DNA of 64,000 nt from contig NZ_LN555523.1 in the NCBI RefSeq assembly GCF_900015215.1, positions 854,912 through 918,911 on the forward strand. The letters are read 5' to 3'. This document shows, in pieces, positions 1 to 64,000 of this stretch (positions are counted from its first letter, which is position 1; each line of letters begins with the position of its first letter). Under the pieces are notes generated by a model. The model did not search any database, was not told the DNA's origin, and saw only the letters and a program-made list of their open reading frames with translations. The translations under genes were made by a program, and so were the position numbers. This DNA is from Romboutsia ilealis (GTDB lineage Bacteria; Bacillota; Clostridia; Peptostreptococcales; Peptostreptococcaceae).

Positions 1-1113
1 GATATGAAAATATATTCAACATTAGATAGAAGAGAAGCCTTAAAAGATGCTGATTTTGTAACTACACAATTTAGAGTAGGTCAATTAGATGCTAGAATAA
101 AAGATGAAAAAATACCTCTATCTCATGGATTAATTGGTCAAGAAACCAATGGTGCTGGGGGATTGTTTAAAGCATTAAGAACAATTCCAGTAATACTAGA
201 CATAATAAAAGATATTCAAGAATTATGTAGTGATGCATGGCTTATAAACTTTACAAATCCAGCAGGTATTGTTAGTGAAGCTGTTTTTAGATATACGAAT
301 TTTAAAAGATACATAGGTTTATGTAATGTACCAATAGGCATGAAAAATAATTTAGCTAAGTTATTAGAAGTTGATCCTAGTAGAATAGATATGGATTTTG
401 CGGGATTAAATCATATGGTTTATGGACTTAATGTAAAACTTGATGGTGAAGATATAACTGGTGAATCTATAGTTAAGTATATAGAAGGCAATATTACAAT
501 GAAAAATATAAAAGATATAGAATTTAACAAGGAATTTATAAAAGCTTTAGGTGTTATACCTTGTCCATATCACAGATATTATTATAAGTCAGCTGATATG
601 CTTAAAAGTGAATTAGAAGAATTTAAGGAAGGAACGATTAGAGGTCAAGTAGTTAAAAAGTTAGAGGAAGAACTATTTGAACTTTATAAAGATGAAACTC
701 TTGATATAAAACCACCTCAATTAGAAAAAAGAGGAGGAGCTTATTATAGTGATGCAGCATGTAATTTAATAAACTCTATTTATAATAATAAAAAAGATAT
801 ACAAGTAGTTAATACATTAAATAATGGAGCTATAAGTGATTTTAAAGATGATGAAGTTGTTGAAGTAAGCTGTGTTATAACTAAGGAAGGTCCAAGACCA
901 ATTTCTATGGGATATTTACCAACAGCTATAAGTGGTTTAGTAAGGCAAATAAAATCATTTGAACTTTTAGCAGCAAAAGCGGCTGTTACAGGCGATTATG
1001 ATACTGCATACTTAGCACTTTGTATAAATCCATTAACATCATCTGATGATGTTGCGAAGATAGTGTTTGATGAATTAATAGATGCTCATAGTGAATATCT
1101 TATAAAAAAATAA
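1..1113 (+). CDS. 6-phospho-beta-glycosidase, GH4 family (5' end outside window)
   Basis: Family 4 glycosidases use NAD+ and a divalent metal to split phosphorylated disaccharides delivered by a PTS. The visible 370 codons carry family signatures: NFTNPAG, GLCNVPIG with the metal-binding Cys, and GLNH with the metal-binding His. The frame is open to base 1 and the N-terminal glycine-rich dinucleotide motif of a roughly 440-residue enzyme is absent, so the gene begins upstream and the ATG at 4 is internal. It is followed closely by a ChbG-like deacetylase and a complete PTS, so a phosphorylated cellobiose- or chitobiose-type disaccharide is the likely substrate; the exact sugar cannot be read from sequence. 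Confidence 0.88.
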   Translation, partial: DMKIYSTLDRREALKDADFVTTQFRVGQLDARIKDEKIPLSHGLIGQETNGAGGLFKALRTIPVILDIIKDIQELCSDAWLINFTNPAGIVSEAVFRYTNFKRYIGLCNVPIGMKNNLAKLLEVDPSRIDMDFAGLNHMVYGLNVKLDGEDITGESIVKYIEGNITMKNIKDIEFNKEFIKALGVIPCPYHRYYYKSADMLKSELEEFKEGTIRGQVVKKLEEELFELYKDETLDIKPPQLEKRGGAYYSDAACNLINSIYNNKKDIQVVNTLNNGAISDFKDDEVVEVSCVITKEGPRPISMGYLPTAISGLVRQIKSFELLAAKAAVTGDYDTAYLALCINPLTSSDDVAKIVFDELIDAHSEYLIKK

Positions 1114-1133
1114 GAATAGAAAAGGTGAAAATA

Positions 1134-1868
1134 TTGAGTAAATTAATAGTTAATGCAGATGATTTTGGATACAGCGAGGCTGTAAATTATGGGATTATAT
1201 CTGCACATAGAAATGGAATAGTAACTTCGACAACAATGATGGCTAATATGCCTGGGTTTGATCATGCTGTAAACTTATTAAAAGAAAACAAAGACCTTGG
1301 ATGTGGAGTTCATATGACATTAAGTTGTAATAAACCACTAAATGATAATTTAAAAAGTTTAGTTGATGAAAATGGGATGTTTTATAGAAGAATAAATGAA
1401 GAAGTTTTAAATAAAATTGATTTAGATGAACTATATTATGAATTTTGTTCTCAGATAGATAAAGTAAAAAATGCAGGTATTGAAATAACGCACTTAGATA
1501 GTCATCATCATGTTCATACAATTTTATATTTTAAAGAAGTTATAAAAGCTATAATGGATAAATATAATTTAAAAATAAGAGGTGGATTTGAGTATGAATC
1601 TGACTATAAGGAAAACGTTATTCCTTGTGTAGATTTATTTTATGATAAAAATGTTGATATAGAGTTTTTTAATAATAATATGGCAAAAATAAAGTCTTAT
1701 GATATATGTGATTTAATGACTCATCCAGCATTTATAGATAATTACTTATTAAATTCAACTTCATACGCTATAAATAGAGCAAAAGAGTATGAAATATTGA
1801 CTAGTAAAAAAGTAAAAACAATATTAAATGAAAATGAAATAATTTTAACTAATTATAAAAATCTATAA
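1134..1868 (+). CDS. chbG: ChbG/YdjC-family carbohydrate deacetylase
   Basis: The family removes N-acetyl groups from chitobiose or chitobiose 6-phosphate in the cytoplasm so that the phospho-glycosidase can act. Metal and catalytic motifs are visible: NADDFG at the N-terminus, GVHMTL, and the His-rich HLDSHHHVH. I place the start at TTG 1134, because the in-frame GTG at 1125 lies inside the ribosome binding site AAAGGTG (1121-1127). It sits 20 bp after the GH4 gene and just before the PTS EIIA gene, the partnership seen in chb-type operons. Family is clear; chitobiose as substrate is inferred from the context. Confidence 0.85.
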   Translation: MSKLIVNADDFGYSEAVNYGIISAHRNGIVTSTTMMANMPGFDHAVNLLKENKDLGCGVHMTLSCNKPLNDNLKSLVDENGMFYRRINEEVLNKIDLDELYYEFCSQIDKVKNAGIEITHLDSHHHVHTILYFKEVIKAIMDKYNLKIRGGFEYESDYKENVIPCVDLFYDKNVDIEFFNNNMAKIKSYDICDLMTHPAFIDNYLLNSTSYAINRAKEYEILTSKKVKTILNENEIILTNYKNL

Positions 1869-1888
1869 CAGATAATTTGGAGGGGAAA

Positions 1889-2197
1889 ATGGAAGAGATA
1901 GTTTTAAATATTATAATACATTCAGGAAATGCAAAAGCAAAACTTTATGAAGCGCTTCACGCTTCAAAAGAAAATGATTTTGATAAAGCAGATAAGTTTT
2001 TAAAAGAAGCGGATGAAGAAGTATTAAACGCTCATAAAATACAAACTAAATTAATCCAAGATGAAGCATCAGGAAATAAAAGTGAGATATCAATGTTATT
2101 AATACATTCTCAAGATCACTTAATGACTTGTATGAGTGAAAAAAATCTTATAAGAGAAATTATTGAACTAAGAAAAGAGCTAAAAAATAAAAATTAA
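1889..2197 (+). CDS. PTS lactose/cellobiose-family EIIA
   Basis: Small helical cytoplasmic phosphocarrier that takes phosphate from HPr and passes it to EIIB. The motif LLIHSQDHLMT contains the phosphorylated His (residue 73 from this start) and the metal-binding Asp three residues on. Length (102 residues) is normal. The ATG at 1889 is chosen because GGAGGGG lies just before it; an in-frame TTG at 1877 overlaps that site. EIIA, EIIB and EIIC are encoded as separate proteins in that order, the usual arrangement of chitobiose/cellobiose permeases. Confidence 0.92.
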   Translation: MEEIVLNIIIHSGNAKAKLYEALHASKENDFDKADKFLKEADEEVLNAHKIQTKLIQDEASGNKSEISMLLIHSQDHLMTCMSEKNLIREIIELRKELKNKN

Positions 2198-2230
2198 ATT
2201 ATAAAAAAAATATATAAGGGGGAATAAAAA

Positions 2231-2566
2231 ATGAAAAAGAAAATTTATTTATTTTGTAGCGCAGGTATGTCAACAAGCTTATTAGCAAGTAAAATGCAAA
2301 AGGTAGCAGATGAACATAATTTACCAATAGAGGTAGAAGCTTTTCCATATTTAGAAATAGATAAAATCGTGGAAGAAAAAAATCCAGATTGTATATTATT
2401 AGGACCTCAAGTTAAGTACATGTACAATGAAATAAAAGCAAAATTTGAAACAGAATCGTTACCAGTAGCAGTAATAGACATGACTGATTATGGAACTATG
2501 AATGGAGAAAAAGTTTTAAAGACAGCAATAAAGTTAATAAAGGCTAGCAAAAAATCAAATGCATAA
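2231..2566 (+). CDS. PTS lactose/cellobiose-family EIIB
   Basis: Cytoplasmic EIIB phosphocarrier of the lactose/N,N'-diacetylchitobiose family. The phosphorylated residue is Cys9 in YLFCSAGMSTSLL, the signature P-loop-like motif of the family. The 111-residue length is typical. It has its own GGGGG-type ribosome binding site at about 2218-2223 and lies between EIIA and EIIC. It should transfer phosphate to the sugar bound by the EIIC gene product next door. Confidence 0.93.
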   Translation: MKKKIYLFCSAGMSTSLLASKMQKVADEHNLPIEVEAFPYLEIDKIVEEKNPDCILLGPQVKYMYNEIKAKFETESLPVAVIDMTDYGTMNGEKVLKTAIKLIKASKKSNA

Positions 2567-2601
2567 AATAGATTAAAAATTATGTGGGAGGGGGATAAAA
2601 A

Positions 2602-3951
2602 ATGAATAGATTTATGTCAGGTCTTGAAAAAGTACTTATGCCTTTGGCTGAAAAGATAGGGCAAAACAAATTGCTTATAGCAATAAGAGATGGTTTCTTA
2701 GTATCATCTCCACTATTAATAATAGGTTCAATATTTTTATTAATAGCTAACTTCCCAATTCCAGGATGGGAAGAATTCTGGGCACAATTCTTTGGTGCAG
2801 ATTGGACAGCAAAATTATCACATCCAGTTGCTGCAACATTTGATGTAATGACATTACTTGCAGTATTTGGAATAGGTTATTCATATGCAAAGCAAACCGA
2901 TGTTGATCCAATAGCATCAGCTGCAGTAGCAATGGTTGCATTTTTCATATTAACTCCATTTAGTATAGGATATACTCCAGAAGGTGCAACTGAAGCAGTA
3001 TCAATTACTGGTATACCTTTAGGATGGATGGGATCTAAAGGTATGTTTGTTGGTATGATAACAGCAATAACTTCTGTTAAATTATTTGGTGCAGTTACTA
3101 AAAAAGGTTGGGTAATAAAGATGCCAGAAGGCGTTCCTCCAACTGTTGCAAAATCATTTGCAGCACTTATACCAAGTGCAGTTGTAATGGTAGTATATTT
3201 TATAATTAATACATTATTTGGATTAACTCCTTATGGGAATGTACACGAATTCATATATAAATTTTTACAAATGCCATTATTACATTTAGGAAATAGTTTA
3301 GGAGCTATGGTAGTAGCTTACATATTCTTACATTTCTTCTGGTTCTTTGGAATAAATGGAGGAAGTGTTGTAGGAGCAGTATATAATCCAATATTAAAAA
3401 TATTATCAGCTGAAAACTTAGAAGCATTTAAAGCTGGAATTGAAATACCAAACATAATAACTGGTCAATTTCAAGATATGTTTGCTACTTTCGGAGGAGC
3501 AGGAAGTACATTATCTCTTTTAATAGCTATGATATTAATATGTAAGAGTAAACGTATTAAATCATTAGGTAAATTATCAGTATTACCAGGTATATTTGGT
3601 ATAAATGAACCAATAATATTTGGTTTACCAATAATGTTAAATCCAATATTATTAGTACCATTTGTATTAGTTCCTACTGTAAATATAATAATAACTTACT
3701 TCTGTATGTCAGCAGGATTAGTTCCTTTAACTAATGGTGTACAATTACCATGGACGACACCAATAATTTTCTCAGGATTTTTAACAACAGGATGGCAAGG
3801 AGCGGTATTACAAGTAATATTATTAATATTAGGTGTATTTATGTATATGCCATTTATAAAAATGCTTGACAATCAATACTTAAAAGAAGAAAAAGAACAT
3901 GAAGAAGATGATTTAGATGAAGATTTATCATTTGATGACTTAACATTCTAG
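2602..3951 (+). CDS. PTS lactose/cellobiose-family EIIC permease
   Basis: Polytopic membrane protein that carries the sugar across the membrane for phosphorylation. 449 residues with about ten hydrophobic segments and a charged, acidic C-terminal tail (EEKEHEEDDLDEDLSFDD). Family features include the N-terminal LMPLAEKIGQNKLL segment and FGINEPIIFGLPIMLNP, the conserved sugar-site loop of lactose/cellobiose EIIC proteins. It follows EIIB by 35 bp with a GGGAGGGGG ribosome binding site. With the GH4 enzyme and ChbG it points to import of cellobiose or chitobiose. Confidence 0.93.
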   Translation: MNRFMSGLEKVLMPLAEKIGQNKLLIAIRDGFLVSSPLLIIGSIFLLIANFPIPGWEEFWAQFFGADWTAKLSHPVAATFDVMTLLAVFGIGYSYAKQTDVDPIASAAVAMVAFFILTPFSIGYTPEGATEAVSITGIPLGWMGSKGMFVGMITAITSVKLFGAVTKKGWVIKMPEGVPPTVAKSFAALIPSAVVMVVYFIINTLFGLTPYGNVHEFIYKFLQMPLLHLGNSLGAMVVAYIFLHFFWFFGINGGSVVGAVYNPILKILSAENLEAFKAGIEIPNIITGQFQDMFATFGGAGSTLSLLIAMILICKSKRIKSLGKLSVLPGIFGINEPIIFGLPIMLNPILLVPFVLVPTVNIIITYFCMSAGLVPLTNGVQLPWTTPIIFSGFLTTGWQGAVLQVILLILGVFMYMPFIKMLDNQYLKEEKEHEEDDLDEDLSFDDLTF

Positions 3952-3961
3952 GAGGTAGAAA

Positions 3962-4480
3962 ATGAGTAAGGTTTTAATGATACTTGATCAAATTCAAGCA
4001 GGGGCTGGAGGAAAGGAAAAGGCAGATTTACCACCAGCAGGAAAATCACTTCCATTAGGTCCAGGTGTTATGATGGAGCCATTTTTAAATGATTTAAAAA
4101 TAGTAGCAACACTTTATTGTGGAGATGAATATTTTATAAATAATTCTGAAGAAGTAAGTAATAAAATGTGTGCTATGGTTAAAAAGTTAAATCCAGATGT
4201 AGTAATATGTGGACCAAGTTTTAATTTTGAAAACTTTTCTAAAATGAGTTGTATTTTAGCTCAGAAAATAAAAGAAGAAACTAATATAGAAGCATTTGTT
4301 GCAATGTCTGAGGAAAATAGTGAATTGATTAATGAATATAAAAATAATTTATATATAGTAAAAACACCAAAAAAGGGTGGAATAGGTCTTAATGATAGTT
4401 TAAAAAATATATGTAAACTAGCTAAATCATTATCAAATAAAGAAGATGTGAGTGCTTTAACTAAAGAAATCTGTTATTAA
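3962..4480 (+). CDS. GrdB-like protein limited to the N-terminal domain
   Basis: 172 residues that resemble the N-terminal part of GrdB-type subunits of glycine/sarcosine/betaine reductase: an initial segment with GGKEKAD, then LGPGVMM, VATLYCGDEYF, NPDVVICGPSFN and a later IYVVKT-like strand. Full GrdB is about 430 residues and carries selenocysteine in its C-terminal half; here the frame ends normally at TAA and is followed at once by a terminator, so the catalytic half is absent. It is 10 bp behind EIIC and is the last gene of the sugar operon. A reductase role is therefore unlikely; a binding or regulatory role in sugar metabolism is possible but unproven. Similarity is recognised from memory of the family, not aligned. 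Confidence 0.6.
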   Translation: MSKVLMILDQIQAGAGGKEKADLPPAGKSLPLGPGVMMEPFLNDLKIVATLYCGDEYFINNSEEVSNKMCAMVKKLNPDVVICGPSFNFENFSKMSCILAQKIKEETNIEAFVAMSEENSELINEYKNNLYIVKTPKKGGIGLNDSLKNICKLAKSLSNKEDVSALTKEICY

Positions 4481-4486
4481 AATCAT

Positions 4487-4512
4487 AAAGCCCTGAATAA
4501 TTCAGGGCTTTA
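4487..4512 (+). terminator. Intrinsic terminator after the PTS operon
   Basis: Inverted repeat AAAGCCCTGAAT / ATTCAGGGCTTT follows the stop of the GrdB-like gene by 6 bp and ends in a short T-containing tract. It separates the PTS operon from the glycosylasparaginase gene, although read-through is likely because that gene starts 28 bp later with no obvious promoter between. Confidence 0.7.
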
Positions 4513-4539
4513 AAGTTAAGTTAAATGGAGGAAAAGATT

Positions 4540-5496
4540 ATGTGGGCAATGATAGCTACATGGAGAATGGCGATAGAAGGAGTAACAAAAGCATGTAATG
4601 AACTTGAAAAAGGTATGGATGCAGGAGATGCAGTAGAGTTAGCAGTAAGAGAAGTAGAAGATTATCCATTTTATAAATCAGTTGGATATGGAGGACTTCC
4701 AAATGAAAACTGTGAAGTTGAATTAGATGCAGCATATATGGATGGAGATACTCTTAGTATAGGTGCAGTAGCAGGAATAAAGGATTTTGCAAATCCAGTA
4801 AGTATAGCTAGAAAATTAAGTGATGATAAAGTGAATAATTTCCTAGTTGGATTAGGAGCTGAAGAATATGCTCATAAAAATGGATTTGAAAGAAAAAATA
4901 TGTTAACAGATAGAGCAAAATTACACTATGCAAAAAGAAAAAAAGAGACATTAGATAAAGGTCTTAGTCCTTATGCAGGACATGACACGGTTGGTATGAT
5001 ATCTTTAGATGAAAAAGGAAAAATGTGCGCTGCAACATCAACAAGTGGATTATTTATGAAAAAAAGAGGAAGAATAGGAGATTCTGCTCTTTCAGGGTCA
5101 GGTTTTTATGTAGATAGTGAAGTAGGAGGAGCAACTGCAACAGGACTTGGCGAGGACTTAATGAAAGGATGTATATCTTATGAGATTGTAAGGCTTATGA
5201 AGGAAGGTAAGCATCCACAAGAAGCTTGCGATATAGCGGTTAGTCAACTTGATGCAGAACTTAAAAGAAGAAGAGGAAAAGCTGGAGATTTATCTTTAGT
5301 AGCATTAAATAATAAAGGAGAATGGGGAGTAGCAACTAATATTGAAGGTTTTTCATTCTCAGTAGCAACAAAAGATGAAGCTCCAACTGTTTACGTATCA
5401 AAAGTTGTTAATGGAAAAACTATACATGAAGTTGCATCACAAGAATGGCTAGATGCATATGCAAAAAGAATAAAAGCACCAATTGATATAGATTAA
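4540..5496 (+). CDS. Glycosylasparaginase (N4-(beta-N-acetylglucosaminyl)-L-asparaginase)
   Basis: N-terminal nucleophile hydrolase that cleaves the GlcNAc-asparagine bond left when N-glycoproteins are degraded. The self-cleavage site and nucleophile are visible in GHDTVGMI, with Thr150 becoming the new N-terminus of the beta chain; the following TSTSG and GDSALSGSG segments are family substrate-pocket loops. 318 residues is normal. The start is ATG 4540 (WAMIATW), since the in-frame ATG at 4525 overlaps the GGAGG binding site. Its place behind a ChbG/PTS/GH4 operon supports breakdown of the N-glycan core. No signal peptide is seen, so it acts in the cytoplasm. Confidence 0.87.
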   Translation: MWAMIATWRMAIEGVTKACNELEKGMDAGDAVELAVREVEDYPFYKSVGYGGLPNENCEVELDAAYMDGDTLSIGAVAGIKDFANPVSIARKLSDDKVNNFLVGLGAEEYAHKNGFERKNMLTDRAKLHYAKRKKETLDKGLSPYAGHDTVGMISLDEKGKMCAATSTSGLFMKKRGRIGDSALSGSGFYVDSEVGGATATGLGEDLMKGCISYEIVRLMKEGKHPQEACDIAVSQLDAELKRRRGKAGDLSLVALNNKGEWGVATNIEGFSFSVATKDEAPTVYVSKVVNGKTIHEVASQEWLDAYAKRIKAPIDID

Positions 5497-5513
5497 TAAA
5501 GGGGTGTATTTTT

Positions 5514-6569
5514 ATGGATATCTTAAATAATAAGGTTGATAATCTTAAAGATTTATTAATAGATGATATTTTAGATATAGTAAAAATACCTAGCGTTAAA
5601 GGGAAAGCTACAAATAGCTTTCCCTTTGGTGAAAATGTAGCTAAAGCTTTAAATAAGGCATTAGAAATATCTGAAAAGCTAGGATTTAAAACTAAAAATT
5701 TAGATAATTACATAGGATATGCTGACTATGGAGAAGGTGAAGATTATATATGCATAATTGGACATATAGATGTAGTTAAAGAAGGAAGTGGATGGACATA
5801 TCCACCATATAGTGGTCATATAGAAAATGGAAATATATATGCAAGAGGAGTATTAGATAATAAAGGACCAATAATAAGTGCATTATATGGACTTTATGCA
5901 ATAAAAGAGTTAGGTATTAAATTAGATAAAAAAGTTAGAGTAATATTTGGAACTGATGAAGAAAGTGGATTTGGTGATATACCATATTATTTAGAAAATG
6001 AAAAAGAACCTATAATGGGATTTACTCCTGACTGTAAGTATCCAGTTGTTTATGGTGAAAAAGGTATGGCAAGGTTTAAAGTTACAACTACTAATAATAT
6101 AGATGAAGATACTTTTGTTAGTTTATTAGATAATTTATCTAGCAATATAATGATCACCTATAAAGAACTATCTAGATTTGGTGATGATCTGGTATTAGAC
6201 TTTAAAGTAAAATATGACTTTAGTTATACTTTAGAAGATGTAATAGATGAAATTAAAAAAAGTATATCAAATGATCTTAATATAGAAATTGTATTAAACT
6301 TTAACCCTGTTTATTTTGATAAAGAAAGTAAGTTAGTAAAATCTTTACAAGTTGCATATGAAAGGGTTACTAATTTAGATGGTACACCAGTAACAACAAA
6401 TGGTGGAACTTATGCTAAAGTTATGCCTAATATAGTTCCTTTTGGACCATCATTTCCAGGGCAAAAAGGAATTGCACATAATGAAAATGAATATATGAGT
6501 ATAGACGATATTATATTAAATACAAAAATATTTGCAAATGCTATATATGAACTAGCTAAGGAGGATTAA
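5514..6569 (+). CDS. M20-family dipeptidase (PepV/Sapep-like), short form
   Basis: Zinc-dependent cytoplasmic dipeptidase of the M20 family. Metal-site motifs are in order: GHIDVV, VLDNKGP, GTDEESG, a TPD segment and the C-terminal GIAHNENEY. At 351 residues it is about 110 shorter than typical PepV (around 465); the gap falls in the lid/dimerisation domain between the TPD and C-terminal His motifs. It is 17 bp behind glycosylasparaginase and abuts the CutC gene, so it may release amino acids from peptides entering with glycopeptide degradation. Substrate is inferred. Confidence 0.82.
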   Translation: MDILNNKVDNLKDLLIDDILDIVKIPSVKGKATNSFPFGENVAKALNKALEISEKLGFKTKNLDNYIGYADYGEGEDYICIIGHIDVVKEGSGWTYPPYSGHIENGNIYARGVLDNKGPIISALYGLYAIKELGIKLDKKVRVIFGTDEESGFGDIPYYLENEKEPIMGFTPDCKYPVVYGEKGMARFKVTTTNNIDEDTFVSLLDNLSSNIMITYKELSRFGDDLVLDFKVKYDFSYTLEDVIDEIKKSISNDLNIEIVLNFNPVYFDKESKLVKSLQVAYERVTNLDGTPVTTNGGTYAKVMPNIVPFGPSFPGQKGIAHNENEYMSIDDIILNTKIFANAIYELAKED

Positions 6570-7241
6570 GTGTTAGAGATTATAGGAATGAGTGTTGAAG
6601 ATGCCAAGGCAATTGAATATTGTGGGGCTAATAGGATAGAACTTGTAAGTGCACTTACAGAAGGTGGACTTACACCGAGTTTTTCAATGATAGAAAAAGT
6701 TATAAATAGTGTGAATATACCTGTTAATGTAATGATTAGAAATCATGCAAAAAGCTTTAGATATAGTGAGTATGATTTAGAAGTAATGCAAAAAGATATA
6801 GAAATAGTAAAGTCTTTAGGAGCCAATGGAGTTGTACTTGGTTTATTAGATGATAATAAGAAAATAGATACGGATGGATTAGAGAAACTTTTAGAAGCTG
6901 TATCTGATATAGATGTAACTTTTCATAAAGCAATAGATGAGACTAATGTATTAGAAAGTGTTAATGTACTTAATAAATATGATAAGATAACAAATATATT
7001 AACAGCAGGGGGAGTTAAGAATATTTTAGAGAATACTAATGATATTAAATCTATGATAAAAAACTCAAAAGCTAATATATTATTAGGCGGCGGATTAAAT
7101 TTTGACAATATAGAAAATATTAAAAAATTAACACATGCAACAGATTTTCATTTTGGAACAGCTGTTAGAATTAATAAAAGTCCATTTGGAGAAATTGATA
7201 CAAATAAATTAAGTCAATTAGTAAAGCTTTTAGAAGTATAA
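6570..7241 (+). CDS. cutC: CutC-family protein
   Basis: TIM-barrel protein of the CutC family, historically called copper homeostasis protein; its biochemical role is still uncertain in most bacteria. The signatures GANRIELVSALTEGGLTPS and the VMIRNHAKSFRYS segment, then TFHKAID, are present across 223 residues, the usual length. The start is GTG 6570, directly after the TAA of the upstream gene, with GGAGG six bases before. Being last in a glycan/peptide catabolic operon rather than beside copper genes argues for a metabolic role here. Confidence 0.82.
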   Translation: MLEIIGMSVEDAKAIEYCGANRIELVSALTEGGLTPSFSMIEKVINSVNIPVNVMIRNHAKSFRYSEYDLEVMQKDIEIVKSLGANGVVLGLLDDNKKIDTDGLEKLLEAVSDIDVTFHKAIDETNVLESVNVLNKYDKITNILTAGGVKNILENTNDIKSMIKNSKANILLGGGLNFDNIENIKKLTHATDFHFGTAVRINKSPFGEIDTNKLSQLVKLLEV

Positions 7242-7263
7242 TTTTATACTTCTAAAAGCTTTA
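7222..7263 (+). terminator. Intrinsic terminator overlapping the cutC stop codon
   Basis: A perfect long inverted repeat, TAAAGCTTTTAGAAGTATAA and its complement, spans the last codons and stop of cutC. The right arm ends in TTTA. It closes the 4.5-7.2 kb operon. Confidence 0.75.
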
Positions 7264-7304
7264 TTGATAAAGATATAAGGACAGATTTATAAAGGATAAT
7301 ATTT

Positions 7305-7381
7305 ACATTGGAATATAAAAAAAGTAAAATGTGATTATAGATATATAATTATAAAAAGGTGGATTTTATAAATAGTAAGTT
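7305..7381 (+). repeat. Orphan copy of the ECF S-component leader
   Basis: From ACATTGGAATATAAA to AATAGTAAG this stretch closely matches the leader and first codons of the gene at 8839 (copy at 8772-8850), but the start codon is ATA instead of ATG and no reading frame follows. It looks like a relic of a duplication of the leader or of a lost paralogous gene. The rest of the 7264-7536 gap is AT-rich with no further feature I can name. Confidence 0.6.
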
Positions 7382-7536
7382 TTAAATTCCAAAGAAATTA
7401 TAAAATTATGTAATTTGTATTTTCTATACAAGCTCTTAATAAAGTTAAAAAAGAATCTAATGAGTTTGCATAATTTTTTATTATCTCCTAAAAATAATTG
7501 TAGGCTAAACGATAGATTATTTATAGGAGGCATAAA

Positions 7537-7836
7537 ATGGATTTTAGAAATGATGGAGTAATAGGAAATTTACCTAAAAATATAAACAAAGAAGTTCCAA
7601 CTCCAAATGCTGATGCAAAAACAATAACAAAGCTTGTAAAGCATGATGGAGATGTTGTTGGATATGAATTATCAAATGGTCAAAGAATAACTAAGGATGA
7701 AGGAATACAAATGGCTAAAATGGGAGAAATAGCAGGTGTTGCTGTCGCTACTAATAAAGGCAATGAGTATTTAAGAAGTTTACCAGATGATAATGAAAAT
7801 AACAATTTAGGCAATTTACCTAGTATAACTGACTAA
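7537..7836 (+). CDS. DUF3892-like small protein
   Basis: 99 residues, soluble, with a central segment TITKLVKHDGDVVGYELSNGQRITKDEGIQMAKMGEI that fits the DUF3892 pattern (a small beta-rich domain of unknown function common in clostridia and bacilli). Both ends carry a NLP-S/T-type motif (IGNLPKN near the start and LGNLPSITD at the end). Start ATG 7537 follows AGGAGGC. It is monocistronic, with its own terminator. No function can be assigned. Confidence 0.65.
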   Translation: MDFRNDGVIGNLPKNINKEVPTPNADAKTITKLVKHDGDVVGYELSNGQRITKDEGIQMAKMGEIAGVAVATNKGNEYLRSLPDDNENNNLGNLPSITD

Positions 7837-7839
7837 TAT

Positions 7840-7880
7840 AAAAAGGTCTAAGATAATCATGATTATCTTAGACCTTTTTT
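7840..7880 (+). terminator. Strong intrinsic terminator
   Basis: Perfect hairpin AAAAAGGTCTAAGATAATCA paired with its complement, ending in TTTTTT. It is symmetrical enough to stop transcripts from both sides, including the convergent gene at 8072-8674. The T-run is the left edge of repeat copy A. Confidence 0.88.
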
Positions 7881-8071
7881 ACGCTTAAGGATATTATAAT
7901 ACTTAAAAAAATATGGATAAATTCTGAATGTAAGTAATATCAACAAATTGGTTTTGAGCGTAAAAAAGATTTTGAAATACTTCGCCCACGCAGTGGCTCA
8001 AGCAACGGACGAAGTCGTTGGCGACATGAAGTGTTTCGCCGACACGTCGCTCAAGCGAAGCGAATTTTTTA
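7881..8071 (+). repeat. Terminator-linked modular repeat, copy A (full length)
   Basis: Full copy. The left half (about 7881-7975) is AT-rich and bracketed by ACGCTTAA and TTGAGCGTAAAAAA, which are inverted with respect to each other. The right half is GC-rich and holds the hairpin CAACGGACGAAGTCGTTG, the submodules with CCACGCAGTGG and GTGTTTCGCCGACAC hairpins, and ends in GCGAAGCGAATTTTTTA. It fills the gap between a terminator and the stop codon of the convergent gene. The DnaA-like site is altered here (TATGGATAA). Confidence 0.85.
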
Positions 8072-8674
8072 CTAATCATTTTTAATTTGCATCAATAAAA
8101 ATGGAATTAATCCCCATGGAAAATTAGGAGAATTAGCTTGAGTTAAACATTCAACATTAAGGATTAAAGATGCATCTAATACTATATATTCAGGCGTTCT
8201 ACCTTCTCTTATTCTATAACCTTTAATATTATTGTTTTTTCTATCTATTTCAGTAACTAAGAAAGGAAATGAAATTCTGTTTACACATTTACCGTTTTCA
8301 AGTTTTGTACATTGAGTTATTTTAACTATTCCATTACAAGATTTTATTATATCAAATATTGTAGGATTTTCATTTGGTTTATTATCTGGATTATTTGATT
8401 TTATACATTCTACTTTTAGTATTTGCTCTGCTTTTAACACTATATCTTCATAGGGCTTATCATCTCTTAATATAGTCCCTTCTATAAAATCACAAGTTTT
8501 ATATAATCTTTTTATTTGTATAACATTTGTCTTAGTATTCATACATTGTCCTTCTATTCTTAAAGAGCAGTAAGTTATTTTTAATACTTTACTGTTACAT
8601 TGTTCAATTGCTTGATAAATATCATAAGGACTTAATGTTTTTAAATTAAAGTCAGGTCTTACATAATAGCTCAA
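8072..8674 (-). CDS. Cysteine-containing two-repeat protein of unknown function
   Basis: I do not recognise a named family. The 200 residues are two copies of a ~70-residue unit: residues about 17-87 (IEQCNSKVLKITYCSL ... ILKVEC) and about 106-176 (IKSCNGIVKITQCTKL ... ILNVEC). Each unit has four or five cysteines at matching places, suggesting disulphides or metal binding, as in some spore-coat or surface proteins (inference). The C-terminus is hydrophobic (FPWGLIPFLLMQ). The start is TTG 8674, eight bases after GGGGAGGT. The stop abuts repeat copy A. Confidence 0.55.
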   Translation of the reverse strand: MSYYVRPDFNLKTLSPYDIYQAIEQCNSKVLKITYCSLRIEGQCMNTKTNVIQIKRLYKTCDFIEGTILRDDKPYEDIVLKAEQILKVECIKSNNPDNKPNENPTIFDIIKSCNGIVKITQCTKLENGKCVNRISFPFLVTEIDRKNNNIKGYRIREGRTPEYIVLDASLILNVECLTQANSPNFPWGLIPFLLMQIKND

Positions 8675-8771
8675 AATAATACCTCCCCTTAATAAATATA
8701 AAAGTTGTCTATATTATACTATGGTAAAGACTTATAAGAGTTACTTCTATATATCAATATTTATTATATTG

Positions 8772-8838
8772 ACATTGGAATATAAAGGAAGTAAAATGTG
8801 ATTACAACTGTATATACAGCAGAAAAAAGGGGGATTTT
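8772..8838 (+). promoter_or_regulatory. Conserved leader of the ECF S-component gene
   Basis: The 67 bases before the start codon are conserved with an orphan copy at 7305. Retention of ACATTGGAATATAAA and GTAAAATGTGATTA in both copies suggests a regulatory or RNA element. TACAACTGTA (8812-8821) is a short palindrome present only here. I could not match it to a known riboswitch class. Confidence 0.4.
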
Positions 8839-9420
8839 ATGAATAGTAAGCTAAATACAAAAGAAATTATTATGTCAGCACTACTTTGTGCTATAGGAAT
8901 TATGATACCAATGATTTCTCCAATAAAGATAGTGCTTGAACCTGCATCATTTACATTAGCAAGTCATGTTGCAATATTTATAGCTATGTTTATATCAACA
9001 AAAGTGGCATTACTTGTTACAGTAGGAACTGCTATAGGATTTTTTATAGGAGGTTTTCCAATAGTTGTAGTGGCTAGAGCTTTAAGTCATTTAGTATTTG
9101 TAATTCTTGGAATGAGTTTAATTAAAAATAAGGCAAGTATTACTATTAAAGGATCTTTAGGAAGTTCGTTTATTATAGGGGTGATTCATGGTATTTGTGA
9201 AGTTTTAGTTGTTATACCATTTTACTTTAATTCATCATTATCACCAGCATATTATGATAAAGGATTTTTACAAGGAGTTATATTATTAGTAGGGGTTGGA
9301 ACAGTTATACATAGTATGTTAGATTTTACTTTATCCGTATACATATGGAACTTACTTCCTAAAGGATTTGTAAATAAAATAGGTAAAGAAGAGAAATTAG
9401 GGAAAGTGCAAAAAGTCTAG
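8839..9420 (+). CDS. ECF transporter S component, probably niacin-type (NiaX-like)
   Basis: 193-residue membrane protein with five or six hydrophobic segments, the fold and size of the substrate-binding S component of group II ECF vitamin transporters. The first helix ends in SALLCAIGIMIPM, and PASFTLASHVAIFIAMF resembles niacin S components (NiaX). No energising EcfA/T genes are nearby, as expected when one shared module serves many S components. It has a conserved leader and its own terminator. S-component identity is firm; the substrate is a guess from motif memory and could be another vitamin. Confidence 0.7.
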   Translation: MNSKLNTKEIIMSALLCAIGIMIPMISPIKIVLEPASFTLASHVAIFIAMFISTKVALLVTVGTAIGFFIGGFPIVVVARALSHLVFVILGMSLIKNKASITIKGSLGSSFIIGVIHGICEVLVVIPFYFNSSLSPAYYDKGFLQGVILLVGVGTVIHSMLDFTLSVYIWNLLPKGFVNKIGKEEKLGKVQKV

Positions 9421-9438
9421 GATATCCTAGACTTTTTT
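9411..9438 (+). terminator. Intrinsic terminator overlapping the S-component stop
   Basis: AAAGTCTAGGATATCCTAGACTTTTTT is a perfect hairpin whose loop-proximal arm includes the TAG stop codon. Its T-run is the left edge of repeat copy B. Confidence 0.88.
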
Positions 9439-9629
9439 ACGCTTAAGGATATTATAATACTTAAAAAAATGTGGATAAATTCTGAATGTAAGTAATATCA
9501 ATAAATTGGTTTTGAGCATAAAAAAGATTTTGAAATACTTCGCCCACGTAGTGGCTCAAGCAACGGACGAAGTCGTTGGCGACATGAAGTGTTTCATCGA
9601 CACGTCGCTCAAGCGAAGCGAATTTTTTA
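9439..9629 (+). repeat. Terminator-linked modular repeat, copy B (full length)
   Basis: Full copy with a perfect TGTGGATAA (DnaA-box consensus on the minus strand) in the left half. The right half keeps all hairpins; the first submodule loop is GTA instead of GCA, leaving the CCAC/GTGG stem intact. The inverted-end bracket is slightly changed (TTGAGCATAAAAAA). Confidence 0.85.
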
Positions 9630-9649
9630 TTAGCGTATTTGACAGAAGT

Positions 9650-9712
9650 GGCAACTAGTGTTATATCGTTGATGCTATGAAGTGATTTGCCGACACGTCG
9701 CTAAAGCGAATT
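9650..9712 (+). repeat. Degenerate right half of the modular repeat
   Basis: Directly after copy B a second, decayed right half is visible: CAAC/GTTG hairpin arms with a changed loop, then CTATGAAGTGATTTGCCGAC and ACGTCGCTAAAGCGAA, matching the second submodule and tail with several substitutions. Confidence 0.6.
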
Positions 9713-9772
9713 AAATTTTAACTTTATTAATTAATGTCATAAGATTGTAATAAGTTTCTCCTATAATATAAT

Positions 9773-9892
9773 CTGTTGTGCTAGTTATTTTGCCAGACGC
9801 ATTGAAATTACTATATAAATTTATTTAGTTATCAAAATATATTTTTTAGAATCTAGCATTTTCAATAGTTATAATTAACTAGCACAACGAGT
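9773..9892 (+). mobile_element. MITE-like element, copy 1
   Basis: About 120 bp with terminal inverted repeats CTGTTGTGCTAGTTA at the left and TAACTAGCACAACGAG at the right. It is flanked by a 9-bp direct repeat TAATATAAT (9764-9772 and 9893-9901), consistent with a target-site duplication. No reading frame. It lies just upstream of the ABC transporter operon. Confidence 0.75.
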
Positions 9893-9939
9893 TAATATAA
9901 TAAGTGGTATAGCAAATAAGAAATATTAGGAGGGAAAAT

Positions 9940-10617
9940 ATGAGTATATTAAAAACTAAAAAATTAGTAAAAATATATGGAGAAGAACCAAATTTAGTAA
10001 AAGCATTAGATAATATAAGTATAGAAATAAATGAAGGTGAATTTGTAGCAATAATAGGTACTTCAGGTAGTGGAAAATCAACACTACTTAATATGTTAGG
10101 AGGACTTGATAAACCAACTAGTGGAGAAATAATTATTTCTAATAAGCTACTTAGTAAATTAAGTGATGAAGAACTTACTATATTTAGAAGAAGAAATATA
10201 GGATTTATATTTCAAAATTACAACTTAGTTCCGATACTAAATGTATATGAAAATATAGTATTACCAATTGAATTAGATGGTTCAAAAATAGATACAAACT
10301 ATGTAGATTCAATAATTAATACTTTAGGATTAAAAGAAAAACTAACTAATATGCCAAATAATTTATCAGGTGGTCAGCAACAAAGAGTAGCAATAGCAAG
10401 AGCATTAGCAACAAAGCCTGCAATAATTTTAGCTGATGAACCAACAGGAAATTTAGATAGTAAAACTAGTATGGATGTTATAGGATTATTAAAAATAACT
10501 AGTAAAAAGTTTAATCAAACTATTGTTATGATTACTCATAACGAAGAAATTGCCCAACTTGCAGACAAAATTATAAGAATAGAGGATGGCAAGGTAGTAG
10601 TAAGAGGTGATAAGTAA
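9940..10617 (+). CDS. ABC transporter ATP-binding protein (MacB/Bce type)
   Basis: 225-residue ATPase with Walker A GTSGSGKST, signature LSGGQQQR and Walker B IILADEPTGNLD; the FQNYNLVP stretch after the Q-loop is typical of the LolD/MacB/BceA group. It overlaps the permease start by the TAATG junction. With the downstream two-component pair it forms a peptide-detoxification or sensing module of BceAB-RS type (inference from layout). Confidence 0.93.
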   Translation: MSILKTKKLVKIYGEEPNLVKALDNISIEINEGEFVAIIGTSGSGKSTLLNMLGGLDKPTSGEIIISNKLLSKLSDEELTIFRRRNIGFIFQNYNLVPILNVYENIVLPIELDGSKIDTNYVDSIINTLGLKEKLTNMPNNLSGGQQQRVAIARALATKPAIILADEPTGNLDSKTSMDVIGLLKITSKKFNQTIVMITHNEEIAQLADKIIRIEDGKVVVRGDK

Positions 10618-13136
10618 TGAGGTTTGAAAATAATAATAAAGAAGTTATAAAAAAGATTACTAATCGTTCTTTAAAATCTAATAAAACTAGGAATACATTT
10701 GCTATTTTAGCTATAATTCTAACAACTTTTATGATTTCATCAGTATTTAGTATAGGAATTAGTTTTGCCAAAAATTATAGAACAATGAATTTAAGAATAC
10801 AAGGAACTACTGCTACAATAGCTTTACCAAATCCAACAAATAGCCAAATTAATAATCTAAAGTCTACAGACATGTTTAATAGTATAGGAAAAGAGATAAG
10901 AGTAGGTAAGGTATCGCTAGATAGCTTAAAAAAAAATAGAACAAAAATAATTATAAAATATATTGATAAAGAAAATTATGAAAAGCAAATAATCCCTTGT
11001 ATTAGTGATATAAAAGGAAGTTATCCTAAAAAAGAAAATGAAGTTATGATGTCAAAAAAGACTTTAGAGCTTCTTGGACAAAGTAGTGCTAAGATAGGAG
11101 ATAAAATAAAGGTTCGCTACAAAATAAATTCAAAAGTAGTTGATAAAGAATTTACTTTAAGTGGATATTACACTGATTATGCAATAATTGAAGATACAGG
11201 ATATATATTAGTTTCTGAGAAATTCGTAAAAGTAAATAACTTAAGCTTAGAAAAAAATGGGACAGTATACATGGATGTAAAATCTAAAGAAAGAAATAAT
11301 GCACAAGATATATTAAGTAAAGAAATCAAGCTTAATAAAAATCAAAAAATATCCTATGCTTATGACCGAACAGATGATTTATCAGATACAGTATTATCAA
11401 CTACTTTAATAGTTGTAATAATAGCCTTATTTATAATACTTAATGGCTACCTTCTTATTTACAATGTATTATATATAGCGGTTAACAAAGATATTAATTT
11501 CTATGGATTATTAAAAACTATAGGTACATCACCTAAGCAAATAAAGAAAATAGTGAAAGGTCAGGCATTAAGACTTTCATTAATAGGAATTCCTATTGGT
11601 TTAATATTAGGATTAGTTGTATCTTTTAAAATAGTACCAATTACAATGTCTACATTATTTGCAGGATATCAAGCTAGTGCTATGCCAAGTGATGTATCTT
11701 TTAATCCTATAATATTTATATTATCTGCATTATTCTCATTATTTACAGTTATGATGAGTTGTAAAAAGCCAGCAAAAATAGCAGGAAATATTTCACCTAC
11801 AGAAGCTCTTAGATATAGTGGAAGTACTCCTAAAAAATCAAAGAAAAACAGAAAAACTACAAAGGGTGGAAAGCTTTATAAAATGGCTTGGTACAATATA
11901 TTTAGAGAAAAGAAAAGAGCATTTGTGGTGTTTTTATCATTATTTATGGGAATTATAACTTTCCTAAGTGTTAATACTTTTTTAAGCAGTGTAAGTGTTG
12001 ATAATTATATAGATAGACATGTGAAAAATGATTTTGAAATAGAAAATATGGATATGAAAGAGAATAAGATAGATGATAATCTTGTAAACAAAATAAAAAA
12101 TATAAATGGAATAGAAAATATAAACATAGTAAAAGAAAGTTCTCTACAAGTAGACATGAATAATGAAGTAATACTTCCTGCATTAAAAACTATATACCAA
12201 AGATTTGGAGTTAGTGATAAAGAGTTAAATACTTATTTAGAAAATGTTAAAAAAGATCCAAGTTTACTTAGTGCATCAGTTGTTGGAATAGATGATAATC
12301 TTATAGAGAGATTTAATGATGAGTTAAAAGAAAAAATAGATGTAGAAAGCTTTAAAAAAGGAGAATTAGCATTAGTAGATTCTTGGTACTATGATACTGA
12401 TATTTATAAAAATATAAGTGGAAAAGTAACTATAAGAAATATTAAAGACAATATTTCATCTACCTTTAATATAAAAATGATAAATGATAGTACTATAGGA
12501 TTATTACCATCGGGTCAAGCTGCTCCTGTAGGTGTACCAACTATTTTTATAAGTAGTAATTCTTTAGAAAAAATAGATAAAAATTCAATAACAAGTTTAT
12601 TGTATATAAATGTAGATAAAAAATATGAAGAAAAAATTAAATTAGAGTTAAAGAAAATGAGTAATACTCGTGGATTATGGTTTGAGTCTAAAAGTGAATC
12701 TACAGAAAGCTTTAATAAATCCCAAATGGTTATGAATATATTAGGAGGAGGTATTGCAATTATCTTAATACTAATTGGAATACTAAACTTTATAAATATT
12801 ATGATAACAGGAATAAATTCAAGACTAAAAGAGCTAGCAGTGCTTGAAAGTATTGGTATGACTAAAAAACAAATTAAAAAGATGCTAACATTTGAAGGTT
12901 TATATTATGGCTTAATTACAATAGGGTTTATATTAACAATAGGTGTTGGAATTATTTATGGTGTAGTAGAACTTACGAAAAATATTGCTGATTATGCAGT
13001 ATTTGTATTCCCAACAGTACCGCTAATATTTCTAATAATAGTAATACTATTAATATGTATAATTACACCTAGCTTTGTATTTAAAATTTCAACAAAACAA
13101 AGTGTAACAGAAAGAATTAGAGAAATAGACAAGTAA
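10617..13136 (+). CDS. FtsX-domain ABC transporter permease
   Basis: 839-residue permease with an N-terminal anchor (about residues 27-50), a first extracellular region, an FtsX-type three-helix unit (about 265-400), another membrane segment near 440, a second large extracellular region, and a final FtsX unit (about 700-830). This two-FtsX plan resembles Bce/VraG-like and MacB-like exporters of lantibiotics or bacitracin. It is longer than BceB (around 650) and has two extracellular domains rather than one. It is coupled to the ATPase gene and followed by a response regulator and kinase. Confidence 0.85.
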   Translation: MRFENNNKEVIKKITNRSLKSNKTRNTFAILAIILTTFMISSVFSIGISFAKNYRTMNLRIQGTTATIALPNPTNSQINNLKSTDMFNSIGKEIRVGKVSLDSLKKNRTKIIIKYIDKENYEKQIIPCISDIKGSYPKKENEVMMSKKTLELLGQSSAKIGDKIKVRYKINSKVVDKEFTLSGYYTDYAIIEDTGYILVSEKFVKVNNLSLEKNGTVYMDVKSKERNNAQDILSKEIKLNKNQKISYAYDRTDDLSDTVLSTTLIVVIIALFIILNGYLLIYNVLYIAVNKDINFYGLLKTIGTSPKQIKKIVKGQALRLSLIGIPIGLILGLVVSFKIVPITMSTLFAGYQASAMPSDVSFNPIIFILSALFSLFTVMMSCKKPAKIAGNISPTEALRYSGSTPKKSKKNRKTTKGGKLYKMAWYNIFREKKRAFVVFLSLFMGIITFLSVNTFLSSVSVDNYIDRHVKNDFEIENMDMKENKIDDNLVNKIKNINGIENINIVKESSLQVDMNNEVILPALKTIYQRFGVSDKELNTYLENVKKDPSLLSASVVGIDDNLIERFNDELKEKIDVESFKKGELALVDSWYYDTDIYKNISGKVTIRNIKDNISSTFNIKMINDSTIGLLPSGQAAPVGVPTIFISSNSLEKIDKNSITSLLYINVDKKYEEKIKLELKKMSNTRGLWFESKSESTESFNKSQMVMNILGGGIAIILILIGILNFINIMITGINSRLKELAVLESIGMTKKQIKKMLTFEGLYYGLITIGFILTIGVGIIYGVVELTKNIADYAVFVFPTVPLIFLIIVILLICIITPSFVFKISTKQSVTERIREIDK

Positions 13137-13142
13137 ATTTTA

Positions 13143-13180
13143 AAAGGTGGTAGATATTATCAAATCTACCACTTTTGTTA
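13143..13180 (+). terminator. Intrinsic terminator after the ABC operon
   Basis: AAAGGTGGTAGAT pairs with ATCTACCACTTTT, followed by a weak T-tract (TTTTGTT). It lies 6 bp after the permease stop and separates it from the two-component genes. Confidence 0.75.
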
Positions 13181-13240
13181 TAATATTTTAATGTATAATT
13201 ATCGTATAAATAAAATTCCAAGAATTTGAGAGAGGGAAAA

Positions 13241-13912
13241 ATGAAAAAAATTTTAATAGTAGAAGATGATAAAATTCTTAACCGTGGTGTAGCATTTGCC
13301 TTGAAAAAAGAAGAATATGAAGTTATATCAGCATATTCTAAGATAGAAGGATTAGAAGCTATTTTAAATAATAAAATTGATTTTTTACTTTTAGATATTA
13401 ATTTACCTGATGGAGATGGATTAGATTTATGTAAGGAAGTTAGAGAAAAAGGTAATTTTAAAATAGTATTTTTTACAGCAAATGATACAGAAGAAGATAT
13501 GGTAAAAGGATTTGAAAGTGGATGTGATGACTATATATCAAAGCCTTTTTCAGTAGAAGTATTAAAGCATAAAGTAAATGCTATGCTTAGATATAAAAAA
13601 AGAGATGAAAATATATTTGAATATGAAAATTTAAAAATAAATTTTGATAAAATGGCAGTATATATAAACGATGAAGAAGTGAGTTTAAGTGTAACTGAAT
13701 ATAGACTATTAGAACTACTTGCTAAAAATAAAGGTAAAGTAATTACAAAAGAAATAATTTTAGATAAAATATGGGATAGTAGAGGAAGCTTTGTTGATGA
13801 AAATACATTAACAGTAACCATAAGAAGGCTTAGAAAAAAGATAGAAAGTGATTTAAAAAACTGTAAATATATAATAACTGTATTTGGAATTGGTTATACC
13901 TTTGGAGAATAA
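13241..13912 (+). CDS. OmpR-family response regulator
   Basis: Receiver domain (residues 1-115) with acidic pocket VEDD and phosphorylatable Asp52 in LLLDINLPDGDG, the FFTAND switch and the SKPFS lysine; winged-helix DNA-binding domain (about 125-222) with TVTIRRLRKKIE. Start is ATG 13241 after GAGAGAGGG; an upstream in-frame TTG at 13226 precedes that site. Only 3 bp separate it from the kinase gene. It probably controls the adjacent ABC transporter, as BceR-like regulators do (inference). Confidence 0.92.
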   Translation: MKKILIVEDDKILNRGVAFALKKEEYEVISAYSKIEGLEAILNNKIDFLLLDINLPDGDGLDLCKEVREKGNFKIVFFTANDTEEDMVKGFESGCDDYISKPFSVEVLKHKVNAMLRYKKRDENIFEYENLKINFDKMAVYINDEEVSLSVTEYRLLELLAKNKGKVITKEIILDKIWDSRGSFVDENTLTVTIRRLRKKIESDLKNCKYIITVFGIGYTFGE

Positions 13913-13915
13913 ATT

Positions 13916-14944
13916 ATGAAAATGTGTTTTAATAAAATAAACAATATATATAAATTTATAATTATATTAATAACAATTATTTTAAATATATGGATATATT
14001 TGAATTTGAAAAACTTAAATATTTCATTATTATTATTAGTTTTTTCAATGTTTATATTAGTGATGTTTTTTATACAAGAAAGAAGATATGAAAATTACAT
14101 AAAATGCTCGTTACTAGATTTATCTGACATGCTTCAAACTATTATAGATATGAAGGATAAAGCAATATTTTCTACAATGGAAGATACTATATTCTCAAAA
14201 TTACAATATCAAACTATAAAACTTACAAATATATTAAATGCGAAAAATAAACAAATGGAAACGGAAAGAAATGAAATAAAGGCATTAGTATCTGATATTG
14301 CCCATCAACTGAAAACACCTTTGACTAACTTAAAAATATATGGAGAGTTTTTTAAAGATGAAAGTTTAACTGTTGAAGAAAGAAAAGAATTTAGTGAAAT
14401 TATGACAATCTCTTTAGATAGACTTACTTTTTTAGTTGAAAGTATGATTAAAATGTCTAGGTTAGAAGGTAATGTAATTAATTTAAGAATAGAAAAAAAT
14501 GATTTAAATGATACAGTAATACTTGCAATAAGCCAAGTACAAAAAAAGGCTAGAGAAAAAAATATAAATATTGAACTTATTCAAATAGATAAAGTTGAAA
14601 TTATACATGATAAGAACTGGATTAGTGAAGCTATATTTAATATTTTAGAAAATGGAGTAAAGTATACAAAGGAAAATGGAGAAATAAAGGTAACTATACA
14701 AAGTTACGAAATGTTTGTAAGGATAGATATTGAAGATAATGGTATCGGTATAAAAGAAGAAGAAATCCCTAAAATTTTTATGAGATTTTATAGAGGAAAA
14801 AATGTAGGAAGTACAGAAGGTATAGGAATAGGTCTTTATTTGACAAGAACTATAATATCTAAACATGGAGGATATATTCAAGTTAGTTCAAATAAAAATG
14901 GGTCTATATTTTCTGTATTTCTACCAAATAAGTTAGACACTTAG
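13916..14944 (+). CDS. Intramembrane-sensing histidine kinase (BceS-like)
   Basis: 342 residues. Two transmembrane helices (about 13-30 and 36-53) are joined by a loop of only a few residues, so there is no extracellular sensor domain, the hallmark of intramembrane-sensing kinases that work with Bce-type transporters. HisKA motif DIAHQLKTPLTN has the phosphorylated His130; HATPase motifs include IFNILENGVKYT and DNGIGIKEEEIPKIFMRFYRG. It partners the regulator directly upstream. Confidence 0.92.
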   Translation: MKMCFNKINNIYKFIIILITIILNIWIYLNLKNLNISLLLLVFSMFILVMFFIQERRYENYIKCSLLDLSDMLQTIIDMKDKAIFSTMEDTIFSKLQYQTIKLTNILNAKNKQMETERNEIKALVSDIAHQLKTPLTNLKIYGEFFKDESLTVEERKEFSEIMTISLDRLTFLVESMIKMSRLEGNVINLRIEKNDLNDTVILAISQVQKKAREKNINIELIQIDKVEIIHDKNWISEAIFNILENGVKYTKENGEIKVTIQSYEMFVRIDIEDNGIGIKEEEIPKIFMRFYRGKNVGSTEGIGIGLYLTRTIISKHGGYIQVSSNKNGSIFSVFLPNKLDT

Positions 14945-15074
14945 TTAATATATTAAAAGGTTAATAAGTAACTTAAATTTTGTGATAATTAAAATATATG
15001 AAATAATAGGTATAATTAATAAAATATATTCATATCAATATATCTGTAAACTCAAGTAAAAAAGAGGTGCTAAT

Positions 15075-15902
15075 TTGAATATATTAATTATACATGGAAG
15101 CCCAAGAAGGGGAAACACTTGGAACATAGTAAATAGAGTTAGAGAAAAAATAAATGAAAAAATAGATGTAGATTATGAAATAATAGAACTTAGCAAAATG
15201 AAAATACCAATGTGTACAGGATGCTTTAACTGTATATTAAAAACTGAAAAAAAATGTCCACACTATGAAAGCATAAAATATATAAATAATAAAATTGATT
15301 GGTGTGATGCAATGATAATAACATCTCCAGTATATTCACTTCAAGTATCAGGTCAACTTAAAAACTTTATAGACCATATGTCATACAATTTTCATAGACC
15401 TAAATACTTTAATAAAAAAGCACTTATAATAACTACAACAGCAGGAGTTAATGCGAAAGAAATTTCTAATTACATAAAGGAAGTACTTACATTTTGGGGA
15501 ATAAACACTACTTATAAATTGCCGATAGTATATAGAAATGCTAAATTAGAAATATATGATAAGCAAATTGATAAGGTATTAAATGAATTTATAGATACCT
15601 TAAAAAATAATACTTTTAAATCACCTACTTTTAAAACTATTGCAAGTTATAATGTTTTTAGGAGTATGTCAACAAATCTTTATACTAAAGGAAATCCAGA
15701 CTATGATTATTGGAAAAACAGTGAACTTTATAAATATCCATATCATCCAGATATAAAGATAGGAATGATAAAGAGTATATTTGGTAATACACTTTATAAA
15801 GTTGTTTCAAAACGAATGAAAAATAATAAGGATATGAAATATAATGAACGAAAAATTAGAATAATTAAACGATTGCCTAAAGAAGAAGGAATTAACTTGT
15901 AA
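15075..15902 (+). CDS. Flavodoxin-fold NAD(P)H-dependent oxidoreductase
   Basis: 275-residue protein of the FMN-reductase family. The phosphate-binding loop HGSPRRGNT and the SPVYSLQVSGQLKNFIDH segment fit FMN-binding iron-sulfur flavoprotein-like reductases. A cysteine cluster CTGCFNC (about 47-53) followed by Cys near 62 is typical of family members that bind an iron-sulfur cluster. The C-terminal ~90 residues are basic and family-specific. Start TTG 15075 follows GAGGTG. It lies 130 bp behind the kinase and has its own terminator; electron partner unknown. Confidence 0.78.
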   Translation: MNILIIHGSPRRGNTWNIVNRVREKINEKIDVDYEIIELSKMKIPMCTGCFNCILKTEKKCPHYESIKYINNKIDWCDAMIITSPVYSLQVSGQLKNFIDHMSYNFHRPKYFNKKALIITTTAGVNAKEISNYIKEVLTFWGINTTYKLPIVYRNAKLEIYDKQIDKVLNEFIDTLKNNTFKSPTFKTIASYNVFRSMSTNLYTKGNPDYDYWKNSELYKYPYHPDIKIGMIKSIFGNTLYKVVSKRMKNNKDMKYNERKIRIIKRLPKEEGINL

Positions 15903-15914
15903 TAAATCTATGAT

Positions 15915-15975
15915 AAAAATAACCATACCTTAGTATTTTAAATAATTTGAAGTATAAGGTATGGTTATTTTTATC
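15915..15975 (+). terminator. Intrinsic terminator, probably bidirectional
   Basis: AAAAATAACCATACCTTA pairs with TAAGGTATGGTTATTTTT around a ~25-base loop. A-run and T-run on both sides allow it to serve the reductase gene and the convergent PadR gene. Confidence 0.75.
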
Positions 15976-16098
15976 ATTTGATATATATATCGTTTGTAAT
16001 ATATTAAAATTATGAACTAATAAAAAATATTCTCTAAGGAGTACTCTTCCTTCTTTTTTTATTAAACTTTTCTATTAATTTATTTCTTTAAAGAGCTT

Positions 16099-16608
16099 CT
16101 ACATGTTTTTTAGTAAATCTTCAAACCACTGAACATTTACTAAATGGTGTGAAAGTGAATTTTCCATCATTTTTTTAAAATAAATAGAAACAGTATTATC
16201 TTCTTTAATAGATTTTTCTAATAAAAAAATTCTTTCTTTAGTTTGTTCTATTTGTGTTTCTATTAATTTTTTTAATTCCTCTGTTTTATACTCATCAGCA
16301 AATAACATAGCTCCATAAAAAGATAAATTTATATATTCTGTTTTAGAACCATATTTGTGCATCAATCTTTCAAATTCTTTATCACCAAGTTCAGTTATAA
16401 CATAATTTTGAGTTTCTCTAACATTGTCTAACTTATTAACTCTTTTAATATATTTTTTTTCTTCTAGTTGTTGAAGATTATAATAAAACGATCCTTTGGT
16501 AAAATTCACTACATATTTATAGTGTCTTTCTTCCATTAACGATAACAATTCATATCCATAAGAACCTGGATTTTGTTTTATTAAGCCTAAAATTAATAAT
16601 GGTATCAA
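16099..16608 (-). CDS. PadR-family transcriptional regulator
   Basis: Winged-helix repressor: residues 1-75 give the PadR pattern PLLILGLIKQNPGSYGYELL, then FTKGSFYYNLQQLEEKKYIKR and the VITELG wing. The C-terminal half is helical and would form the dimer interface. The TTG at 16608 fits the GGAG site better than the ATG at 16614, which is only two bases from it. It is co-transcribed behind the esterase gene (51 bp), whose promoter carries two perfect palindromes, the likely autoregulatory operators. Confidence 0.85.
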   Translation of the reverse strand: MIPLLILGLIKQNPGSYGYELLSLMEERHYKYVVNFTKGSFYYNLQQLEEKKYIKRVNKLDNVRETQNYVITELGDKEFERLMHKYGSKTEYINLSFYGAMLFADEYKTEELKKLIETQIEQTKERIFLLEKSIKEDNTVSIYFKKMMENSLSHHLVNVQWFEDLLKNM

Positions 16609-16665
16609 AATCATATCTCCTTTATATCTAAAAATTATAATATGATTATCTCATAACTATATTAT

Positions 16666-17514
16666 TTAATCATTATTAATTTTTGTAACTTGAGATATAA
16701 ATTCATCATATGATATTTTACCTAAAGCAAAATCCATACTTTGCATATATATTTTTTCTGACTTAGTATGAGCTCTTGAACAAATTAAATCTACTAACTC
16801 ATTTTCATTAGCCAATGGTTTTAATATATGATCTTTATTAGAAAAAGCTTCAAAATATCTTAACCCAAATTTTCTTTGAGAAATTGCATCAATATGAATT
16901 CCATCAGGATTAGAAGTTAAACCTTCTGCACTAACAAAATAACAATTATCTTGCTCAAAAGCAAATTTTTTTAATTCCTTATTGATAAGAGTATATTCTG
17001 TACAACTTTTTCCAAATCCTTCTTTACCTAAAAAATCTCCTAATCCACCAATAATAATTGGAATGTCTGGAGCATTTAATTCTTTTCTAAGAGCTTCAAT
17101 AATTACAAGTAACTTTTTATAATATACTTTATAATTTCCATTATTACTATCATTTTCTCCTTGATGCCACAAAATACCAACTAGTTCACTGCTTTCTTTA
17201 GCAAATTTAGCTTCATTTACTGCATGTCTAAAAAGTTCTTTATCTACAGCCCACTCATCCAATGAACTTCCACCTTCTGCACAAGGAATTAAGCCAATAA
17301 TATCATCTTTATTCTTGCAAGACCACGCCTCTGCAAATGAACCAGCTAAACTTATTCCTGAAACAGGTCTGTCATAATTAATAGGTTCAGTCATCATTTG
17401 CCATCTTCCATTACGTAGCATATATATTCTTTCATTATAAATAGGAGGTACTTCATTAATAAAACCTCTTCCAGCCATATTTGACTGCCCTAACATCAAA
17501 AATGATTTAATCAC
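16666..17514 (-). CDS. SGNH-type carbohydrate esterase (SASA/sialate O-acetylesterase family)
   Basis: Cytoplasmic esterase of the SASA family (CE6-like), which removes acetyl groups from sugars. Conserved blocks are visible: LGQSNMAG with the nucleophile Ser near residue 11, PCAEGGSSLDEW, WHQGENDSNN, and the C-terminal DGIHIDAISQRKFG with the catalytic Asp/His. Family length is normal. The GTG at 17514 suits the AAAGGATG binding site better than ATG 17523, which overlaps it. There is no signal peptide. First gene of an operon with the PadR regulator. Confidence 0.8.
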   Translation of the reverse strand: MIKSFLMLGQSNMAGRGFINEVPPIYNERIYMLRNGRWQMMTEPINYDRPVSGISLAGSFAEAWSCKNKDDIIGLIPCAEGGSSLDEWAVDKELFRHAVNEAKFAKESSELVGILWHQGENDSNNGNYKVYYKKLLVIIEALRKELNAPDIPIIIGGLGDFLGKEGFGKSCTEYTLINKELKKFAFEQDNCYFVSAEGLTSNPDGIHIDAISQRKFGLRYFEAFSNKDHILKPLANENELVDLICSRAHTKSEKIYMQSMDFALGKISYDEFISQVTKINND

Positions 17515-17562
17515 TTTTATCATCCTTTCCTTTATTCGATGTAAAACATTATAATATATAAT

Positions 17563-17613
17563 TAGTCTAATTAGACTATTTATATATTATAGTCTAATTA
17601 GACTAATTGTCAA
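17563..17613 (-). promoter_or_regulatory. Promoter with two identical palindromic operators for the esterase-PadR operon
   Basis: On the minus strand TTGACA (17608-17613) and TATAAT (17586-17591) are 16 bp apart, a near-ideal sigma-A promoter. The 16-bp palindrome TAGTCTAATTAGACTA fills the spacer (17590-17605) and occurs again, unchanged, just after the predicted start (17563-17578), centre to centre 27 bp. Binding there would block polymerase. The PadR protein encoded in the operon is the obvious candidate. Confidence 0.82.
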
Positions 17614-17756
17614 GTATGTTCTTCTAATTATTATTTCTATTTGTTGTATCAAATGTATGATTATTTCGTATTATATAACAATTATGAATCTTAATTATAT
17701 TATAACCACAAAGAAAGCTAACATAGCCGAATAATTAAATAAAAGATATAGTAAAA

Positions 17757-17807
17757 ATAAACTTAGGAAATTTACAATTTAATGTAGAAGTTCTAAGTTT
17801 ATTTTTT
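17757..17807 (+). terminator. Terminator-like hairpin without an obvious upstream gene
   Basis: AATAAACTTAG pairs with CTAAGTTTATT before TTTTTTA. No plus-strand gene precedes it between 17614 and 17757, so it may be the remnant of a lost gene or end a small RNA. It borders repeat copy C, as other terminators border other copies. Confidence 0.55.
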
Positions 17808-17961
17808 ACGTATAAGGAAATTATATCATAATTATATTTGAGGATAATCTATGAATACAAGTAATATCAATAACTTTATAAACGTAAAAAATGACATTTT
17901 GAGCAACGGATGTGACAAAAATGTTTCGCCGACACGTCGCTTAAGCGAAGCGAATTTTTTA
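17808..17961 (+). repeat. Terminator-linked modular repeat, copy C (variant left half)
   Basis: Left half is a distinct subtype bracketed by ACGTATAAGG and AACGTAAAAAA; it shares GAATACAAGTAATATCAATAA with the main subtype. The right half is shortened: TTTTGAGCAACGGATGTGAC, then the second submodule TTTCGCCGACACGTCGC and the GCGAAGCGAATTTTTTA tail. The first submodule is absent. Confidence 0.75.
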
Positions 17962-18059
17962 TGTAGATAAATCCTTGATGATATATTTGATAATATGCAT
18001 TAAAGTAGTTGATTTTATCATAATTTAAAATTATTCCTAATTATATCTTTTTTATTTGA

Positions 18060-18142
18060 ATACTATATATAGTATTTGGGTATAAAAATACAAAATGAAA
18101 ACACAATATATTGTGTCAGGTTGAATTTTAAAAGAATATAAT
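18060..18142 (+). promoter_or_regulatory. NrdR boxes and promoter of nrdJ
   Basis: Two palindromes match the NrdR-box pattern: ATACTATATATAGTAT (18060-18075) and ACACAATATATTGTGT (18101-18116), centres 41 bp apart, about four helical turns. TATAAT lies at 18137-18142, so the second box covers the -35 region. NrdR is the nucleotide-sensing repressor of ribonucleotide reductase genes, so this identifies the control of the next gene. Confidence 0.8.
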
Positions 18143-18185
18143 AATATGGGGGAATTTAACAAAAATGATGATAAGAGGTGTATTT

Positions 18186-20318
18186 ATGATAAAACTTGAA
18201 AAAAGAGATGGCACTTATGAAGTTTTTGATAAAAATAAAATAATAAATGCCATTTACAAGTCAACTATAAACAGCAAATATGGAATAGACAAAAATTTAG
18301 GAAAAAAAATAGCTGATAATATAGAAAATATGATTAATGAAAATAAGATAAACCTTACAGTTGAAGACATACAAGACAATATTGAGGTTTTACTTATGGA
18401 ATCTAATAGAAAAGATGTAGCTAAAAATTACATTTTATATAGAGAAAAAAGGTCAGATTTAAGAAAATCTAAATGGCAAATGGACGAACTTCAAAAATCT
18501 ATTTGGGCTAATAAATATCAATACAACAATGAAAGTTTTAATGAATGGATAGAGAGAGTATCTGGAGGAAATAAAAAAATAGCAAAACTAATAAGAGAGA
18601 GAAAATTTTTATTTGCAGGAAGAATTCTTGCGAATAGAGGTTTACCTAAAGACGGAATAAAAGTAACTTATTCAAACTGCTATGTATTAAGTCCCCCACA
18701 AGATAACTTAGAAAGTATATTTGATACAGCAAAATATTTGGCAAGAACATTTAGTTATGGTGGAGGAGTAGGCATTGATATATCTAATTTAAGACCAAAA
18801 GGAGCAATAGTTCACAACTCTGCAAAAACTACAACAGGTTCTGTATCATTTATGGATCTTTATTCTATGACAACAGGACTTATAGGGCAAAGAGGAAGAC
18901 GTGGAGCTTTAATGATATCTATGGATGTAAATCACCCGGATATAGAAGAATTTATAGATGTAAAAACTGATTTAGAAAAAGTAACTAAGGCTAACATATC
19001 AGTTAGAATAAATGATGAGTTTATGAAAGCTGTTTTAAATAAATCTATGTATGAATGCAAGTTTAAAGTAGAAGCTGATGGAGAAGAAATAGTAAAAGAA
19101 GTTGATGCATATAAGCTATTTATGAAACTTATAACTAACAACTGGGATTTTGCAGAACCTGGAATACTATTTTGGGACAACATAGAAAAAAATCATTTAT
19201 TAAGTGAAGATAAAGACTTTAAATATGCTGGAGTTAATCCGTGTGCAGAAGAACCACTTCCAGCAGGTGGAAGTTGTTTACTTGGATCAATAAATTTATC
19301 AGAATTTGTAATTGCCCCATTTACAAAACATGCTATGTTTGACAAAACTAAATTTAAATCATGTGTTAGAGATTGTGTAGTTGGATTAAATGAAGTATTA
19401 GAAGAAGGATTAGACCTTCACCCATTAAAAGAGCAAAGAGAAAGTGCATCAAAATATAGACAAATAGGCCTTGGTGTTATGGGAATTTCTGATATGCTTA
19501 TAAAGCTTAATATAAGATATGGAAGTGATGAATCTATTAAATTATGTGAAGAACTTTCAAATATGATGTTAAATGAAGCAGTAACACAATCAGCACTTCT
19601 AGCTAAAGAATATGGTTCTTATGAAAAATATAATGAAAATGCTTTATTTAAATCAAGTTTCTTTATAAATAATATAAGAGAAGATGTAAAAGATTTAGTA
19701 AAAAAATATGGACTTAGAAATTCACAACTTCTTACAATACCACCAACAGGGTCAATATCAACAATGCTTGGGATAAGTGGTGGAATAGAGCCAATGTTTA
19801 ATTTATCTTACTTTAGAAAAACAGAAAGTTTACACGATGAAGATGTAATTTATAAAGTTTATACTCCTATAGTAAAAGAGTATATGGATATAAATGAAAT
19901 AACTAATGAAGAAGATTTAGGAGATATATTTGTAACTGCTATGAATCTAAAGCCTGAAGAAAGAATAAAAATGCAAAAGGCATGGCAAATAAATATAGAC
20001 GCTTCAATATCATCAACAATAAATCTTCCATATGAAGCAACAGTTGAAGATGTTTACAATATATATGTAAGTGCATGGGAGAATAATTTAAAAGGAATAA
20101 CAATATATCGTGATGGATGTAAGAGAAGTGGTGTACTTTTAAATGAAAAACCTAAAGAAAATAAAAAGGATAATTCATATGAAGAAATAGAAAAAGAAGA
20201 TAAGTTAAAAGAAGAAGAAACAGAAAAGTTTGTATGTCCAGAGTGTGGAAATGAATCTATAATACCTACTGGTGGATGTGGAATATGTCTACAATGTGGA
20301 TATAGTAAATGTAATTAA
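18186..20318 (+). CDS. nrdJ: Adenosylcobalamin-dependent (class II) ribonucleotide reductase
   Basis: Reduces ribonucleotides to deoxyribonucleotides for DNA synthesis using adenosylcobalamin and no oxygen. An ATP-cone (about residues 1-90) precedes the ten-stranded barrel; visible motifs include NCYVLSPPQDNLESIFDTA, GGGVGIDISNLRPKGA, NPCAEEPLPAGGSCLLGSINL with the radical-site Cys, and PPTGSISTMLG. The C-terminal CPECG...CGICLQCGYSKC is the Cys-rich tail typical of NrdJ. Start ATG 18186 follows AGAGGTG; in-frame ATGs further upstream have no such site. No NrdB gene is present, as expected. NrdR boxes lie upstream. Confidence 0.93.
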   Translation: MIKLEKRDGTYEVFDKNKIINAIYKSTINSKYGIDKNLGKKIADNIENMINENKINLTVEDIQDNIEVLLMESNRKDVAKNYILYREKRSDLRKSKWQMDELQKSIWANKYQYNNESFNEWIERVSGGNKKIAKLIRERKFLFAGRILANRGLPKDGIKVTYSNCYVLSPPQDNLESIFDTAKYLARTFSYGGGVGIDISNLRPKGAIVHNSAKTTTGSVSFMDLYSMTTGLIGQRGRRGALMISMDVNHPDIEEFIDVKTDLEKVTKANISVRINDEFMKAVLNKSMYECKFKVEADGEEIVKEVDAYKLFMKLITNNWDFAEPGILFWDNIEKNHLLSEDKDFKYAGVNPCAEEPLPAGGSCLLGSINLSEFVIAPFTKHAMFDKTKFKSCVRDCVVGLNEVLEEGLDLHPLKEQRESASKYRQIGLGVMGISDMLIKLNIRYGSDESIKLCEELSNMMLNEAVTQSALLAKEYGSYEKYNENALFKSSFFINNIREDVKDLVKKYGLRNSQLLTIPPTGSISTMLGISGGIEPMFNLSYFRKTESLHDEDVIYKVYTPIVKEYMDINEITNEEDLGDIFVTAMNLKPEERIKMQKAWQINIDASISSTINLPYEATVEDVYNIYVSAWENNLKGITIYRDGCKRSGVLLNEKPKENKKDNSYEEIEKEDKLKEEETEKFVCPECGNESIIPTGGCGICLQCGYSKCN

Positions 20319-20372
20319 AAAGGTATTTCTAATATATATATAAAGTAAATAAAGTGTATTGGGGGTACGTAT

Positions 20373-20438
20373 ATGAGATTTATATATATATTTTTTAAGT
20401 ACTTTCTTAAAGGTCAAATTATAAGATATAATAGATAA
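20373..20438 (+). CDS. Possible 21-residue basic hydrophobic peptide
   Basis: ATG 20373 follows GGGGGTACGTAT, a good ribosome binding site, and encodes a 21-residue peptide (MRFIYIFFKYFLKGQIIRYNR): an aromatic, membrane-seeking N-terminus and a basic tail. A strong terminator begins 13 bp after the stop. Small size and binding site make it a candidate small membrane protein or toxin-like peptide. Coding is not proved. Confidence 0.4.
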   Translation: MRFIYIFFKYFLKGQIIRYNR

Positions 20439-20450
20439 TTTAAATAAAAA

Positions 20451-20488
20451 AATGAACTCTATATACTTGAATACTAGAGTTCATTTTT
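20451..20488 (+). terminator. Intrinsic terminator
   Basis: AATGAACTCTA pairs with TAGAGTTCATT, followed by TTT. It ends the nrdJ and small-ORF transcript and lies before the lipoprotein gene. Confidence 0.82.
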
Positions 20489-20556
20489 GTTTATTAAGAA
20501 TATATTTATTAAATTTACAAATACTATTGGTGATAAATTTAGATAGGAGGAAAGTT

Positions 20557-21213
20557 ATGAAAGCAAACAAAATCATAGTTGCAGGATTATCATTAGCACT
20601 ATCATTATCAATGGTAGCTTGTAATAATAAAGAAACTACACCAAAAAATGATGCAAATACTACAACAGAACAAAATACTGCAGACACTACAAATAATGCC
20701 AACAATGACTATGTTGAAAAATACTCTGGATTCTATGAAGACAATCTTGGCAATTTAAGTATGTACAGCATATATGAGACACCAGAAACTGTAACTGAAT
20801 ATTACAAAACTAACAAATATCCAGGAAACGAAAAATACGTAGAAGAATTAAAATCAGCGTATAAAGAATCAAGAGATAAAATACAAAAATTTGTTGATAG
20901 TCTAAAAAATGATGCAAAAACAGAAGATACAAAAATAAAAGACTTAAACGAAAAGTTAATAGCTGAAGGTGAAAAAACTATATCAAATATAGATGCTAGA
21001 TTAAATAATTTAGACAATCTACCTAAGGATATATATGATAAGACACAAGATGAATTTGTAAAAGCAGTAGATGAAGCTATAAAAGCAAAGGATGAAACAA
21101 AATCTGATTTCAATAACGTATTACAAGAAATGAATAAAGCTTTAGGTGTATATCCAAATGCACTGGAAAGTCCGGGTACAATTAACAATACAAATACAAA
21201 TACTAATAAATAG
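20557..21213 (+). CDS. Predicted lipoprotein, helical, function unknown
   Basis: 218 residues with a lipoprotein signal: KANK, hydrophobic core, then lipobox SMVAC with the lipidated Cys near residue 21. A Thr/Asn-rich linker of about 30 residues follows, then a helical region (about 55-205) rich in Lys/Asp/Glu with coiled-coil character, and an Asn/Thr tail. No catalytic motif is recognised. Start ATG 20557 has AGGAGGAAAG before it; the longer frame from 20452 would begin inside a terminator. Likely anchored on the outer face of the membrane. Confidence 0.75.
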   Translation: MKANKIIVAGLSLALSLSMVACNNKETTPKNDANTTTEQNTADTTNNANNDYVEKYSGFYEDNLGNLSMYSIYETPETVTEYYKTNKYPGNEKYVEELKSAYKESRDKIQKFVDSLKNDAKTEDTKIKDLNEKLIAEGEKTISNIDARLNNLDNLPKDIYDKTQDEFVKAVDEAIKAKDETKSDFNNVLQEMNKALGVYPNALESPGTINNTNTNTNK

Positions 21214-21247
21214 ATATAATTTGTAGTTTTATTGAAAATAAATACAT

Positions 21248-21285
21248 AAAAAGCCTATAAAAATTTTATTTTTATAGGCTTTTTT
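21248..21285 (+). terminator. Intrinsic terminator after the lipoprotein gene
   Basis: AAAAGCCTATAAAAA pairs with TTTTTATAGGCTTTTTT. The T-run continues into repeat copy D. Confidence 0.88.
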
Positions 21286-21476
21286 ACGCTTAAGGATATT
21301 ATAATACTTAAAAAAATGTGGATAAATTCTGAATGTAAGTAATATCAACAAATTGGTTTTGAGCGTAAAAAAGATTTTGAAATATTTCGCCCACGCAGTG
21401 GCTCAAGCAACGGACGAAGTCGTTGGCGACATGAAATGTTTCGCCGACACGTCGCTCAAGCGAAGCGAATTTTTTA
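21286..21476 (+). repeat. Terminator-linked modular repeat, copy D (full length)
   Basis: Full copy with a perfect TGTGGATAA site and complete right half. It ends in TTTTTTACGCTTAAATACATTA, so the start of a further copy seems to abut it. Short open frames crossing it on both strands are by-products of the repeat. Confidence 0.85.
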
Positions 21477-21640
21477 CGCTTAAATACATTATGTATCAAA
21501 CAACAGCTATATTAAATAACTTGTCTAAAAATATAGAAAACTAAATTTTTAATCACATCATAATCATAACATTTAACTTAAATTAATACATTTATAATAT
21601 AATTTAAAAACATAAACTTGATAGGGGGTAGAATCAATTT

Positions 21641-23035
21641 ATGGAAAAATTAAAGATAACAGAAACATCATTAAGGGATGGACATCAATCATTAATAGCA
21701 ACAAGGCTAAAAACTAATGAGATAATACCAATACTTGAGACTATGGACCAAGTCGGATATTATGCAATGGAAGTTTGGGGTGGGGCTACATTTGATGCAT
21801 GTATACGATTTTTAAATGAAGACCCATGGGAAAGATTAAGACTAATAAGAAAGCACGTTAAAAATACAAAGCTTCAAATGCTTTTAAGAGGTCAAAACTT
21901 ATTAGGATATAGAAATTATGCAGATGATACTGTAGAAAAGTTTATTGAATTATCTATAAAAAATGGTATTGATATAATAAGAGTATTTGATGCGTTAAAT
22001 GATGTTAGAAATTTAGAAGCATCAATTAAAGCTATAAAAAAATACAATGGCCACTGCCAATGTGCAATATCATATACAACAAGTCCTATACATACACCAG
22101 AGTATTATTTAGAATTAATAAAAACTATGGAATCTATGGGTGCAGACTCTATATGCATAAAAGATATGGCAGGGGTTTTAACTCCATATAAAGCATATGA
22201 TTTAGTTAAACGTATAAAAGAAATGACAGACATTCCTATAGATCTTCATACTCACTGTACAGGTGGAATCGCAGATATGATATATATGAAGGCTGTTGAA
22301 GCAGGTGTTGATATAATAGACACAGCAATATCCCCATTTAGTGGTGGAACAAGTCAACCTCCAACAGAATCACTTTCTTTAACATTTTCTGAAATGGAAA
22401 GAAATCCAGGCCTTGATATGGAAAAATTATTACAAGTCGCAGAATATTTCAAACCAATAAGAGATAAATATATGGCTGATGGAATATTAAATCCAAAAGT
22501 ACTATTAACAGAACCACAAACCTTAAAATACCAGGTACCAGGAGGTATGCTATCCAATCTTTTATCACAATTAAAGGGGCAAAATGCAGAAGATAAGTAT
22601 GAAGATGTTTTAAAAGAAGTTCCAAGAGTTAGAAAAGACTTAGGATATCCACCACTTGTTACACCAATGAGTCAAATGGTTGGTACTCAAGCTTTATTTA
22701 ATGTATTAACAGGTGAAAGATATAAATTAGTTCCAAAAGAAATAAAAGACTATGTAAAAGGTAATTATGGTAAATCTCCAGCACCAATAAGTGATGAATT
22801 TAGAAAAAAAATAATAGGAGATGAAAAAGTGATAACTGTAAGACCAGCAGATTTAATAGCTCCTGAGTTTGAAAAAATGAAAAAAGAAGCAGGAAACTTA
22901 GCTAAAAATGATGAAGACGTATTAGCAGTTGCACTATTTCCACAAGTTGCTCCTAAGTTTTTAGAAAATAAATATAATAAAAAGCCAGCAGAAAAAGAAG
23001 ATAATAAAATTAAATTTATAAATGTAACTATGTAG
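21641..23035 (+). CDS. oadA: Oxaloacetate decarboxylase alpha subunit (carboxyltransferase), without biotin domain
   Basis: Transfers CO2 from oxaloacetate to biotin. The TIM-barrel start TSLRDGHQSL, then LLRGQNLLGYRNY, DALNDVRN, the KDMAGVL segment and the metal site LHTHCTGG are all present, followed by the PYC/OADA domain. At 464 residues it stops before the C-terminal biotinyl domain that fused forms carry; a separate carrier gene lies two genes on. The order alpha, gamma, biotin carrier, beta forms a complete Na+-pumping decarboxylase. Pyruvate carboxylase subunit B is less likely given the pump subunits. Confidence 0.9.
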   Translation: MEKLKITETSLRDGHQSLIATRLKTNEIIPILETMDQVGYYAMEVWGGATFDACIRFLNEDPWERLRLIRKHVKNTKLQMLLRGQNLLGYRNYADDTVEKFIELSIKNGIDIIRVFDALNDVRNLEASIKAIKKYNGHCQCAISYTTSPIHTPEYYLELIKTMESMGADSICIKDMAGVLTPYKAYDLVKRIKEMTDIPIDLHTHCTGGIADMIYMKAVEAGVDIIDTAISPFSGGTSQPPTESLSLTFSEMERNPGLDMEKLLQVAEYFKPIRDKYMADGILNPKVLLTEPQTLKYQVPGGMLSNLLSQLKGQNAEDKYEDVLKEVPRVRKDLGYPPLVTPMSQMVGTQALFNVLTGERYKLVPKEIKDYVKGNYGKSPAPISDEFRKKIIGDEKVITVRPADLIAPEFEKMKKEAGNLAKNDEDVLAVALFPQVAPKFLENKYNKKPAEKEDNKIKFINVTM

Positions 23036-23050
23036 AAAATAGGTGATAAT

Positions 23051-23371
23051 ATGGGTGAAAATTTAAATTTAATTCAAGCTTTATATATAACAATATCAAG
23101 CATGGCAATGGTATTTATAATATTATTAGTAATTTCAGGTGTACTTAGTTTATTTAAATATATCTTTAAAAAGGAAAATGCTGTAAAAGCATCTAATGTT
23201 AAGGACATATCTAAAGGTACTGTTAATAATATTAAAAATGATTCAGTACAAGAAAATATTAATATTGATGAAGATGAAAAAATAGTAGTAGCATTAGCCG
23301 CATCTATAATGGCTGGAGATGGGATACCTAATCCAAATCTTCATATAAAGAGAATCACAAGAATATCATAG
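23051..23371 (+). CDS. oadG: Oxaloacetate decarboxylase gamma subunit
   Basis: 106 residues with a single membrane helix near the N-terminus (about 9-35, ITISSMAMVFIILLVISGVL), then a charged cytoplasmic stretch. This is the expected architecture of OadG, which anchors the alpha subunit and carrier to the membrane pump. The MVFIILL pattern and position, 15 bp after oadA, support it. The C-terminal ALAASIMAGDG resembles the tails of related small pump subunits. Confidence 0.8.
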   Translation: MGENLNLIQALYITISSMAMVFIILLVISGVLSLFKYIFKKENAVKASNVKDISKGTVNNIKNDSVQENINIDEDEKIVVALAASIMAGDGIPNPNLHIKRITRIS

Positions 23372-23455
23372 TAAATTTTAAATATTAAAATCAAAACTAA
23401 GATGATAGATATTTTAAAAATTGAAATAAATTTTAAAACATAGGGGGATTTTAAA

Positions 23456-23821
23456 ATGAGTTCTAAAACATATCATATAAAATTAAATGGAAAAGTATAC
23501 GAAGTAGAAATAGAAGAAGTAAAAGAAGGTCAAAATGTATCATTTACACAAAAAGTTGAAACTAAGGCAGAAGTTAAAAAAGAAGATTTAAAACCAGTAG
23601 GTGATAGCACTGAAAATATAACTGCTCCAATGCCAGGAACAATAACAAATATATTAGTAAAAGATGGAGATAGCGTTAAAAAAGGTCAGGTTTTAGCTAT
23701 ACTTGAAGCTATGAAGATGGAAAATGAAATAGTGGCACCTCGTGATGGAGCTATAACAGTTATATCTGTAGATAAAGGTCAAAATGTAAATCCAGGTGAT
23801 ACATTACTTAAAATGGCTTAG
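23456..23821 (+). CDS. Biotin carboxyl carrier protein of the decarboxylase
   Basis: 121 residues: a short beta-rich N-terminal segment, a linker with KKEDLKPV, and a biotinyl domain (about 52-121) beginning TAPMPGTI. The biotinylated lysine is Lys87 in EAMKMEN. It carries CO2 from the alpha subunit to the beta pump. Encoded separately rather than fused to oadA, between gamma and beta genes. Confidence 0.93.
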   Translation: MSSKTYHIKLNGKVYEVEIEEVKEGQNVSFTQKVETKAEVKKEDLKPVGDSTENITAPMPGTITNILVKDGDSVKKGQVLAILEAMKMENEIVAPRDGAITVISVDKGQNVNPGDTLLKMA

Positions 23822-23846
23822 TCTATAGGTAAAGGGGGAGTTTACT

Positions 23847-24977
23847 ATGGGAGATATGTTAAGCAATTTCATATTAGAGTCAGGTTTTGCTAATATGGGC
23901 ATTAAGAGTATATTAATGATATTAATAGCTTGTGTATTTTTATACTTAGCTATAAAAAAAGGATACGAACCATATTTATTAATACCAATTTCAATTGGTA
24001 TGTTACTTGCAAATATGCCGGGAGCAGATTTAATGAAAGCTCCAACAGATGGAGAATTAGGCGGACTTTTATATTATTTATATCAAGGTGTCCATCTATG
24101 TATTTTCCCACCATTAATTTTCTTATGTATAGGTGCAAGTACAGACTTTGGACCAATGATTGCAAATCCTAAGACAATGTTACTTGGAGCAGCAGCTCAA
24201 TTTGGTATATTCTTTGCTTTCTTAGGAGCAATACTTCTTGGATTTAATGGACTTGAAGCAGCTTCAATAGGCATAATAGGTGGAGCTGATGGACCAACTG
24301 CAATACAGTTAACATCAAAATTAGCACCACATATGCTAGGAACTATAGCACTTGCAGCATATTCATATATGGCTTTAGTTCCAGTTATACAACCACCAAT
24401 AATAAGAGCACTTACAACTAAGGAAGAAAGAGCTATAAAAATGGAACAATTAAGACCAGTTTCAAAAACTGAAAAAATAGTATTTCCTATAGTTTCAATG
24501 ATAATAGTTATAGGACTTTTACCAACAGCAGCACCACTTATAGGAATGCTAATGTTTGGTAATCTATTGAAAGAAAGTGGAGTAGTTCCAAAGCTAGTTG
24601 AAACAGCACAAAATTCATTAATGTATATAGTAACAATATTTTTAGGTCTTACAGTAGGAGCTACTGCTAATGCAGAGACATTTTTAACACTTCAAACTTT
24701 AGGCGTAACAGCTATGGGTCTTGTAGCATTCTCTGTAGGTACTGCATCAGGAGTATTGTTTGGTAAACTTATGTGCAAAGCAACTGGTGGTAAGATAAAT
24801 CCAATGATAGGTGCCGCAGGAGTTTCTGCAGTTCCTATGGCAGCTAGAGTTGTTCAAAAGGTTGGGCAAGAAGAAAATCCATCAAACTTCTTACTTATGC
24901 ATGCAATGGGACCTAATGTTTCTGGAGTTATAGGATCTGCAATAGTTGCAGGAATACTTTTAAAATTCTTTATATAA
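23847..24977 (+). CDS. oadB: Na+-transporting oxaloacetate decarboxylase beta subunit
   Basis: 376-residue membrane protein with about nine to eleven hydrophobic segments. The signature GGADGPTAIQ contains the Asp needed for Na+ transport and carboxybiotin decarboxylation; SAVPMAARVVQKVG near the C-terminus is the second conserved helix. It completes the pump and is the last gene of the operon, followed by a terminator. Methylmalonyl-CoA or glutaconyl-CoA decarboxylase pumps share this subunit, but the alpha subunit favours oxaloacetate. Confidence 0.93.
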   Translation: MGDMLSNFILESGFANMGIKSILMILIACVFLYLAIKKGYEPYLLIPISIGMLLANMPGADLMKAPTDGELGGLLYYLYQGVHLCIFPPLIFLCIGASTDFGPMIANPKTMLLGAAAQFGIFFAFLGAILLGFNGLEAASIGIIGGADGPTAIQLTSKLAPHMLGTIALAAYSYMALVPVIQPPIIRALTTKEERAIKMEQLRPVSKTEKIVFPIVSMIIVIGLLPTAAPLIGMLMFGNLLKESGVVPKLVETAQNSLMYIVTIFLGLTVGATANAETFLTLQTLGVTAMGLVAFSVGTASGVLFGKLMCKATGGKINPMIGAAGVSAVPMAARVVQKVGQEENPSNFLLMHAMGPNVSGVIGSAIVAGILLKFFI

Positions 24978-24989
24978 AAATGAATAAAT

Positions 24990-25018
24990 AAAAAGCTATC
25001 CAACTGGATAGCTTTTTT
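24990..25018 (+). terminator. Intrinsic terminator after oadB
   Basis: AAAAAGCTATCCAACTGGATAGCTTTTTT: a 10-bp stem with a short loop and a T-run, 12 bp after the oadB stop. Confidence 0.9.
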
Positions 25019-25100
25019 ATGTTTAAGTGAATTATCTAAATTAGAAAAATATGGTAAAAAAGTAAACGTAAGTAATATCAATAAATTGACCATAAGTACG
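25019..25100 (+). repeat. Degenerate left half of the modular repeat
   Basis: Begins with TTTAAGTGAATTATCTAAAT after the terminator and keeps the conserved core GTAAGTAATATCAATAAATT. The DnaA-like site is lost (ATGGTAAAA) and no right half follows. Confidence 0.6.
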
Positions 25101-25175
25101 ACAAATTGACAATTTAAAGTAAAATTAATAAAATTATGGTTATAAAGATAAATTTAGAAGGAGAATTGTATATTT

Positions 25176-28100
25176 ATGACAAGGTGTAAAATTATAACAT
25201 TTATGACGTTATTTTTAATATTTGTATGCACTGTTACTAATATTGATGCATCTGAACTTATATTTTGCAATCTAACAAATTCAGATGGTTTATCACAAAC
25301 ATCAATAAATACCATATATCAAGATAGTTTAGATTATATATGGATAGGAACTAAAAATGGACTAAATAAATATAATGGTTTTGAATTTGATATTTATAAT
25401 AAAGGATTGAGTGAGAAAAGAAATATTATTGATGGCAACATTACATCTATAATAGAAGATTTAAATAATAATTTATGGGTGGGAACATATGATGGTATAA
25501 GTAAAATTAATTTAAAAACTGATAAAATTACAAACTATACTACAAATAATAGTATGTTATCATCAAATAAAATTATGGATATTAATATTAATAATAAAGG
25601 TGATATTGTAATAGCTACAACAAACGGATTAAATCTCTATGATTTTAATAATGACAAATTTATTCCTTTAAGAGATCAATCTTTAAATGCTTCAGATACA
25701 AAAATATTATCTGTAGAATTTTATAATGATAATGAAATTTATATGATATCTAAAAATTATTTTTTTAAATATGATATGATAAATAAAAAATATAGTGTTA
25801 TTAATAATAAAACTATTGATTCTATACTCCAAAACACTACTTTAACAACTATGTCAATATATGAAGATTTTATATGTTTAGGAACTATATCTGATGGCAT
25901 TTATATGTATAATATTAAAACTGGAAAAATAGAACAACACTATAAATTAAAAATTAGCAAAAATAATGATAATTCATATACTGTTCAATCTATCTATCAT
26001 GATGGCACAGGAATTTATGTAGGATCAACTAATGGATTATATGTATTTGAAAAAAATGGAGCACAAAAGCATTTTATAAATAATCCTTTTGATGAAAGTT
26101 CATTAATTGACAATAATATTTCCTATATTACAAGAGATGGTAGCGGACTTTTATGGATAGGTACTTTTTCTGGAATAAGTAAAGTTGATTATAACTTAGG
26201 AATAAGTAATTACGATGATTTTACTTCAGAACAAAATACAAAAAATAATATTATAATGGGTGTATATGAAGATATTGATGAAAAATTATGGCTTGGAGTT
26301 TATAACCATGGAATTAGTATATGGGATAGAATAAATAATAAAGTTACACAACTAAATACTAAAACTGATAATAAATTAAATTCAGATAATATATGGGATA
26401 TAAAAGGAAATGAAAAATATATATTTGCAACATCATCAGTTGGATTAAACATAATTAATAGAGAAACTTTAGAAGTACAAAATTTATTAAATAATAAATA
26501 TTGCCATACACTATATTTAGATGGAGATTATTTGTGGATAGGGACTATAGGTGGTTTTGATATTATCAATTTAAATGACTTTAGTATAAAGAGTATTAAT
26601 AAATTACTTAAGGAAAATAACATAACTATAAGTTTAGGTGGAGCAATTTTTAAAGATTCAAAAGGTATTTATTGGCTTGGAGGAGCAAATAAAGATGGGT
26701 TAATTGAATTTAATCCTAAAAATAATTCCGTAAATATATTTAAATATAATGAGGCTAAAAATAGTATTTCTGATAATACTATCTTATCTATAGCGGAAGA
26801 TTCTAAAGGTAATTTATGGTTTGGTACTGAAGGTAATTTAAATAAATATGATAGATTAACTAAACAATTCAAATCTTATTCAACTGAAGATGGACTTTCT
26901 AATAATAGTATTTATAGTATTATTCCACGAAATGATAAAATATGGATAAGTACAAATTCAGGCATAAATTGTTTAGAATTTAAAAATGATAAAATAATAA
27001 ATGTCAAAAAATATTTAAATAATATAGAGTTTTCTTCAAATTCATATCTTAAAACAAAAAATGGAGAATATGCTTTAGGATCTAATAATGGTTTGTATAT
27101 TTTAAAACCTAATGTTATAGAAAATAATATAATTTCTCCTAAAATACATTTTAACTCAATCTATGTAAATGGAGAAAAAGTAGATGATTTAAATAATAAA
27201 TCTATAAATTATAAAGAAAATTTTATTACTATAGATTTATATACTAATATTTATAGTGATATGCAAACTGTAGATTTTTACTATCGAATAAATAATGATG
27301 ATTGGAAATTAATGAGTAATAATGAAATTACACTCTCAAATTTAGCTGATAAAAAATATACTATAGATTTTGTAGCTAAAAATTTTAATGGAAAACATAG
27401 TGAACCTAAAACTATTTCTTTTTATGTAAATCCTCCATTTTGGAGAGGTAAAATGGCTAAATTTATTTATTTTGCACTATTTTTTACAACGATATTATAT
27501 ATTATTTTTAAAATAGCTAATTTAAAAAATGCTATTACTTTAAAAAATAAATTATTAGCAAAAGAGATGGAAGAAAAAAATGAGCTTCTTAAGAAAAATA
27601 TTGAATTAGAAAAACGTAAAAACAATTACTTAATCAATATGTCTCATGAACTTAGAACTCCATTAAATGTTATAGGAGCAACTCAGCAACTAATATCTAA
27701 CCTTAATAAAACAGGTAATATTTCTTCAAATGAATTGGCAAGATATATGAAAATAAGTGATAATAATTTAAAAAGACTTTTAAATATTATTAATGACTTA
27801 ATCGATTCAACTAAAATGAATGAAGGAATTTATAATCTACTTTTAGAAGAAAAAAATATAATTTATATAATTGAAGATATTACTTTATCATTAAAAAGTT
27901 TAGCTGAAGAAAAAGAAATAGACCTTATTTTTGATACAAATATAGAAGATTGTATTATGAATTTTGACCAGGATGCAATTGAAAGATGTATTATAAATAT
28001 TGTTGGTAATGCTATAAAATTTACAAATAAAAATGGTCAAATAGTTGTTAACTTGATTGATTCTAATAATACATTAACTATAGAAATTAGTGATACAGGT

Positions 28101-28313
28101 AGCGGTATTCCACCAGAAAAAATAGACAGTATATTTGATCGTTTTAGCCAAGTTGTAAACTCAAAAAGAGAATTTACAAAAGGTAGTGGTTTAGGGTTAA
28201 CAATTACAAAAGGATTAATAGAGCTTCATGGTGGAACTATTACAGTTACAAGTGAATTAAATAAAGGATCGACATTTACAATAATATTACCTAAAAACAC
28301 AAACAAAGCTTAA
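25176..28313 (+). CDS. Beta-propeller sensor histidine kinase (HTCS-like, no receiver)
   Basis: 1045-residue membrane sensor kinase. A signal peptide (1-25) leads into an extracellular region of two seven-bladed Reg_prop propellers (about 26-640) with repeated W(I/V)GT...GLxxY/F units, a Y_Y_Y domain (about 685-755), one membrane helix (about 762-783), a coiled coil, HisKA with His824 in MSHELRTPLN, and HATPase with GNAIKFT and DTGSGIPPEKI. Bacteroides relatives that sense polysaccharide fragments add a receiver and AraC domain; these are missing here, and no response regulator is adjacent. A paralogue lies at 58435. Ligand unknown; an oligosaccharide is plausible. Confidence 0.88.
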   Translation: MTRCKIITFMTLFLIFVCTVTNIDASELIFCNLTNSDGLSQTSINTIYQDSLDYIWIGTKNGLNKYNGFEFDIYNKGLSEKRNIIDGNITSIIEDLNNNLWVGTYDGISKINLKTDKITNYTTNNSMLSSNKIMDININNKGDIVIATTNGLNLYDFNNDKFIPLRDQSLNASDTKILSVEFYNDNEIYMISKNYFFKYDMINKKYSVINNKTIDSILQNTTLTTMSIYEDFICLGTISDGIYMYNIKTGKIEQHYKLKISKNNDNSYTVQSIYHDGTGIYVGSTNGLYVFEKNGAQKHFINNPFDESSLIDNNISYITRDGSGLLWIGTFSGISKVDYNLGISNYDDFTSEQNTKNNIIMGVYEDIDEKLWLGVYNHGISIWDRINNKVTQLNTKTDNKLNSDNIWDIKGNEKYIFATSSVGLNIINRETLEVQNLLNNKYCHTLYLDGDYLWIGTIGGFDIINLNDFSIKSINKLLKENNITISLGGAIFKDSKGIYWLGGANKDGLIEFNPKNNSVNIFKYNEAKNSISDNTILSIAEDSKGNLWFGTEGNLNKYDRLTKQFKSYSTEDGLSNNSIYSIIPRNDKIWISTNSGINCLEFKNDKIINVKKYLNNIEFSSNSYLKTKNGEYALGSNNGLYILKPNVIENNIISPKIHFNSIYVNGEKVDDLNNKSINYKENFITIDLYTNIYSDMQTVDFYYRINNDDWKLMSNNEITLSNLADKKYTIDFVAKNFNGKHSEPKTISFYVNPPFWRGKMAKFIYFALFFTTILYIIFKIANLKNAITLKNKLLAKEMEEKNELLKKNIELEKRKNNYLINMSHELRTPLNVIGATQQLISNLNKTGNISSNELARYMKISDNNLKRLLNIINDLIDSTKMNEGIYNLLLEEKNIIYIIEDITLSLKSLAEEKEIDLIFDTNIEDCIMNFDQDAIERCIINIVGNAIKFTNKNGQIVVNLIDSNNTLTIEISDTGSGIPPEKIDSIFDRFSQVVNSKREFTKGSGLGLTITKGLIELHGGTITVTSELNKGSTFTIILPKNTNKA

Positions 28314-28396
28314 AAGATATTTTAAATAGTATAATGCCTTATTTAGGGCACAATAGTTTATATACAAATAATATAGCATTGGTTAGAGGTGATAAT

Positions 28397-29029
28397 TTGG
28401 ACAAGTGTTTTTTTCAAAATGATGGACTCTATGTAGCTAAAAATATACTTGGAAAGTTTTTAATAAGAAAATACGATAATATGCAAATTGTAACTAAAAT
28501 AGTTGAAACAGAAGGATATATGGGTATAAAAGATAAAGCAGCGCATGTATATAATGATAAAAAAACCGACAGAACAAAGCCACTATACTTAGAAGGTGGT
28601 CATATATATGTATACTTAATATACGGGATGTACCATTGTTTAAATATATCAGCAAATGTTGAAAATATACCAGAATGTGTATTAATAAGAGCAGTAGAGC
28701 CTATAATAGGATTTGATAAAATAGCATTTAATAGATATAAAAAGTCATATGATGATTTAACTAATTACCAAAAGAAAAATATAACAAATGGCCCAGGTAA
28801 GCTTTGTATGGCACTACAAATAGATAGAAGTTTAAATTCTCAGTATATATTAGATAGTGATCTTTATATAAGTGATTTCTACATAGATAAAAATGGAGAA
28901 AAAGTATTTGCTGACAATGATTTTGATGTGGTTGAAGCTAAAAGAATAAATATAGATTACGCTGAAGAAGCGAAAGATTATTTATGGAGATTTTATATAA
29001 AAGATAATAAATATGTATCTGTAAAATAA
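28397..29029 (+). CDS. DNA-3-methyladenine glycosylase (MPG/AAG family)
   Basis: Base-excision repair enzyme that removes alkylated purines. Family features: VAKNILGKFLIRK near the start, IVETEGYMG with the catalytic Glu, AAHVYNDKKTDRTKP, YVYLIYGMYHCLNISA, VLIRAVEP and NGPGKLCMAL. The start is taken as TTG 28397 with AGAGGTGAT at 28385-28393; an ATG at 28334 would add 21 non-family residues and has no binding site. About 210 residues, normal for the family. Follows the sensor kinase by about 85 bp; no functional link seen. Confidence 0.88.
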   Translation: MDKCFFQNDGLYVAKNILGKFLIRKYDNMQIVTKIVETEGYMGIKDKAAHVYNDKKTDRTKPLYLEGGHIYVYLIYGMYHCLNISANVENIPECVLIRAVEPIIGFDKIAFNRYKKSYDDLTNYQKKNITNGPGKLCMALQIDRSLNSQYILDSDLYISDFYIDKNGEKVFADNDFDVVEAKRINIDYAEEAKDYLWRFYIKDNKYVSVK

Positions 29030-29250
29030 ATAATTTTATCGTATACTTTATAAATTATTGATTAAATTAGTTAAGTTTACAATATTAATATAAAATCTAT
29101 ATTTGAATATTTAACTAAAAATGAATTAAGAAACTTTATATATTATAGAACTTGTAAACTGATATATATTATGATTATAAAAATATAAATTCACAATTGT
29201 TATATATTGGGAAAATTTAATGTAGAAGGATAAGTACATAGATACGGTAT

Positions 29251-29295
29251 GGGGATGATTTGCGGACAGGGGTTCGATTCCTTTCGTCTCCACCA
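29251..29295 (+). ncRNA. tmRNA/tRNA-like 3'-end fragment
   Basis: The 45 bases from GGGGATG to CGTCTCCACCA look like the acceptor and T-arm of tmRNA: GGGGATG can pair with CGTCTCC (two or three G-T pairs), AGGGG-TTCGATT-CCTTT forms a T arm through wobble pairs, and ACCA ends it. There is no D arm, anticodon or tag-peptide region, so this is not a complete ssrA. It could be an attachment-site remnant of an element that integrated at ssrA. A terminator follows at once. The flanking parts of the 29030-29467 gap are AT-rich without further features. Confidence 0.55.
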
Positions 29296-29305
29296 TTTAA
29301 ATCCA

Positions 29306-29339
29306 CAAATACTCATATCAATTAGATATGAGTATTTTG
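29306..29339 (+). terminator. Intrinsic terminator after the tmRNA-like fragment
   Basis: AAATACTCATATC pairs with GATATGAGTATTTT across a five-base loop. Its placement 10 bp after ACCA is that of an RNA-gene terminator. Confidence 0.82.
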
Positions 29340-29467
29340 CTATATAAAATTAAAAAGTAATACTAGCCAATATTATGATAAAATAAATAACATACAACAG
29401 AAAACTATTCTAACTATCACAATATGATAGCTAACGAATTTATATAAGATAAGAAGGGTGGAGAAAG

Positions 29468-30415
29468 ATGTCAAATAGTATAAAAATAAAAAATACTGAT
29501 TTAGTATTAAGTAAAATAGGATTTGGAACAGTAAATGCTGGACTTGCATGGGATAATGAAGATGCATTTGAAATATTAGAAAGATATATTAACCTAGGTG
29601 GAAATGTTATAGATTGTGCAAGAATTTACTCTGATTGGGTTGAACCAGAGATAGGTCGTGCAGAAAGAGTTATAGGTGATTGGATAAAACATAGAGGTAA
29701 AAGAGATGATTTAGTTATAATGACTAAAGGTGGTCATCCTAAAATGGATACTATGAATATAAGTAGAATGAGTAAAGATGATATGGAGTATGATTTAAAC
29801 TTAAGCTTAAAAACATTAGGAATAGATTGTATAGACATATACTTTTATCATAGAGATGACTTGAGTCAACCTGTAAGCGACTTGATAGAGCTTATGGAGT
29901 CATTTGTTAAACAAGGTAAAATAAGATATTATGGATGTTCAAACTGGACAACTAAAAGAATGATAGAAGCAGATAAGTATTGCAAGGAAATGGGATATAG
30001 AGGATTTGTGGCTAATCAAATGTTATTTAATATTGCATCTGACAATATGAAGCCATTCCCGGATGAAACTATGGTAACTATGGATAAAGAAATGATGAAG
30101 TATCATAAAAATTCTAATAATTTGGCTATGCCATACTTTGGATTATGTAGTGGTTTCTTCCAAAAGCTTGAAGCTAAAGGAAAAGAAGCTGTTATAGATA
30201 GCCCTTACTACACTGAATCTAACTTAGAAATAGCAGAAAAGATAAAAGCTTTAGAAAAAAGATATAATTGCACAACATCTCAAATTCTTTTGGGATACAT
30301 TTTAAATCAAGATCTTGAAATACTACCGTTAGCTGGTGCAAGTAAAATAGAACAATTAGAAGATTTTATGAAAACAATACATATTAATTTTGATAAAGCT
30401 GATTTTCAATTTTAA
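29468..30415 (+). CDS. Aldo/keto reductase
   Basis: NAD(P)H-dependent TIM-barrel oxidoreductase, 315 residues. The catalytic tetrad is recognisable: Asp in NVIDCA, Tyr in RIYSDW, Lys in IMTKGGHP and His in FYHRDD. The C-terminal ILPLAGASKIEQLEDFM contains the cofactor phosphate-binding region. The family is common in sugar and glycoside metabolism (YajO/Tas-like). Monocistronic, with GGGTGGAG seven bases before ATG. Substrate not predictable. Confidence 0.9.
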   Translation: MSNSIKIKNTDLVLSKIGFGTVNAGLAWDNEDAFEILERYINLGGNVIDCARIYSDWVEPEIGRAERVIGDWIKHRGKRDDLVIMTKGGHPKMDTMNISRMSKDDMEYDLNLSLKTLGIDCIDIYFYHRDDLSQPVSDLIELMESFVKQGKIRYYGCSNWTTKRMIEADKYCKEMGYRGFVANQMLFNIASDNMKPFPDETMVTMDKEMMKYHKNSNNLAMPYFGLCSGFFQKLEAKGKEAVIDSPYYTESNLEIAEKIKALEKRYNCTTSQILLGYILNQDLEILPLAGASKIEQLEDFMKTIHINFDKADFQF

Positions 30416-30524
30416 TTAACTTTTACATATATGAAAATGTCCATTTTAGCCTAATCCAACTTCATGGTATTTTATGGAAATTAATGTTATAATAAGTTTA
30501 AGCTTTAATACACGGAGGGGAAAT

Positions 30525-31049
30525 ATGATAAGACGTAAATTAACTGCACTAATTATGTGCATAATGAGCTTAAACTTAGTTGCTTGTTCAAATATAGATA
30601 ATACACAAATAAGTAAAGAACAAATTGATGAAAATACAGTATCTTCAGAAATCAATAAAGGAAAAGATTTATTTGATGAAGTAGAAATCAATAAAGAAAA
30701 AGAACTATTTGATAAAGCAGTAATTATAGCCGATGATGATATTGTAAGAGTTAAAATAACAGGAAAAGAGAAAGTTACACCTGGAAATTCTATAGGTTAT
30801 ATTTTTTCAATCTCAAATAAATCTAATAAAAAAATAGCCTTTTATATGAAAAATATAACTATAAATGGTAATGAACAAAAAACAAGTTTAGATGAAAATT
30901 TTAAAATGACATTAGAGCCAATTACTGATTTTAGTACTCAACTTAAAGTTTTAAACATAGAATCTTTAGATGAATTAAAAAATGTGAAAGGAACTTTTTG
31001 CATTGAAGTAAATGATAATATAAATGAGTATAAATTTGAAATAGAATAA
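30525..31049 (+). CDS. Predicted lipoprotein of unknown function
   Basis: 174 residues. Basic N-terminus (MIRRK), hydrophobic core and lipobox NLVAC with Cys near residue 21. A Glu/Lys linker with a near-duplicated NKGKDLFDEVEI / NKEKELFDKAVI segment precedes a beta-rich domain (about 70-170) containing VRVKITGKEKVTPGNSIGYIFSISNKS, suggestive of an immunoglobulin-like fold (inference). Start ATG 30525 follows GGAGGGG; the frame from 30474 lacks a binding site. Two small membrane-protein genes follow and may be co-transcribed. Confidence 0.72.
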   Translation: MIRRKLTALIMCIMSLNLVACSNIDNTQISKEQIDENTVSSEINKGKDLFDEVEINKEKELFDKAVIIADDDIVRVKITGKEKVTPGNSIGYIFSISNKSNKKIAFYMKNITINGNEQKTSLDENFKMTLEPITDFSTQLKVLNIESLDELKNVKGTFCIEVNDNINEYKFEIE

Positions 31050-31083
31050 GATATGTAAAATAATAAATAGGGGAGTGTTGACA

Positions 31084-31191
31084 ATGACACCATTAATAGG
31101 TATATCATGGAGCAATTTATTATTATCTGCTTTTATTATAGTTTTAGTAGTATATGTAGGAATTAAAATAGTAAGATTTATATTAAAATAA
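31084..31191 (+). CDS. Small single-span membrane protein (35 residues)
   Basis: ATG 31084 lies eight bases after AGGGGAG and encodes one hydrophobic helix (LLLSAFIIVLVVYVGIKIVRF) with a basic C-terminal end (RFILK), the profile of a real single-pass small membrane protein. It is 34 bp behind a lipoprotein gene and 69 bp before another membrane-protein gene. No family recognised. Confidence 0.6.
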   Translation: MTPLIGISWSNLLLSAFIIVLVVYVGIKIVRFILK

Positions 31192-31260
31192 ATTTTAATT
31201 TAGTAAATAAACTTAATAAAGAAATTCATGTTATATAAATAAAAATTATAGGGGGAAATA

Positions 31261-31833
31261 ATGATAATCTTTGATTTAATGCTAGTAGGGTTAGTTATAA
31301 CTACTATAACTTTATTAAGTGGGGCAAAAATAATGTACAATCAAAGATACTTACAAGTAATAACGTTTATAGTTATAATGTATACGCCACTTTCAAATTT
31401 AGTAGAAGGATATAAACTAGGAGAGATTGGAATTAGTAGTATAATAGCATTTTGTATCGTAATGTTATTAATTTTTATTTGGGGATATAGAAAAAATAAA
31501 TATAGATGCTCTATACATAATGTAAAAGAAAAAGATGTAATAAATATAATAGAAAGTTATTTAGAACGAAAAAATCTAAAATATGAAGTAAAAAATGACG
31601 AAATATACTTATTAGATATAGATAATAATATTTATGTTCACAGTTTAATGGAAATAACTTTAGATTGTAGAGAAATAAAGAATACTGATTATTGCAATGA
31701 GATAATAGATGAAGTTAAAATGGGAATTAAAGAAATAAAGCAAAGATATTTTTCAATAGAGGGTATGTTTTATTTAGTTTTGACTTTATTTTTATTTTGG
31801 ATTAGATTTAATTTTCTAATGATAAAATATTAA
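31261..31833 (+). CDS. Membrane protein of unknown function
   Basis: 190 residues. Three N-terminal hydrophobic segments (about 3-22, 30-45, 58-76), then a soluble basic/acidic domain (about 78-170) containing VKEKDVINIIESYLERKNLKYEV, then a C-terminal membrane helix (about 168-187). AGGGGGA precedes ATG by five bases. No family is recognised. Context with the lipoprotein and 35-residue protein suggests an envelope cluster. Confidence 0.68.
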   Translation: MIIFDLMLVGLVITTITLLSGAKIMYNQRYLQVITFIVIMYTPLSNLVEGYKLGEIGISSIIAFCIVMLLIFIWGYRKNKYRCSIHNVKEKDVINIIESYLERKNLKYEVKNDEIYLLDIDNNIYVHSLMEITLDCREIKNTDYCNEIIDEVKMGIKEIKQRYFSIEGMFYLVLTLFLFWIRFNFLMIKY

Positions 31834-31879
31834 TAGATAATATATGAAAAAGTAACAATTTTAATATATTGTTAATTAA

Positions 31880-32000
31880 TCTGTTGTGCTAGTTATTTTA
31901 CTAAATATATTGAATTTACTATATAAAGGTTTTGAGCTATAAAAGTATAGTTTACTAGGCTCTAGTATTTTCAATAATCATATTTAGCTAGTACAACGAG
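31880..32000 (+). mobile_element. MITE-like element, copy 2
   Basis: Same orientation as copy 1, from CTGTTGTGCTAGTTA to TAGCTAGTACAACGAG. Flanked by the 8-bp direct repeat TTAATTAA (31872-31879 and 32001-32008). No coding capacity. Confidence 0.75.
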
Positions 32001-32065
32001 TTAATTAAAATCAATAAATAGTATAGTATAACTTTATTAATGTTAAATATCATAAATATATAGCT

Positions 32066-32132
32066 TAAAAAATAAACTATCCAATATAAATAGTTTTATA
32101 ACTATAATATATAAGATAGTTTATTTTTTATA
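32066..32132 (-). terminator. Terminator of the cytidine deaminase gene
   Basis: AAAAAATAAACTATC pairs with GATAGTTTATTTTTT around a loop of about 33 bases. It starts right after the stop of the minus-strand cdd gene and is symmetrical, so it may act both ways. Confidence 0.65.
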
Positions 32133-32135
32133 ATA

Positions 32136-32558
32136 TTATTCAAGGTTTTTTCCATTAAATCCTAGAGGTAAAATTTCTTCTAACGTATACTCAAGATAAT
32201 CATCTTCACTTTTTGCTACAAATACCTTAAAAGTTTTAGGATCACAAAACTCTGCCATAACTTGTCTACAAACTCCACAAGGTGCACAGTATTCTCCTTC
32301 ACCAGATTTAACATCATGTTTATTTCCAACAATAGCTATTGCGCTAAATTCTTTTTGACCCTCAGAAACAGCTTTAAAAAAAGCAGTTCTTTCAGCACAG
32401 TTTGTAGGAGTAAACGCTGCATTTTCAATGTTACATCCTTGATATATTTTACCATTAGTTCCTAATAAAGCTGCTCCCACTTTAAATCCTGAATAAGGAG
32501 AATAAGAAAGTTGTTGTGCTTCAAATGCTTTTTTTATTAGTAATTTTTCATTAATCAT
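32136..32558 (-). CDS. cdd: Cytidine deaminase (paralogue 1)
   Basis: Homotetrameric zinc enzyme that deaminates cytidine and deoxycytidine to uridine forms for pyrimidine salvage. 140 residues, normal size, with the substrate loop PYSGFKVGAAL, the catalytic NCAERTAF (Cys zinc ligand and proton-shuttling Glu) and the zinc pair CAPCGVC. Closely similar to the protein encoded at 56428. GGTGAT precedes the start. It sits alone, between two MITE copies. Confidence 0.94.
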   Translation of the reverse strand: MINEKLLIKKAFEAQQLSYSPYSGFKVGAALLGTNGKIYQGCNIENAAFTPTNCAERTAFFKAVSEGQKEFSAIAIVGNKHDVKSGEGEYCAPCGVCRQVMAEFCDPKTFKVFVAKSEDDYLEYTLEEILPLGFNGKNLE

Positions 32559-32832
32559 AATTAATCACCATATCCTTTTGTATAATAACCAACATAACTA
32601 TTATTAAGTATAATAGTTTACCTCTATTTAATTATAAGGGATTATATTCTATCATTATAGTATGAACTTGTAAATAAAAAAATATATAAGATTTATAATT
32701 ATTTCTATAAAGTTAAGTATTTAAATTAAATATTATAGTAATTGTAAATAACATAATTAGTTAATATGATATAATCATAATATAGTATACTAAATGAAAT
32801 AGAAATAATATATATCCATCATCTAATTAAAT

Positions 32833-32951
32833 CGTTGTGCTAGTTAATTATAATTATTGAAAATGCTAGAGTCTAAAAAAATATATTTTGATAACTAAAA
32901 AACTTATATAGTAATTTCAATGTATTTATAAAAATAACTATAACAACAGAT
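32833..32951 (-). mobile_element. MITE-like element, copy 3 (inverted)
   Basis: The element is in the opposite orientation: CGTTGTGCTAGTTAATTATA at the left and TAACTATAACAACAG at the right. It is flanked by the 9-bp direct repeat TAATTAAAT (32824-32832 and 32952-32960). It occupies the gap between cdd and the DUF4438 gene; the rest of 32559-33138 is AT-rich with only a 28-codon frame of doubtful value at 33035-33121. Confidence 0.75.
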
Positions 32952-33138
32952 TAATTAAATATTTCCTATAATGACTAATTAAGTTATATAAAAATTAGAA
33001 GTATGTTATAAGGTTAATATAAAAATAAAATTAGATGAAAATAAAAAAAGCTATAAGATTAATTATATCTTTAGAGTTTTTAGAGATAGAAGTAGATGAA
33101 TTTATAAATGATATAAAATAATTAGAGGGAGAGAAAGA

Positions 33139-33993
33139 ATGTTAAAAACAAACAAAGAAAATTTAGTAAAGTGGTCAGTACAAGGCAAAATACATCATCC
33201 ACTAGGTGGAAATTATAGAATAACTTTTGATGGAAAACCAATGGTACTACCAGCTACAGGAGGTATATCATACAACGTTAAAATAGGGGATAGTGCTTTT
33301 AATTGGGTAGGAGACCATGTTGAGCCAGGTGTTTCTATAAGAAATGAAAATACTACTGAAAATGCAGCACTAACTACATTTGCATGTATTGGTAATGAAG
33401 CTAAAGTTGTATCAGGAGATGCTAAAGGTAAAAAAGGTTATGTAACAGGAATGCATGGTGGTATAGAACATGTTATGATTTACTTTGATGAAGAAACTTT
33501 AGAAGATTTAGCTATAGATGATAAAATATTAGTTAAAGCTTATGGTCAAGGTTTGGCGATAGAAGGTTATGAAGATGTAGCAGTTATGAGTATAGACCCT
33601 AATTTATTTGAAAAACTAGGAATAACTGAAAAGGATGGAAAACTACAAGTCCCAGTTGTTGCTAAAGTTCCAGCATATTTAATGGGTTCAGGTACAGGTT
33701 CAAGTAATGCTTATAGTGGGGATTATGATATAATGACTGCTGATAAAGAAGAAATAAAAAGATTAGGACTTGATAAATTAAGATTTGGAGACTTAGTATT
33801 ACTTCAAGACCATGATAATACTTATGGAACAGGATACTTAGGTGGAGCCATTTCAATAGGTGTTATAGTACATAGTGACTGTGTAAAATCAGGTCATGGT
33901 CCAGGTGTTACAGTTATAATGAGTTCATCAAAAGGAAATATAGAAGGTGTAATAGATATTAATGCAAATATAGGATATTATATGAATAAATAA
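33139..33993 (+). CDS. DUF4438-like protein
   Basis: 284 residues, soluble, beta-rich and Gly-rich (HHPLGGNYRITFDGKPMVLPATGG, GYVTGMHGGIEHVMIYF, GYLGGAISIGVIVHSDCVKSGHGPG). I place it in the DUF4438 family, found in clostridia and thermophiles, whose function is not established. No signal peptide. GGGAGAG precedes ATG 33139. Conserved His and Asp residues in HHPLGG and LLQDHDNTYG could form a metal or catalytic site (inference). Monocistronic or followed by the small frames at 34033 and 34109. Confidence 0.65.
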   Translation: MLKTNKENLVKWSVQGKIHHPLGGNYRITFDGKPMVLPATGGISYNVKIGDSAFNWVGDHVEPGVSIRNENTTENAALTTFACIGNEAKVVSGDAKGKKGYVTGMHGGIEHVMIYFDEETLEDLAIDDKILVKAYGQGLAIEGYEDVAVMSIDPNLFEKLGITEKDGKLQVPVVAKVPAYLMGSGTGSSNAYSGDYDIMTADKEEIKRLGLDKLRFGDLVLLQDHDNTYGTGYLGGAISIGVIVHSDCVKSGHGPGVTVIMSSSKGNIEGVIDINANIGYYMNK

Positions 33994-34032
33994 GAAAATT
34001 CATTATAAGGTTAATATTTATAAGGATAAAAT

Positions 34033-34098
34033 GTGACAAGTGCTGTTATAAAGGGAATAGCCTTTTGGATAGAAAAATTTATTGAAATGAGCAAATAA
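34033..34098 (+). CDS. Possible 21-residue amphipathic peptide
   Basis: GTG 34033 follows AAGGATAAAAT and encodes VTSAVIKGIAFWIEKFIEMSK, a well-formed amphipathic helix, ending 10 bp before the next gene, with GGAG in between. Size and character recall leader peptides or short membrane-active peptides. Coding is unproven. Confidence 0.3.
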   Translation: MTSAVIKGIAFWIEKFIEMSK

Positions 34099-34108
34099 GG
34101 AGATAGAC

Positions 34109-34462
34109 ATGAAGGACACAACGAAGTATTATGATTATATAGATAAACTTATAAACGATACGCCAGATTTCATGATTATAAATGATGATGAAAGCTATGT
34201 ATTACTTGATAGGTTAGTAGTTGATTTAAGCGAAAATGCTATGCCTTGGTTATTTAAAGTTTATTTAGATCAAAATTATAATATTTTAAAGGAAGATAAT
34301 CTTACAGATTATATAAAAGATAAGTATAAAGATATTAACTTAAAAGTTAAAAATGAAAATGGAAATGTATTTTTAAATAAAGAGGTTATATATGTAATAC
34401 TTAAAGAACTTGAAGAAAATAATCAAGTCGTATATGAAAATGAAAAGTTTAATTTAAGATAA
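34109..34462 (+). CDS. Small acidic protein of unknown function
   Basis: 117 residues, no signal or membrane segment. N-terminal half KYYDYIDKLINDTPDFMIINDDESYVLLDRLVVDL, C-terminal half with NVFLNKEVIYVILKELEENNQVVYENEKF, which looks like a small winged-helix-like alpha/beta tail. No family recognised. AAGGAGATAGAC precedes ATG. Followed by a terminator and a modular repeat. Confidence 0.6.
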   Translation: MKDTTKYYDYIDKLINDTPDFMIINDDESYVLLDRLVVDLSENAMPWLFKVYLDQNYNILKEDNLTDYIKDKYKDINLKVKNENGNVFLNKEVIYVILKELEENNQVVYENEKFNLR

Positions 34463-34468
34463 TTTTAA

Positions 34469-34509
34469 ATGGCTACTTTTATATTATAAATATAAGGTAG
34501 TCATTTTTT
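34469..34509 (+). terminator. Intrinsic terminator
   Basis: ATGGCTACTTTTATA pairs with TATAAGGTAGTCAT, followed by TTTTTT; its T-run forms the left edge of repeat copy E. Confidence 0.8.
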
Positions 34510-34649
34510 ACGCTTAAGGATATTATAATATTTAAAAAATGTGGATAAATTCTGAATGTAAGTGATATCAATAAATTGGTTTTGAGCGTAAAAAAAGATT
34601 TTGAGCAACGGACGAAGTCGTTGGCGACATGAGCGAAGCGAATTTTTTA
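34510..34649 (+). repeat. Terminator-linked modular repeat, copy E (short form)
   Basis: Left half complete with perfect TGTGGATAA. In the right half both related submodules are missing: TTTTGA joins directly to GCAACGG and GACATGA joins directly to GCGAAGCGAATTTTTTA. What remains is the CAACGGACGAAGTCGTTG hairpin and the tail. Same internal joints as copy G. Confidence 0.82.
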
Positions 34650-34740
34650 TGTACAAGGAAATTATGATATGAAATTTTTTGTGGATAACTTATAAATATA
34701 AATAATATCAATAACTTCAGAAACGTAAAAAATGATATTT
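34650..34740 (+). repeat. Variant left half of the modular repeat
   Basis: Directly after copy E, a left half of the copy-C subtype: ACAAGGAAATTATGATATGA, TGTGGATAACTTATAAATAT, AATATCAATAACTTCAGAAA and CGTAAAAAATGATATTT. It carries a perfect TGTGGATAA but no right half. Confidence 0.7.
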
Positions 34741-34748
34741 AGAGAATA

Positions 34749-34977
34749 TGTTAAAAGATGTGTTTGGAGTAGATAGTATAGTAGTTTTAGATCCGATTAC
34801 AAGTAGACCTATGTGTATTCCTAAATAAAGAGATTTTATAAATTTTTAAATGATGTATTTGGTATAGGTCTTACTGAAGAAGATAGAATTATGATAGATA
34901 AATATGAAGAAATGTTCAAAAGTGATAAAAACATTATAGAATTACATTGGAAAAATAATCCCAATAAAATACAATAA
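34749..34977 (+). pseudogene. Decayed gene fragments
   Basis: Two short frames share a start-like sequence: MLKDVFGVDSIVVLDP... (34749-34829) and, in another frame, FLNDVFGIGLTEEDRIMIDK... ending ELHWKNNPNKIQ at 34977. Composition is protein-like but neither is a full gene, so this looks like remnants of one or two lost genes behind a repeat. No family recognised. Confidence 0.35.
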
Positions 34978-35046
34978 TAATTAGTTTATAAATAGACAAA
35001 AATAGACTATAATATAAATATTAGTAAAACCAAAGGAGGAGATTTT

Positions 35047-35433
35047 GTGGAAAGTAAAATACTAGAAATTTTGCAGTCATTACAAGATGGCCAAAAAAGA
35101 ATGGAAAGTAGATTAGACTCAATGGAAAATAAAATGGGTTTAATGGAAAATAAAATGGATTCAATGGAAAACAAAATAGGTTCAATGGAAAACAAAATAG
35201 GTTCGATAGAAACTAGGATAGATTCAATGGAAAGTCAAATAAATGAGAACACTCAAATACTAAAGGCTTTAGAACATAAAGTAGATGTAATAAAAGCAGA
35301 ACAAGAAAATATAAAACATGATATAGCACATATAAAAGGTGATGTTGAAGCAGTAAAAAAAGATATAACAAATGTGGAAGTAATAACAGCAAGCAACTGG
35401 GCGGATATAGCGAAATTAAAAGCGGTTAAATAA
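35047..35433 (+). CDS. Heptad-repeat coiled-coil protein
   Basis: 128 residues. After an N-terminal helix, residues about 24-58 are a chain of seven-residue units of the type SMENKIG/D, giving an extended coiled coil; a second helical region (65-128) is EAVKKDITNVEV-like. No membrane segment or catalytic motif. Start is GTG 35047, after AAAGGAGGAG. The DNA repeats make this region prone to length variation by slippage in units of 21 bp. Related small coiled-coil proteins are common in clostridia and often phage-linked, but nothing here proves that. Confidence 0.68.
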   Translation: MESKILEILQSLQDGQKRMESRLDSMENKMGLMENKMDSMENKIGSMENKIGSIETRIDSMESQINENTQILKALEHKVDVIKAEQENIKHDIAHIKGDVEAVKKDITNVEVITASNWADIAKLKAVK

Positions 35434-35439
35434 ATTAAA

Positions 35440-35460
35440 GCCCTGACAATTTGTCAGGGT
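35440..35460 (+). terminator. Hairpin after the coiled-coil gene
   Basis: AGCCCTGACAATTTGTCAGGGT: a strong stem, but the following GAATTACTTT is a weak T-tract. Probable terminator. The 35461-35631 stretch beyond it holds no gene I can support. Confidence 0.55.
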
Positions 35461-35631
35461 GAATTACTTTAAAGGAGACTATTTTCTCTACCAAGCTATA
35501 AGGATAAAGTCTTTTTCTGTTTCTGCTATTAATGAATGTTTAGCTTTTTATATTGCTTCTTTTTCACTTTCTTTTACATTGGCTATTTCAAATGATGTAT
35601 TTTACTTTAGCGGACCATCTATTAAGAATTA

Positions 35632-36807
35632 CTATAGCTTTGCAAAAGACAATGTATTCAACACATGAAGCATAACCCCTATCTCTAAACAATCCTCATC
35701 TATATCAAAATCAGCAGTATGCAGAGGAGATAAAATATTTTTATCTTCATTTCTACACCCTAAATTATAAAAAGCTCCTTTTGAATGTTCTAAGAAAAAT
35801 GAAAAATCTTCTGCACCTAAGGAAGGATTTTTTCTAAATACTACATTATCCTTTCCTAATAGATTTATTGCATTTTCTTTTATTATATCTACAACAAAGT
35901 TATCATTAACAAGTGGTGCATATCCTTCTTCTATATCAACACTACCTAAAGCACCAAGACCCTTACAAGTAAAGTCTACAATTTCTTTAATTCTTTCTTT
36001 AGCATATTTTCTAGTATCTGAATTTAAAGCTCTTAAAGTACCCGAAATTGTTACTTTTGGACATATAACATTTTCTTTTATACCACCATTTATAAGTCCA
36101 AGAGACAATACTACAGAGTCAGTAGGGTCTATATTTCTACTAACAATGCTTTGAAGAGCACATATAACATGACCAGCAACTACTATTGAATCGATTCCTT
36201 GATGAGGATAAGCTCCATGACATTGTTTACCTTCTATAGTTATATTAACTGTGTCAGTTGAAGCACTCATAGAATCATATTGAAGTTCAACCATACCTGT
36301 ATTTATATGCGGCATAACATGAAGTCCTATAGTATAGTCAACTTTAGGATTTTCCATGCAACAATCTTTTATTAAAAGCTTAGCCCCTCCAACTGTTTCT
36401 TCTGCTGGCTGGAATAAAAATTTTACATTAACATCTAACTCATCTCTCATATCATATAATACTTTACAACTTCCAATAAGAATTGCTGTATGTGCATCAT
36501 GACCACAAGCATGCATTTTTCCATTATGTATAGATTTATAACTTTTATTATTAGTTTCTATAATAGGTAGGGCATCTATATCGGCTCTAATAGCAACTGT
36601 AGTTTTAGCATTTTTATTAATATAGGCCATAACCCCTGTATGATTAGGATAAGTCGTATAATCTATACCTATTTCTTCTAAATATTTTATAATTTTTTCT
36701 TTAGTTAAAAATTCTTCAAGACCAAGTTCTGGAGTTTTATGCAAATCACGTCTAATATCTATTATCCAAGATTTTAAATTTTTTACTTTATCTATTACAT
36801 TATTCAT
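35632..36807 (-). CDS. M20D-family amidohydrolase / N-acyl-amino-acid deacylase
   Basis: 391-residue metal-dependent amidase. Motifs in order: DLHKTPELGLEE, AIRADIDALPI, HACGHDAHTAILIG with metal ligands, LFQPAEETVGGAKLLI with the catalytic Glu, GLHVMPH, and the C-terminal GAEDFSFFLE. Such enzymes remove acyl or aromatic groups from amino acids or act as N-acetyl-diaminopimelate deacetylases or hippurate hydrolases. It is divergent from the alanine racemase cluster and may belong to it functionally. GAGGTGATTCT precedes ATG. Confidence 0.87.
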   Translation of the reverse strand: MNNVIDKVKNLKSWIIDIRRDLHKTPELGLEEFLTKEKIIKYLEEIGIDYTTYPNHTGVMAYINKNAKTTVAIRADIDALPIIETNNKSYKSIHNGKMHACGHDAHTAILIGSCKVLYDMRDELDVNVKFLFQPAEETVGGAKLLIKDCCMENPKVDYTIGLHVMPHINTGMVELQYDSMSASTDTVNITIEGKQCHGAYPHQGIDSIVVAGHVICALQSIVSRNIDPTDSVVLSLGLINGGIKENVICPKVTISGTLRALNSDTRKYAKERIKEIVDFTCKGLGALGSVDIEEGYAPLVNDNFVVDIIKENAINLLGKDNVVFRKNPSLGAEDFSFFLEHSKGAFYNLGCRNEDKNILSPLHTADFDIDEDCLEIGVMLHVLNTLSFAKL

Positions 36808-37013
36808 AGAATCACCTCTATTTTTATAATAAGTTAATTATACCAATTTTGTATTTATAAAAATGGCACAAATTGTATGTGGCATTTTTTGCAATGTTAT
36901 AAGCATTATTTTCAAAAAAAATAACTAAAAATGATATATAATAAAATGAGTAAAGGAAGTAAATAAAATATTTGGGGTTAATAGAAAATTAAGCATAATT
37001 AGGGGGATATCGT

Positions 37014-38141
37014 ATGAGACTATTAAGACCTACATACGTTGAGATTGATTTAGATATTATAAAGCATAATATAAATGAAATAAAAAAAATTATAGCTAAA
37101 AATACTAAGCTAGGAGCTGTTATAAAAGCTAATGCTTATGGTCATGGAGCAATTGAAGTTGCAAGAGTATTAGAAGAAGAAAATATTGACTATATATGTG
37201 TTGCTGGACTTAATGAAGCTATAGAACTTAGAAATAATAATATAAAACTACCAATATTAGTAATGGGATACACTCCAGATGATTGTTTAGATATAGCCAT
37301 TCAAAATAATATAACATTGACCATATTTTCAAAAGAGCAAGCTGAAATTTTATCAAACAAATCTAAAAGAATAACCTCAAAAGCAAATATACACATAAAA
37401 ATAGATACAGGATTTAATAGATTAGGATTTAAGATAAATGAAAGTTTACCGTCTACAATTTATTACATATATAATCTACCGAATATAAATGTAGAAGGAA
37501 TATTTTCACATCTAGCACTAAAAGATATAGAAAGTGATTATGAACAATTTAATAAATTTATTAAATTATTAGATAAAATAAAATGTATTGACATACCTAT
37601 AAAGCATATATGCGATAGTATAGGAATGGTTTCGTATAAAGATTTTCATATGGATATGGTTAGAGTTGGAGCAAGTTTATATGGATATAACAGTAGAAAA
37701 TCTATAATGAATTTAAAACCTGCTATGACTTTTAAATCTAAGTTTGCACAAATTAAAACTATTAAAAAGGGTGAAGGAATAAGTTATGATTATTCATATA
37801 TAGCTGATAAAGAAATGAAGATAGGAACTGTTTTATGCGGATATTCAGATGGAATACCTAGGTCATTATCAAATAAAGGGTATGTATACGTAAATGGAAA
37901 AAGAGCAAACATACTAGGCAAAATCTGTATGGATCAATGTATAGTTGATTTAACCGATATTAAAGATGTTAGTATGGACAGTGAAGTTATTTTTTATGGA
38001 AATGGTGGACCTAAATTACTTGATGTAGCTAATTTAGCAGATACAAATAGAAATGAGTTATTAAGCATAGTATCAAGAAGAGTTGCCAGAGTATATATAA
38101 AAGATAAAAAAATATATAAAATATTAGATTATTTAAGCTAA
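37014..38141 (+). CDS. alr: Alanine racemase (PLP-dependent)
   Basis: Interconverts L- and D-alanine for peptidoglycan. PLP-binding Lys38 lies in AVIKANAYGHGA; the second catalytic Tyr is in the C-terminal domain near GISYDYSYIA, and VRVGASLYGY, ICMDQCIVDLTD are family motifs. 375 residues, normal length. ATG 37014 follows AGGGGGATATC. It begins an operon with the SpmA/SpmB-like pair and LD-carboxypeptidase, so this may be a catabolic or recycling racemase rather than the housekeeping one (inference). Confidence 0.92.
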   Translation: MRLLRPTYVEIDLDIIKHNINEIKKIIAKNTKLGAVIKANAYGHGAIEVARVLEEENIDYICVAGLNEAIELRNNNIKLPILVMGYTPDDCLDIAIQNNITLTIFSKEQAEILSNKSKRITSKANIHIKIDTGFNRLGFKINESLPSTIYYIYNLPNINVEGIFSHLALKDIESDYEQFNKFIKLLDKIKCIDIPIKHICDSIGMVSYKDFHMDMVRVGASLYGYNSRKSIMNLKPAMTFKSKFAQIKTIKKGEGISYDYSYIADKEMKIGTVLCGYSDGIPRSLSNKGYVYVNGKRANILGKICMDQCIVDLTDIKDVSMDSEVIFYGNGGPKLLDVANLADTNRNELLSIVSRRVARVYIKDKKIYKILDYLS

Positions 38142-38169
38142 TATAATATCTAAAAAAGGGGGAGATATA

Positions 38170-38802
38170 ATGATTAATATTATATGGATGGTATTATTAG
38201 TTGGAGGAATAATTATAGGAGTTTTCACTGGTAATACACAAGCAGTTACAGATGCGTTAATGAGTAACGCAGACACAGCAGTAGAATTATCAATGGGTCT
38301 AATAGGTATGATGGCTTTATGGTTAGGACTTATGAAAATTGCTGAAGAAGCAGGATTAGTTAAATTAATAGGAAATGCTTTAAAACCAGTAATGAAGTTT
38401 TTATTCCCAGATGTTCCAAAGGATCATCCTGCTATGGGTTCTATGGTTATGAATATAGCAGCAAATATATTAGGGCTTGGTAATGCAGCAACACCATTAG
38501 GTATAAAAGCTATGAAAGAACTTCAAGACTTAAATGAAGAAAAAGATACAGCATCAAATGCAATGTGTATGTTCTTAGCAATAAATACTTCATCAGTAAC
38601 ATTAGTTGCATCAAGTGTTATAGCATACAGACTAGCAGCAGGTTCTAAAAACCCTGCAGAAATAATTGGACCAACATTAGTTGCTACAATAGCATCTACA
38701 TTAGCTGCCATAGTAGCAGTAAAAATATTTGAAAAGTTTTCAAAAAATAAAAAAACGAAAGTAGTAGCTAATGATACATTAGTAACTAGTAAGGAGGACT
38801 AA
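38170..38802 (+). CDS. SpmA-like membrane protein (nucleoside-recognition/GATE domain)
   Basis: 210 residues with four or five hydrophobic segments and the GATE-domain pattern: SMGLIGMMALWLGLMKIAEEAGL, MVMNIAANILGLGNAATPLGIKAM. In Bacillus SpmA works with SpmB in spore dehydration; similar pairs elsewhere behave like transporters. It is 2 bp before the SpmB-like gene and inside an alanine racemase/LD-carboxypeptidase operon, which favours a role in peptide or amino-acid handling. No sporulation sigma-factor promoter was identified. Confidence 0.82.
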   Translation: MINIIWMVLLVGGIIIGVFTGNTQAVTDALMSNADTAVELSMGLIGMMALWLGLMKIAEEAGLVKLIGNALKPVMKFLFPDVPKDHPAMGSMVMNIAANILGLGNAATPLGIKAMKELQDLNEEKDTASNAMCMFLAINTSSVTLVASSVIAYRLAAGSKNPAEIIGPTLVATIASTLAAIVAVKIFEKFSKNKKTKVVANDTLVTSKED

Positions 38803-38804
38803 TT

Positions 38805-39338
38805 ATGTTTGAAAATATAGTAAATGCAATATCACTTTATGCAATACCTTTTATAGTGGTATCAATAGTATTATTTGGAGTATTTAAAAAAGTTAACGTA
38901 TATGAGACATTTACAGATGGAGCAAAAGATGGTTTTAAAACAGCAGTAACAATCATACCATTTTTAGTAGGTATGTTAGTTGCCATAGGAGTTTTTAGAG
39001 CATCTGGAGCACTTGATTTAATAACAAATGCATTATCACCAATAACTAATAAAATAGGAATGCCAGGAGAGGTTTTACCAATGGCACTTATAAGACCTTT
39101 ATCAGGTGGAGGAGCATCTGGGGTTATGAATGATTTATTTACAACTTATGGACCAGACTCATTAATAGGTAGAATGGCATCTGTAATGAATGGTTCAACA
39201 GAAACTACTTTCTATGTATTAGCAGTTTATTTTGGAGCAGTAGGAATTAAAAAGACTCGTCATGCACTTCCAGCTGGACTTATAGCAGATGCTGTAGGAT
39301 TAATAACTGCTGTTGTTGTGACAAACATGATGTTTTAA
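38805..39338 (+). CDS. SpmB-like membrane protein (nucleoside-recognition/GATE domain)
   Basis: 177 residues, partner of the preceding protein. Typical segments: GAKDGFKTAVTIIPFLVGMLVAIGVFRASGAL, then LPMALIRPLSGGGASGVMNDLFTTYGPDSLIGRMASVMNGSTETTFYVLAVYFGAVGIK. AAGGAGGAC precedes ATG, with only 2 bp between genes, so translation is coupled. The function is that of the pair and is unproven outside sporulation. Confidence 0.82.
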   Translation: MFENIVNAISLYAIPFIVVSIVLFGVFKKVNVYETFTDGAKDGFKTAVTIIPFLVGMLVAIGVFRASGALDLITNALSPITNKIGMPGEVLPMALIRPLSGGGASGVMNDLFTTYGPDSLIGRMASVMNGSTETTFYVLAVYFGAVGIKKTRHALPAGLIADAVGLITAVVVTNMMF

Positions 39339-39354
39339 TTAAAGGGGAGATAAT

Positions 39355-40260
39355 ATGATATATCCAAAAGGAATAAAAAAGGGGGATACTATAGGTATAG
39401 TAGCACCATCTGGACCATTTAGAGCTGCAACTTTAGGAGAAATAGAAAATGCCTTAAATAATTTAGGATATAATGTTAAGTTTGGAGACAGTTGCTATGG
39501 TTCTTATAAAGGATATTTATCAAGTGAAGATAAAATAAGAGCAAAAGATATTGAAGATATGTTTTTAGATAAAACTGTAGATGGAATAATTTGTTTAAGA
39601 GGTGGATATGGAACACCTAGAATATTGGACTTAATAGATTATGATATTATAAAAAATAATCCTAAATTCTTTGTTGGATTTTCTGATATAACAGGGCTAC
39701 ATATAGCTTTTAATAAATACACTGATTTAGTAACATTTCACGGTCCAATGGCAGGAACATCTCATAAATGGGATGAATTTACTTACAATTCTTTAATAAA
39801 TGCTTTAAATAACAATGTTAATAAGTTTGAAAATCCTAATGATGAACCTATATACACAGTTGTAAAAGGGCAGTGTGAAGGAGAGTTAATAGGTGGAAAT
39901 TTAGCATTAATAGTAGCAGGTATTGGAACTAAGTATGAAATAGATACAAAGGGGAAAATATTATTTATAGAAGATGTTGGAGAAGCTATTTATAGATTAG
40001 ATAGAATGTTAACTCAACTATCACTAGCAGGTAAGTTTGATGATTGTGTTGGAATTGTATTTGGTGATTTCTGTGATTGCAACAAGGATAATGATGATGA
40101 TTTTGAAATTTTAGAACTTATACAAGATAGAGTAGCTAAGTATAATAAGCCTTGTATATTCAACTTAAAATCAGGTCATTGCACTCCAATGATAACACTT
40201 CCTTTTGGATGTAAGTATAAGTTAAATGCTACAGAAAAAACTTTAGAATTAATAAAATAA
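39355..40260 (+). CDS. LD-carboxypeptidase (S66 family, LdcA/MccF-like)
   Basis: Serine peptidase that removes the terminal D-alanine from murein tetrapeptides during peptidoglycan recycling, or detoxifies microcin-like compounds. Residues 1-100 include GIVAPSGPF and the RGGYGTPRILDLID block; the nucleophile Ser is in VGFSDITGLH, the Glu in IGGNLALI...FIEDVGEAIYRLDR, and the His in KSGHCTPMITLPFG. 301 residues, cytoplasmic. Position after alr and the SpmA/B pair supports handling of D-amino-acid-containing murein peptides. Confidence 0.88.
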   Translation: MIYPKGIKKGDTIGIVAPSGPFRAATLGEIENALNNLGYNVKFGDSCYGSYKGYLSSEDKIRAKDIEDMFLDKTVDGIICLRGGYGTPRILDLIDYDIIKNNPKFFVGFSDITGLHIAFNKYTDLVTFHGPMAGTSHKWDEFTYNSLINALNNNVNKFENPNDEPIYTVVKGQCEGELIGGNLALIVAGIGTKYEIDTKGKILFIEDVGEAIYRLDRMLTQLSLAGKFDDCVGIVFGDFCDCNKDNDDDFEILELIQDRVAKYNKPCIFNLKSGHCTPMITLPFGCKYKLNATEKTLELIK

Positions 40261-40265
40261 ATTTT

Positions 40266-40297
40266 AAAAATGAATCTAAATTTAGATTCATTTTTTT
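40266..40297 (+). terminator. Intrinsic terminator, shared by converging genes
   Basis: AAAAATGAATCTAAATTTAG and its complement form a perfect hairpin with A- and T-runs on either side. The stop codon of the minus-strand LexA-like gene (40288-40290) lies inside it. Confidence 0.85.
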
Positions 40298-40464
40298 ATA
40301 TATTCCAATTGTTCAAGTTTGTTTAAATGAGAATGAACTGTTGATATTGATTTTAATCCTACATGTTCGCATATTTCTCGAACGCTAGGAATGTATCCTT
40401 TTTCTGATGATTCTGATTTTAAGAAATCAAGTATAAGCTTTTGTTTTTGTGATAAGTTAAGCAT
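40288..40464 (-). CDS. Stand-alone LexA DNA-binding domain (58 residues)
   Basis: The translation [18 protein letters not shown]... is the winged-helix domain of Lex[21 protein letters not shown] is the recognition helix region, followed by [16 protein letters not shown] and a TGA stop. The hinge, the Ala-Gly cleavage site and the Ser/Lys S24 protease domain of a full ~205-residue LexA are absent. The frame is intact, and the promoter upstream carries a LexA-type box, so it looks like a functional mini-protein rather than a random scrap. It would bind SOS boxes but could not be cleaved by RecA stimulation. The ribosome binding site is weak (TGGGAAT). Confidence 0.75.
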
Positions 40465-40500
40465 GTTATTCCCATTTTGAATAAATAATATGATAAGTTA

Positions 40501-40537
40501 ATTATAGCATAAAAATATAAAATGTAAACATATGTTC
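40501..40537 (-). promoter_or_regulatory. SOS-type promoter of the mini-LexA gene
   Basis: On the minus strand TTTACA (40523-40528) and TATAAT (40501-40506) are 16 bp apart. GAACATATGTTT (40526-40537) overlaps the -35 element and matches the Gram-positive LexA box GAACNNNNGTTC with one change. The rest of 40538-40829 contains an imperfect hairpin (TGAGTCACAAATTCACTCA, near 40600) and no supported gene. Confidence 0.65.
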
Positions 40538-40829
40538 TTAGAAGTCATAATTTATAATATCAAAATATATTTTAGTTTTCTGAATATCTACTAAGAGAAT
40601 GAGTCACAAATTCACTCAGATATTACTGGGAGAAAAATTTTTAGTCATTTTATATAACTTGAAAATGATTACTAGATATACAGTAAATATAAACATAAAA
40701 GAAATAACGATAATTATAGATGGTTTAGACTTTCTAACACAATTAGAAATATTGAAAGTAAAATAAGAGTATAGTAAAATCAAGTTATTAGTATATGAAG
40801 AAATAATATTCAAGGTAAGAGGTATAAAA

Positions 40830-43800
40830 ATGAAACTAAAAGAAGGTATATACGAACAAGTAATATCTAATAAAATACATGAAGAAATAAAAAATAGAGA
40901 AAATGAAATAAATATACAAAAAGAAGAAATAGAAAAAGAAGAAGCAAAAATAGTACTATCAAAATACCTACAAGAAGTAACTAAGAAAAGCTTAAACCTA
41001 ATGAAAAATAAAGACATAAACAAACAAATACAACTGTGCAACCAAATAATAAACTACCTATCAGAACAAGTAGAAGACGAAGAAATAAAAGAAAACAACA
41101 TACATAAAAATGGAGAAATATTACTATCAATAGAAGAAAAACTTAACAAATCAAAAATTAAAAATAATAACATAAGACCTATAACACCAATATCACAAAG
41201 TTACCTATTTACAAATTCAAACAATGAACCAGATTTAATAAGTGAATTAAAAAGAGAAATAGCAAGCAGTGACAGTATAGATATATTAGTATCATTCATA
41301 AGATGGAGCGGACTAAGGCTAATAAAAGATGAACTAATAGAACATACAAAAACAAAAAAATTAAGAATAATAACAACATCATATATGGGAGCTAGTGAAT
41401 TTAGAGCTATAAAGTTTTTATCACAACTTCCTAATACTGAAATAAAAATATCTTATGACACACAAAGAACAAGATTACATGCTAAAAGCTATATGTTTAA
41501 TAGAAATACAGGATTCACAACAGCATACATAGGATCATCAAATATATCAAAAGATGCAATGACTACAGGACTTGAATGGAATATGAAAGTAAGTGAAAAA
41601 GACTCAAAAAATATCGTGGACAAATTCAAAGCAACCTTTGAAAGCTACTTTAACGATGAAGAATTTAAAACATTTACAGAAGCGGATGAAGAAAAACTAA
41701 AAATAGAATTAAAAAAAGCTAGAGGCAATGATTATAAATCAGAAAATGAAGACATAGCTAATATAGATGTTAGACCATATCACTATCAACAAGAAATACT
41801 AGATACACTAGCAGTTGAAAGAGAAGTACTAGGGCATAATAAAAATTTAGTAGTAGCAGCTACAGGAGTAGGAAAAACTGTAATATCAGCATTTGATTAT
41901 AAAAACTTCAGAAATAATAATAAAGGAAAAGTAAATAGATTATTATTTATTGCTCATAGAGAAGATATATTAATGCAAAGTATGAAAACTTTTAGAACTA
42001 TACTTAGAGATAGAAACTTTGGTGGATTATACACAGGAAATTTTACTCCAGATAATATAGACCATGTATTTATGACAATACAAACGTTCAACTCTAAAAA
42101 GTTTGATGAAAATATAAGTAAAGACTTTTATGACTTTATAATAGTTGATGAGTTTCATCATGCTAGTGCTTTAAGCTATCAAAAGCTACTTTCACATTTT
42201 ACACCTAAAGTACTTTTAGGACTTACAGCAACACCAGAAAGAATGGATGGAAAAGATGTACTAGAATACTTTGATGGAAGAATAAGTAGTGAAATGAGAT
42301 TAGGAGAAGCAATAGATAAAAAATTACTTACACCTTTTCAATACTTCTGCGTAAGTGATGAACTAGATTTAAGTAAAATAAAATGGTCAAAAGGTAGATA
42401 TGACAATAAAGAACTTACAAATCTACTTACAGTAGATAAATTAAATGCTAAGAAAAGAGCAGATTTAATTCTAAAAAGTATAGATGACTATATAGCAGAT
42501 ATAGATGAAGTAGTTGGACTTGGATTTTGTGTAAGTATAGATCATGCAAACTTTATGGCAAACTATTTTAATGAAAAAGGTATACCATCAGTAGCTATAA
42601 GTTCTAAATGTAGTATAGATGAAAGAGATAAAGCAAAATTTGGACTTGTAAATGGTAAATATAAATTTGCCTTTGTAGTTGATTTATATAATGAAGGTGT
42701 AGATATACCAGAAATAAACACAATACTATTTTTAAGACCAACTGATAGTTTAACAGTATTTTTACAGCAATTAGGAAGAGGGCTAAGACTTAGTGATAAC
42801 AAAGAGTGCCTAACAGTACTTGATTATGTAGGACAAGCACACAAAAATTATAACTTTTATGAAAAGTTTTCAGCAATAGCAAAGAAAAAAGGCAAAGCAT
42901 TAAAAGAAGAAATAGAAAGTGGATTTATAACACTTCCAAAAGGTTGCCATTTACATATGGAAAAGCAAGCTAAGGAATATATACTAAGAAATATAAATTC
43001 ATTTATAAATAATAAAACAACAATAACTAATAAAATCAAAACTTTTGAAATAGAAAGTGGCAAAAAGTTAAGCCTTACAAACTTTATAGAATTTTATAAC
43101 ATAACATTAAAAGAAATATACAAAACTAAAAATAGCTTTTATAGACTTTGTGCAAATGCAAAAGTAAAAGAAGATTTTAATGATATAGATGAACAAAGTT
43201 TAGCAGGTGGCATGTTAAGACTTATAAATACAGATTCAATAAGACTTCTTAAATTTTGGATAAATACATTAGAAAATTATAAAGAAGATAAAACAATAAG
43301 CTTTAATGATAGCGAAGAAAAAATGCTACTTATGCTACATTACACTTTATATACAAAATCACCTAAAGACTTAGGCATAAATAGTATAAATGAGTTTTTA
43401 CAAAGGCTTTATAGCAATAAAGTTATTTATGAAGAAATTATAGAAATACTTAAATATAATCTAAGTCATATAAAAGTAAAAACATTTAATGATAATTTAA
43501 GTTTTGATACTAATTTAGAAGTACATGCGACTTACACTATGGAACAGATTTTAGCATCACTTGGAAAACATACTTTAGAATATAAATATCCACTAAGAGA
43601 AGGTGTACTATATATTGAAGATAAGAAAACAGATGTATTTTTAATAACCTTAAACAAGGTTGAAAAGCATTTTTCTCCTTCAACTATGTATGAAGACTAC
43701 GCTATAAATGATGAACTATTTAACTGGCAAAGTCAAAGTAGGACAAGCATAGATTCACCAACAGGTAAAAGGTATATAAATCATAGAGATAGTGGTAATA

Positions 43801-43976
43801 ATATATTGTTGTTTGTTAGGGAAAATAAAAGTGAAGATGGTGTAACAAGTCCATATACTTACTTAGGTCCTGCTGATATTGTAAGTCATAGTGGAAGCAA
43901 ACCAATAAGTATAGTGTGGAAATTAAGAAATAAATTACCTGCAAGTATAGCAGTAAAAGCAGAAAAGGCATTATAA
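40830..43976 (+). CDS. PLD-nuclease / DEAD-box helicase / DUF3427 protein
   Basis: 1048 residues. An N-terminal helical coiled-coil region (1-120) precedes a phospholipase-D-like domain with RLHAKSYMF (His217, Lys219) and AYIGSSN (to about 290). A superfamily II helicase follows: AATGVGKT near 345-351, VDEFHH near 440, GLTATPERMDG, and QQLGRGLRL near 646. The C-terminal DUF3427 region (about 880-1045) contains SPSTMYEDYAIN and FNWQSQS. This domain order is known from predicted DNA-processing and phage-defence proteins. The first part uses AAC/CTA/ACA codons more than neighbours do, hinting at transfer. Defence is an inference. Confidence 0.85.
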   Translation: MKLKEGIYEQVISNKIHEEIKNRENEINIQKEEIEKEEAKIVLSKYLQEVTKKSLNLMKNKDINKQIQLCNQIINYLSEQVEDEEIKENNIHKNGEILLSIEEKLNKSKIKNNNIRPITPISQSYLFTNSNNEPDLISELKREIASSDSIDILVSFIRWSGLRLIKDELIEHTKTKKLRIITTSYMGASEFRAIKFLSQLPNTEIKISYDTQRTRLHAKSYMFNRNTGFTTAYIGSSNISKDAMTTGLEWNMKVSEKDSKNIVDKFKATFESYFNDEEFKTFTEADEEKLKIELKKARGNDYKSENEDIANIDVRPYHYQQEILDTLAVEREVLGHNKNLVVAATGVGKTVISAFDYKNFRNNNKGKVNRLLFIAHREDILMQSMKTFRTILRDRNFGGLYTGNFTPDNIDHVFMTIQTFNSKKFDENISKDFYDFIIVDEFHHASALSYQKLLSHFTPKVLLGLTATPERMDGKDVLEYFDGRISSEMRLGEAIDKKLLTPFQYFCVSDELDLSKIKWSKGRYDNKELTNLLTVDKLNAKKRADLILKSIDDYIADIDEVVGLGFCVSIDHANFMANYFNEKGIPSVAISSKCSIDERDKAKFGLVNGKYKFAFVVDLYNEGVDIPEINTILFLRPTDSLTVFLQQLGRGLRLSDNKECLTVLDYVGQAHKNYNFYEKFSAIAKKKGKALKEEIESGFITLPKGCHLHMEKQAKEYILRNINSFINNKTTITNKIKTFEIESGKKLSLTNFIEFYNITLKEIYKTKNSFYRLCANAKVKEDFNDIDEQSLAGGMLRLINTDSIRLLKFWINTLENYKEDKTISFNDSEEKMLLMLHYTLYTKSPKDLGINSINEFLQRLYSNKVIYEEIIEILKYNLSHIKVKTFNDNLSFDTNLEVHATYTMEQILASLGKHTLEYKYPLREGVLYIEDKKTDVFLITLNKVEKHFSPSTMYEDYAINDELFNWQSQSRTSIDSPTGKRYINHRDSGNNILLFVRENKSEDGVTSPYTYLGPADIVSHSGSKPISIVWKLRNKLPASIAVKAEKAL

Positions 43977-44067
43977 GTCATACGCATATATTTATTTTAG
44001 GGTATAATAGATAGAGAACTTATTAAGGATTTTATTATAGACTTATGAAAAGGAGACAGAAGACAAG

Positions 44068-44775
44068 ATGATTGAAAATAATAAATCTAAGTATGTACCT
44101 GAATTAACATCAAACTTAAGAAATAATTATGTATCAATTCCAAGTATAATATCTAAAGCATCAGGAATAAGAATCTTTGGAAAAAGACTTAAGTCATTCA
44201 TTTTTACTACTGATGTTGCAATAATAAAAAACACTAACGCTGATGCTGTAATAGCAGTATACCCATTTACACCTCAGCCAACAATTACCCAGGCAATACT
44301 ATCAGTATCAGATATACCTGTTTTATGTGGTGTTGGTGGAGGATTAACACATGGAACAAGATCTGCAAATATAGCTTTACATGCAGAGTTTCAAGGGGCA
44401 ATAGGTGCAATACTAAACTCACCAGCACCTGATGAAACTATTAGATATGTAAAAGAATCAATAGATATTCCAGTAGTTGTGACTATAGTATCAGAGTTAA
44501 CAGATGTACAAAGTAAGATTGATGCAGGAGCAGATATCTTAAATGTAAGCGGAGGAGCTAATACGCCTAAGATTATTCGTAAGATTAGAGAAAAGTTTCC
44601 ATATATCCCTATTATTGCAACTGGAGGGACAACTGAAGAATCAATCCTAGAAACAATTGAAGCTGGTGCAAATGCTATTACTTATACGCCACCAACAAAT
44701 GCACAATTATTCAAACATAAAATGCAAGAATATAGAGATATTGAAAATAAAAAGTATAATAAAGAATTTGAGTAA
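44068..44775 (+). CDS. TIM-barrel phosphate-binding protein, function unknown
   Basis: 235 residues. Alternating strand/helix pattern with VLCGVGGGLTHGTRSANIALHAEFQGAIGAILNSPAP in the middle and ILNVSGGANTPKIIRKIREKFPYIPIIATGGTTEESI near the end, where VSGG and ATGG look like the phosphate-binding loops of (beta/alpha)8 enzymes. It is annotated in some clostridia only as a putative hydrolase or hypothetical protein. AAAGGAGACAG precedes ATG. No link to the flanking helicase or McrBC genes is evident. Confidence 0.55.
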   Translation: MIENNKSKYVPELTSNLRNNYVSIPSIISKASGIRIFGKRLKSFIFTTDVAIIKNTNADAVIAVYPFTPQPTITQAILSVSDIPVLCGVGGGLTHGTRSANIALHAEFQGAIGAILNSPAPDETIRYVKESIDIPVVVTIVSELTDVQSKIDAGADILNVSGGANTPKIIRKIREKFPYIPIIATGGTTEESILETIEAGANAITYTPPTNAQLFKHKMQEYRDIENKKYNKEFE

Positions 44776-44802
44776 TTTAAATTTATAAAGTACTTTATTT
44801 GT

Positions 44803-44838
44803 AAATTCATATATGCAAATATATGAATTATTTTTTTT
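44803..44838 (+). terminator. Intrinsic terminator
   Basis: AATTCATATA pairs with TATATGAATT across a short loop and is followed by a run of T. It ends the TIM-barrel gene. Bases 44839-44963 beyond it hold no gene I can support, yet a second terminator follows at 44964, so a small RNA or lost gene there is possible. Confidence 0.8.
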
Positions 44839-44963
44839 AGAAGGTCAAATACATAGTAGATTTAAGATAGTTAGAATTATCTGATAAAAGTTTAATAGCT
44901 TCATTTTTAGAGGAAAAGTATTTATAGCTAAATTTACTGACTTAGGATAAAAGCTTATCAATG

Positions 44964-45000
44964 AAAAATACCCTGTCGAGATATTCGACAGGGTATTTTG
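44964..45000 (+). terminator. ACCCTGTC-type terminator, copy 1
   Basis: AAAATACCCTGTCGA pairs with TCGACAGGGTATTTT. Near-identical stems occur at 50387-50420 and 51140-51175, on the far side of the McrBC-like genes. Confidence 0.82.
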
Positions 45001-45079
45001 TTAGAATTTATTTTTTTTATTAAAAATATGTATTTATATGGTAAGATAAATATATATAACAGAAATTAGGAGTGTAGAA

Positions 45080-45427
45080 ATGTTAAAAGGTGAATATACA
45101 AGGTCAGAATTAGGAGTAAAACGTGGAAATATACAATGGAAAGTAAAAGTAAATGATGAAACTTTATTATTTGTAAATGAGGGAATGAATAATAAGTTAG
45201 AGTCAAATTACATATACAGTAATCACTTAGACAGAGAAAATAATGTACTATATATGTGTAGAAATTGTGGAGGGGAGTGGGTAAAAAAGCTATTAAAAGA
45301 TATAAGTGATACTAATGTAAGAATCTTTTATAGGGATAATAAAAAGCCTATATGGAGTGAATTTATATATGATAATATAATAGAATTGGAAAATGGATTC
45401 AAAGCTATAGGTAATAATATTAAATAA
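45080..45427 (+). CDS. Small protein upstream of McrB, paralogue 1
   Basis: 115 residues, soluble, probably beta-rich. It shares with the next protein the pattern (W/R)-K/R-V-x-x-(D/N)-E-x-x-LFVN-x-G, then a YM/LC segment and a C-terminal strand after VRIFYRDNKKPIWSEF, so the two are diverged duplicates. A CRNCG pair of Cys occurs only here. No known family. AGGAGTGTAG precedes ATG. Its place as first gene before mcrB and mcrC suggests an accessory or specificity role (inference). Confidence 0.58.
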   Translation: MLKGEYTRSELGVKRGNIQWKVKVNDETLLFVNEGMNNKLESNYIYSNHLDRENNVLYMCRNCGGEWVKKLLKDISDTNVRIFYRDNKKPIWSEFIYDNIIELENGFKAIGNNIK

Positions 45428-45447
45428 TAAATATTAGGGAGAGAAAT

Positions 45448-45780
45448 ATGAAGATATTACAAAGAGGATTAAAAAAAGAAGAAATAGCGCAAGCAAAAAG
45501 ATATATGAGATGGTATAGAGTAATTGATAATGAAATGAGACTATTTGTAAATTTAGGACTTGTAACAGATAAGGGAGAAATAGCTAATACAATAGATTAC
45601 AAAAATGATAAAGCATATTTATGTATGGCAGATTTAGAGTATAGCAAGAAGTTTTATAATAAAAATAAACACTATAAAGTAAGATTATATGCTAAAACTG
45701 ATGCAAGTAGCTTATATAATGAATATGAAGTAAAAGGTTGGTATTTAAGTGAAAAAGGATTAGAGCTAGATTTAGCATAA
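45448..45780 (+). CDS. Small protein upstream of McrB, paralogue 2
   Basis: 110 residues, soluble. Conserved pattern with the preceding protein: WYRVIDNEMRLFVNLG, KAYLCMADLEYSKKF, KVRLYAKTDASSLYNEYEVKGW. It lies 20 bp behind paralogue 1 and 47 bp before the McrB-like gene, with GGGAGAG before ATG, so the four genes likely form one operon. No family recognised and no catalytic motif seen. Confidence 0.58.
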   Translation: MKILQRGLKKEEIAQAKRYMRWYRVIDNEMRLFVNLGLVTDKGEIANTIDYKNDKAYLCMADLEYSKKFYNKNKHYKVRLYAKTDASSLYNEYEVKGWYLSEKGLELDLA

Positions 45781-45827
45781 AAATTCACAACTTTTTACAT
45801 ACAAAACGAATTTTAAGGAGAATAAAA

Positions 45828-48065
45828 ATGAAAAAAAGTTGGGAACCGATAGAAACAGACTTTATAAACACAATAAAATCAACAAGTATGAGCAAAAGCT
45901 ACAAAATACCACTACTATGGGCATTTTATAATAATGGAAATATAAAACTAAAAATAGATGAAGATGATATATATAATGCATTTAAGGAATTCTATGAAAA
46001 AGAAGAAAATGCAAAAGACTTAGAAAATCAAAAGAGTACACAAAATTATAAAAATTGGAGTAAAAAAGAATACATAAAACTAGCAAAAGATAACCCTATA
46101 AAACACCTAGCAGATAAAACATCAAAGTATTTCTATAAAGAAAATAATCTATTCTGCATATCGGGAATATTAGAACCTTATATACATAAAAAAGAATTCA
46201 TACAAGAATACAAAGATACAATACAAAGCCTAGAAAATAGATACTTTAAAAGAGAAACAAATAATATAAAAGAAAGTGATAATAAATACATGGAACTAAA
46301 AGATTTAATATTATCATTTGAAGAAAATTACAATGAAAATAATACTCAAGATGAAAAACTTAGACAAGAATTTACAAATAAATTTCCGCTAGATAAATTA
46401 TCAACACTTGAAATAGAAAGATATGCACTAGGAAAACAACCAGACAATCTATGTTGGTGGTTAGAATTTAACACAGTACCATTAGGGAGCATAAAGGGTG
46501 GAACTGCGAAAAAATTTAAAATATATTATTCAAATAAAGATAATAAGTGGATATATCCATCAGAATTTTCAAACGTAGAAGATGCATGGATACAGTTAAG
46601 AAAAAGTATATATGATTTTATTGAAAACTTTAAATATGAAAAATACGAATTACTAAATAGCTATAGCTTAATATCATCTATGAATATGTTTAAAACGAAA
46701 CTTTTATACATGTATTTCCCTGAAAAATTATTACCTATATATAGTTTAGATCATATACAAAAGTTATTATCTTACTTTGGATGCTTAGATGAAGAAATCA
46801 AAGATTTGAATATAATAGAAGCTAATATGAAATTAAAAGAAATACAAGATAGAAGTATTGAGTTTAAGTCATGGGATGGTTTAAAATTTATGAGATTTTT
46901 ATACTCATATGTATTTCCAACCTTTAATAAAGAGGAAAATATTAATGATGAAGACATAGTGGAAATGGATGGAGAAATAATTGTAATAGATATTATAAAT
47001 AAAGTTTCAGATTATATAAAAAATCAAGGATACAACTATACATACAACCAACTATCAAACCTGTACCTATCACTAAAAACAAAACCATTTACAATACTAG
47101 CAGGAATAAGTGGAACAGGAAAATCAAAAATAATAAGACTACTTGCAGATGCAATACAAGCAGACTACACACTAATAAGTGTAAGACCTGATTGGAACGA
47201 TGCAACTGACCTAATAGGCTATAAAAACCTAGACGATAAATTTATAAAAGGTCAACTAACAAAAGCAATATTAAAAGCACAACAAAACAAAAATAAATCA
47301 CACTTAATATGTCTAGACGAAATGAATTTAGCGAGAGTAGAATACTACCTAAGTGATTACCTAAGCATAATAGAAAGTCGTAAAAAAGTAGGACAAGATA
47401 TAATAACTGATAACATAGTAGAATATCAAGAAAATGGTGAAAATATAAAATTACATATACCAGACAACATCTACATAATCGGAACAGTAAACATGGATGA
47501 CACAACATTCCAATTTAGTAGAAAAGTATTAGATAGAGCAAATACAATAGAATTTTCAGACGTAGACTTAGACAACTTATTCTTTGAAGTAAATGAAAAA
47601 GTAGAAAGCTTAAATGTATCTAATGACTTTTTAAAAACAACATACTTAAAAACTATGGATATAGAACCAGAGTATAGAGAATATGCAAAAGAAGTAAACA
47701 AAAAAATAATAGAAATAAATGAAATACTTAAAAAATCACAAAAGCAATTTGCATATAGAGTAAGAGATGAAATACTATTTTACCTGGTAGAAAATAAGAA
47801 AGCTAATTTACTACATGAAGATACAGCATTTGACTATCAAATAATGCAAAAAATACTTCCTGCAATAAGTGGAAGTGAAGAAAGTATATATCAAGTTTTA
47901 ATAGATTTATTAAACTTTGTATGTGAAACAAACACTATAGACAATATAGAAGAAGCAACGAACTATTTAAAAGAAACAAAAGTAAGATATGAAAATAGTG
48001 CAAATAAAATTATATATATGCTAAAAGGATATCAAAATGATGGGTATGTTAGTTACTGGTACTAA
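45828..48065 (+). CDS. McrB-like AAA+ NTPase
   Basis: 745 residues. The N-terminal ~400 residues have no recognised motif beyond helical character and probably form the target-recognition region; the C-terminal AAA+ module has Walker A GISGTGKSK near 426, Walker B HLICLDEMNLARVEYYL near 490-505, and the sensor GTVNMDDTTFQFSRKVLDRAN near 552. In type IV systems McrB hexamers translocate on modified DNA and drive the McrC nuclease. It overlaps the mcrC-like start by 29 bp. N-terminal codon use is rich in CTA/ACA/AAC, unlike neighbours. Confidence 0.82.
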   Translation: MKKSWEPIETDFINTIKSTSMSKSYKIPLLWAFYNNGNIKLKIDEDDIYNAFKEFYEKEENAKDLENQKSTQNYKNWSKKEYIKLAKDNPIKHLADKTSKYFYKENNLFCISGILEPYIHKKEFIQEYKDTIQSLENRYFKRETNNIKESDNKYMELKDLILSFEENYNENNTQDEKLRQEFTNKFPLDKLSTLEIERYALGKQPDNLCWWLEFNTVPLGSIKGGTAKKFKIYYSNKDNKWIYPSEFSNVEDAWIQLRKSIYDFIENFKYEKYELLNSYSLISSMNMFKTKLLYMYFPEKLLPIYSLDHIQKLLSYFGCLDEEIKDLNIIEANMKLKEIQDRSIEFKSWDGLKFMRFLYSYVFPTFNKEENINDEDIVEMDGEIIVIDIINKVSDYIKNQGYNYTYNQLSNLYLSLKTKPFTILAGISGTGKSKIIRLLADAIQADYTLISVRPDWNDATDLIGYKNLDDKFIKGQLTKAILKAQQNKNKSHLICLDEMNLARVEYYLSDYLSIIESRKKVGQDIITDNIVEYQENGENIKLHIPDNIYIIGTVNMDDTTFQFSRKVLDRANTIEFSDVDLDNLFFEVNEKVESLNVSNDFLKTTYLKTMDIEPEYREYAKEVNKKIIEINEILKKSQKQFAYRVRDEILFYLVENKKANLLHEDTAFDYQIMQKILPAISGSEESIYQVLIDLLNFVCETNTIDNIEEATNYLKETKVRYENSANKIIYMLKGYQNDGYVSYWY

Positions 48066-50382
48066 TAAAGATATATTAAAAGTATCTACAGAGGATTTTA
48101 CACTATACATATCTGGTAGTAGTGAAAATAAAAAGTTTAAAGCCACAAACAATAATAAAAATATAAATGCTCATTTAGGCATAATAACAAATTATGATTA
48201 TATTACAGAAACTATAAATAGTTTTAATGAATTAGAAATAAACAATACTAATACAATGTATCCAAGCTTTTTTGAAGATGGAATATATAATATATATTTA
48301 GAAAATAACACTAATGATAAAATTGATATATATCATGAACACAAGGAAATAAGAGAAAACATAATAACTAGAGGTAAAAATATATTTGGATCTTTTAAGT
48401 TTAATTCAGATATAGGATATTCTACATTTAAAATTATAAAAAATTCTAGCGAAGTGTTATCTTTAACAATACAAGTATTTCCATCAAAACTTGATTATAT
48501 GGATGACTATAATGAAATTTTAAAAGATATAAATGAAGAGATAACTTCATTGGTATTCGATTTTTTAAACAAGACTTTTTCAAGTGTAAATATATGTGAT
48601 AACAAAAATCAAACGGGACTTGAGTTTATAGTTATAATTAATAACATATATGAAAAGCTAGAAAAAGCAATAAAGAGGATTGAAAGATTTCCAAAGCATA
48701 GTGTTATAAATGAATACAACTTAAAAAATAAAAATAAATGTAAAGTAGTAGGAGTAAAAGAAAGTATAAAGCATTTAAGAAAAAATCATACATCAAAAAA
48801 TGTAGTTGAGGTTAGAAAAAATACAACTTTAGATATATTTGAAAATCAATATGTAAAATATATTATAAAAAGAATATTAAGCAAAATAAAGAGTGTTAAA
48901 TTAACACTTGAAAAAGAGAATAAAGTTGATACTAATTATTATAATAAATTAAATGAATATGAAAAAAGGCTAACTCATCATCTTAATACATTTTTTAAAA
49001 ATATAAGTGATGTAAACAATAATAAATTAATGACATTAGCCTTTAAAATGACAAGTGGATACAAAGAATGTTACTATTACTATTTACTTTTATCAAAAAG
49101 TTTAGATATAAGTAGTGGACTTTATGAAATTAGTAATAAAAAATTATGGAACCTATATGAAATATGGTGCTATATAAAAATACATAGCATTATAAAAGAG
49201 CTAAGATATGAAGCGAAAGAAAATTCCATAATACAATCAACATCGAATGGATTAACACTATCACTTATGCAAAACAAAGAAGCTAAATGTATATACGAAA
49301 ATAAAGAAGGTAAAAAAATAGAACTATTTTACAATAAACAATACAACAAACTACCTACAACAAATCAAAGACCAGATACAGTACTTTGTCTAAAGGGTGT
49401 CGGGAAAACCGACAGGGTATATATATTTGATGCAAAGTATAGAATTTATGTTGATAAGAATGAAAAAATATGTCCTATGGAATATGATATAAATGTTATG
49501 CATAGATATAGAGATTCCATAGTAAGCAAAAGTAGCATAAACAATCATTTTAAATATGAATCAGTTGGAGCTTATGTAATGTTTCCTTGTAGTGATGAAA
49601 AAACATTTGAGGAAAATAAATATTACAAAAGTATAGAGAAAGTTAATATAGGGGCGATTCCTATGCTTCCAGGTTCAACTTCTCTTATGAAAAAACATTT
49701 ATGTAAAATTATAAATGAATCATATATGGAAGCTATAAATAATAATCCTGTATTTGATGAAGAAGATGATTATTATAAGTTTAAGAATAAAAATGTAATG
49801 ATAGTAAATACAAAGGATAAAAATCACTTTGATATTTATAAAGAAAATAGATTTTATCATATACCTAAAAAATCATTATCAAAGCTAAATATTGGAGTAG
49901 AGTATTTGGCATTTTATCAGCCAATTGATAATTCAAGTTCAAATAATAAGTTTAACAATGACTTTAGTATAGAGTACTATGCAAAAATAAAAGACTATTA
50001 TGAGTATGAAAGAGGAAGTTGTAAAGAAATTAAATGTAAAAATGGTAAAGAAAAAGACATTTATTTAAGATTTGAACTTGAAGAATTTAAGAGTATAGGA
50101 CCTATTAATAGAGTTGAATACGGAACAAGAACTTTAAATTATACCACTTTGTACTTGTTAAAAATAGCTACTACTATGCATGAGCTTTATTTAAATAGTA
50201 GAAGAGAAATAGATGTTTATAAGATACTAAAAAAGATTAGTAAAGATAAAGATATAACTCTTAAAAAAGAAAATAACGGATATTATCTAGAAAATGATTT
50301 TATTAAAATATTAGATAATGGTGATATAAAACTAAATGGAAATAAAGTAAATATAACTGAATTAATTTATTTATTAAAGTAA
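48037..50382 (+). CDS. McrC-like DUF2357 protein with PD-(D/E)XK nuclease
   Basis: 781 residues. A beta-rich N-terminal region and a DUF2357-type helical middle (about 150-400) precede the nuclease core: QRPDTVLC with Asp447 and YIFDAKYRI with Asp465-Ala-Lys467, the D...(D/E)xK metal site. A further C-terminal domain (about 570-781) is larger than in classical McrC (348 residues). The start ATG 48037 lies inside mcrB. The pair would cleave foreign DNA, probably modified DNA; the target is unknown. Confidence 0.8.
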   Translation: MMGMLVTGTNKDILKVSTEDFTLYISGSSENKKFKATNNNKNINAHLGIITNYDYITETINSFNELEINNTNTMYPSFFEDGIYNIYLENNTNDKIDIYHEHKEIRENIITRGKNIFGSFKFNSDIGYSTFKIIKNSSEVLSLTIQVFPSKLDYMDDYNEILKDINEEITSLVFDFLNKTFSSVNICDNKNQTGLEFIVIINNIYEKLEKAIKRIERFPKHSVINEYNLKNKNKCKVVGVKESIKHLRKNHTSKNVVEVRKNTTLDIFENQYVKYIIKRILSKIKSVKLTLEKENKVDTNYYNKLNEYEKRLTHHLNTFFKNISDVNNNKLMTLAFKMTSGYKECYYYYLLLSKSLDISSGLYEISNKKLWNLYEIWCYIKIHSIIKELRYEAKENSIIQSTSNGLTLSLMQNKEAKCIYENKEGKKIELFYNKQYNKLPTTNQRPDTVLCLKGVGKTDRVYIFDAKYRIYVDKNEKICPMEYDINVMHRYRDSIVSKSSINNHFKYESVGAYVMFPCSDEKTFEENKYYKSIEKVNIGAIPMLPGSTSLMKKHLCKIINESYMEAINNNPVFDEEDDYYKFKNKNVMIVNTKDKNHFDIYKENRFYHIPKKSLSKLNIGVEYLAFYQPIDNSSSNNKFNNDFSIEYYAKIKDYYEYERGSCKEIKCKNGKEKDIYLRFELEEFKSIGPINRVEYGTRTLNYTTLYLLKIATTMHELYLNSRREIDVYKILKKISKDKDITLKKENNGYYLENDFIKILDNGDIKLNGNKVNITELIYLLK

Positions 50383-50386
50383 ATAA

Positions 50387-50420
50387 TACCCTGTCGTATT
50401 TTTGACCGGGTATTATTTTT
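50387..50420 (+). terminator. ACCCTGTC-type terminator, copy 2
   Basis: AATACCCTGTCG and GACCGGGTATT pair imperfectly (one mismatch), followed by TTTTTT. It ends the McrBC-like operon and borders repeat copy F. Confidence 0.8.
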
Positions 50421-50500
50421 TCACATTGAAGTAAGAAAATTATAGTAAGAAAAAATGTGGATAACCTATGAATGCAAGTATTATCAATAACCTTATTAAA
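50421..50500 (+). repeat. Left half of the modular repeat, copy F
   Basis: After the terminator: GAAGTAAGAAAATTATAGTA, a perfect TGTGGATAA (50456-50464), GAATGCAAGTATTATCAATA and CCTTATTAAA. No right half. It abuts the truncated anti-sigma-like gene on the minus strand and supplies its final codons, so insertion here may have cut that gene. Confidence 0.65.
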
Positions 50501-50709
50501 TTCAACACTTGTATATCCCTTTAAAAAAGATGAAGAAGATGAATTATTAAATTCATTAGCATCATAAACCGTACCATCTTTCATAGTTATCTTAGAATAT
50601 AAAAATTATCATAACTAATTCTTTGTTTTTCATCATAGCTAAGATTTTTTTCATTATCTAACAAATCATCATTACTACTTTTATTAATTATTTCATGTAT
50701 TTTACTCAT
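50501..50709 (-). pseudogene. Broken gene after the ECF sigma relic (anti-sigma/DUF4179-like)
   Basis: Start ATG at 50709 has a perfect GGAGG site; it reads MSKIHEIINKSSNDDLLDNE... for 40 codons to a stop at 50587. A second stretch just beyond reads TMKDGTVYDANEFNN...GYTSVEFNK, which looks like a C-terminal portion of the same protein with the middle deleted. In clostridia the gene behind such sigma factors usually encodes a membrane anti-sigma or DUF4179 protein; that identity is inferred from position. Confidence 0.5.
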
Positions 50710-50727
50710 ATATAATTCCTCCTTCTA

Positions 50728-51022
50728 TTAGGGCCTTTTTAACTTATCTTTTTGACGATAAAGGCAATTTTCAACCTTTTTAGGAGATAAACCTAGACGA
50801 CTTGATATATCTTTTATCTTGTTCAAAATTATCAATATTTTGCCATAGTTTAAAGAATGTATCAGATATAGCTTCTTCTATATCTTCATTTTTATAATCA
50901 GATAATATATTTTTACAAATTGTTTTAACAGCTCCACCATAAATATCTAAGGCCAGGCTAAGTCCATTCTCGGGTGATTTTTTCAACAGAGAGATGATTT
51001 TTTTATCTTTAAACTTATTCAT
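50728..51022 (-). pseudogene. ECF sigma factor with internal deletion
   Basis: ATG 51022 (after AAGGAGACAATC) encodes sigma region 2: SLALDIYGGAVKTICKNILS, DIEEAISDTFFKLWQNIDNFE. Soon after, in another frame, region 4 appears: KDISSRLGLSPKKVENCLYRQKDKLKRP, ending at 50728. The linker and most of the region between are gone and the join is out of frame, so the protein is not functional. A GGAGG-started anti-sigma-like fragment follows. Confidence 0.72.
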
Positions 51023-51139
51023 TGATTGTCTCCTTGGTTAATTCATTTATTATATATCAATACGCATAAAAATCATTTTTCACTCAATTAATTATAAATT
51101 ATTTTTATTTATAGTATTTATAAAAGATGATATGACATA

Positions 51140-51175
51140 AAAATACCCTGTCAAAAAACTCGACAGGGTATTTTA
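51140..51175 (-). terminator. ACCCTGTC-type terminator, copy 3
   Basis: AATACCCTGTC pairs with GACAGGGTATT around an eight- or nine-base loop. It directly follows the stop codon of the minus-strand amidohydrolase gene and has A- and T-runs for either direction. Confidence 0.82.
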
Positions 51176-52789
51176 TTAACTTAAACTATAAACACATCTT
51201 CCATCTAAGAAAGTCTTTAAAACTTTTACATCTTTTATTTTATCAACATCAATATCTAAAAGATTATCACTTAACAATACAAAATCAGCAGCCTTACCAA
51301 CAGCTATATCACCCTTTAAATTCTCCTCAAAAGAAGCATAAGCACCATTTCTTGTAAAAGAAAGTATTGCATCTTTAACACTAAGTGCTTGATTAGGTAA
51401 AAATGGACCTTTACCATTTAAAGTTTTTCTAGTAACAGCGCAGTAAATTCCATTAAGTACATTAGGCAACTCAACAGGGCAGTCAGAGCCATTACTCATA
51501 GTAGTTTCCTTAAACAAAGTATTAAAGTTATAGCTAGTTTTAGCTCTATCAACTCCAATTCTATCCTCAACTATATTAATATCATAATCTAAAAATATAG
51601 ACTGAATATAAGCATGAAGTTTTAAATCTCTAAACCTATTTAGTAAATCACTATTTGTTAATTGACAATGAACAACACCATGTCTGTGATTATCTCTTGG
51701 ATATTTATCTAAAGCCTTTTCTATTGAGTTAACAACCATATCCATAGCCTTATCTCCTATGGCATGTATTGCCACTTGCATATTGTTTTTATGAGCAAGT
51801 TCAACCATATCATCAAATTGTTCTTGAGTATAAGTACACATTCCAAAAGTGCTATTATCATCAGCATAAGGTTCATTTAAATAAGCAGTTCTAGCCCCTA
51901 ATGATCCATCACCTAATAATTTAAGAGGACCTATTTTAAAATAATCATTACCAACACCTGTAGTGTATCCTTTAGATAAAAAATTTTCTAATTCTTCTTT
52001 ATGAGGAAGTTGAGCTTGTTCATATATTTTAACAGTAAGCCTTCCTTCGTTTGCAAGTTCTTTGTATGCATTTATTATTACTTCATAATCAATTTCTGGA
52101 AATACTATAAAGTCATCAGTTTGAGCAGAAGTAACTCCGTAAGAGTTTAAACTTTCACAGGCTTTTAATATCATATTTTTTATATCTTCTTTATCTGGAT
52201 TTTGTATTTTATTATAGATTAAATTAAGAGCATTTTCTTTAAATATACCATTAGGCTCATTATTTTCATCTATATCAAATTGGCCACCTTCAATTTGTAA
52301 GGTATTTTTATTTATACCTGATAATTCTAGTGCTTTTGAGTTTACAATACAAATATGACCGCAAGTTCTTATTATACATATTGGATATTCTGTTGAAATT
52401 TCATCTAAATCATCTTTAGTTGGAAATCTATTAACATCATTAAAATAGTCGTGGTTCCAACCTCTACCATATACCCATTCATTTTCTCTTAAATTATTAG
52501 AGTTTATATATTCTTTTATTGCATTTTTCATTTCTTCTAAAGAAGAAGTTGTTTTAGTTAAATCTATCATGTTTAAAGAATATCCATAGCCTAAAACATG
52601 CATATGAGAATCATTAAATCCAGCACATACAAACTTTTCTTTTAAATTAGTTAAAGTCGAGTTTTCATTTTTATATTTAAGAGCATTTTTATTATTTCCT
52701 ACATATATAAATTTACTATTTTCAACTACAAATGCTTGTTGTAGTTCTTTATCTCCTGTAAATACTTTTCCATTATAATAAATATCCAT
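51176..52789 (-). CDS. Amidohydrolase-superfamily protein (YtcJ-like)
   Basis: 537 residues, metal-dependent hydrolase. The N-terminal small domain MDIYYNGKVFTGD is followed by CAGFNDSHMHVLGYG with the first metal His pair, VYGRGWNHDYF, GDGSLGARTAYL, AIGDKAMD and HCQLTNSDLL, and NGSDCPVELPNVLNGIYCAVTRK near the C-terminus. The plan matches YtcJ-like exoenzyme-regulatory-type amidohydrolases whose substrates are mostly unknown (imidazolone or hydantoin-like amides are candidates). GGGGGGAAAAATT precedes ATG 52789. Transcribed alone. Confidence 0.85.
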   Translation of the reverse strand: MDIYYNGKVFTGDKELQQAFVVENSKFIYVGNNKNALKYKNENSTLTNLKEKFVCAGFNDSHMHVLGYGYSLNMIDLTKTTSSLEEMKNAIKEYINSNNLRENEWVYGRGWNHDYFNDVNRFPTKDDLDEISTEYPICIIRTCGHICIVNSKALELSGINKNTLQIEGGQFDIDENNEPNGIFKENALNLIYNKIQNPDKEDIKNMILKACESLNSYGVTSAQTDDFIVFPEIDYEVIINAYKELANEGRLTVKIYEQAQLPHKEELENFLSKGYTTGVGNDYFKIGPLKLLGDGSLGARTAYLNEPYADDNSTFGMCTYTQEQFDDMVELAHKNNMQVAIHAIGDKAMDMVVNSIEKALDKYPRDNHRHGVVHCQLTNSDLLNRFRDLKLHAYIQSIFLDYDINIVEDRIGVDRAKTSYNFNTLFKETTMSNGSDCPVELPNVLNGIYCAVTRKTLNGKGPFLPNQALSVKDAILSFTRNGAYASFEENLKGDIAVGKAADFVLLSDNLLDIDVDKIKDVKVLKTFLDGRCVYSLS

Positions 52790-52982
52790 AATTTTTCCCC
52801 CCTTTATATACTAATAGAATAACTTTATATTTTTATTTAAACATACAAAAAATAAAATGTAAATTTAAATTCAACTAAAAAATTCCAATAAACACATATA
52901 ATACCATGTCGTAATTTGTAGAAAAAATAATTTACATATGGTATATTAAATCATAAAACAAATTAATATAAGGAGCTAACAG

Positions 52983-54896
52983 ATGTATGCATTAATTATG
53001 GTAATTACTTTATTATTAAGTTATATAGTTTCAAAACAAAAAGTAGAATACAGAAAAATTTTAATATTTATAAATGCAGTTGTATGTTGTATATATATAA
53101 TTTGGAGAATAACAGTAATACCAATTCATAGTGGAATAATAAGTTTTTTATTGGGAATTACACTTTTTTTAGCAGAAGCACTAGGATTGATATCATTTTT
53201 GAATTTTAAATATTTATTTACAAAAAAATATAAACTAGAACTTAAAACTTTAGATGATTTTCAATATGGAAATATACCGTATGTAGATGTTTTAATATGC
53301 ACATACAATGAACCTTTATATCTATTAGAAAAGACAATAGCAGCATCTACTAACTTAGATTATCCAACACATAAATTTAAAATTCATGTATGCGATGATG
53401 GAAGAAGAGATTCATTGAAGTTATTATGTAAAAAGTATAATGTAAATTATATTTCAAGAGATAATAATGAAGGAGCAAAAGCAGGTAATATAAATAATGC
53501 ACTTAAATATTTAAAAGGCGATTTATTTGCAGTATTAGATGCAGATATGATACCTAAAAAAGAATTTTTAAGCAGAACAGTAGGCTATTTTACTAATGAA
53601 AATTTAGCATTTGTTCAAGTGCCACAGGTTTATTATAATAAAGATACTTATCAATATAATCTAATGAAAAATATACCGAATGAACAAGATTTCTTTATGA
53701 GAGATATTCAAGAAGCAAGAGCTTCGATAAATGCGGTGCTACATGTTGGAACTAATGCCTTATTTAAAAGGGAATATGTTAATGAAATCGGTGGATATCC
53801 TACATGTTCGATTACTGAAGATATGGCAGTAGGAATGTTATTACAATCTAGAGGATATGATTCAGTATTTATAAATGAGGAGTTAGTACTAGGTCTTAGT
53901 GCAACTACATTTACTGAATTAGTAAAGCAAAGGGATAGATGGTGTAGAGGAAATATACAAGTATTAAAACACTTTAATCCAATATTTACGAAAGGATTGA
54001 CATTGCCACAAAAGATTGCATACTTTGATGGGGGAGTATACTGGTTTTCTAATTTACAAAAAATTGTTTTTATACTTTTCCCGATTATATATTTATTAAC
54101 GAGAAAACTTATAATAGACTCATCAATATTAACTTTATTAAATATGTATATACCATTTATATTAGGACAAATTTTAATATTTAATACACTTTCACCAGGA
54201 AATAGAAAGTTAACATGGGCACATTTTTATGAGATAGCAATGGCACCTCATTTAACATTGTCTATATTAAAAGAAATGTTATTTTTAAAAACTAAGTTTA
54301 ATGTTACATTAAAAGAAATTCAGCAAGATAAAAAACAATTTCAATTTAGAGTTGCACTTCCTCATATAGTTATAGTAATTGTTACAATTATTGCATGGAT
54401 AGTATCTACACGATTACTTATAGAAAAGAATATTCATGTACAAGCTTATTTATTAAATATGATTTGGAGTATTTATAACTTTATAGGTGCAATTATTTGT
54501 ATAAAAGTATCATATCAAAAGCCAATATTTAGAACCAGTGAAAGAATAAATATAAATGAAGATATAACGGTAGAATGTGATTATAAACAAAATAAATTTA
54601 AGGCAAAGATATTAAATTTATCAGAAAAAGGAATTGGATTGAAATTAAATGAAGAGTTAGATTTGCAATGTGAAGAAACTATTAAATTAGATTTAAAAGG
54701 AAGTATATTTATTTGTAAAATATCTAGGATAAATAAAGATTTACTTGGTCTTAGTTTTAATAAAGTAACGCCGTATCAAATGAAATTAATTATGAGTATA
54801 TTTACAGAAAATATGCAGCCATATTATAAAATTGCAAAATCACAAGAATATATAGTTAATAAAAAAGAAGTAGCTGAAGTAGCTATGGTTTCTTAA
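52983..54896 (+). CDS. Membrane glycosyltransferase 2 with PilZ domain (cellulose-synthase-like)
   Basis: 637 residues. Two or three N-terminal membrane helices, then a processive GT2 domain with DDG (138-140), DAD (186-188), TED (278-280) and QRDRW (316-320), the full set for BcsA-type polymer synthases; several more membrane helices (about 350-500) form the export channel. A C-terminal PilZ domain (about 515-610) has RTSER and NLSEKGIGL, the c-di-GMP-binding signature. It probably makes a beta-linked exopolysaccharide switched on by c-di-GMP. No bcsB/Z partners are adjacent. Start ATG follows AAGGAGCTAACAG. Confidence 0.87.
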   Translation: MYALIMVITLLLSYIVSKQKVEYRKILIFINAVVCCIYIIWRITVIPIHSGIISFLLGITLFLAEALGLISFLNFKYLFTKKYKLELKTLDDFQYGNIPYVDVLICTYNEPLYLLEKTIAASTNLDYPTHKFKIHVCDDGRRDSLKLLCKKYNVNYISRDNNEGAKAGNINNALKYLKGDLFAVLDADMIPKKEFLSRTVGYFTNENLAFVQVPQVYYNKDTYQYNLMKNIPNEQDFFMRDIQEARASINAVLHVGTNALFKREYVNEIGGYPTCSITEDMAVGMLLQSRGYDSVFINEELVLGLSATTFTELVKQRDRWCRGNIQVLKHFNPIFTKGLTLPQKIAYFDGGVYWFSNLQKIVFILFPIIYLLTRKLIIDSSILTLLNMYIPFILGQILIFNTLSPGNRKLTWAHFYEIAMAPHLTLSILKEMLFLKTKFNVTLKEIQQDKKQFQFRVALPHIVIVIVTIIAWIVSTRLLIEKNIHVQAYLLNMIWSIYNFIGAIICIKVSYQKPIFRTSERININEDITVECDYKQNKFKAKILNLSEKGIGLKLNEELDLQCEETIKLDLKGSIFICKISRINKDLLGLSFNKVTPYQMKLIMSIFTENMQPYYKIAKSQEYIVNKKEVAEVAMVS

Positions 54897-54912
54897 TATA
54901 AATATTTATATA

Positions 54913-54952
54913 AAAATACACATTAATGTAATAGTTAATGTGTATTTTTTAT
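54913..54952 (+). terminator. Intrinsic terminator after the glycosyltransferase
   Basis: AAAATACACATTAA pairs with TTAATGTGTATTTT, followed by a T-run. Confidence 0.85.
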
Positions 54953-54973
54953 TAGATTTAAAAATATATTAAT

Positions 54974-55093
54974 CTGTTGTTTTAGTTATTTTACTAAACA
55001 TATTGAAATTATTATATAAAGTTTTTGAACTATAAAAATATAGTTTACGAGGATTAAGTATTTTCAATAATCATATTTAGCTGGCACAACAAG
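54974..55093 (+). mobile_element. MITE-like element, copy 4
   Basis: Same orientation as copies 1 and 2, from CTGTTGTTTTAGTTATTTTA to TTTAGCTGGCACAACAAG. Terminal repeats are more decayed and no clear target duplication remains, so this is the oldest copy. It lies upstream of the bile salt hydrolase gene. Confidence 0.68.
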
Positions 55094-55179
55094 TTTCATT
55101 ATTAAATTAATGGTGAATATTTAAGTAAAAAAATATAAATACTAAATAATATATATAAATATAAATATGAGGTGAAAAT

Positions 55180-56169
55180 ATGTGTACATCATTAAGTATA
55201 AAATCAAATAAAGGTCATAATTTCTTTGGAAGAAATATGGACTTAGCTTATGATTTTAATCAATCAGTATTAATAATTCCTAGAAATTATCAAATTCCAA
55301 ACAAAGTAACTGGAGATATGGCAAAAAATAAATATGCAATTATTGGAATGGGTACAATAATTGATAACCATCCAACACTAGCTGATGGGATGAATGAAAA
55401 AGGACTAGCTTGTGCCGGATTAAATTTTGATGGATATTCTTATGTAGAGGAGAATATAGTGCCAGGTAAAAAAAATATTGCACCATATGATTTTATATAT
55501 TGGGTAGTAGCTAATCATGAAACCGTAGATGAAGTTAAACAAACTATAGAAAATTTAGAACTAGTAAAAGTACCTATAAATGAAAGAACACCATTACCAA
55601 CGCTTCATTGGATGATTGTTGATAAAACTGGTAAATCAATAGTTGTAGAAAAAACTAAAGACAAATTTGCAGTTTATGATAACCCTGTAGGAGTAATGAC
55701 TAATAATCCAACATTTGATTGGCATCTTACAAATTTAAATGAATACATGAAGATAACTCCGAATCATCCCCAAAATGTTAAATGGAGTGATAGAGAATTA
55801 ACTCCTCTAGGAGTTGGAGCAGGTACATTAGGTATTCCTGGAGACTTTGAATCAGTTTCAAGATTTGTAAGAATAGCATATATTAGAGCTCATATGCCGT
55901 CTATAGAAGATGATACAACTGCTGTTACTCAATTTTTACACATGCTTGATTATGTAATAATGGTAAAGGGTGGAGTTATAACAAAAGAGGGACTAGAAGA
56001 TATAACTAGATATTCTTCTTGTATGGATCAAGAAAGAGGTATTTATTATTACAGAAATTATAATAATAACAGAATAAATGCTATCGATATGCACAAAGAA
56101 GACTTAGATTCAACAGAAATAAAATTATTCCCTTACTTAGAAACTCAAGATATAAACTACCAAAATTAA
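55180..56169 (+). CDS. bsh: Bile salt hydrolase (choloylglycine hydrolase family)
   Basis: Ntn hydrolase that releases glycine or taurine from conjugated bile acids. Cys2 (MCTSL) is the nucleophile after Met removal; FGRNMDLAYDFNQS supplies Arg and Asp, VMTNNPTFDWH the oxyanion Asn, and SRFVR the C-terminal Arg. Length (329) and motifs such as GMNEKGLACAGLNF and EKTKDKFAVYDNPVGVMT run in register with clostridial bile salt hydrolases as I recall them. Penicillin V acylase is the less likely alternative. No signal peptide. AGGTGAAAATATG start. Implies life in the gut. Confidence 0.88.
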   Translation: MCTSLSIKSNKGHNFFGRNMDLAYDFNQSVLIIPRNYQIPNKVTGDMAKNKYAIIGMGTIIDNHPTLADGMNEKGLACAGLNFDGYSYVEENIVPGKKNIAPYDFIYWVVANHETVDEVKQTIENLELVKVPINERTPLPTLHWMIVDKTGKSIVVEKTKDKFAVYDNPVGVMTNNPTFDWHLTNLNEYMKITPNHPQNVKWSDRELTPLGVGAGTLGIPGDFESVSRFVRIAYIRAHMPSIEDDTTAVTQFLHMLDYVIMVKGGVITKEGLEDITRYSSCMDQERGIYYYRNYNNNRINAIDMHKEDLDSTEIKLFPYLETQDINYQN

Positions 56170-56244
56170 CGTGTAAAGAATATCTTAAAATATTTATTAA
56201 AAAGTAACTTTTAATTTAAGGACAGAATAACTTACTTTATAAAA

Positions 56245-56286
56245 TAAAAAGTAGTTATTAGTAATATTACTAATAACTACTTTTTT
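56245..56286 (+). terminator. Intrinsic terminator after bsh
   Basis: AAAAGTAGTTATTAGTAATA and its complement form a perfect stem ending in TTTTTT; its T-run is the left edge of repeat copy G. Confidence 0.88.
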
Positions 56287-56426
56287 ACGCTTAAGGATAT
56301 TATAATACTTCAAAAAATGTGGATAAATTCTGAATGTAAGTAATATCAATAAATTGGTTTTGAGCGTAAAAAAGATTTTGAGCAACGGACGAAGTCGTTG
56401 GCGACATGAGCGAAGCGAATTTTTTA
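56287..56426 (+). repeat. Terminator-linked modular repeat, copy G (short form)
   Basis: Left half complete with a perfect TGTGGATAA. Both GC-rich submodules are deleted at the same joints as in copy E. It ends within 2 bp of the stop codon of the convergent cdd gene, just as copy A abuts its convergent neighbour. Confidence 0.82.
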
Positions 56427-56427
56427 T

Positions 56428-56850
56428 TTAATCTAAATCTTTACCTGTAAATGCTAATGGTAAAAGTTCTTCTAATGTATATTCTAAGTATTCTTCTGTA
56501 CTTTTTGCGATAATTACTTTAAATGTTTTTAAATCACAAAATTCAGCCATAACTTGTCTACATACAGCACAAGGTGCACAGAAATCTCCTTCTCCTTGTT
56601 TTATACCTTCTTTATTTCCTACAATGGCAATAGCAGTAAATTCGTTTTGACCTTCAGAAATTGCTTTGAAGAAAGCTGTTCTTTCAGCACAATTTGTTGG
56701 AGTATATGCAGCATTCTCTATATTACATCCTTGATAAATTTTACCGTTAGTACCAAGTAAAGCTGCACCTACATTGAATTTTGAGTATGGCGTATAGCAA
56801 AATTTTTGAGCCTCAAATGCTTTTTCTATTAATAATTTTGTATCTATCAT
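56428..56850 (-). CDS. cdd: Cytidine deaminase (paralogue 2)
   Basis: 140 residues, closely similar to the protein at 32136 along its whole length: PYSKFNVGAAL, NCAERTAFFKAISEGQ and CAPCAVC with the three zinc Cys and catalytic Glu. It lies 11 bp behind a Crp/Fnr-family gene and is co-transcribed with it, so this copy is probably under special control whereas the other stands alone. GGAGG lies before ATG. Two cdd genes within 25 kb suggest duplication or nucleoside-scavenging specialisation. Confidence 0.94.
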   Translation of the reverse strand: MIDTKLLIEKAFEAQKFCYTPYSKFNVGAALLGTNGKIYQGCNIENAAYTPTNCAERTAFFKAISEGQNEFTAIAIVGNKEGIKQGEGDFCAPCAVCRQVMAEFCDLKTFKVIIAKSTEEYLEYTLEELLPLAFTGKDLD

Positions 56851-56861
56851 AGTGTACCTCC

Positions 56862-57530
56862 TTATTTTTCATTAACAATACCTAATAAATTATTATCATT
56901 AGAGGAGAAAATTATATCAACAAGCTTATTCATGTCCACTACTTTAATGAATCCTTTGTTATATTCAATAAAATTTTCATCTATTAACTCTTTAATAATT
57001 CGATTAACACTTCTAATATTTGAACCAACACCTTCTACTAGTATGTCTTTTGATACAGTATCTAAATTATGTTCATTTAAAAACGTCCATAAAAAGAATA
57101 GTAGCCTATATTTTAAAGAATAAGCAATATTTGTTTTATTATTAATAGAAGCCAGATACATTTTTTTAGAAAGCTGAACATGTATATATAAAGAAAATTC
57201 ACTGTCAGATTTAATCCATTCTAAAAAATATTTTTTAGAAATTTTAATTGCATCACAAGGTTCAAGTGCCTCTACATAGTTTAATATTGCTTTATCAGCA
57301 AATACTTCTAATTCACCAAATAAATCATTTTCACAATAAATTCTTTCTAAATATTTAACTCCAGTTGGTGCAAGTGAATAGACTTTTACTTTTCCTTTTC
57401 TTATTATATACACATACCTTGCAAGCTCATTTTGTATAAGAATTTTATCAAATGTATTAAAAGTTATATTTATAAAATTATTTTTTATATAATCGGGACA
57501 AGTATCTAAAAAATAAGATAAGTTGTTCAT
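56862..57530 (-). CDS. Crp/Fnr-family transcriptional regulator
   Basis: 222 residues. Cyclic-nucleotide-binding-type beta-roll (about 20-115, with RKGKVKVYSLAPTG and NDLFGELEVFAD), long dimer helix, and C-terminal winged helix (about 155-215, VGSNIRSVNRIIKELIDENFIEY). No Fnr-type Cys cluster is seen. The phosphate-binding loop is GELEVF, without the usual Arg-Ser-Ala, so cAMP binding is doubtful. It leads an operon with cdd, suggesting control of pyrimidine salvage. AAGGAGATC before ATG. Confidence 0.85.
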   Translation of the reverse strand: MNNLSYFLDTCPDYIKNNFINITFNTFDKILIQNELARYVYIIRKGKVKVYSLAPTGVKYLERIYCENDLFGELEVFADKAILNYVEALEPCDAIKISKKYFLEWIKSDSEFSLYIHVQLSKKMYLASINNKTNIAYSLKYRLLFFLWTFLNEHNLDTVSKDILVEGVGSNIRSVNRIIKELIDENFIEYNKGFIKVVDMNKLVDIIFSSNDNNLLGIVNEK

Positions 57531-58434
57531 TTTAGATCTCCTTATTATTAAGATATTTAAATAAAGTATAATAATTATACCATATTAATTTTTATAAACA
57601 AGTTAGGAAACTAAAGTTAAGGACAAATGTCCGAAAATACAAAGTTAATTATTTTAAAGGGACAATAATTTAAAATTAAAAAATTACGTAAAAAGTACAT
57701 TGATTATTAAATCAATGTCTTTTTTATAGTTAAATACATAATAATTCTTTTAAAAATATTTTATGACATAATTATACAATTTAAACAATAAATACTTTAA
57801 TTTATTTTAACTATAAGTTATAATGAAAAGGATATTATAAATAAATTTAGTTTTAAATAAATTTAATGCATTTGATTGAAATACTAATTCAGTAGTGATA
57901 GTAATTAGAAAATAAAGGAAAAAAGCTAAAAAGTAATTAATAAATATTTAAAATATAAGGAGGTAAGGAGTAATAAAAGTAGCAATATATGAAAATCAAA
58001 CTATATAAATTAACCTATTTACTAATTAAATTAAAAATTAGGTTGAGTAAAATGATATAGATATATTGACTGAAAAATTTTCATAGTAGAAGCATTTTTA
58101 TTTTAATAGCGAGAATATGATATTATATTTTTCTGATAAATTAAGTAAAGTGTCGTAAATTGAGTTATCAAGTATAATTAGTACAATAAGTAAAATTATG
58201 TAGATAGCATTTATAACATGATTTTTAAAAATGCACTATATGACAATATGATTTGAGCATTGTTTTATTTAGTTAATAAAGATGTAAACTTATATTTTGT
58301 TAAAATATCCCATTAAATAGAATAATTTATGAGAGTAAATACGAAGATAATGCATCTAGATTTATTATAAAAACAACAAAAAATATAATTTAACGATAAT
58401 ATATTAGATTTAATAATGTGAGGATAAAAAATAC
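57531..58434 (+). other. Long AT-rich intergenic region
   Basis: About 900 bp without a gene I can support. It contains a terminator-like hairpin (ACATTGAT / ATCAATGT followed by CTTTTTT, 57698-57726), and at about 57958 a strong AAGGAGGTAAGGAG site followed by frame IKVAIYENQTI with ATA in place of a start codon, which may be the relic of a lost gene. A hairpin AACCTA / TAGGTT lies near 58010-58045. The remainder shows no structure I can name. It may hold the promoter of the sensor kinase at 58435. Confidence 0.5.
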
Positions 58435-61400
58435 ATGAGATTAAAAATATTAATAATATTTATTTTAATTAATATGTTAATTCCGATAAAAGCATCAGCA
58501 GAAATATTAAATACTGTAGGATTTGAAAATATATCTACTGATGAAGGGCTTTCAAATGAATATATTACATCAATATTTCAAGATAGTAAAGGATATATGT
58601 GGATAGGAACAAAAGATGGACTTAATAGATATGATGGTGAAAGAATAAAAATATATAACTGCAATTTTAAAGATAAAAATACTTTGAGTTCAACATATAT
58701 AACTGATATAGAAGAAGATTCATACGGTAACATATGGATAGCTACAGATCATGGATTAGATTTTTTAATTCGTGATACAGACACTGTTATAAGAATACGA
58801 GATACAGAAGATAAATATAATTTAGGTAATTTAAAAATAACATCATTATTAAAGAGTAGCTATGAAAAAAATATTATGTGGGTAGGAACAGAAAAAGGAC
58901 TTTTCAAAATAAATATTGAAAATAAGACTATTGAAGCTTTTTATCATGAACAAAATAATTTGAATTCATTGACTAGTTCAGCTATAACTTGTTTAGCAGA
59001 AAGTGGAAATGATTTATTATGGGTAGGAACTCCACAAGGTATAAATATAATAGATAAAAATTCTAATATAACTAGTAATAATAAAGATAATTTATTTATT
59101 TCTTATTTATCAAAAGATAATTTTGAAACTATGTGGATATCAACTAAGAAAGGTATCTTTACCTATAATCTAAATAAAAATCAAAATGATTTTGTATTTA
59201 TGGTTAATAAAGATAAAATTATAAAATATAATATAAATGATAAAAGTATAGCTGATACTTATACTTTTAAAGATAATAAAATAAAACTTTATAATAATTT
59301 TATATTCAATGATAGTGAAAATAATACATGGATATCTAGTAGTAATGGTGTAATTAAGTACTCTAGAGATAAAAATAAATTTGATATAATTAAAAAAAAT
59401 ATAAATTTAAAAAATCCAATTAGTAGTAATATTATAACCTGTTTTTATGAAGATTTTAATGGAATAATATGGATAGGGACAGATAAAGGAATTAATATAT
59501 TAAATACTAATACTATGTTTAATTATATTAACAAAGATGAAGAAAAAAATATTGTATCTGTATTGCAGCATAATAATTATATATGGCTAGCTACTAAATT
59601 TAAGGGAATAGAAATATATGATGAAAAAAGCGGCGATTTAGTAAGAAAAATATATGATGAGAAATATTTTAGTTTAAGTGAAGTATATATAAAGAATATG
59701 TTTAAAATAGATGATCAGTATATTCTTATAGTAACTAATAAGGAATTAGTAGCTTTGGATACGAAAAATCATTCATATATAGAAAAGTTTTTTGAAGATG
59801 ATTACTATCCAGAGTTAAGATATTTTTATAGTGATGGAAAAAATATATGGATAGCAAGTACATCTAATTTTTTGAGCTATAATATAAATTCTGGGAAAAA
59901 AACATACTATACTGAAGATATGAGAAAGCTTGGAATAAATCCAGGAGGAATAAATTATATACTACAAGACAATAAAGATGAAGATATTATTTGGTTAGGT
60001 GGAATAGATACGGGGTTAGTTAAATTTCATAAGCAAAAAGGAATTATAAAAAAATATACTTACAATATGCATACTGACGGTCATTTAATGAATCTTTATA
60101 TAAACTGTATGAAATTTGATAATTCAGATAATTTATGGATAGGTACAAATGTAGGTCTTACTAAATTTGATTTAGAAACAAATAAATTTGCTTCCTATAC
60201 TACAGCTGAAGGATTAAGCAATAATTTTATAAATTCAATTATAATTGATGATAATGGTGATATTTGGATAAGTACAAACAAAGGATTAAATAAATTTGAT
60301 ATAGAAAAAGAGAGTTTTATGAATTTTACGAAATGGGATGGGGTATATGAATGTCAATTTAATTTAAATGCAAGTTTGAAAGTTAAAAATGGAACCATTA
60401 TATTTGGTAGTACAGATGGATGTATATTTTTTAATCCAGATGACATAACAGATTACAAAGTAAATAAAAATGATGTTGTAATTGATGAAATTTATATTGG
60501 AGAAAATAAGGTTGTTTACGATGGAAAAGAGCTTGTCTTAGATTATAATTATAAGAATTTATCTATTAATTGTTTTTTACCTAATTATGAAAGTTTGAAT
60601 AATATAACCTATGAATACATGCTTGAGGGAATTGATAAAGACTGGATATACATTGATTCTAGAAGTAATATAGAGTTTAAATCATTAACCTCAGGAAAAT
60701 ATACTCTAAAAGTAAGAGCTAGGGATGGACATGGCGAATTAACCAAAGAAACAAAGATTAATATAAGAGTAAAACGTCCGATTTGGAAAACACCTTTAGC
60801 GTATATAATATACCTATCTATAATAGTAGCATTATTTATATACATATTTAATTACGTAAAAATATTACAACGCTTAGTAAATCAAAAGACAATTAACTTG
60901 AATAAGCAATTACAAGAGAATGAAAGATTAAATAAAGAAATAATAAATAATGAAAAGTTTAAAAATAATTATTTTGTAAATTTATCTCATGAATTGAGAA
61001 CACCAATAAATGTTATAACATCAACAATTCAGTTGATAAAATTACGTAGTAAAGATAGTACATATGAAAACTTTAATCAGTATATGGAAATCATAAATAA
61101 AAGTTGTGACAATTTATTAAAAATTATAAATGATATTATAGATAGCTCTAAGATAGAGACTGGTAAGTATAAAATTAATAAAAAAAATAATGACATAGTA
61201 TATATAGTTGAAGAAACTGCACTTAATATGAGTAAATTTATAGAAGATAAAGGAATCTCCTTGATAATTGATCCAGATATGGAAGAACAAATTATATCTT
61301 GTGATGAAGTTGAAATAGAAAGATGCATAATTAATTTATTAGCTAATGCAGTTAAATTTACTCAAGAGGGTGGAGAAATTCGAATATACATTAAAAAAGT

Positions 61401-61683
61401 TAAAAACAATATTGAGATAACTATAGAAGATACAGGAATCGGAATATCAAAAGAAGATCAAGAATTTATATTCAAACGATTTTCACAAGTTGATGGTACA
61501 AAAGCCGTGAAAACAAGTAGTAGTGGTATTGGACTTACACTTGTTAAGTATATAGTAGAACTTCATGGGGGATATATTAAACTTGAAAGTGAACTTAATG
61601 TAGGAAGTAGGTTTACGATAGGTATTCCAGATACGGTAGATATTATAGATGATAAAAATGAAAGTGTAGCTTCTGAGCTATAA
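58435..61683 (+). CDS. Beta-propeller sensor histidine kinase (HTCS-like), second copy
   Basis: 1082 residues, paralogue of the kinase at 25176 with the same plan: signal peptide (1-23), propeller repeats with W(I/V)GT...GL units (about 24-700), Y_Y_Y domain (about 712-780), one membrane helix (about 788-808), coiled coil, HisKA with His852 in LSHELRTPIN, HATPase with ANAVKFT and DTGIGISKEDQ. The two proteins diverge most in the propellers, so they probably sense different ligands. No receiver domain, DNA-binding domain or adjacent response regulator is present. A terminator follows. Confidence 0.88.
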   Translation: MRLKILIIFILINMLIPIKASAEILNTVGFENISTDEGLSNEYITSIFQDSKGYMWIGTKDGLNRYDGERIKIYNCNFKDKNTLSSTYITDIEEDSYGNIWIATDHGLDFLIRDTDTVIRIRDTEDKYNLGNLKITSLLKSSYEKNIMWVGTEKGLFKINIENKTIEAFYHEQNNLNSLTSSAITCLAESGNDLLWVGTPQGINIIDKNSNITSNNKDNLFISYLSKDNFETMWISTKKGIFTYNLNKNQNDFVFMVNKDKIIKYNINDKSIADTYTFKDNKIKLYNNFIFNDSENNTWISSSNGVIKYSRDKNKFDIIKKNINLKNPISSNIITCFYEDFNGIIWIGTDKGINILNTNTMFNYINKDEEKNIVSVLQHNNYIWLATKFKGIEIYDEKSGDLVRKIYDEKYFSLSEVYIKNMFKIDDQYILIVTNKELVALDTKNHSYIEKFFEDDYYPELRYFYSDGKNIWIASTSNFLSYNINSGKKTYYTEDMRKLGINPGGINYILQDNKDEDIIWLGGIDTGLVKFHKQKGIIKKYTYNMHTDGHLMNLYINCMKFDNSDNLWIGTNVGLTKFDLETNKFASYTTAEGLSNNFINSIIIDDNGDIWISTNKGLNKFDIEKESFMNFTKWDGVYECQFNLNASLKVKNGTIIFGSTDGCIFFNPDDITDYKVNKNDVVIDEIYIGENKVVYDGKELVLDYNYKNLSINCFLPNYESLNNITYEYMLEGIDKDWIYIDSRSNIEFKSLTSGKYTLKVRARDGHGELTKETKINIRVKRPIWKTPLAYIIYLSIIVALFIYIFNYVKILQRLVNQKTINLNKQLQENERLNKEIINNEKFKNNYFVNLSHELRTPINVITSTIQLIKLRSKDSTYENFNQYMEIINKSCDNLLKIINDIIDSSKIETGKYKINKKNNDIVYIVEETALNMSKFIEDKGISLIIDPDMEEQIISCDEVEIERCIINLLANAVKFTQEGGEIRIYIKKVKNNIEITIEDTGIGISKEDQEFIFKRFSQVDGTKAVKTSSSGIGLTLVKYIVELHGGYIKLESELNVGSRFTIGIPDTVDIIDDKNESVASEL

Positions 61684-61743
61684 AAATTTAAATTTTAAAT
61701 AAATTAATAAGCGTATAATTTATTTAAAAACATAAAAAATAAG

Positions 61744-61774
61744 AAAGATGCTAATATAAAATAGCATCTTTTTT
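61744..61774 (+). terminator. Intrinsic terminator after the sensor kinase
   Basis: AAAGATGCTA pairs with TAGCATCTTT, followed by TTTT. It borders a degenerate modular-repeat fragment. Confidence 0.85.
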
Positions 61775-61830
61775 ACTTTCAGTGGTTCAAGCAGCTTAGG
61801 AAGTTGTTTGAAATATAAGAGATAGATTAT
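61775..61830 (+). repeat. Degenerate right-half fragment of the modular repeat
   Basis: TTTCAGTGGTTCAAGCAGCT and GGAAGTTGTTTGAAATATAA match the first submodule and central hairpin of the repeat with many substitutions. Again directly after a terminator T-run. The rest of the 61831-62110 gap holds a symmetrical hairpin AAAACTATA / TATAGTTTT (62004-62039) of unknown role. Confidence 0.45.
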
Positions 61831-62110
61831 ATGGGGAAGTTAAAATACTTTATCGAAATGTTATTTAAATAAAGTAAAAATTTTATTTATAATATATTTA
61901 TCGAATTTATTTAAAAAATATGATTTTTTTTGGCGTTTTTTGTTGACTTATATACTTAAAGATATTATACTAATTAAGTAGTATAAAATAACATTTAGTA
62001 GTTAAAACTATATTTGTCTATTAAGATAAGTATAGTTTTAAAAAGCAGAACAATTACAATTGTTAATTATGTTGCTTAATAATAAAGCATCTTAATTATA
62101 TACATATTTT

Positions 62111-62164
62111 AATAGAGGTTATATTAGTATCGTTTTTAATAGAGACTATGTTAGTATGGTTTGT
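62111..62164 (+). repeat. Two imperfect 27-bp direct repeats upstream of the MFS gene
   Basis: AATAGAGGTTATATTAGTAT and AATAGAGACTATGTTAGTAT start 27 bp apart and are each followed by a GTTT stretch. They lie 45-100 bp before the transporter start codon and could be regulator-binding sites. Confidence 0.45.
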
Positions 62165-62207
62165 ATTAAAATATAGAATTAAAACTAAATAAGGAGAAAT
62201 TATAAAA

Positions 62208-63464
62208 ATGAGCAATTCTAACAACAAAAAAAGATTTGCAACTGCATGGGTAATAGTAGTTGCATGTATGCTTATTCAAGCAATACCATTTGGTGTAGCA
62301 TCTAACATACAACCACAATTTGTTAGTTACGTTGTAGAAGAAAGAGGATTTACACTTGCTGGATTCTCATTAATCTTCACATTAGGTACAATTGTATCTG
62401 CTGTAGCATCACCATTTATAGGTACTTTATTTAATAAAGTAAACGTTAAGGTAATGTACATCGTAGGATGTATACTTTCTGGTGGAGGATTCTTAGCATT
62501 CTCTATGTGTCAAGAATTATGGCAATTCTATATTGTTGCTGGTATAGTTCAAGTTGGTACAGCGGCTATATCTTCAATAGGGGTACCTCTTTTAATAAAC
62601 AGATGGTTTGATGAAGAAACTAAAGGAAAAGCTATGGGTCTAGCATTTGCTGGTAGTGGATTAGGTAATATATTCTTACAACAATTAGTTGTATCATCTC
62701 TTGCAACTAACGGTGCTAGTAAGTCTTATATGTTATTTGGGGCATTATCTTTAATAGTTGGTATACCAGTTTCTATATTCTTATTAAGAATGCCTAAGAA
62801 TGAAGATGAAGTTGTAAGAGGTAAAAGTAGCTTATCAGAAGCTGCTGCTACTACTGCTGATTTTGGATATACATTTAAAGAAGCTAGTAAACTTAAATAT
62901 TTCTGGATATTGGGAATAGGGTTATTCGCATTAGGTATGTATGTATCAGCTTTAGCAGTTCAATACCCAGCTTATTTAACATCTGATGTAAAATTAAGTC
63001 CAACTATGGTTGCTAGTGTAGGTTCTGTATTTGCATTATTCTGTTTATTTGGAAACTTAGTTGGTGGTGTAATATTTGATAAATTAGGTGTAACTAAAGG
63101 ACTTGTAGTTGCATTTGCATTAGCTGCAATAGCATGTTTATCTTTAATATTCTGTAAACAATTAGCATTCCTTGCATTCATATTTGCAGCATTAAAAGGT
63201 TTATCAGTATTTGCATATATGATAGGACCTTCTATGTTAACAGGTTCATTCTTTGGACAAAAGGATTTCGGAACTATATTAGGTGTGGTTCAAATATTCT
63301 TTGCTGTAGGATTTGCTGCAGGTTCAACAGTATTTGGATTATTAGTTGATAATTTTGGATATACTCCTGCATGGTATGTTATATTAGGATTTATAGTTGT
63401 ATCATATGGATTATTAATATTCACATCTATAGGTATGAAGAAATTAAACGAAAAAAACAACTAA
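62208..63464 (+). CDS. Major facilitator superfamily transporter (OFA-like)
   Basis: 418 residues with about 12 hydrophobic helices. N-terminal ATAWVIVVACMLIQAIPFGVASNIQPQFVSYV, the helix 4-5 RWFDEETKGKAMGLAFAGSGLGN segment and a symmetrical second half (FDKLGVTKGLVV) resemble oxalate/formate antiporter-like MFS proteins, whose substrates are usually small carboxylates. AAGGAGAAATTATAAAA precedes ATG. Transcribed alone, with direct repeats in the promoter region. Exact substrate unknown. Confidence 0.87.
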   Translation: MSNSNNKKRFATAWVIVVACMLIQAIPFGVASNIQPQFVSYVVEERGFTLAGFSLIFTLGTIVSAVASPFIGTLFNKVNVKVMYIVGCILSGGGFLAFSMCQELWQFYIVAGIVQVGTAAISSIGVPLLINRWFDEETKGKAMGLAFAGSGLGNIFLQQLVVSSLATNGASKSYMLFGALSLIVGIPVSIFLLRMPKNEDEVVRGKSSLSEAAATTADFGYTFKEASKLKYFWILGIGLFALGMYVSALAVQYPAYLTSDVKLSPTMVASVGSVFALFCLFGNLVGGVIFDKLGVTKGLVVAFALAAIACLSLIFCKQLAFLAFIFAALKGLSVFAYMIGPSMLTGSFFGQKDFGTILGVVQIFFAVGFAAGSTVFGLLVDNFGYTPAWYVILGFIVVSYGLLIFTSIGMKKLNEKNN

Positions 63465-63516
63465 TATCGATTCTAATAAAGTAAAAAATATATTTAAAAT
63501 ATAATTATAGAATAAT

Positions 63517-63548
63517 AAAAAGGCGTAGATAATATCTACGTCTTTTTT
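63517..63548 (+). terminator. Intrinsic terminator after the MFS gene
   Basis: AAAAAGGCGTAGAT pairs with ATCTACGTCTTTTTT, with one G-T pair. The T-run is the left edge of repeat copy H. Confidence 0.88.
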
Positions 63549-63738
63549 ACGCTTAAGGATATTATAATACTTAAAAAAATCTGGATAAATTTTAAATGTA
63601 AGTAATATCAATAAATTGGTTTTGAGCGTAAAAAGATTTTGAAATACTTCACCCACGCAGTGGCTCAAGCAACGGACGAAGTCGTTGGCGACATGAAGTG
63701 TTTCACCGACACGTCGCTCAAGCGAAGCGAATTTTTTA
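63549..63738 (+). repeat. Terminator-linked modular repeat, copy H (full length)
   Basis: Full copy with all right-half hairpins; the DnaA-like site carries one change (TCTGGATAA). Two substitutions (TTCACCCACG and TTTCACCGAC) fall outside the CCAC/GTGG and GTGT/ACAC stems. The 63739-64000 remainder is AT-rich with a small hairpin AAAGTGGACTATATATGTCC (63904-63930) and no gene. Confidence 0.85.
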
Positions 63739-64000
63739 TTATTTTTAATAACTAATAATATATATTTCTCTAATGAATTTGAGATATTAATAAGTATTAT
63801 GACAAAGGATCAGATGGATTAGTAACTAAGTGTAAAGAAGTATAAAAATGTAGAAATTTACTGTAATATATATAAATTTAATATTTTTAAAATAATAATA
63901 ATAAAGTGGACTATATATGTCCATTTTATTTGTTATTATTTTAATATAGCTCATATGAATATGCTCAAATAAGTATAAAATCTATGAAATATGGGTAATA

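What the first reader, a model, noticed from the sequence alone, without database searches (positions are those of the whole stretch)
40830..50382. Defence-like island with PLD-helicase-DUF3427 and McrBC-like genes
A PLD nuclease fused to a superfamily II helicase and DUF3427 is followed, after one TIM-barrel gene, by an McrB-like AAA+ protein and an McrC-like DUF2357/PD-(D/E)XK nuclease. Parts of the helicase and mcrB genes use AAC, CTA and ACA codons more than neighbours. Together with the mini-LexA at one end and broken genes at the other, this looks like an acquired anti-phage region.
Basis: partly seen in the sequence, partly recalled or inferred. Interest (0 to 1): 0.55.

Follow-up and report, generated by a model that had tools for sequence, protein, structure and literature searches.

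The report
Two modified-DNA restriction systems, reader swapped
A gut bacterium (Romboutsia ilealis) carries, in an accessory stretch of its chromosome, two enzyme systems predicted to destroy foreign DNA bearing chemical marks; in one of them the part thought to read the mark differs from that of a close relative although the rest is nearly the same.

Summary
40830-43976 is a SauUSI-type PLD nuclease-SF2 motor-DUF3427 protein; 45828-50382 is an McrB/McrC pair with intact motifs. The genome is Romboutsia ilealis CRIB(T). Homology to two other Romboutsia genomes stops at the ldcA terminator (about 40300) and the amidohydrolase terminator (51138). Between them also lie a mini-LexA, a TIM-barrel gene, two small genes and a sigma-factor fragment: a patchwork with two separate systems, not one operon.

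The unexpected part is McrB. Its N-terminus joins a winged-helix-like module (X, no Pfam family) to a PD-T4-1-like module. X is also the C-terminal domain of PLD-SF2 proteins, and none of 11 scanned carries DUF3427. In a tree of 43 X domains the five from McrBs form one clade. In a chicken Romboutsia MAG the same mcrBC (87-90% identical DNA) has another domain in front of X and 7 bp where CRIB has 685 bp encoding the PD-T4-1-like module: a natural exchange of candidate reader domains. A third Romboutsia holds only a 160-bp mcrC relic.

Best reading: two modification-dependent (type IV) restriction systems; new variant of a known kind. Activity and the marks read are inferred, not shown.

The parts
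40303..51138 (.). accessory stretch between the ldcA terminator and the amidohydrolase terminator
   Evidence: DNA homology to G002 and G003 ends at 40296-40302 and begins again at 51138-51139
40291..40464 (-). mini-LexA, 58 aa, DNA-binding domain only
   Evidence: LexA_DNA_bind 7.6e-16; not found at the G002/G003 loci read
40830..43976 (+). SauUSI-type PLD-SF2-DUF3427 protein, 1048 aa
44068..44775 (+). TIM-barrel-like gene, probably unrelated to either system
   Evidence: below cut-offs
44964..45003 (+). hairpin, 88% direct repeat of the amidohydrolase terminator
45080..45427 (+). small gene S1, distant paralogue of S2 (BLAST E 2e-4)
45448..45780 (+). small gene S2, with relatives in genomes where it has no mcrBC next to it
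45828..48065 (+). mcrB-like gene, 745 aa
45858..46289 (+). module X (aa 11-154), winged-helix-like
46290..46974 (+). DNA of the PD-T4-1-like module, replaced by 7 bp in G003
46995..48062 (+). AAA+ GTPase domain (aa 390-745), GISGTGKS, DEMN, NMDD
48037..50382 (+). mcrC-like gene, DUF2357 and PDDEXK_7, 29 bp overlap with mcrB
50383..50416 (+). hairpin directly after mcrC, same stem as the two others
50780..51022 (-). sigma-70 region-2 fragment, 80 aa
51139..51178 (-). amidohydrolase terminator hairpin, present after that gene in G002 and G003 too

Best explanation
Two separate modification-dependent (type IV) restriction systems sit side by side in an accessory patchwork. (1) The SauUSI-type protein binds DNA carrying 5-methyl- or 5-hydroxymethylcytosine through DUF3427; its SF2 motor then moves along the DNA and its paired PLD domains cut both strands. 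(2) McrB forms a GTP-driven ring whose N-terminal modules (X plus the PD-T4-1-like domain) bind marked or foreign DNA; McrC docks through DUF2357, stimulates GTP hydrolysis and cuts with its PD-(D/E)XK domain. X is probably a winged-helix DNA-binding module that one McrB lineage shares with, and probably took from, PLD-SF2 restriction helicases. The domains before and after X differ between strains, which would change the mark that is read. Shown: domain content, intact motifs, shared X, the module exchange, the accessory state. Inferred: restriction activity, target marks, the role of X, ring assembly, direction of the X transfer. The mechanisms of SauUSI and McrBC are carried over from characterised relatives.
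For: SauUSI homology over residues 126-1020 of 1048, recognition domain included; PADLOC mREase_IV 2.4e-231; motifs present. No C5 DNA methyltransferase (PF00145) in the own genome, 0 of 1, while 10 of 14 control genomes have one. McrB AAA matches E. coli McrB; McrC domains strong. X: the SF2 helicase lies in the same frame in 25 of 29 phylum loci read; DUF3427 in 0 of 11 scanned X-bearing PLD-SF2 proteins; the 5 McrB X domains are one clade, 97/94. CRIB versus G003: 436 bp at 87.4% and 3407 bp at 89.6%, both without gaps, with 685 bp against 7 bp between them and different 5' ends; homology ends at the mcrC stop.
Against: No activity data. X has no significant Foldseek match, its best aligner score is modest (Z 7.3), and none of 18 members matches the DpnI-type winged helix. 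CRIB McrB lacks the N-terminal domain of its relatives, keeping at most nine similar residues; it could be a loss-of-function deletion. The SauUSI motif HxK(x)4E reads HxK(x)4N here. McrBC was not matched by PADLOC as a complete system.
Confidence: 0.62

Rival explanations
1. Only the SauUSI-type enzyme is functional. The CRIB mcrBC is a decaying copy: it lost its N-terminal reader domain by deletion and persists with intact motifs by chance.
For: CRIB McrB lacks the N-terminal domain of G003 and VA2 and keeps at most nine similar residues. G002 holds only a 160-bp mcrC relic, so decay does occur in the genus.
Against: Frames and motifs are intact over 745 and 781 codons. Against G003 synonymous codon differences outnumber the others, 120 to 93 in mcrC, 46 to 37 in the AAA block and 25 to 20 in X; since most random changes are not synonymous this suggests some constraint, though no dN/dS was computed and both lineages contribute.
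Confidence: 0.2
2. The PLD-SF2-DUF3427 protein is a DNA repair or recombination enzyme rather than a restriction enzyme; its helicase resembles RadD and XPB.
For: Helicase part matches RadD (NCBIfam 6.4e-25, far below its cut-off; PDB 4e-15). Related proteins are widespread, 43 of 61 relatives by any match.
Against: The full-length match is to SauUSI and includes the nuclease and recognition domains; PADLOC mREase_IV 2.4e-231; patchy and non-syntenic occurrence in the genus.
Confidence: 0.08
3. The stretch acts mainly against plasmids and other transferred DNA, or as a maintained mobile unit, not against phages.
For: SauUSI is described as a barrier to gene transfer (PMC7913695, abstract and passages). 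The segment with mcrBC is bracketed by 40-bp direct repeats and its edges coincide with terminators.
Against: No transposase or integrase in the stretch; type IV enzymes are known to act on modified phage DNA as well (PMC3874153, passages).
Confidence: 0.1

Closest known systems
SauUSI (Staphylococcus aureus, PDB 7clg)
   Same: PLD nuclease, SF2 motor, coupler region and DUF3427 in the same order, aligned over residues 126-1020
   Different: about 100 extra N-terminal residues; HxK(x)4N in place of HxK(x)4E; target not tested
E. coli McrBC
   Same: AAA+ GTPase with a partner bearing DUF2357 and PD-(D/E)XK
   Different: NMDD instead of NTAD; X and PD-T4-1-like modules instead of the E. coli N-terminal domain
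NTD-wH-NTPase/McrC fusions and PLD-wH enzymes (Helbrecht 2024, PMC11037411; abstract, passages and sections 14 and 27 seen)
   Same: winged-helix domain between an N-terminal domain and an McrB-like NTPase paired with McrC, and also winged helix fused to PLD nucleases
   Different: no DpnI_C (PF17726) match in 18 X members; here the PLD proteins carry an SF2 motor; whether any of their fusions contain X was not tested
PD-T4-1 (PADLOC model PDLC04021; named in the series of PMC9519451, whose main text has no whole-word occurrence of it)
   Same: McrB aa 156-404 align with positions 9-257 of 383 (1.4e-32)
   Different: the last third of the model is missing; here the domain sits inside an McrB
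NxD-branch McrBC systems, CoCoNuTs included (Bell 2024, PMC11090510; passages seen)
   Same: N-M-D followed by D or E in the GTPase signature
   Different: intact McrC nuclease; no HEPN-, CnuH- or CnuE-like neighbour among the genes scanned; NxD placement itself not settled

Membership tests
SauUSI-type type IV enzyme | PLD nuclease domain with HxK | tested here: met
   PLDc_2 5.9e-10, H217-A-K219; the later E is N224
SauUSI-type type IV enzyme | SF2 translocase motifs (DExH, QxxGRGxR) | tested here: met
SauUSI-type type IV enzyme | C-terminal recognition domain DUF3427 | tested here: met
   (8.7e-29); alignment reaches residue 1020
SauUSI-type type IV enzyme | ATP-dependent cutting of m5C/hm5C DNA, two sites preferred | not testable with these tools
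   biochemistry; SauUSI properties from passages of PMC3874153 and PMC7913695
McrBC | AAA+ GTPase with Walker A, Walker B and the N-containing signature | tested here: met
McrBC | adjacent McrC with DUF2357 and PD-(D/E)XK | tested here: met
   RPD and FDAK present
McrBC | modification- and GTP-dependent restriction | not testable with these tools
   no assay
NxD branch of McrB (Bell 2024) | NxD in place of NxxD, followed by D or E | tested here: inconclusive
   NMDD in 13 and NMDE in 2 of 15 related AAA domains; NMDE fits only NxD, but NMDD also reads as NxxD, and HMMER aligns NMDD with NTAD of E. coli without a gap. No tree of the whole family was made
CoCoNuT | coiled coils with CnuE/CnuH-type partners | tested here: inconclusive
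   no HEPN or CnuH-like domain in the 8 neighbouring proteins scanned; coiled coils were not computed
PD-T4-1 system | full-length match to the PD-T4-1 model | tested here: not met
   only positions 9-257 of 383 match
PDC-M26 (PADLOC candidate) | both halves A and B match | tested here: not met
   M26A 7.8e-47 for McrB; no PADLOC match for McrC up to E 0.1
DpnI-type 6mA-reading winged helix | match to DpnI_C (PF17726) | tested here: not met
   not among the families matched by any of 18 X members up to E 10; none in the own genome
winged-helix fold | structural match to winged-helix domains | tested here: inconclusive
   AF2 model pLDDT 88; best Z 7.3 to a Cdc6 winged helix, rmsd 3.0 over 103 residues; DpnI Z 4.3; Foldseek nothing at E <= 0.001

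The most novel reading that the evidence does not exclude
Module X is an undescribed family of DNA-mark readers (or mark-coupled DNA grips) used by two mechanically different restriction machines: PLD-SF2 translocases, where it stands where SauUSI has DUF3427, and McrBC rings of one lineage, which captured it once. CRIB and the chicken Romboutsia MAG are a natural experiment in which the McrB modules beside X were exchanged while X, the GTPase and McrC stayed about 87-90% identical. It would show PD-T4-1-like domains as exchangeable readers and, if the NxD placement holds, give the uncharacterised NxD branch a testable target.
Probability: 0.35. Interest if true: 0.6.

Novelty: new variant of a known kind. 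Interest (0 to 1): 0.42.

Why it matters
Here is a compact, intact McrBC pair in a cultured gut type strain, with a near-identical relative that differs mainly in its N-terminal modules, so that target recognition could be assigned to a module by simple exchange. The pair probably belongs to the NxD branch, of which Bell 2024 says that no GTPase has been characterised (passage). Module X links two restriction families and has no Pfam entry that its members match.

Tried and rejected
G001, the nearest genome, first looked like a copy of the locus with broken mcrB and mcrC. The breaks are runs of N, and its coordinates keep a nearly constant offset to CRIB, so it looks reference-guided, or stretches are withheld. 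Rejected as evidence of decay, and not used as independent evidence of synteny.

S1/S2 as a third component of mcrBC: rejected. Of 9 genomes of 297 with an S2 match two are CRIB and G001; the 7 others have no mcrBC in the 4-13 kb read around S2. The small genes upstream of other mcrBs show no BLAST similarity to S1/S2.

Repeated exchange of X between machines: pairwise identities hinted at it, but the tree puts the 5 McrB X domains in one clade (97/94). That tree has 43 rows (5 McrB, 37 PLD-SF2, 1 HIT fusion). Left out beforehand: L132, L144, L146, L149, L151 (short, split or badly framed) and L123. The 21 further matches that were given no locus were not read either.

Weak X hits in six frames of about 1090 aa: the one read, L123, is an HsdR protein, so I take the other five as chance or very distant too; they are still inside the tally of 39 of 297. 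DpnI-type winged helix as identity of X: no sequence support. One X member matched ORC_WH_C at E 3, which is chance level. PDB sequence matches: none convincing for X or the PD-T4-1-like module; structure matches: nothing significant by Foldseek. For the PD-T4-1-like model the second aligner had one row, Z 3.0.

Mobile elements: 286 of 72,556 plasmid records and 3 of 50,697 phage records match McrB, none over 80% of it; the viral-contig scan, which reaches close relatives only, gave none.

Literature: the CRIB genome paper has 0 occurrences of 'restriction' and of 'phage' in its main text. The listings showed no title on this locus or module X; only passages of some were read, so this is no proof that it is not in print.

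Full report
WHAT IS THERE. The genome is Romboutsia ilealis CRIB(T): the window's contig has 2,581,778 bases, the chromosome size given in PMC5598433 (abstract and passages); the second contig is 6,415 bases by difference, where the paper gives 6,145. The neighbouring glycosyltransferase at 52983-54896 has FNVTLK at residue 439, R at 517 and T at 308, as described for RiGT2 of that strain (PMC10374906, passages).

SYSTEM 1. 40830-43976 encodes 1048 aa with PLDc_2, ResIII, Helicase_C and DUF3427. PADLOC calls it mREase_IV at 2.4e-231. In the PDB its best match is SauUSI, 7clg, 2.6e-78 over residues 126-1020. HxK, DEFH and QxxGRGxR motifs are present. SauUSI cuts m5C and hm5C DNA with ATP, is a dimer joined by its PLD domains, and translocates (PMC3874153 and PMC7913695, passages). 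The own genome holds no C5 DNA methyltransferase by PF00145, 0 of 1, against 10 of 14 control genomes, which fits but does not prove that specificity. Matches to this protein occur in 43 of 61 genomes, many of them only to the helicase part.

SYSTEM 2. 45828-48065 and 48037-50382 overlap by 29 bp and encode an McrB-like AAA+ protein and an McrC-like DUF2357/PDDEXK_7 protein. Walker A (GISGTGKS), DEMN and NMDD are intact in McrB, RPD and FDAK in McrC. The signature is NMDD in 13 and NMDE in 2 of the 15 related AAA domains given, whereas the 4 proteins with a PD-T4-1-like domain and a different AAA read NT[AS]D. NMDE fits only the NxD type of Bell 2024 (PMC11090510, passages). NMDD fits both types, and HMMER aligns it with NTAD of E. 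coli McrB without a gap. I think the NxD branch likely, but not settled.

McrB N-TERMINUS. Residues 11-154 (module X) match no Pfam family above its cut-off. Residues 156-404 match positions 9-257 of 383 of PADLOC's PD-T4-1 model at 1.4e-32. The X model has pLDDT 88. Foldseek finds nothing significant; the second aligner's best row is a Cdc6 winged helix, Z 7.3, rmsd 3.0 over 103 residues, followed by ORC-type winged helices and, lower, DpnI at Z 4.3. I treat winged-helix-like as likely, not shown. The PD-T4-1-like module gives a fair model (pLDDT 83) with no PDB match of weight.

X IS SHARED WITH ANOTHER MACHINE. X has a match in 39 of 297 genomes of the order (six weak HsdR-sized frames included) and 51 of 398 of the phylum, the own genome counted in both. 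Of 29 phylum loci read besides the own one, 25 carry the SF2 helicase in the same frame, with X near the C-terminus; the others were a lone 150-aa frame, a 179-aa frame at a contig end and two frames that I failed to read. Most of these loci hold too little DNA to show the N-terminal PLD. Eleven longer X-bearing proteins from the order, scanned with Pfam, show ResIII in 11, PLDc_2 in 10 and DUF3427 in none at E 0.01. One protein is an X-HIT fusion (L117). In a tree of 43 X domains the 5 from McrBs are one clade, 97/94; with 15 PLD-SF2 ones and the HIT fusion they form a set, 100/100, against the other 22 PLD-SF2 ones. The simplest reading is one capture of X by this McrB lineage, but the root is not known, so the direction is inferred.

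MODULE EXCHANGE. DNA of CRIB and of G003 (an uncultured Romboutsia from chicken) aligns in two gap-free blocks: window 45854-46289 (436 bp, 87.4%) and 46975-50381 (3407 bp, 89.6%). Between them CRIB has 685 bp and G003 7 bp. In front of X, G003 has an additional N-terminal domain of about 135 residues, of which CRIB keeps at most nine similar residues. Homology ends at the end of mcrC. Other McrBs of this lineage have MrcB_N plus X (G016, a Terrisporobacter MAG), the G003-type domain plus X plus another segment (VA2), or MrcB_N or a PUA-like domain without X. Both sides of X thus behave as exchangeable slots.

ACCESSORY STATE. The end of ldcA and its terminator are 96.9% (G002) and 90.5% (G003) identical up to 40296-40302, after which other genes follow; the amidohydrolase with its terminator is 93.5% and 88.2% identical from 51138-51139 on, but lies about 830 kb from ldcA in G002. 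G002 has a 160-bp relic of mcrC, residues 14-47 next to a DNA match to the region of residues 545-564, 2.8 kb from its amidohydrolase. In G003 mcrBC lies about 13 kb from it on one contig. So mcrBC has been near that gene in this genus and comes and goes there. A 40-bp copy of the amidohydrolase terminator (88%) lies at 44964-45003, so that S1, S2, mcrBC and the sigma fragment are bracketed by direct repeats 6.2 kb apart. The 13-base core of the hairpin occurs 8 times in the window within 2 mismatches against 0.44 expected, and twice, with mismatches, in 239 kb of the own genome elsewhere. Recombination between such repeats could move or delete the segment; this is inference.

CODON USE.

MECHANISM AND JUDGEMENT. 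I commit to two independent type IV restriction systems with exchangeable McrB modules (0.62). Shown are domains, motifs, shared X, the exchange and the accessory state; activity, marks and the role of X are inferred. Close precedents exist: winged helices as 6mA readers combined with PD-(D/E)XK, HNH, GIY-YIG and PLD nucleases, and unstudied NTD-wH-NTPase/McrC fusions (PMC11037411, abstract, passages and sections 14 and 27). X has no DpnI_C match, so it is either a separate family or too distant to see. New variant of a known kind; interest 0.42.

Noticed in passing
window 52983-54896: The gene is RiGT2, the published (1,3;1,4)-beta-glucan synthase of R. ilealis CRIB (FNVTLK at 439, R517, T308).
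   Followed up: yes
L068 6943-10809 (G000:C1 about 1,400,942-1,404,808): A second McrBC-like pair in the same genome: McrB-like 641 aa with NMDE and a long charged stretch that looks coiled-coil by eye, McrC-like 644 aa with weak DUF2357; PADLOC PDC-M26A and M26B. Possibly CoCoNuT-like.
   Followed up: partly
window 44964-45003, 50383-50416, 51139-51178: Three hairpins sharing the stem ATACCCTGTC, nearly absent from 239 kb of the genome sampled elsewhere; the third is the amidohydrolase terminator shared with G002 and G003.
   Followed up: partly
window 50450-50490 and 56312-56352: A repeat (88% identical over 41 nt); window 56280-56430 also matches G002 (L224 14501-14651, 97%), suggesting a small dispersed element.
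   Followed up: no
L117 4458-5447 (G196): Module X fused to a HIT-domain protein, 329 aa.
   Followed up: no
L228 3884-12114 (G023): An X-type PLD-SF2 protein and a SauUSI-type protein (75% to the window's) about 2.5 kb apart, so a relative can carry both forms side by side.
   Followed up: no
L058 (G001): This genome keeps a nearly constant offset to CRIB with many N runs; it looks reference-guided or partly withheld, and synteny drawn from it should be distrusted.
   Followed up: partly
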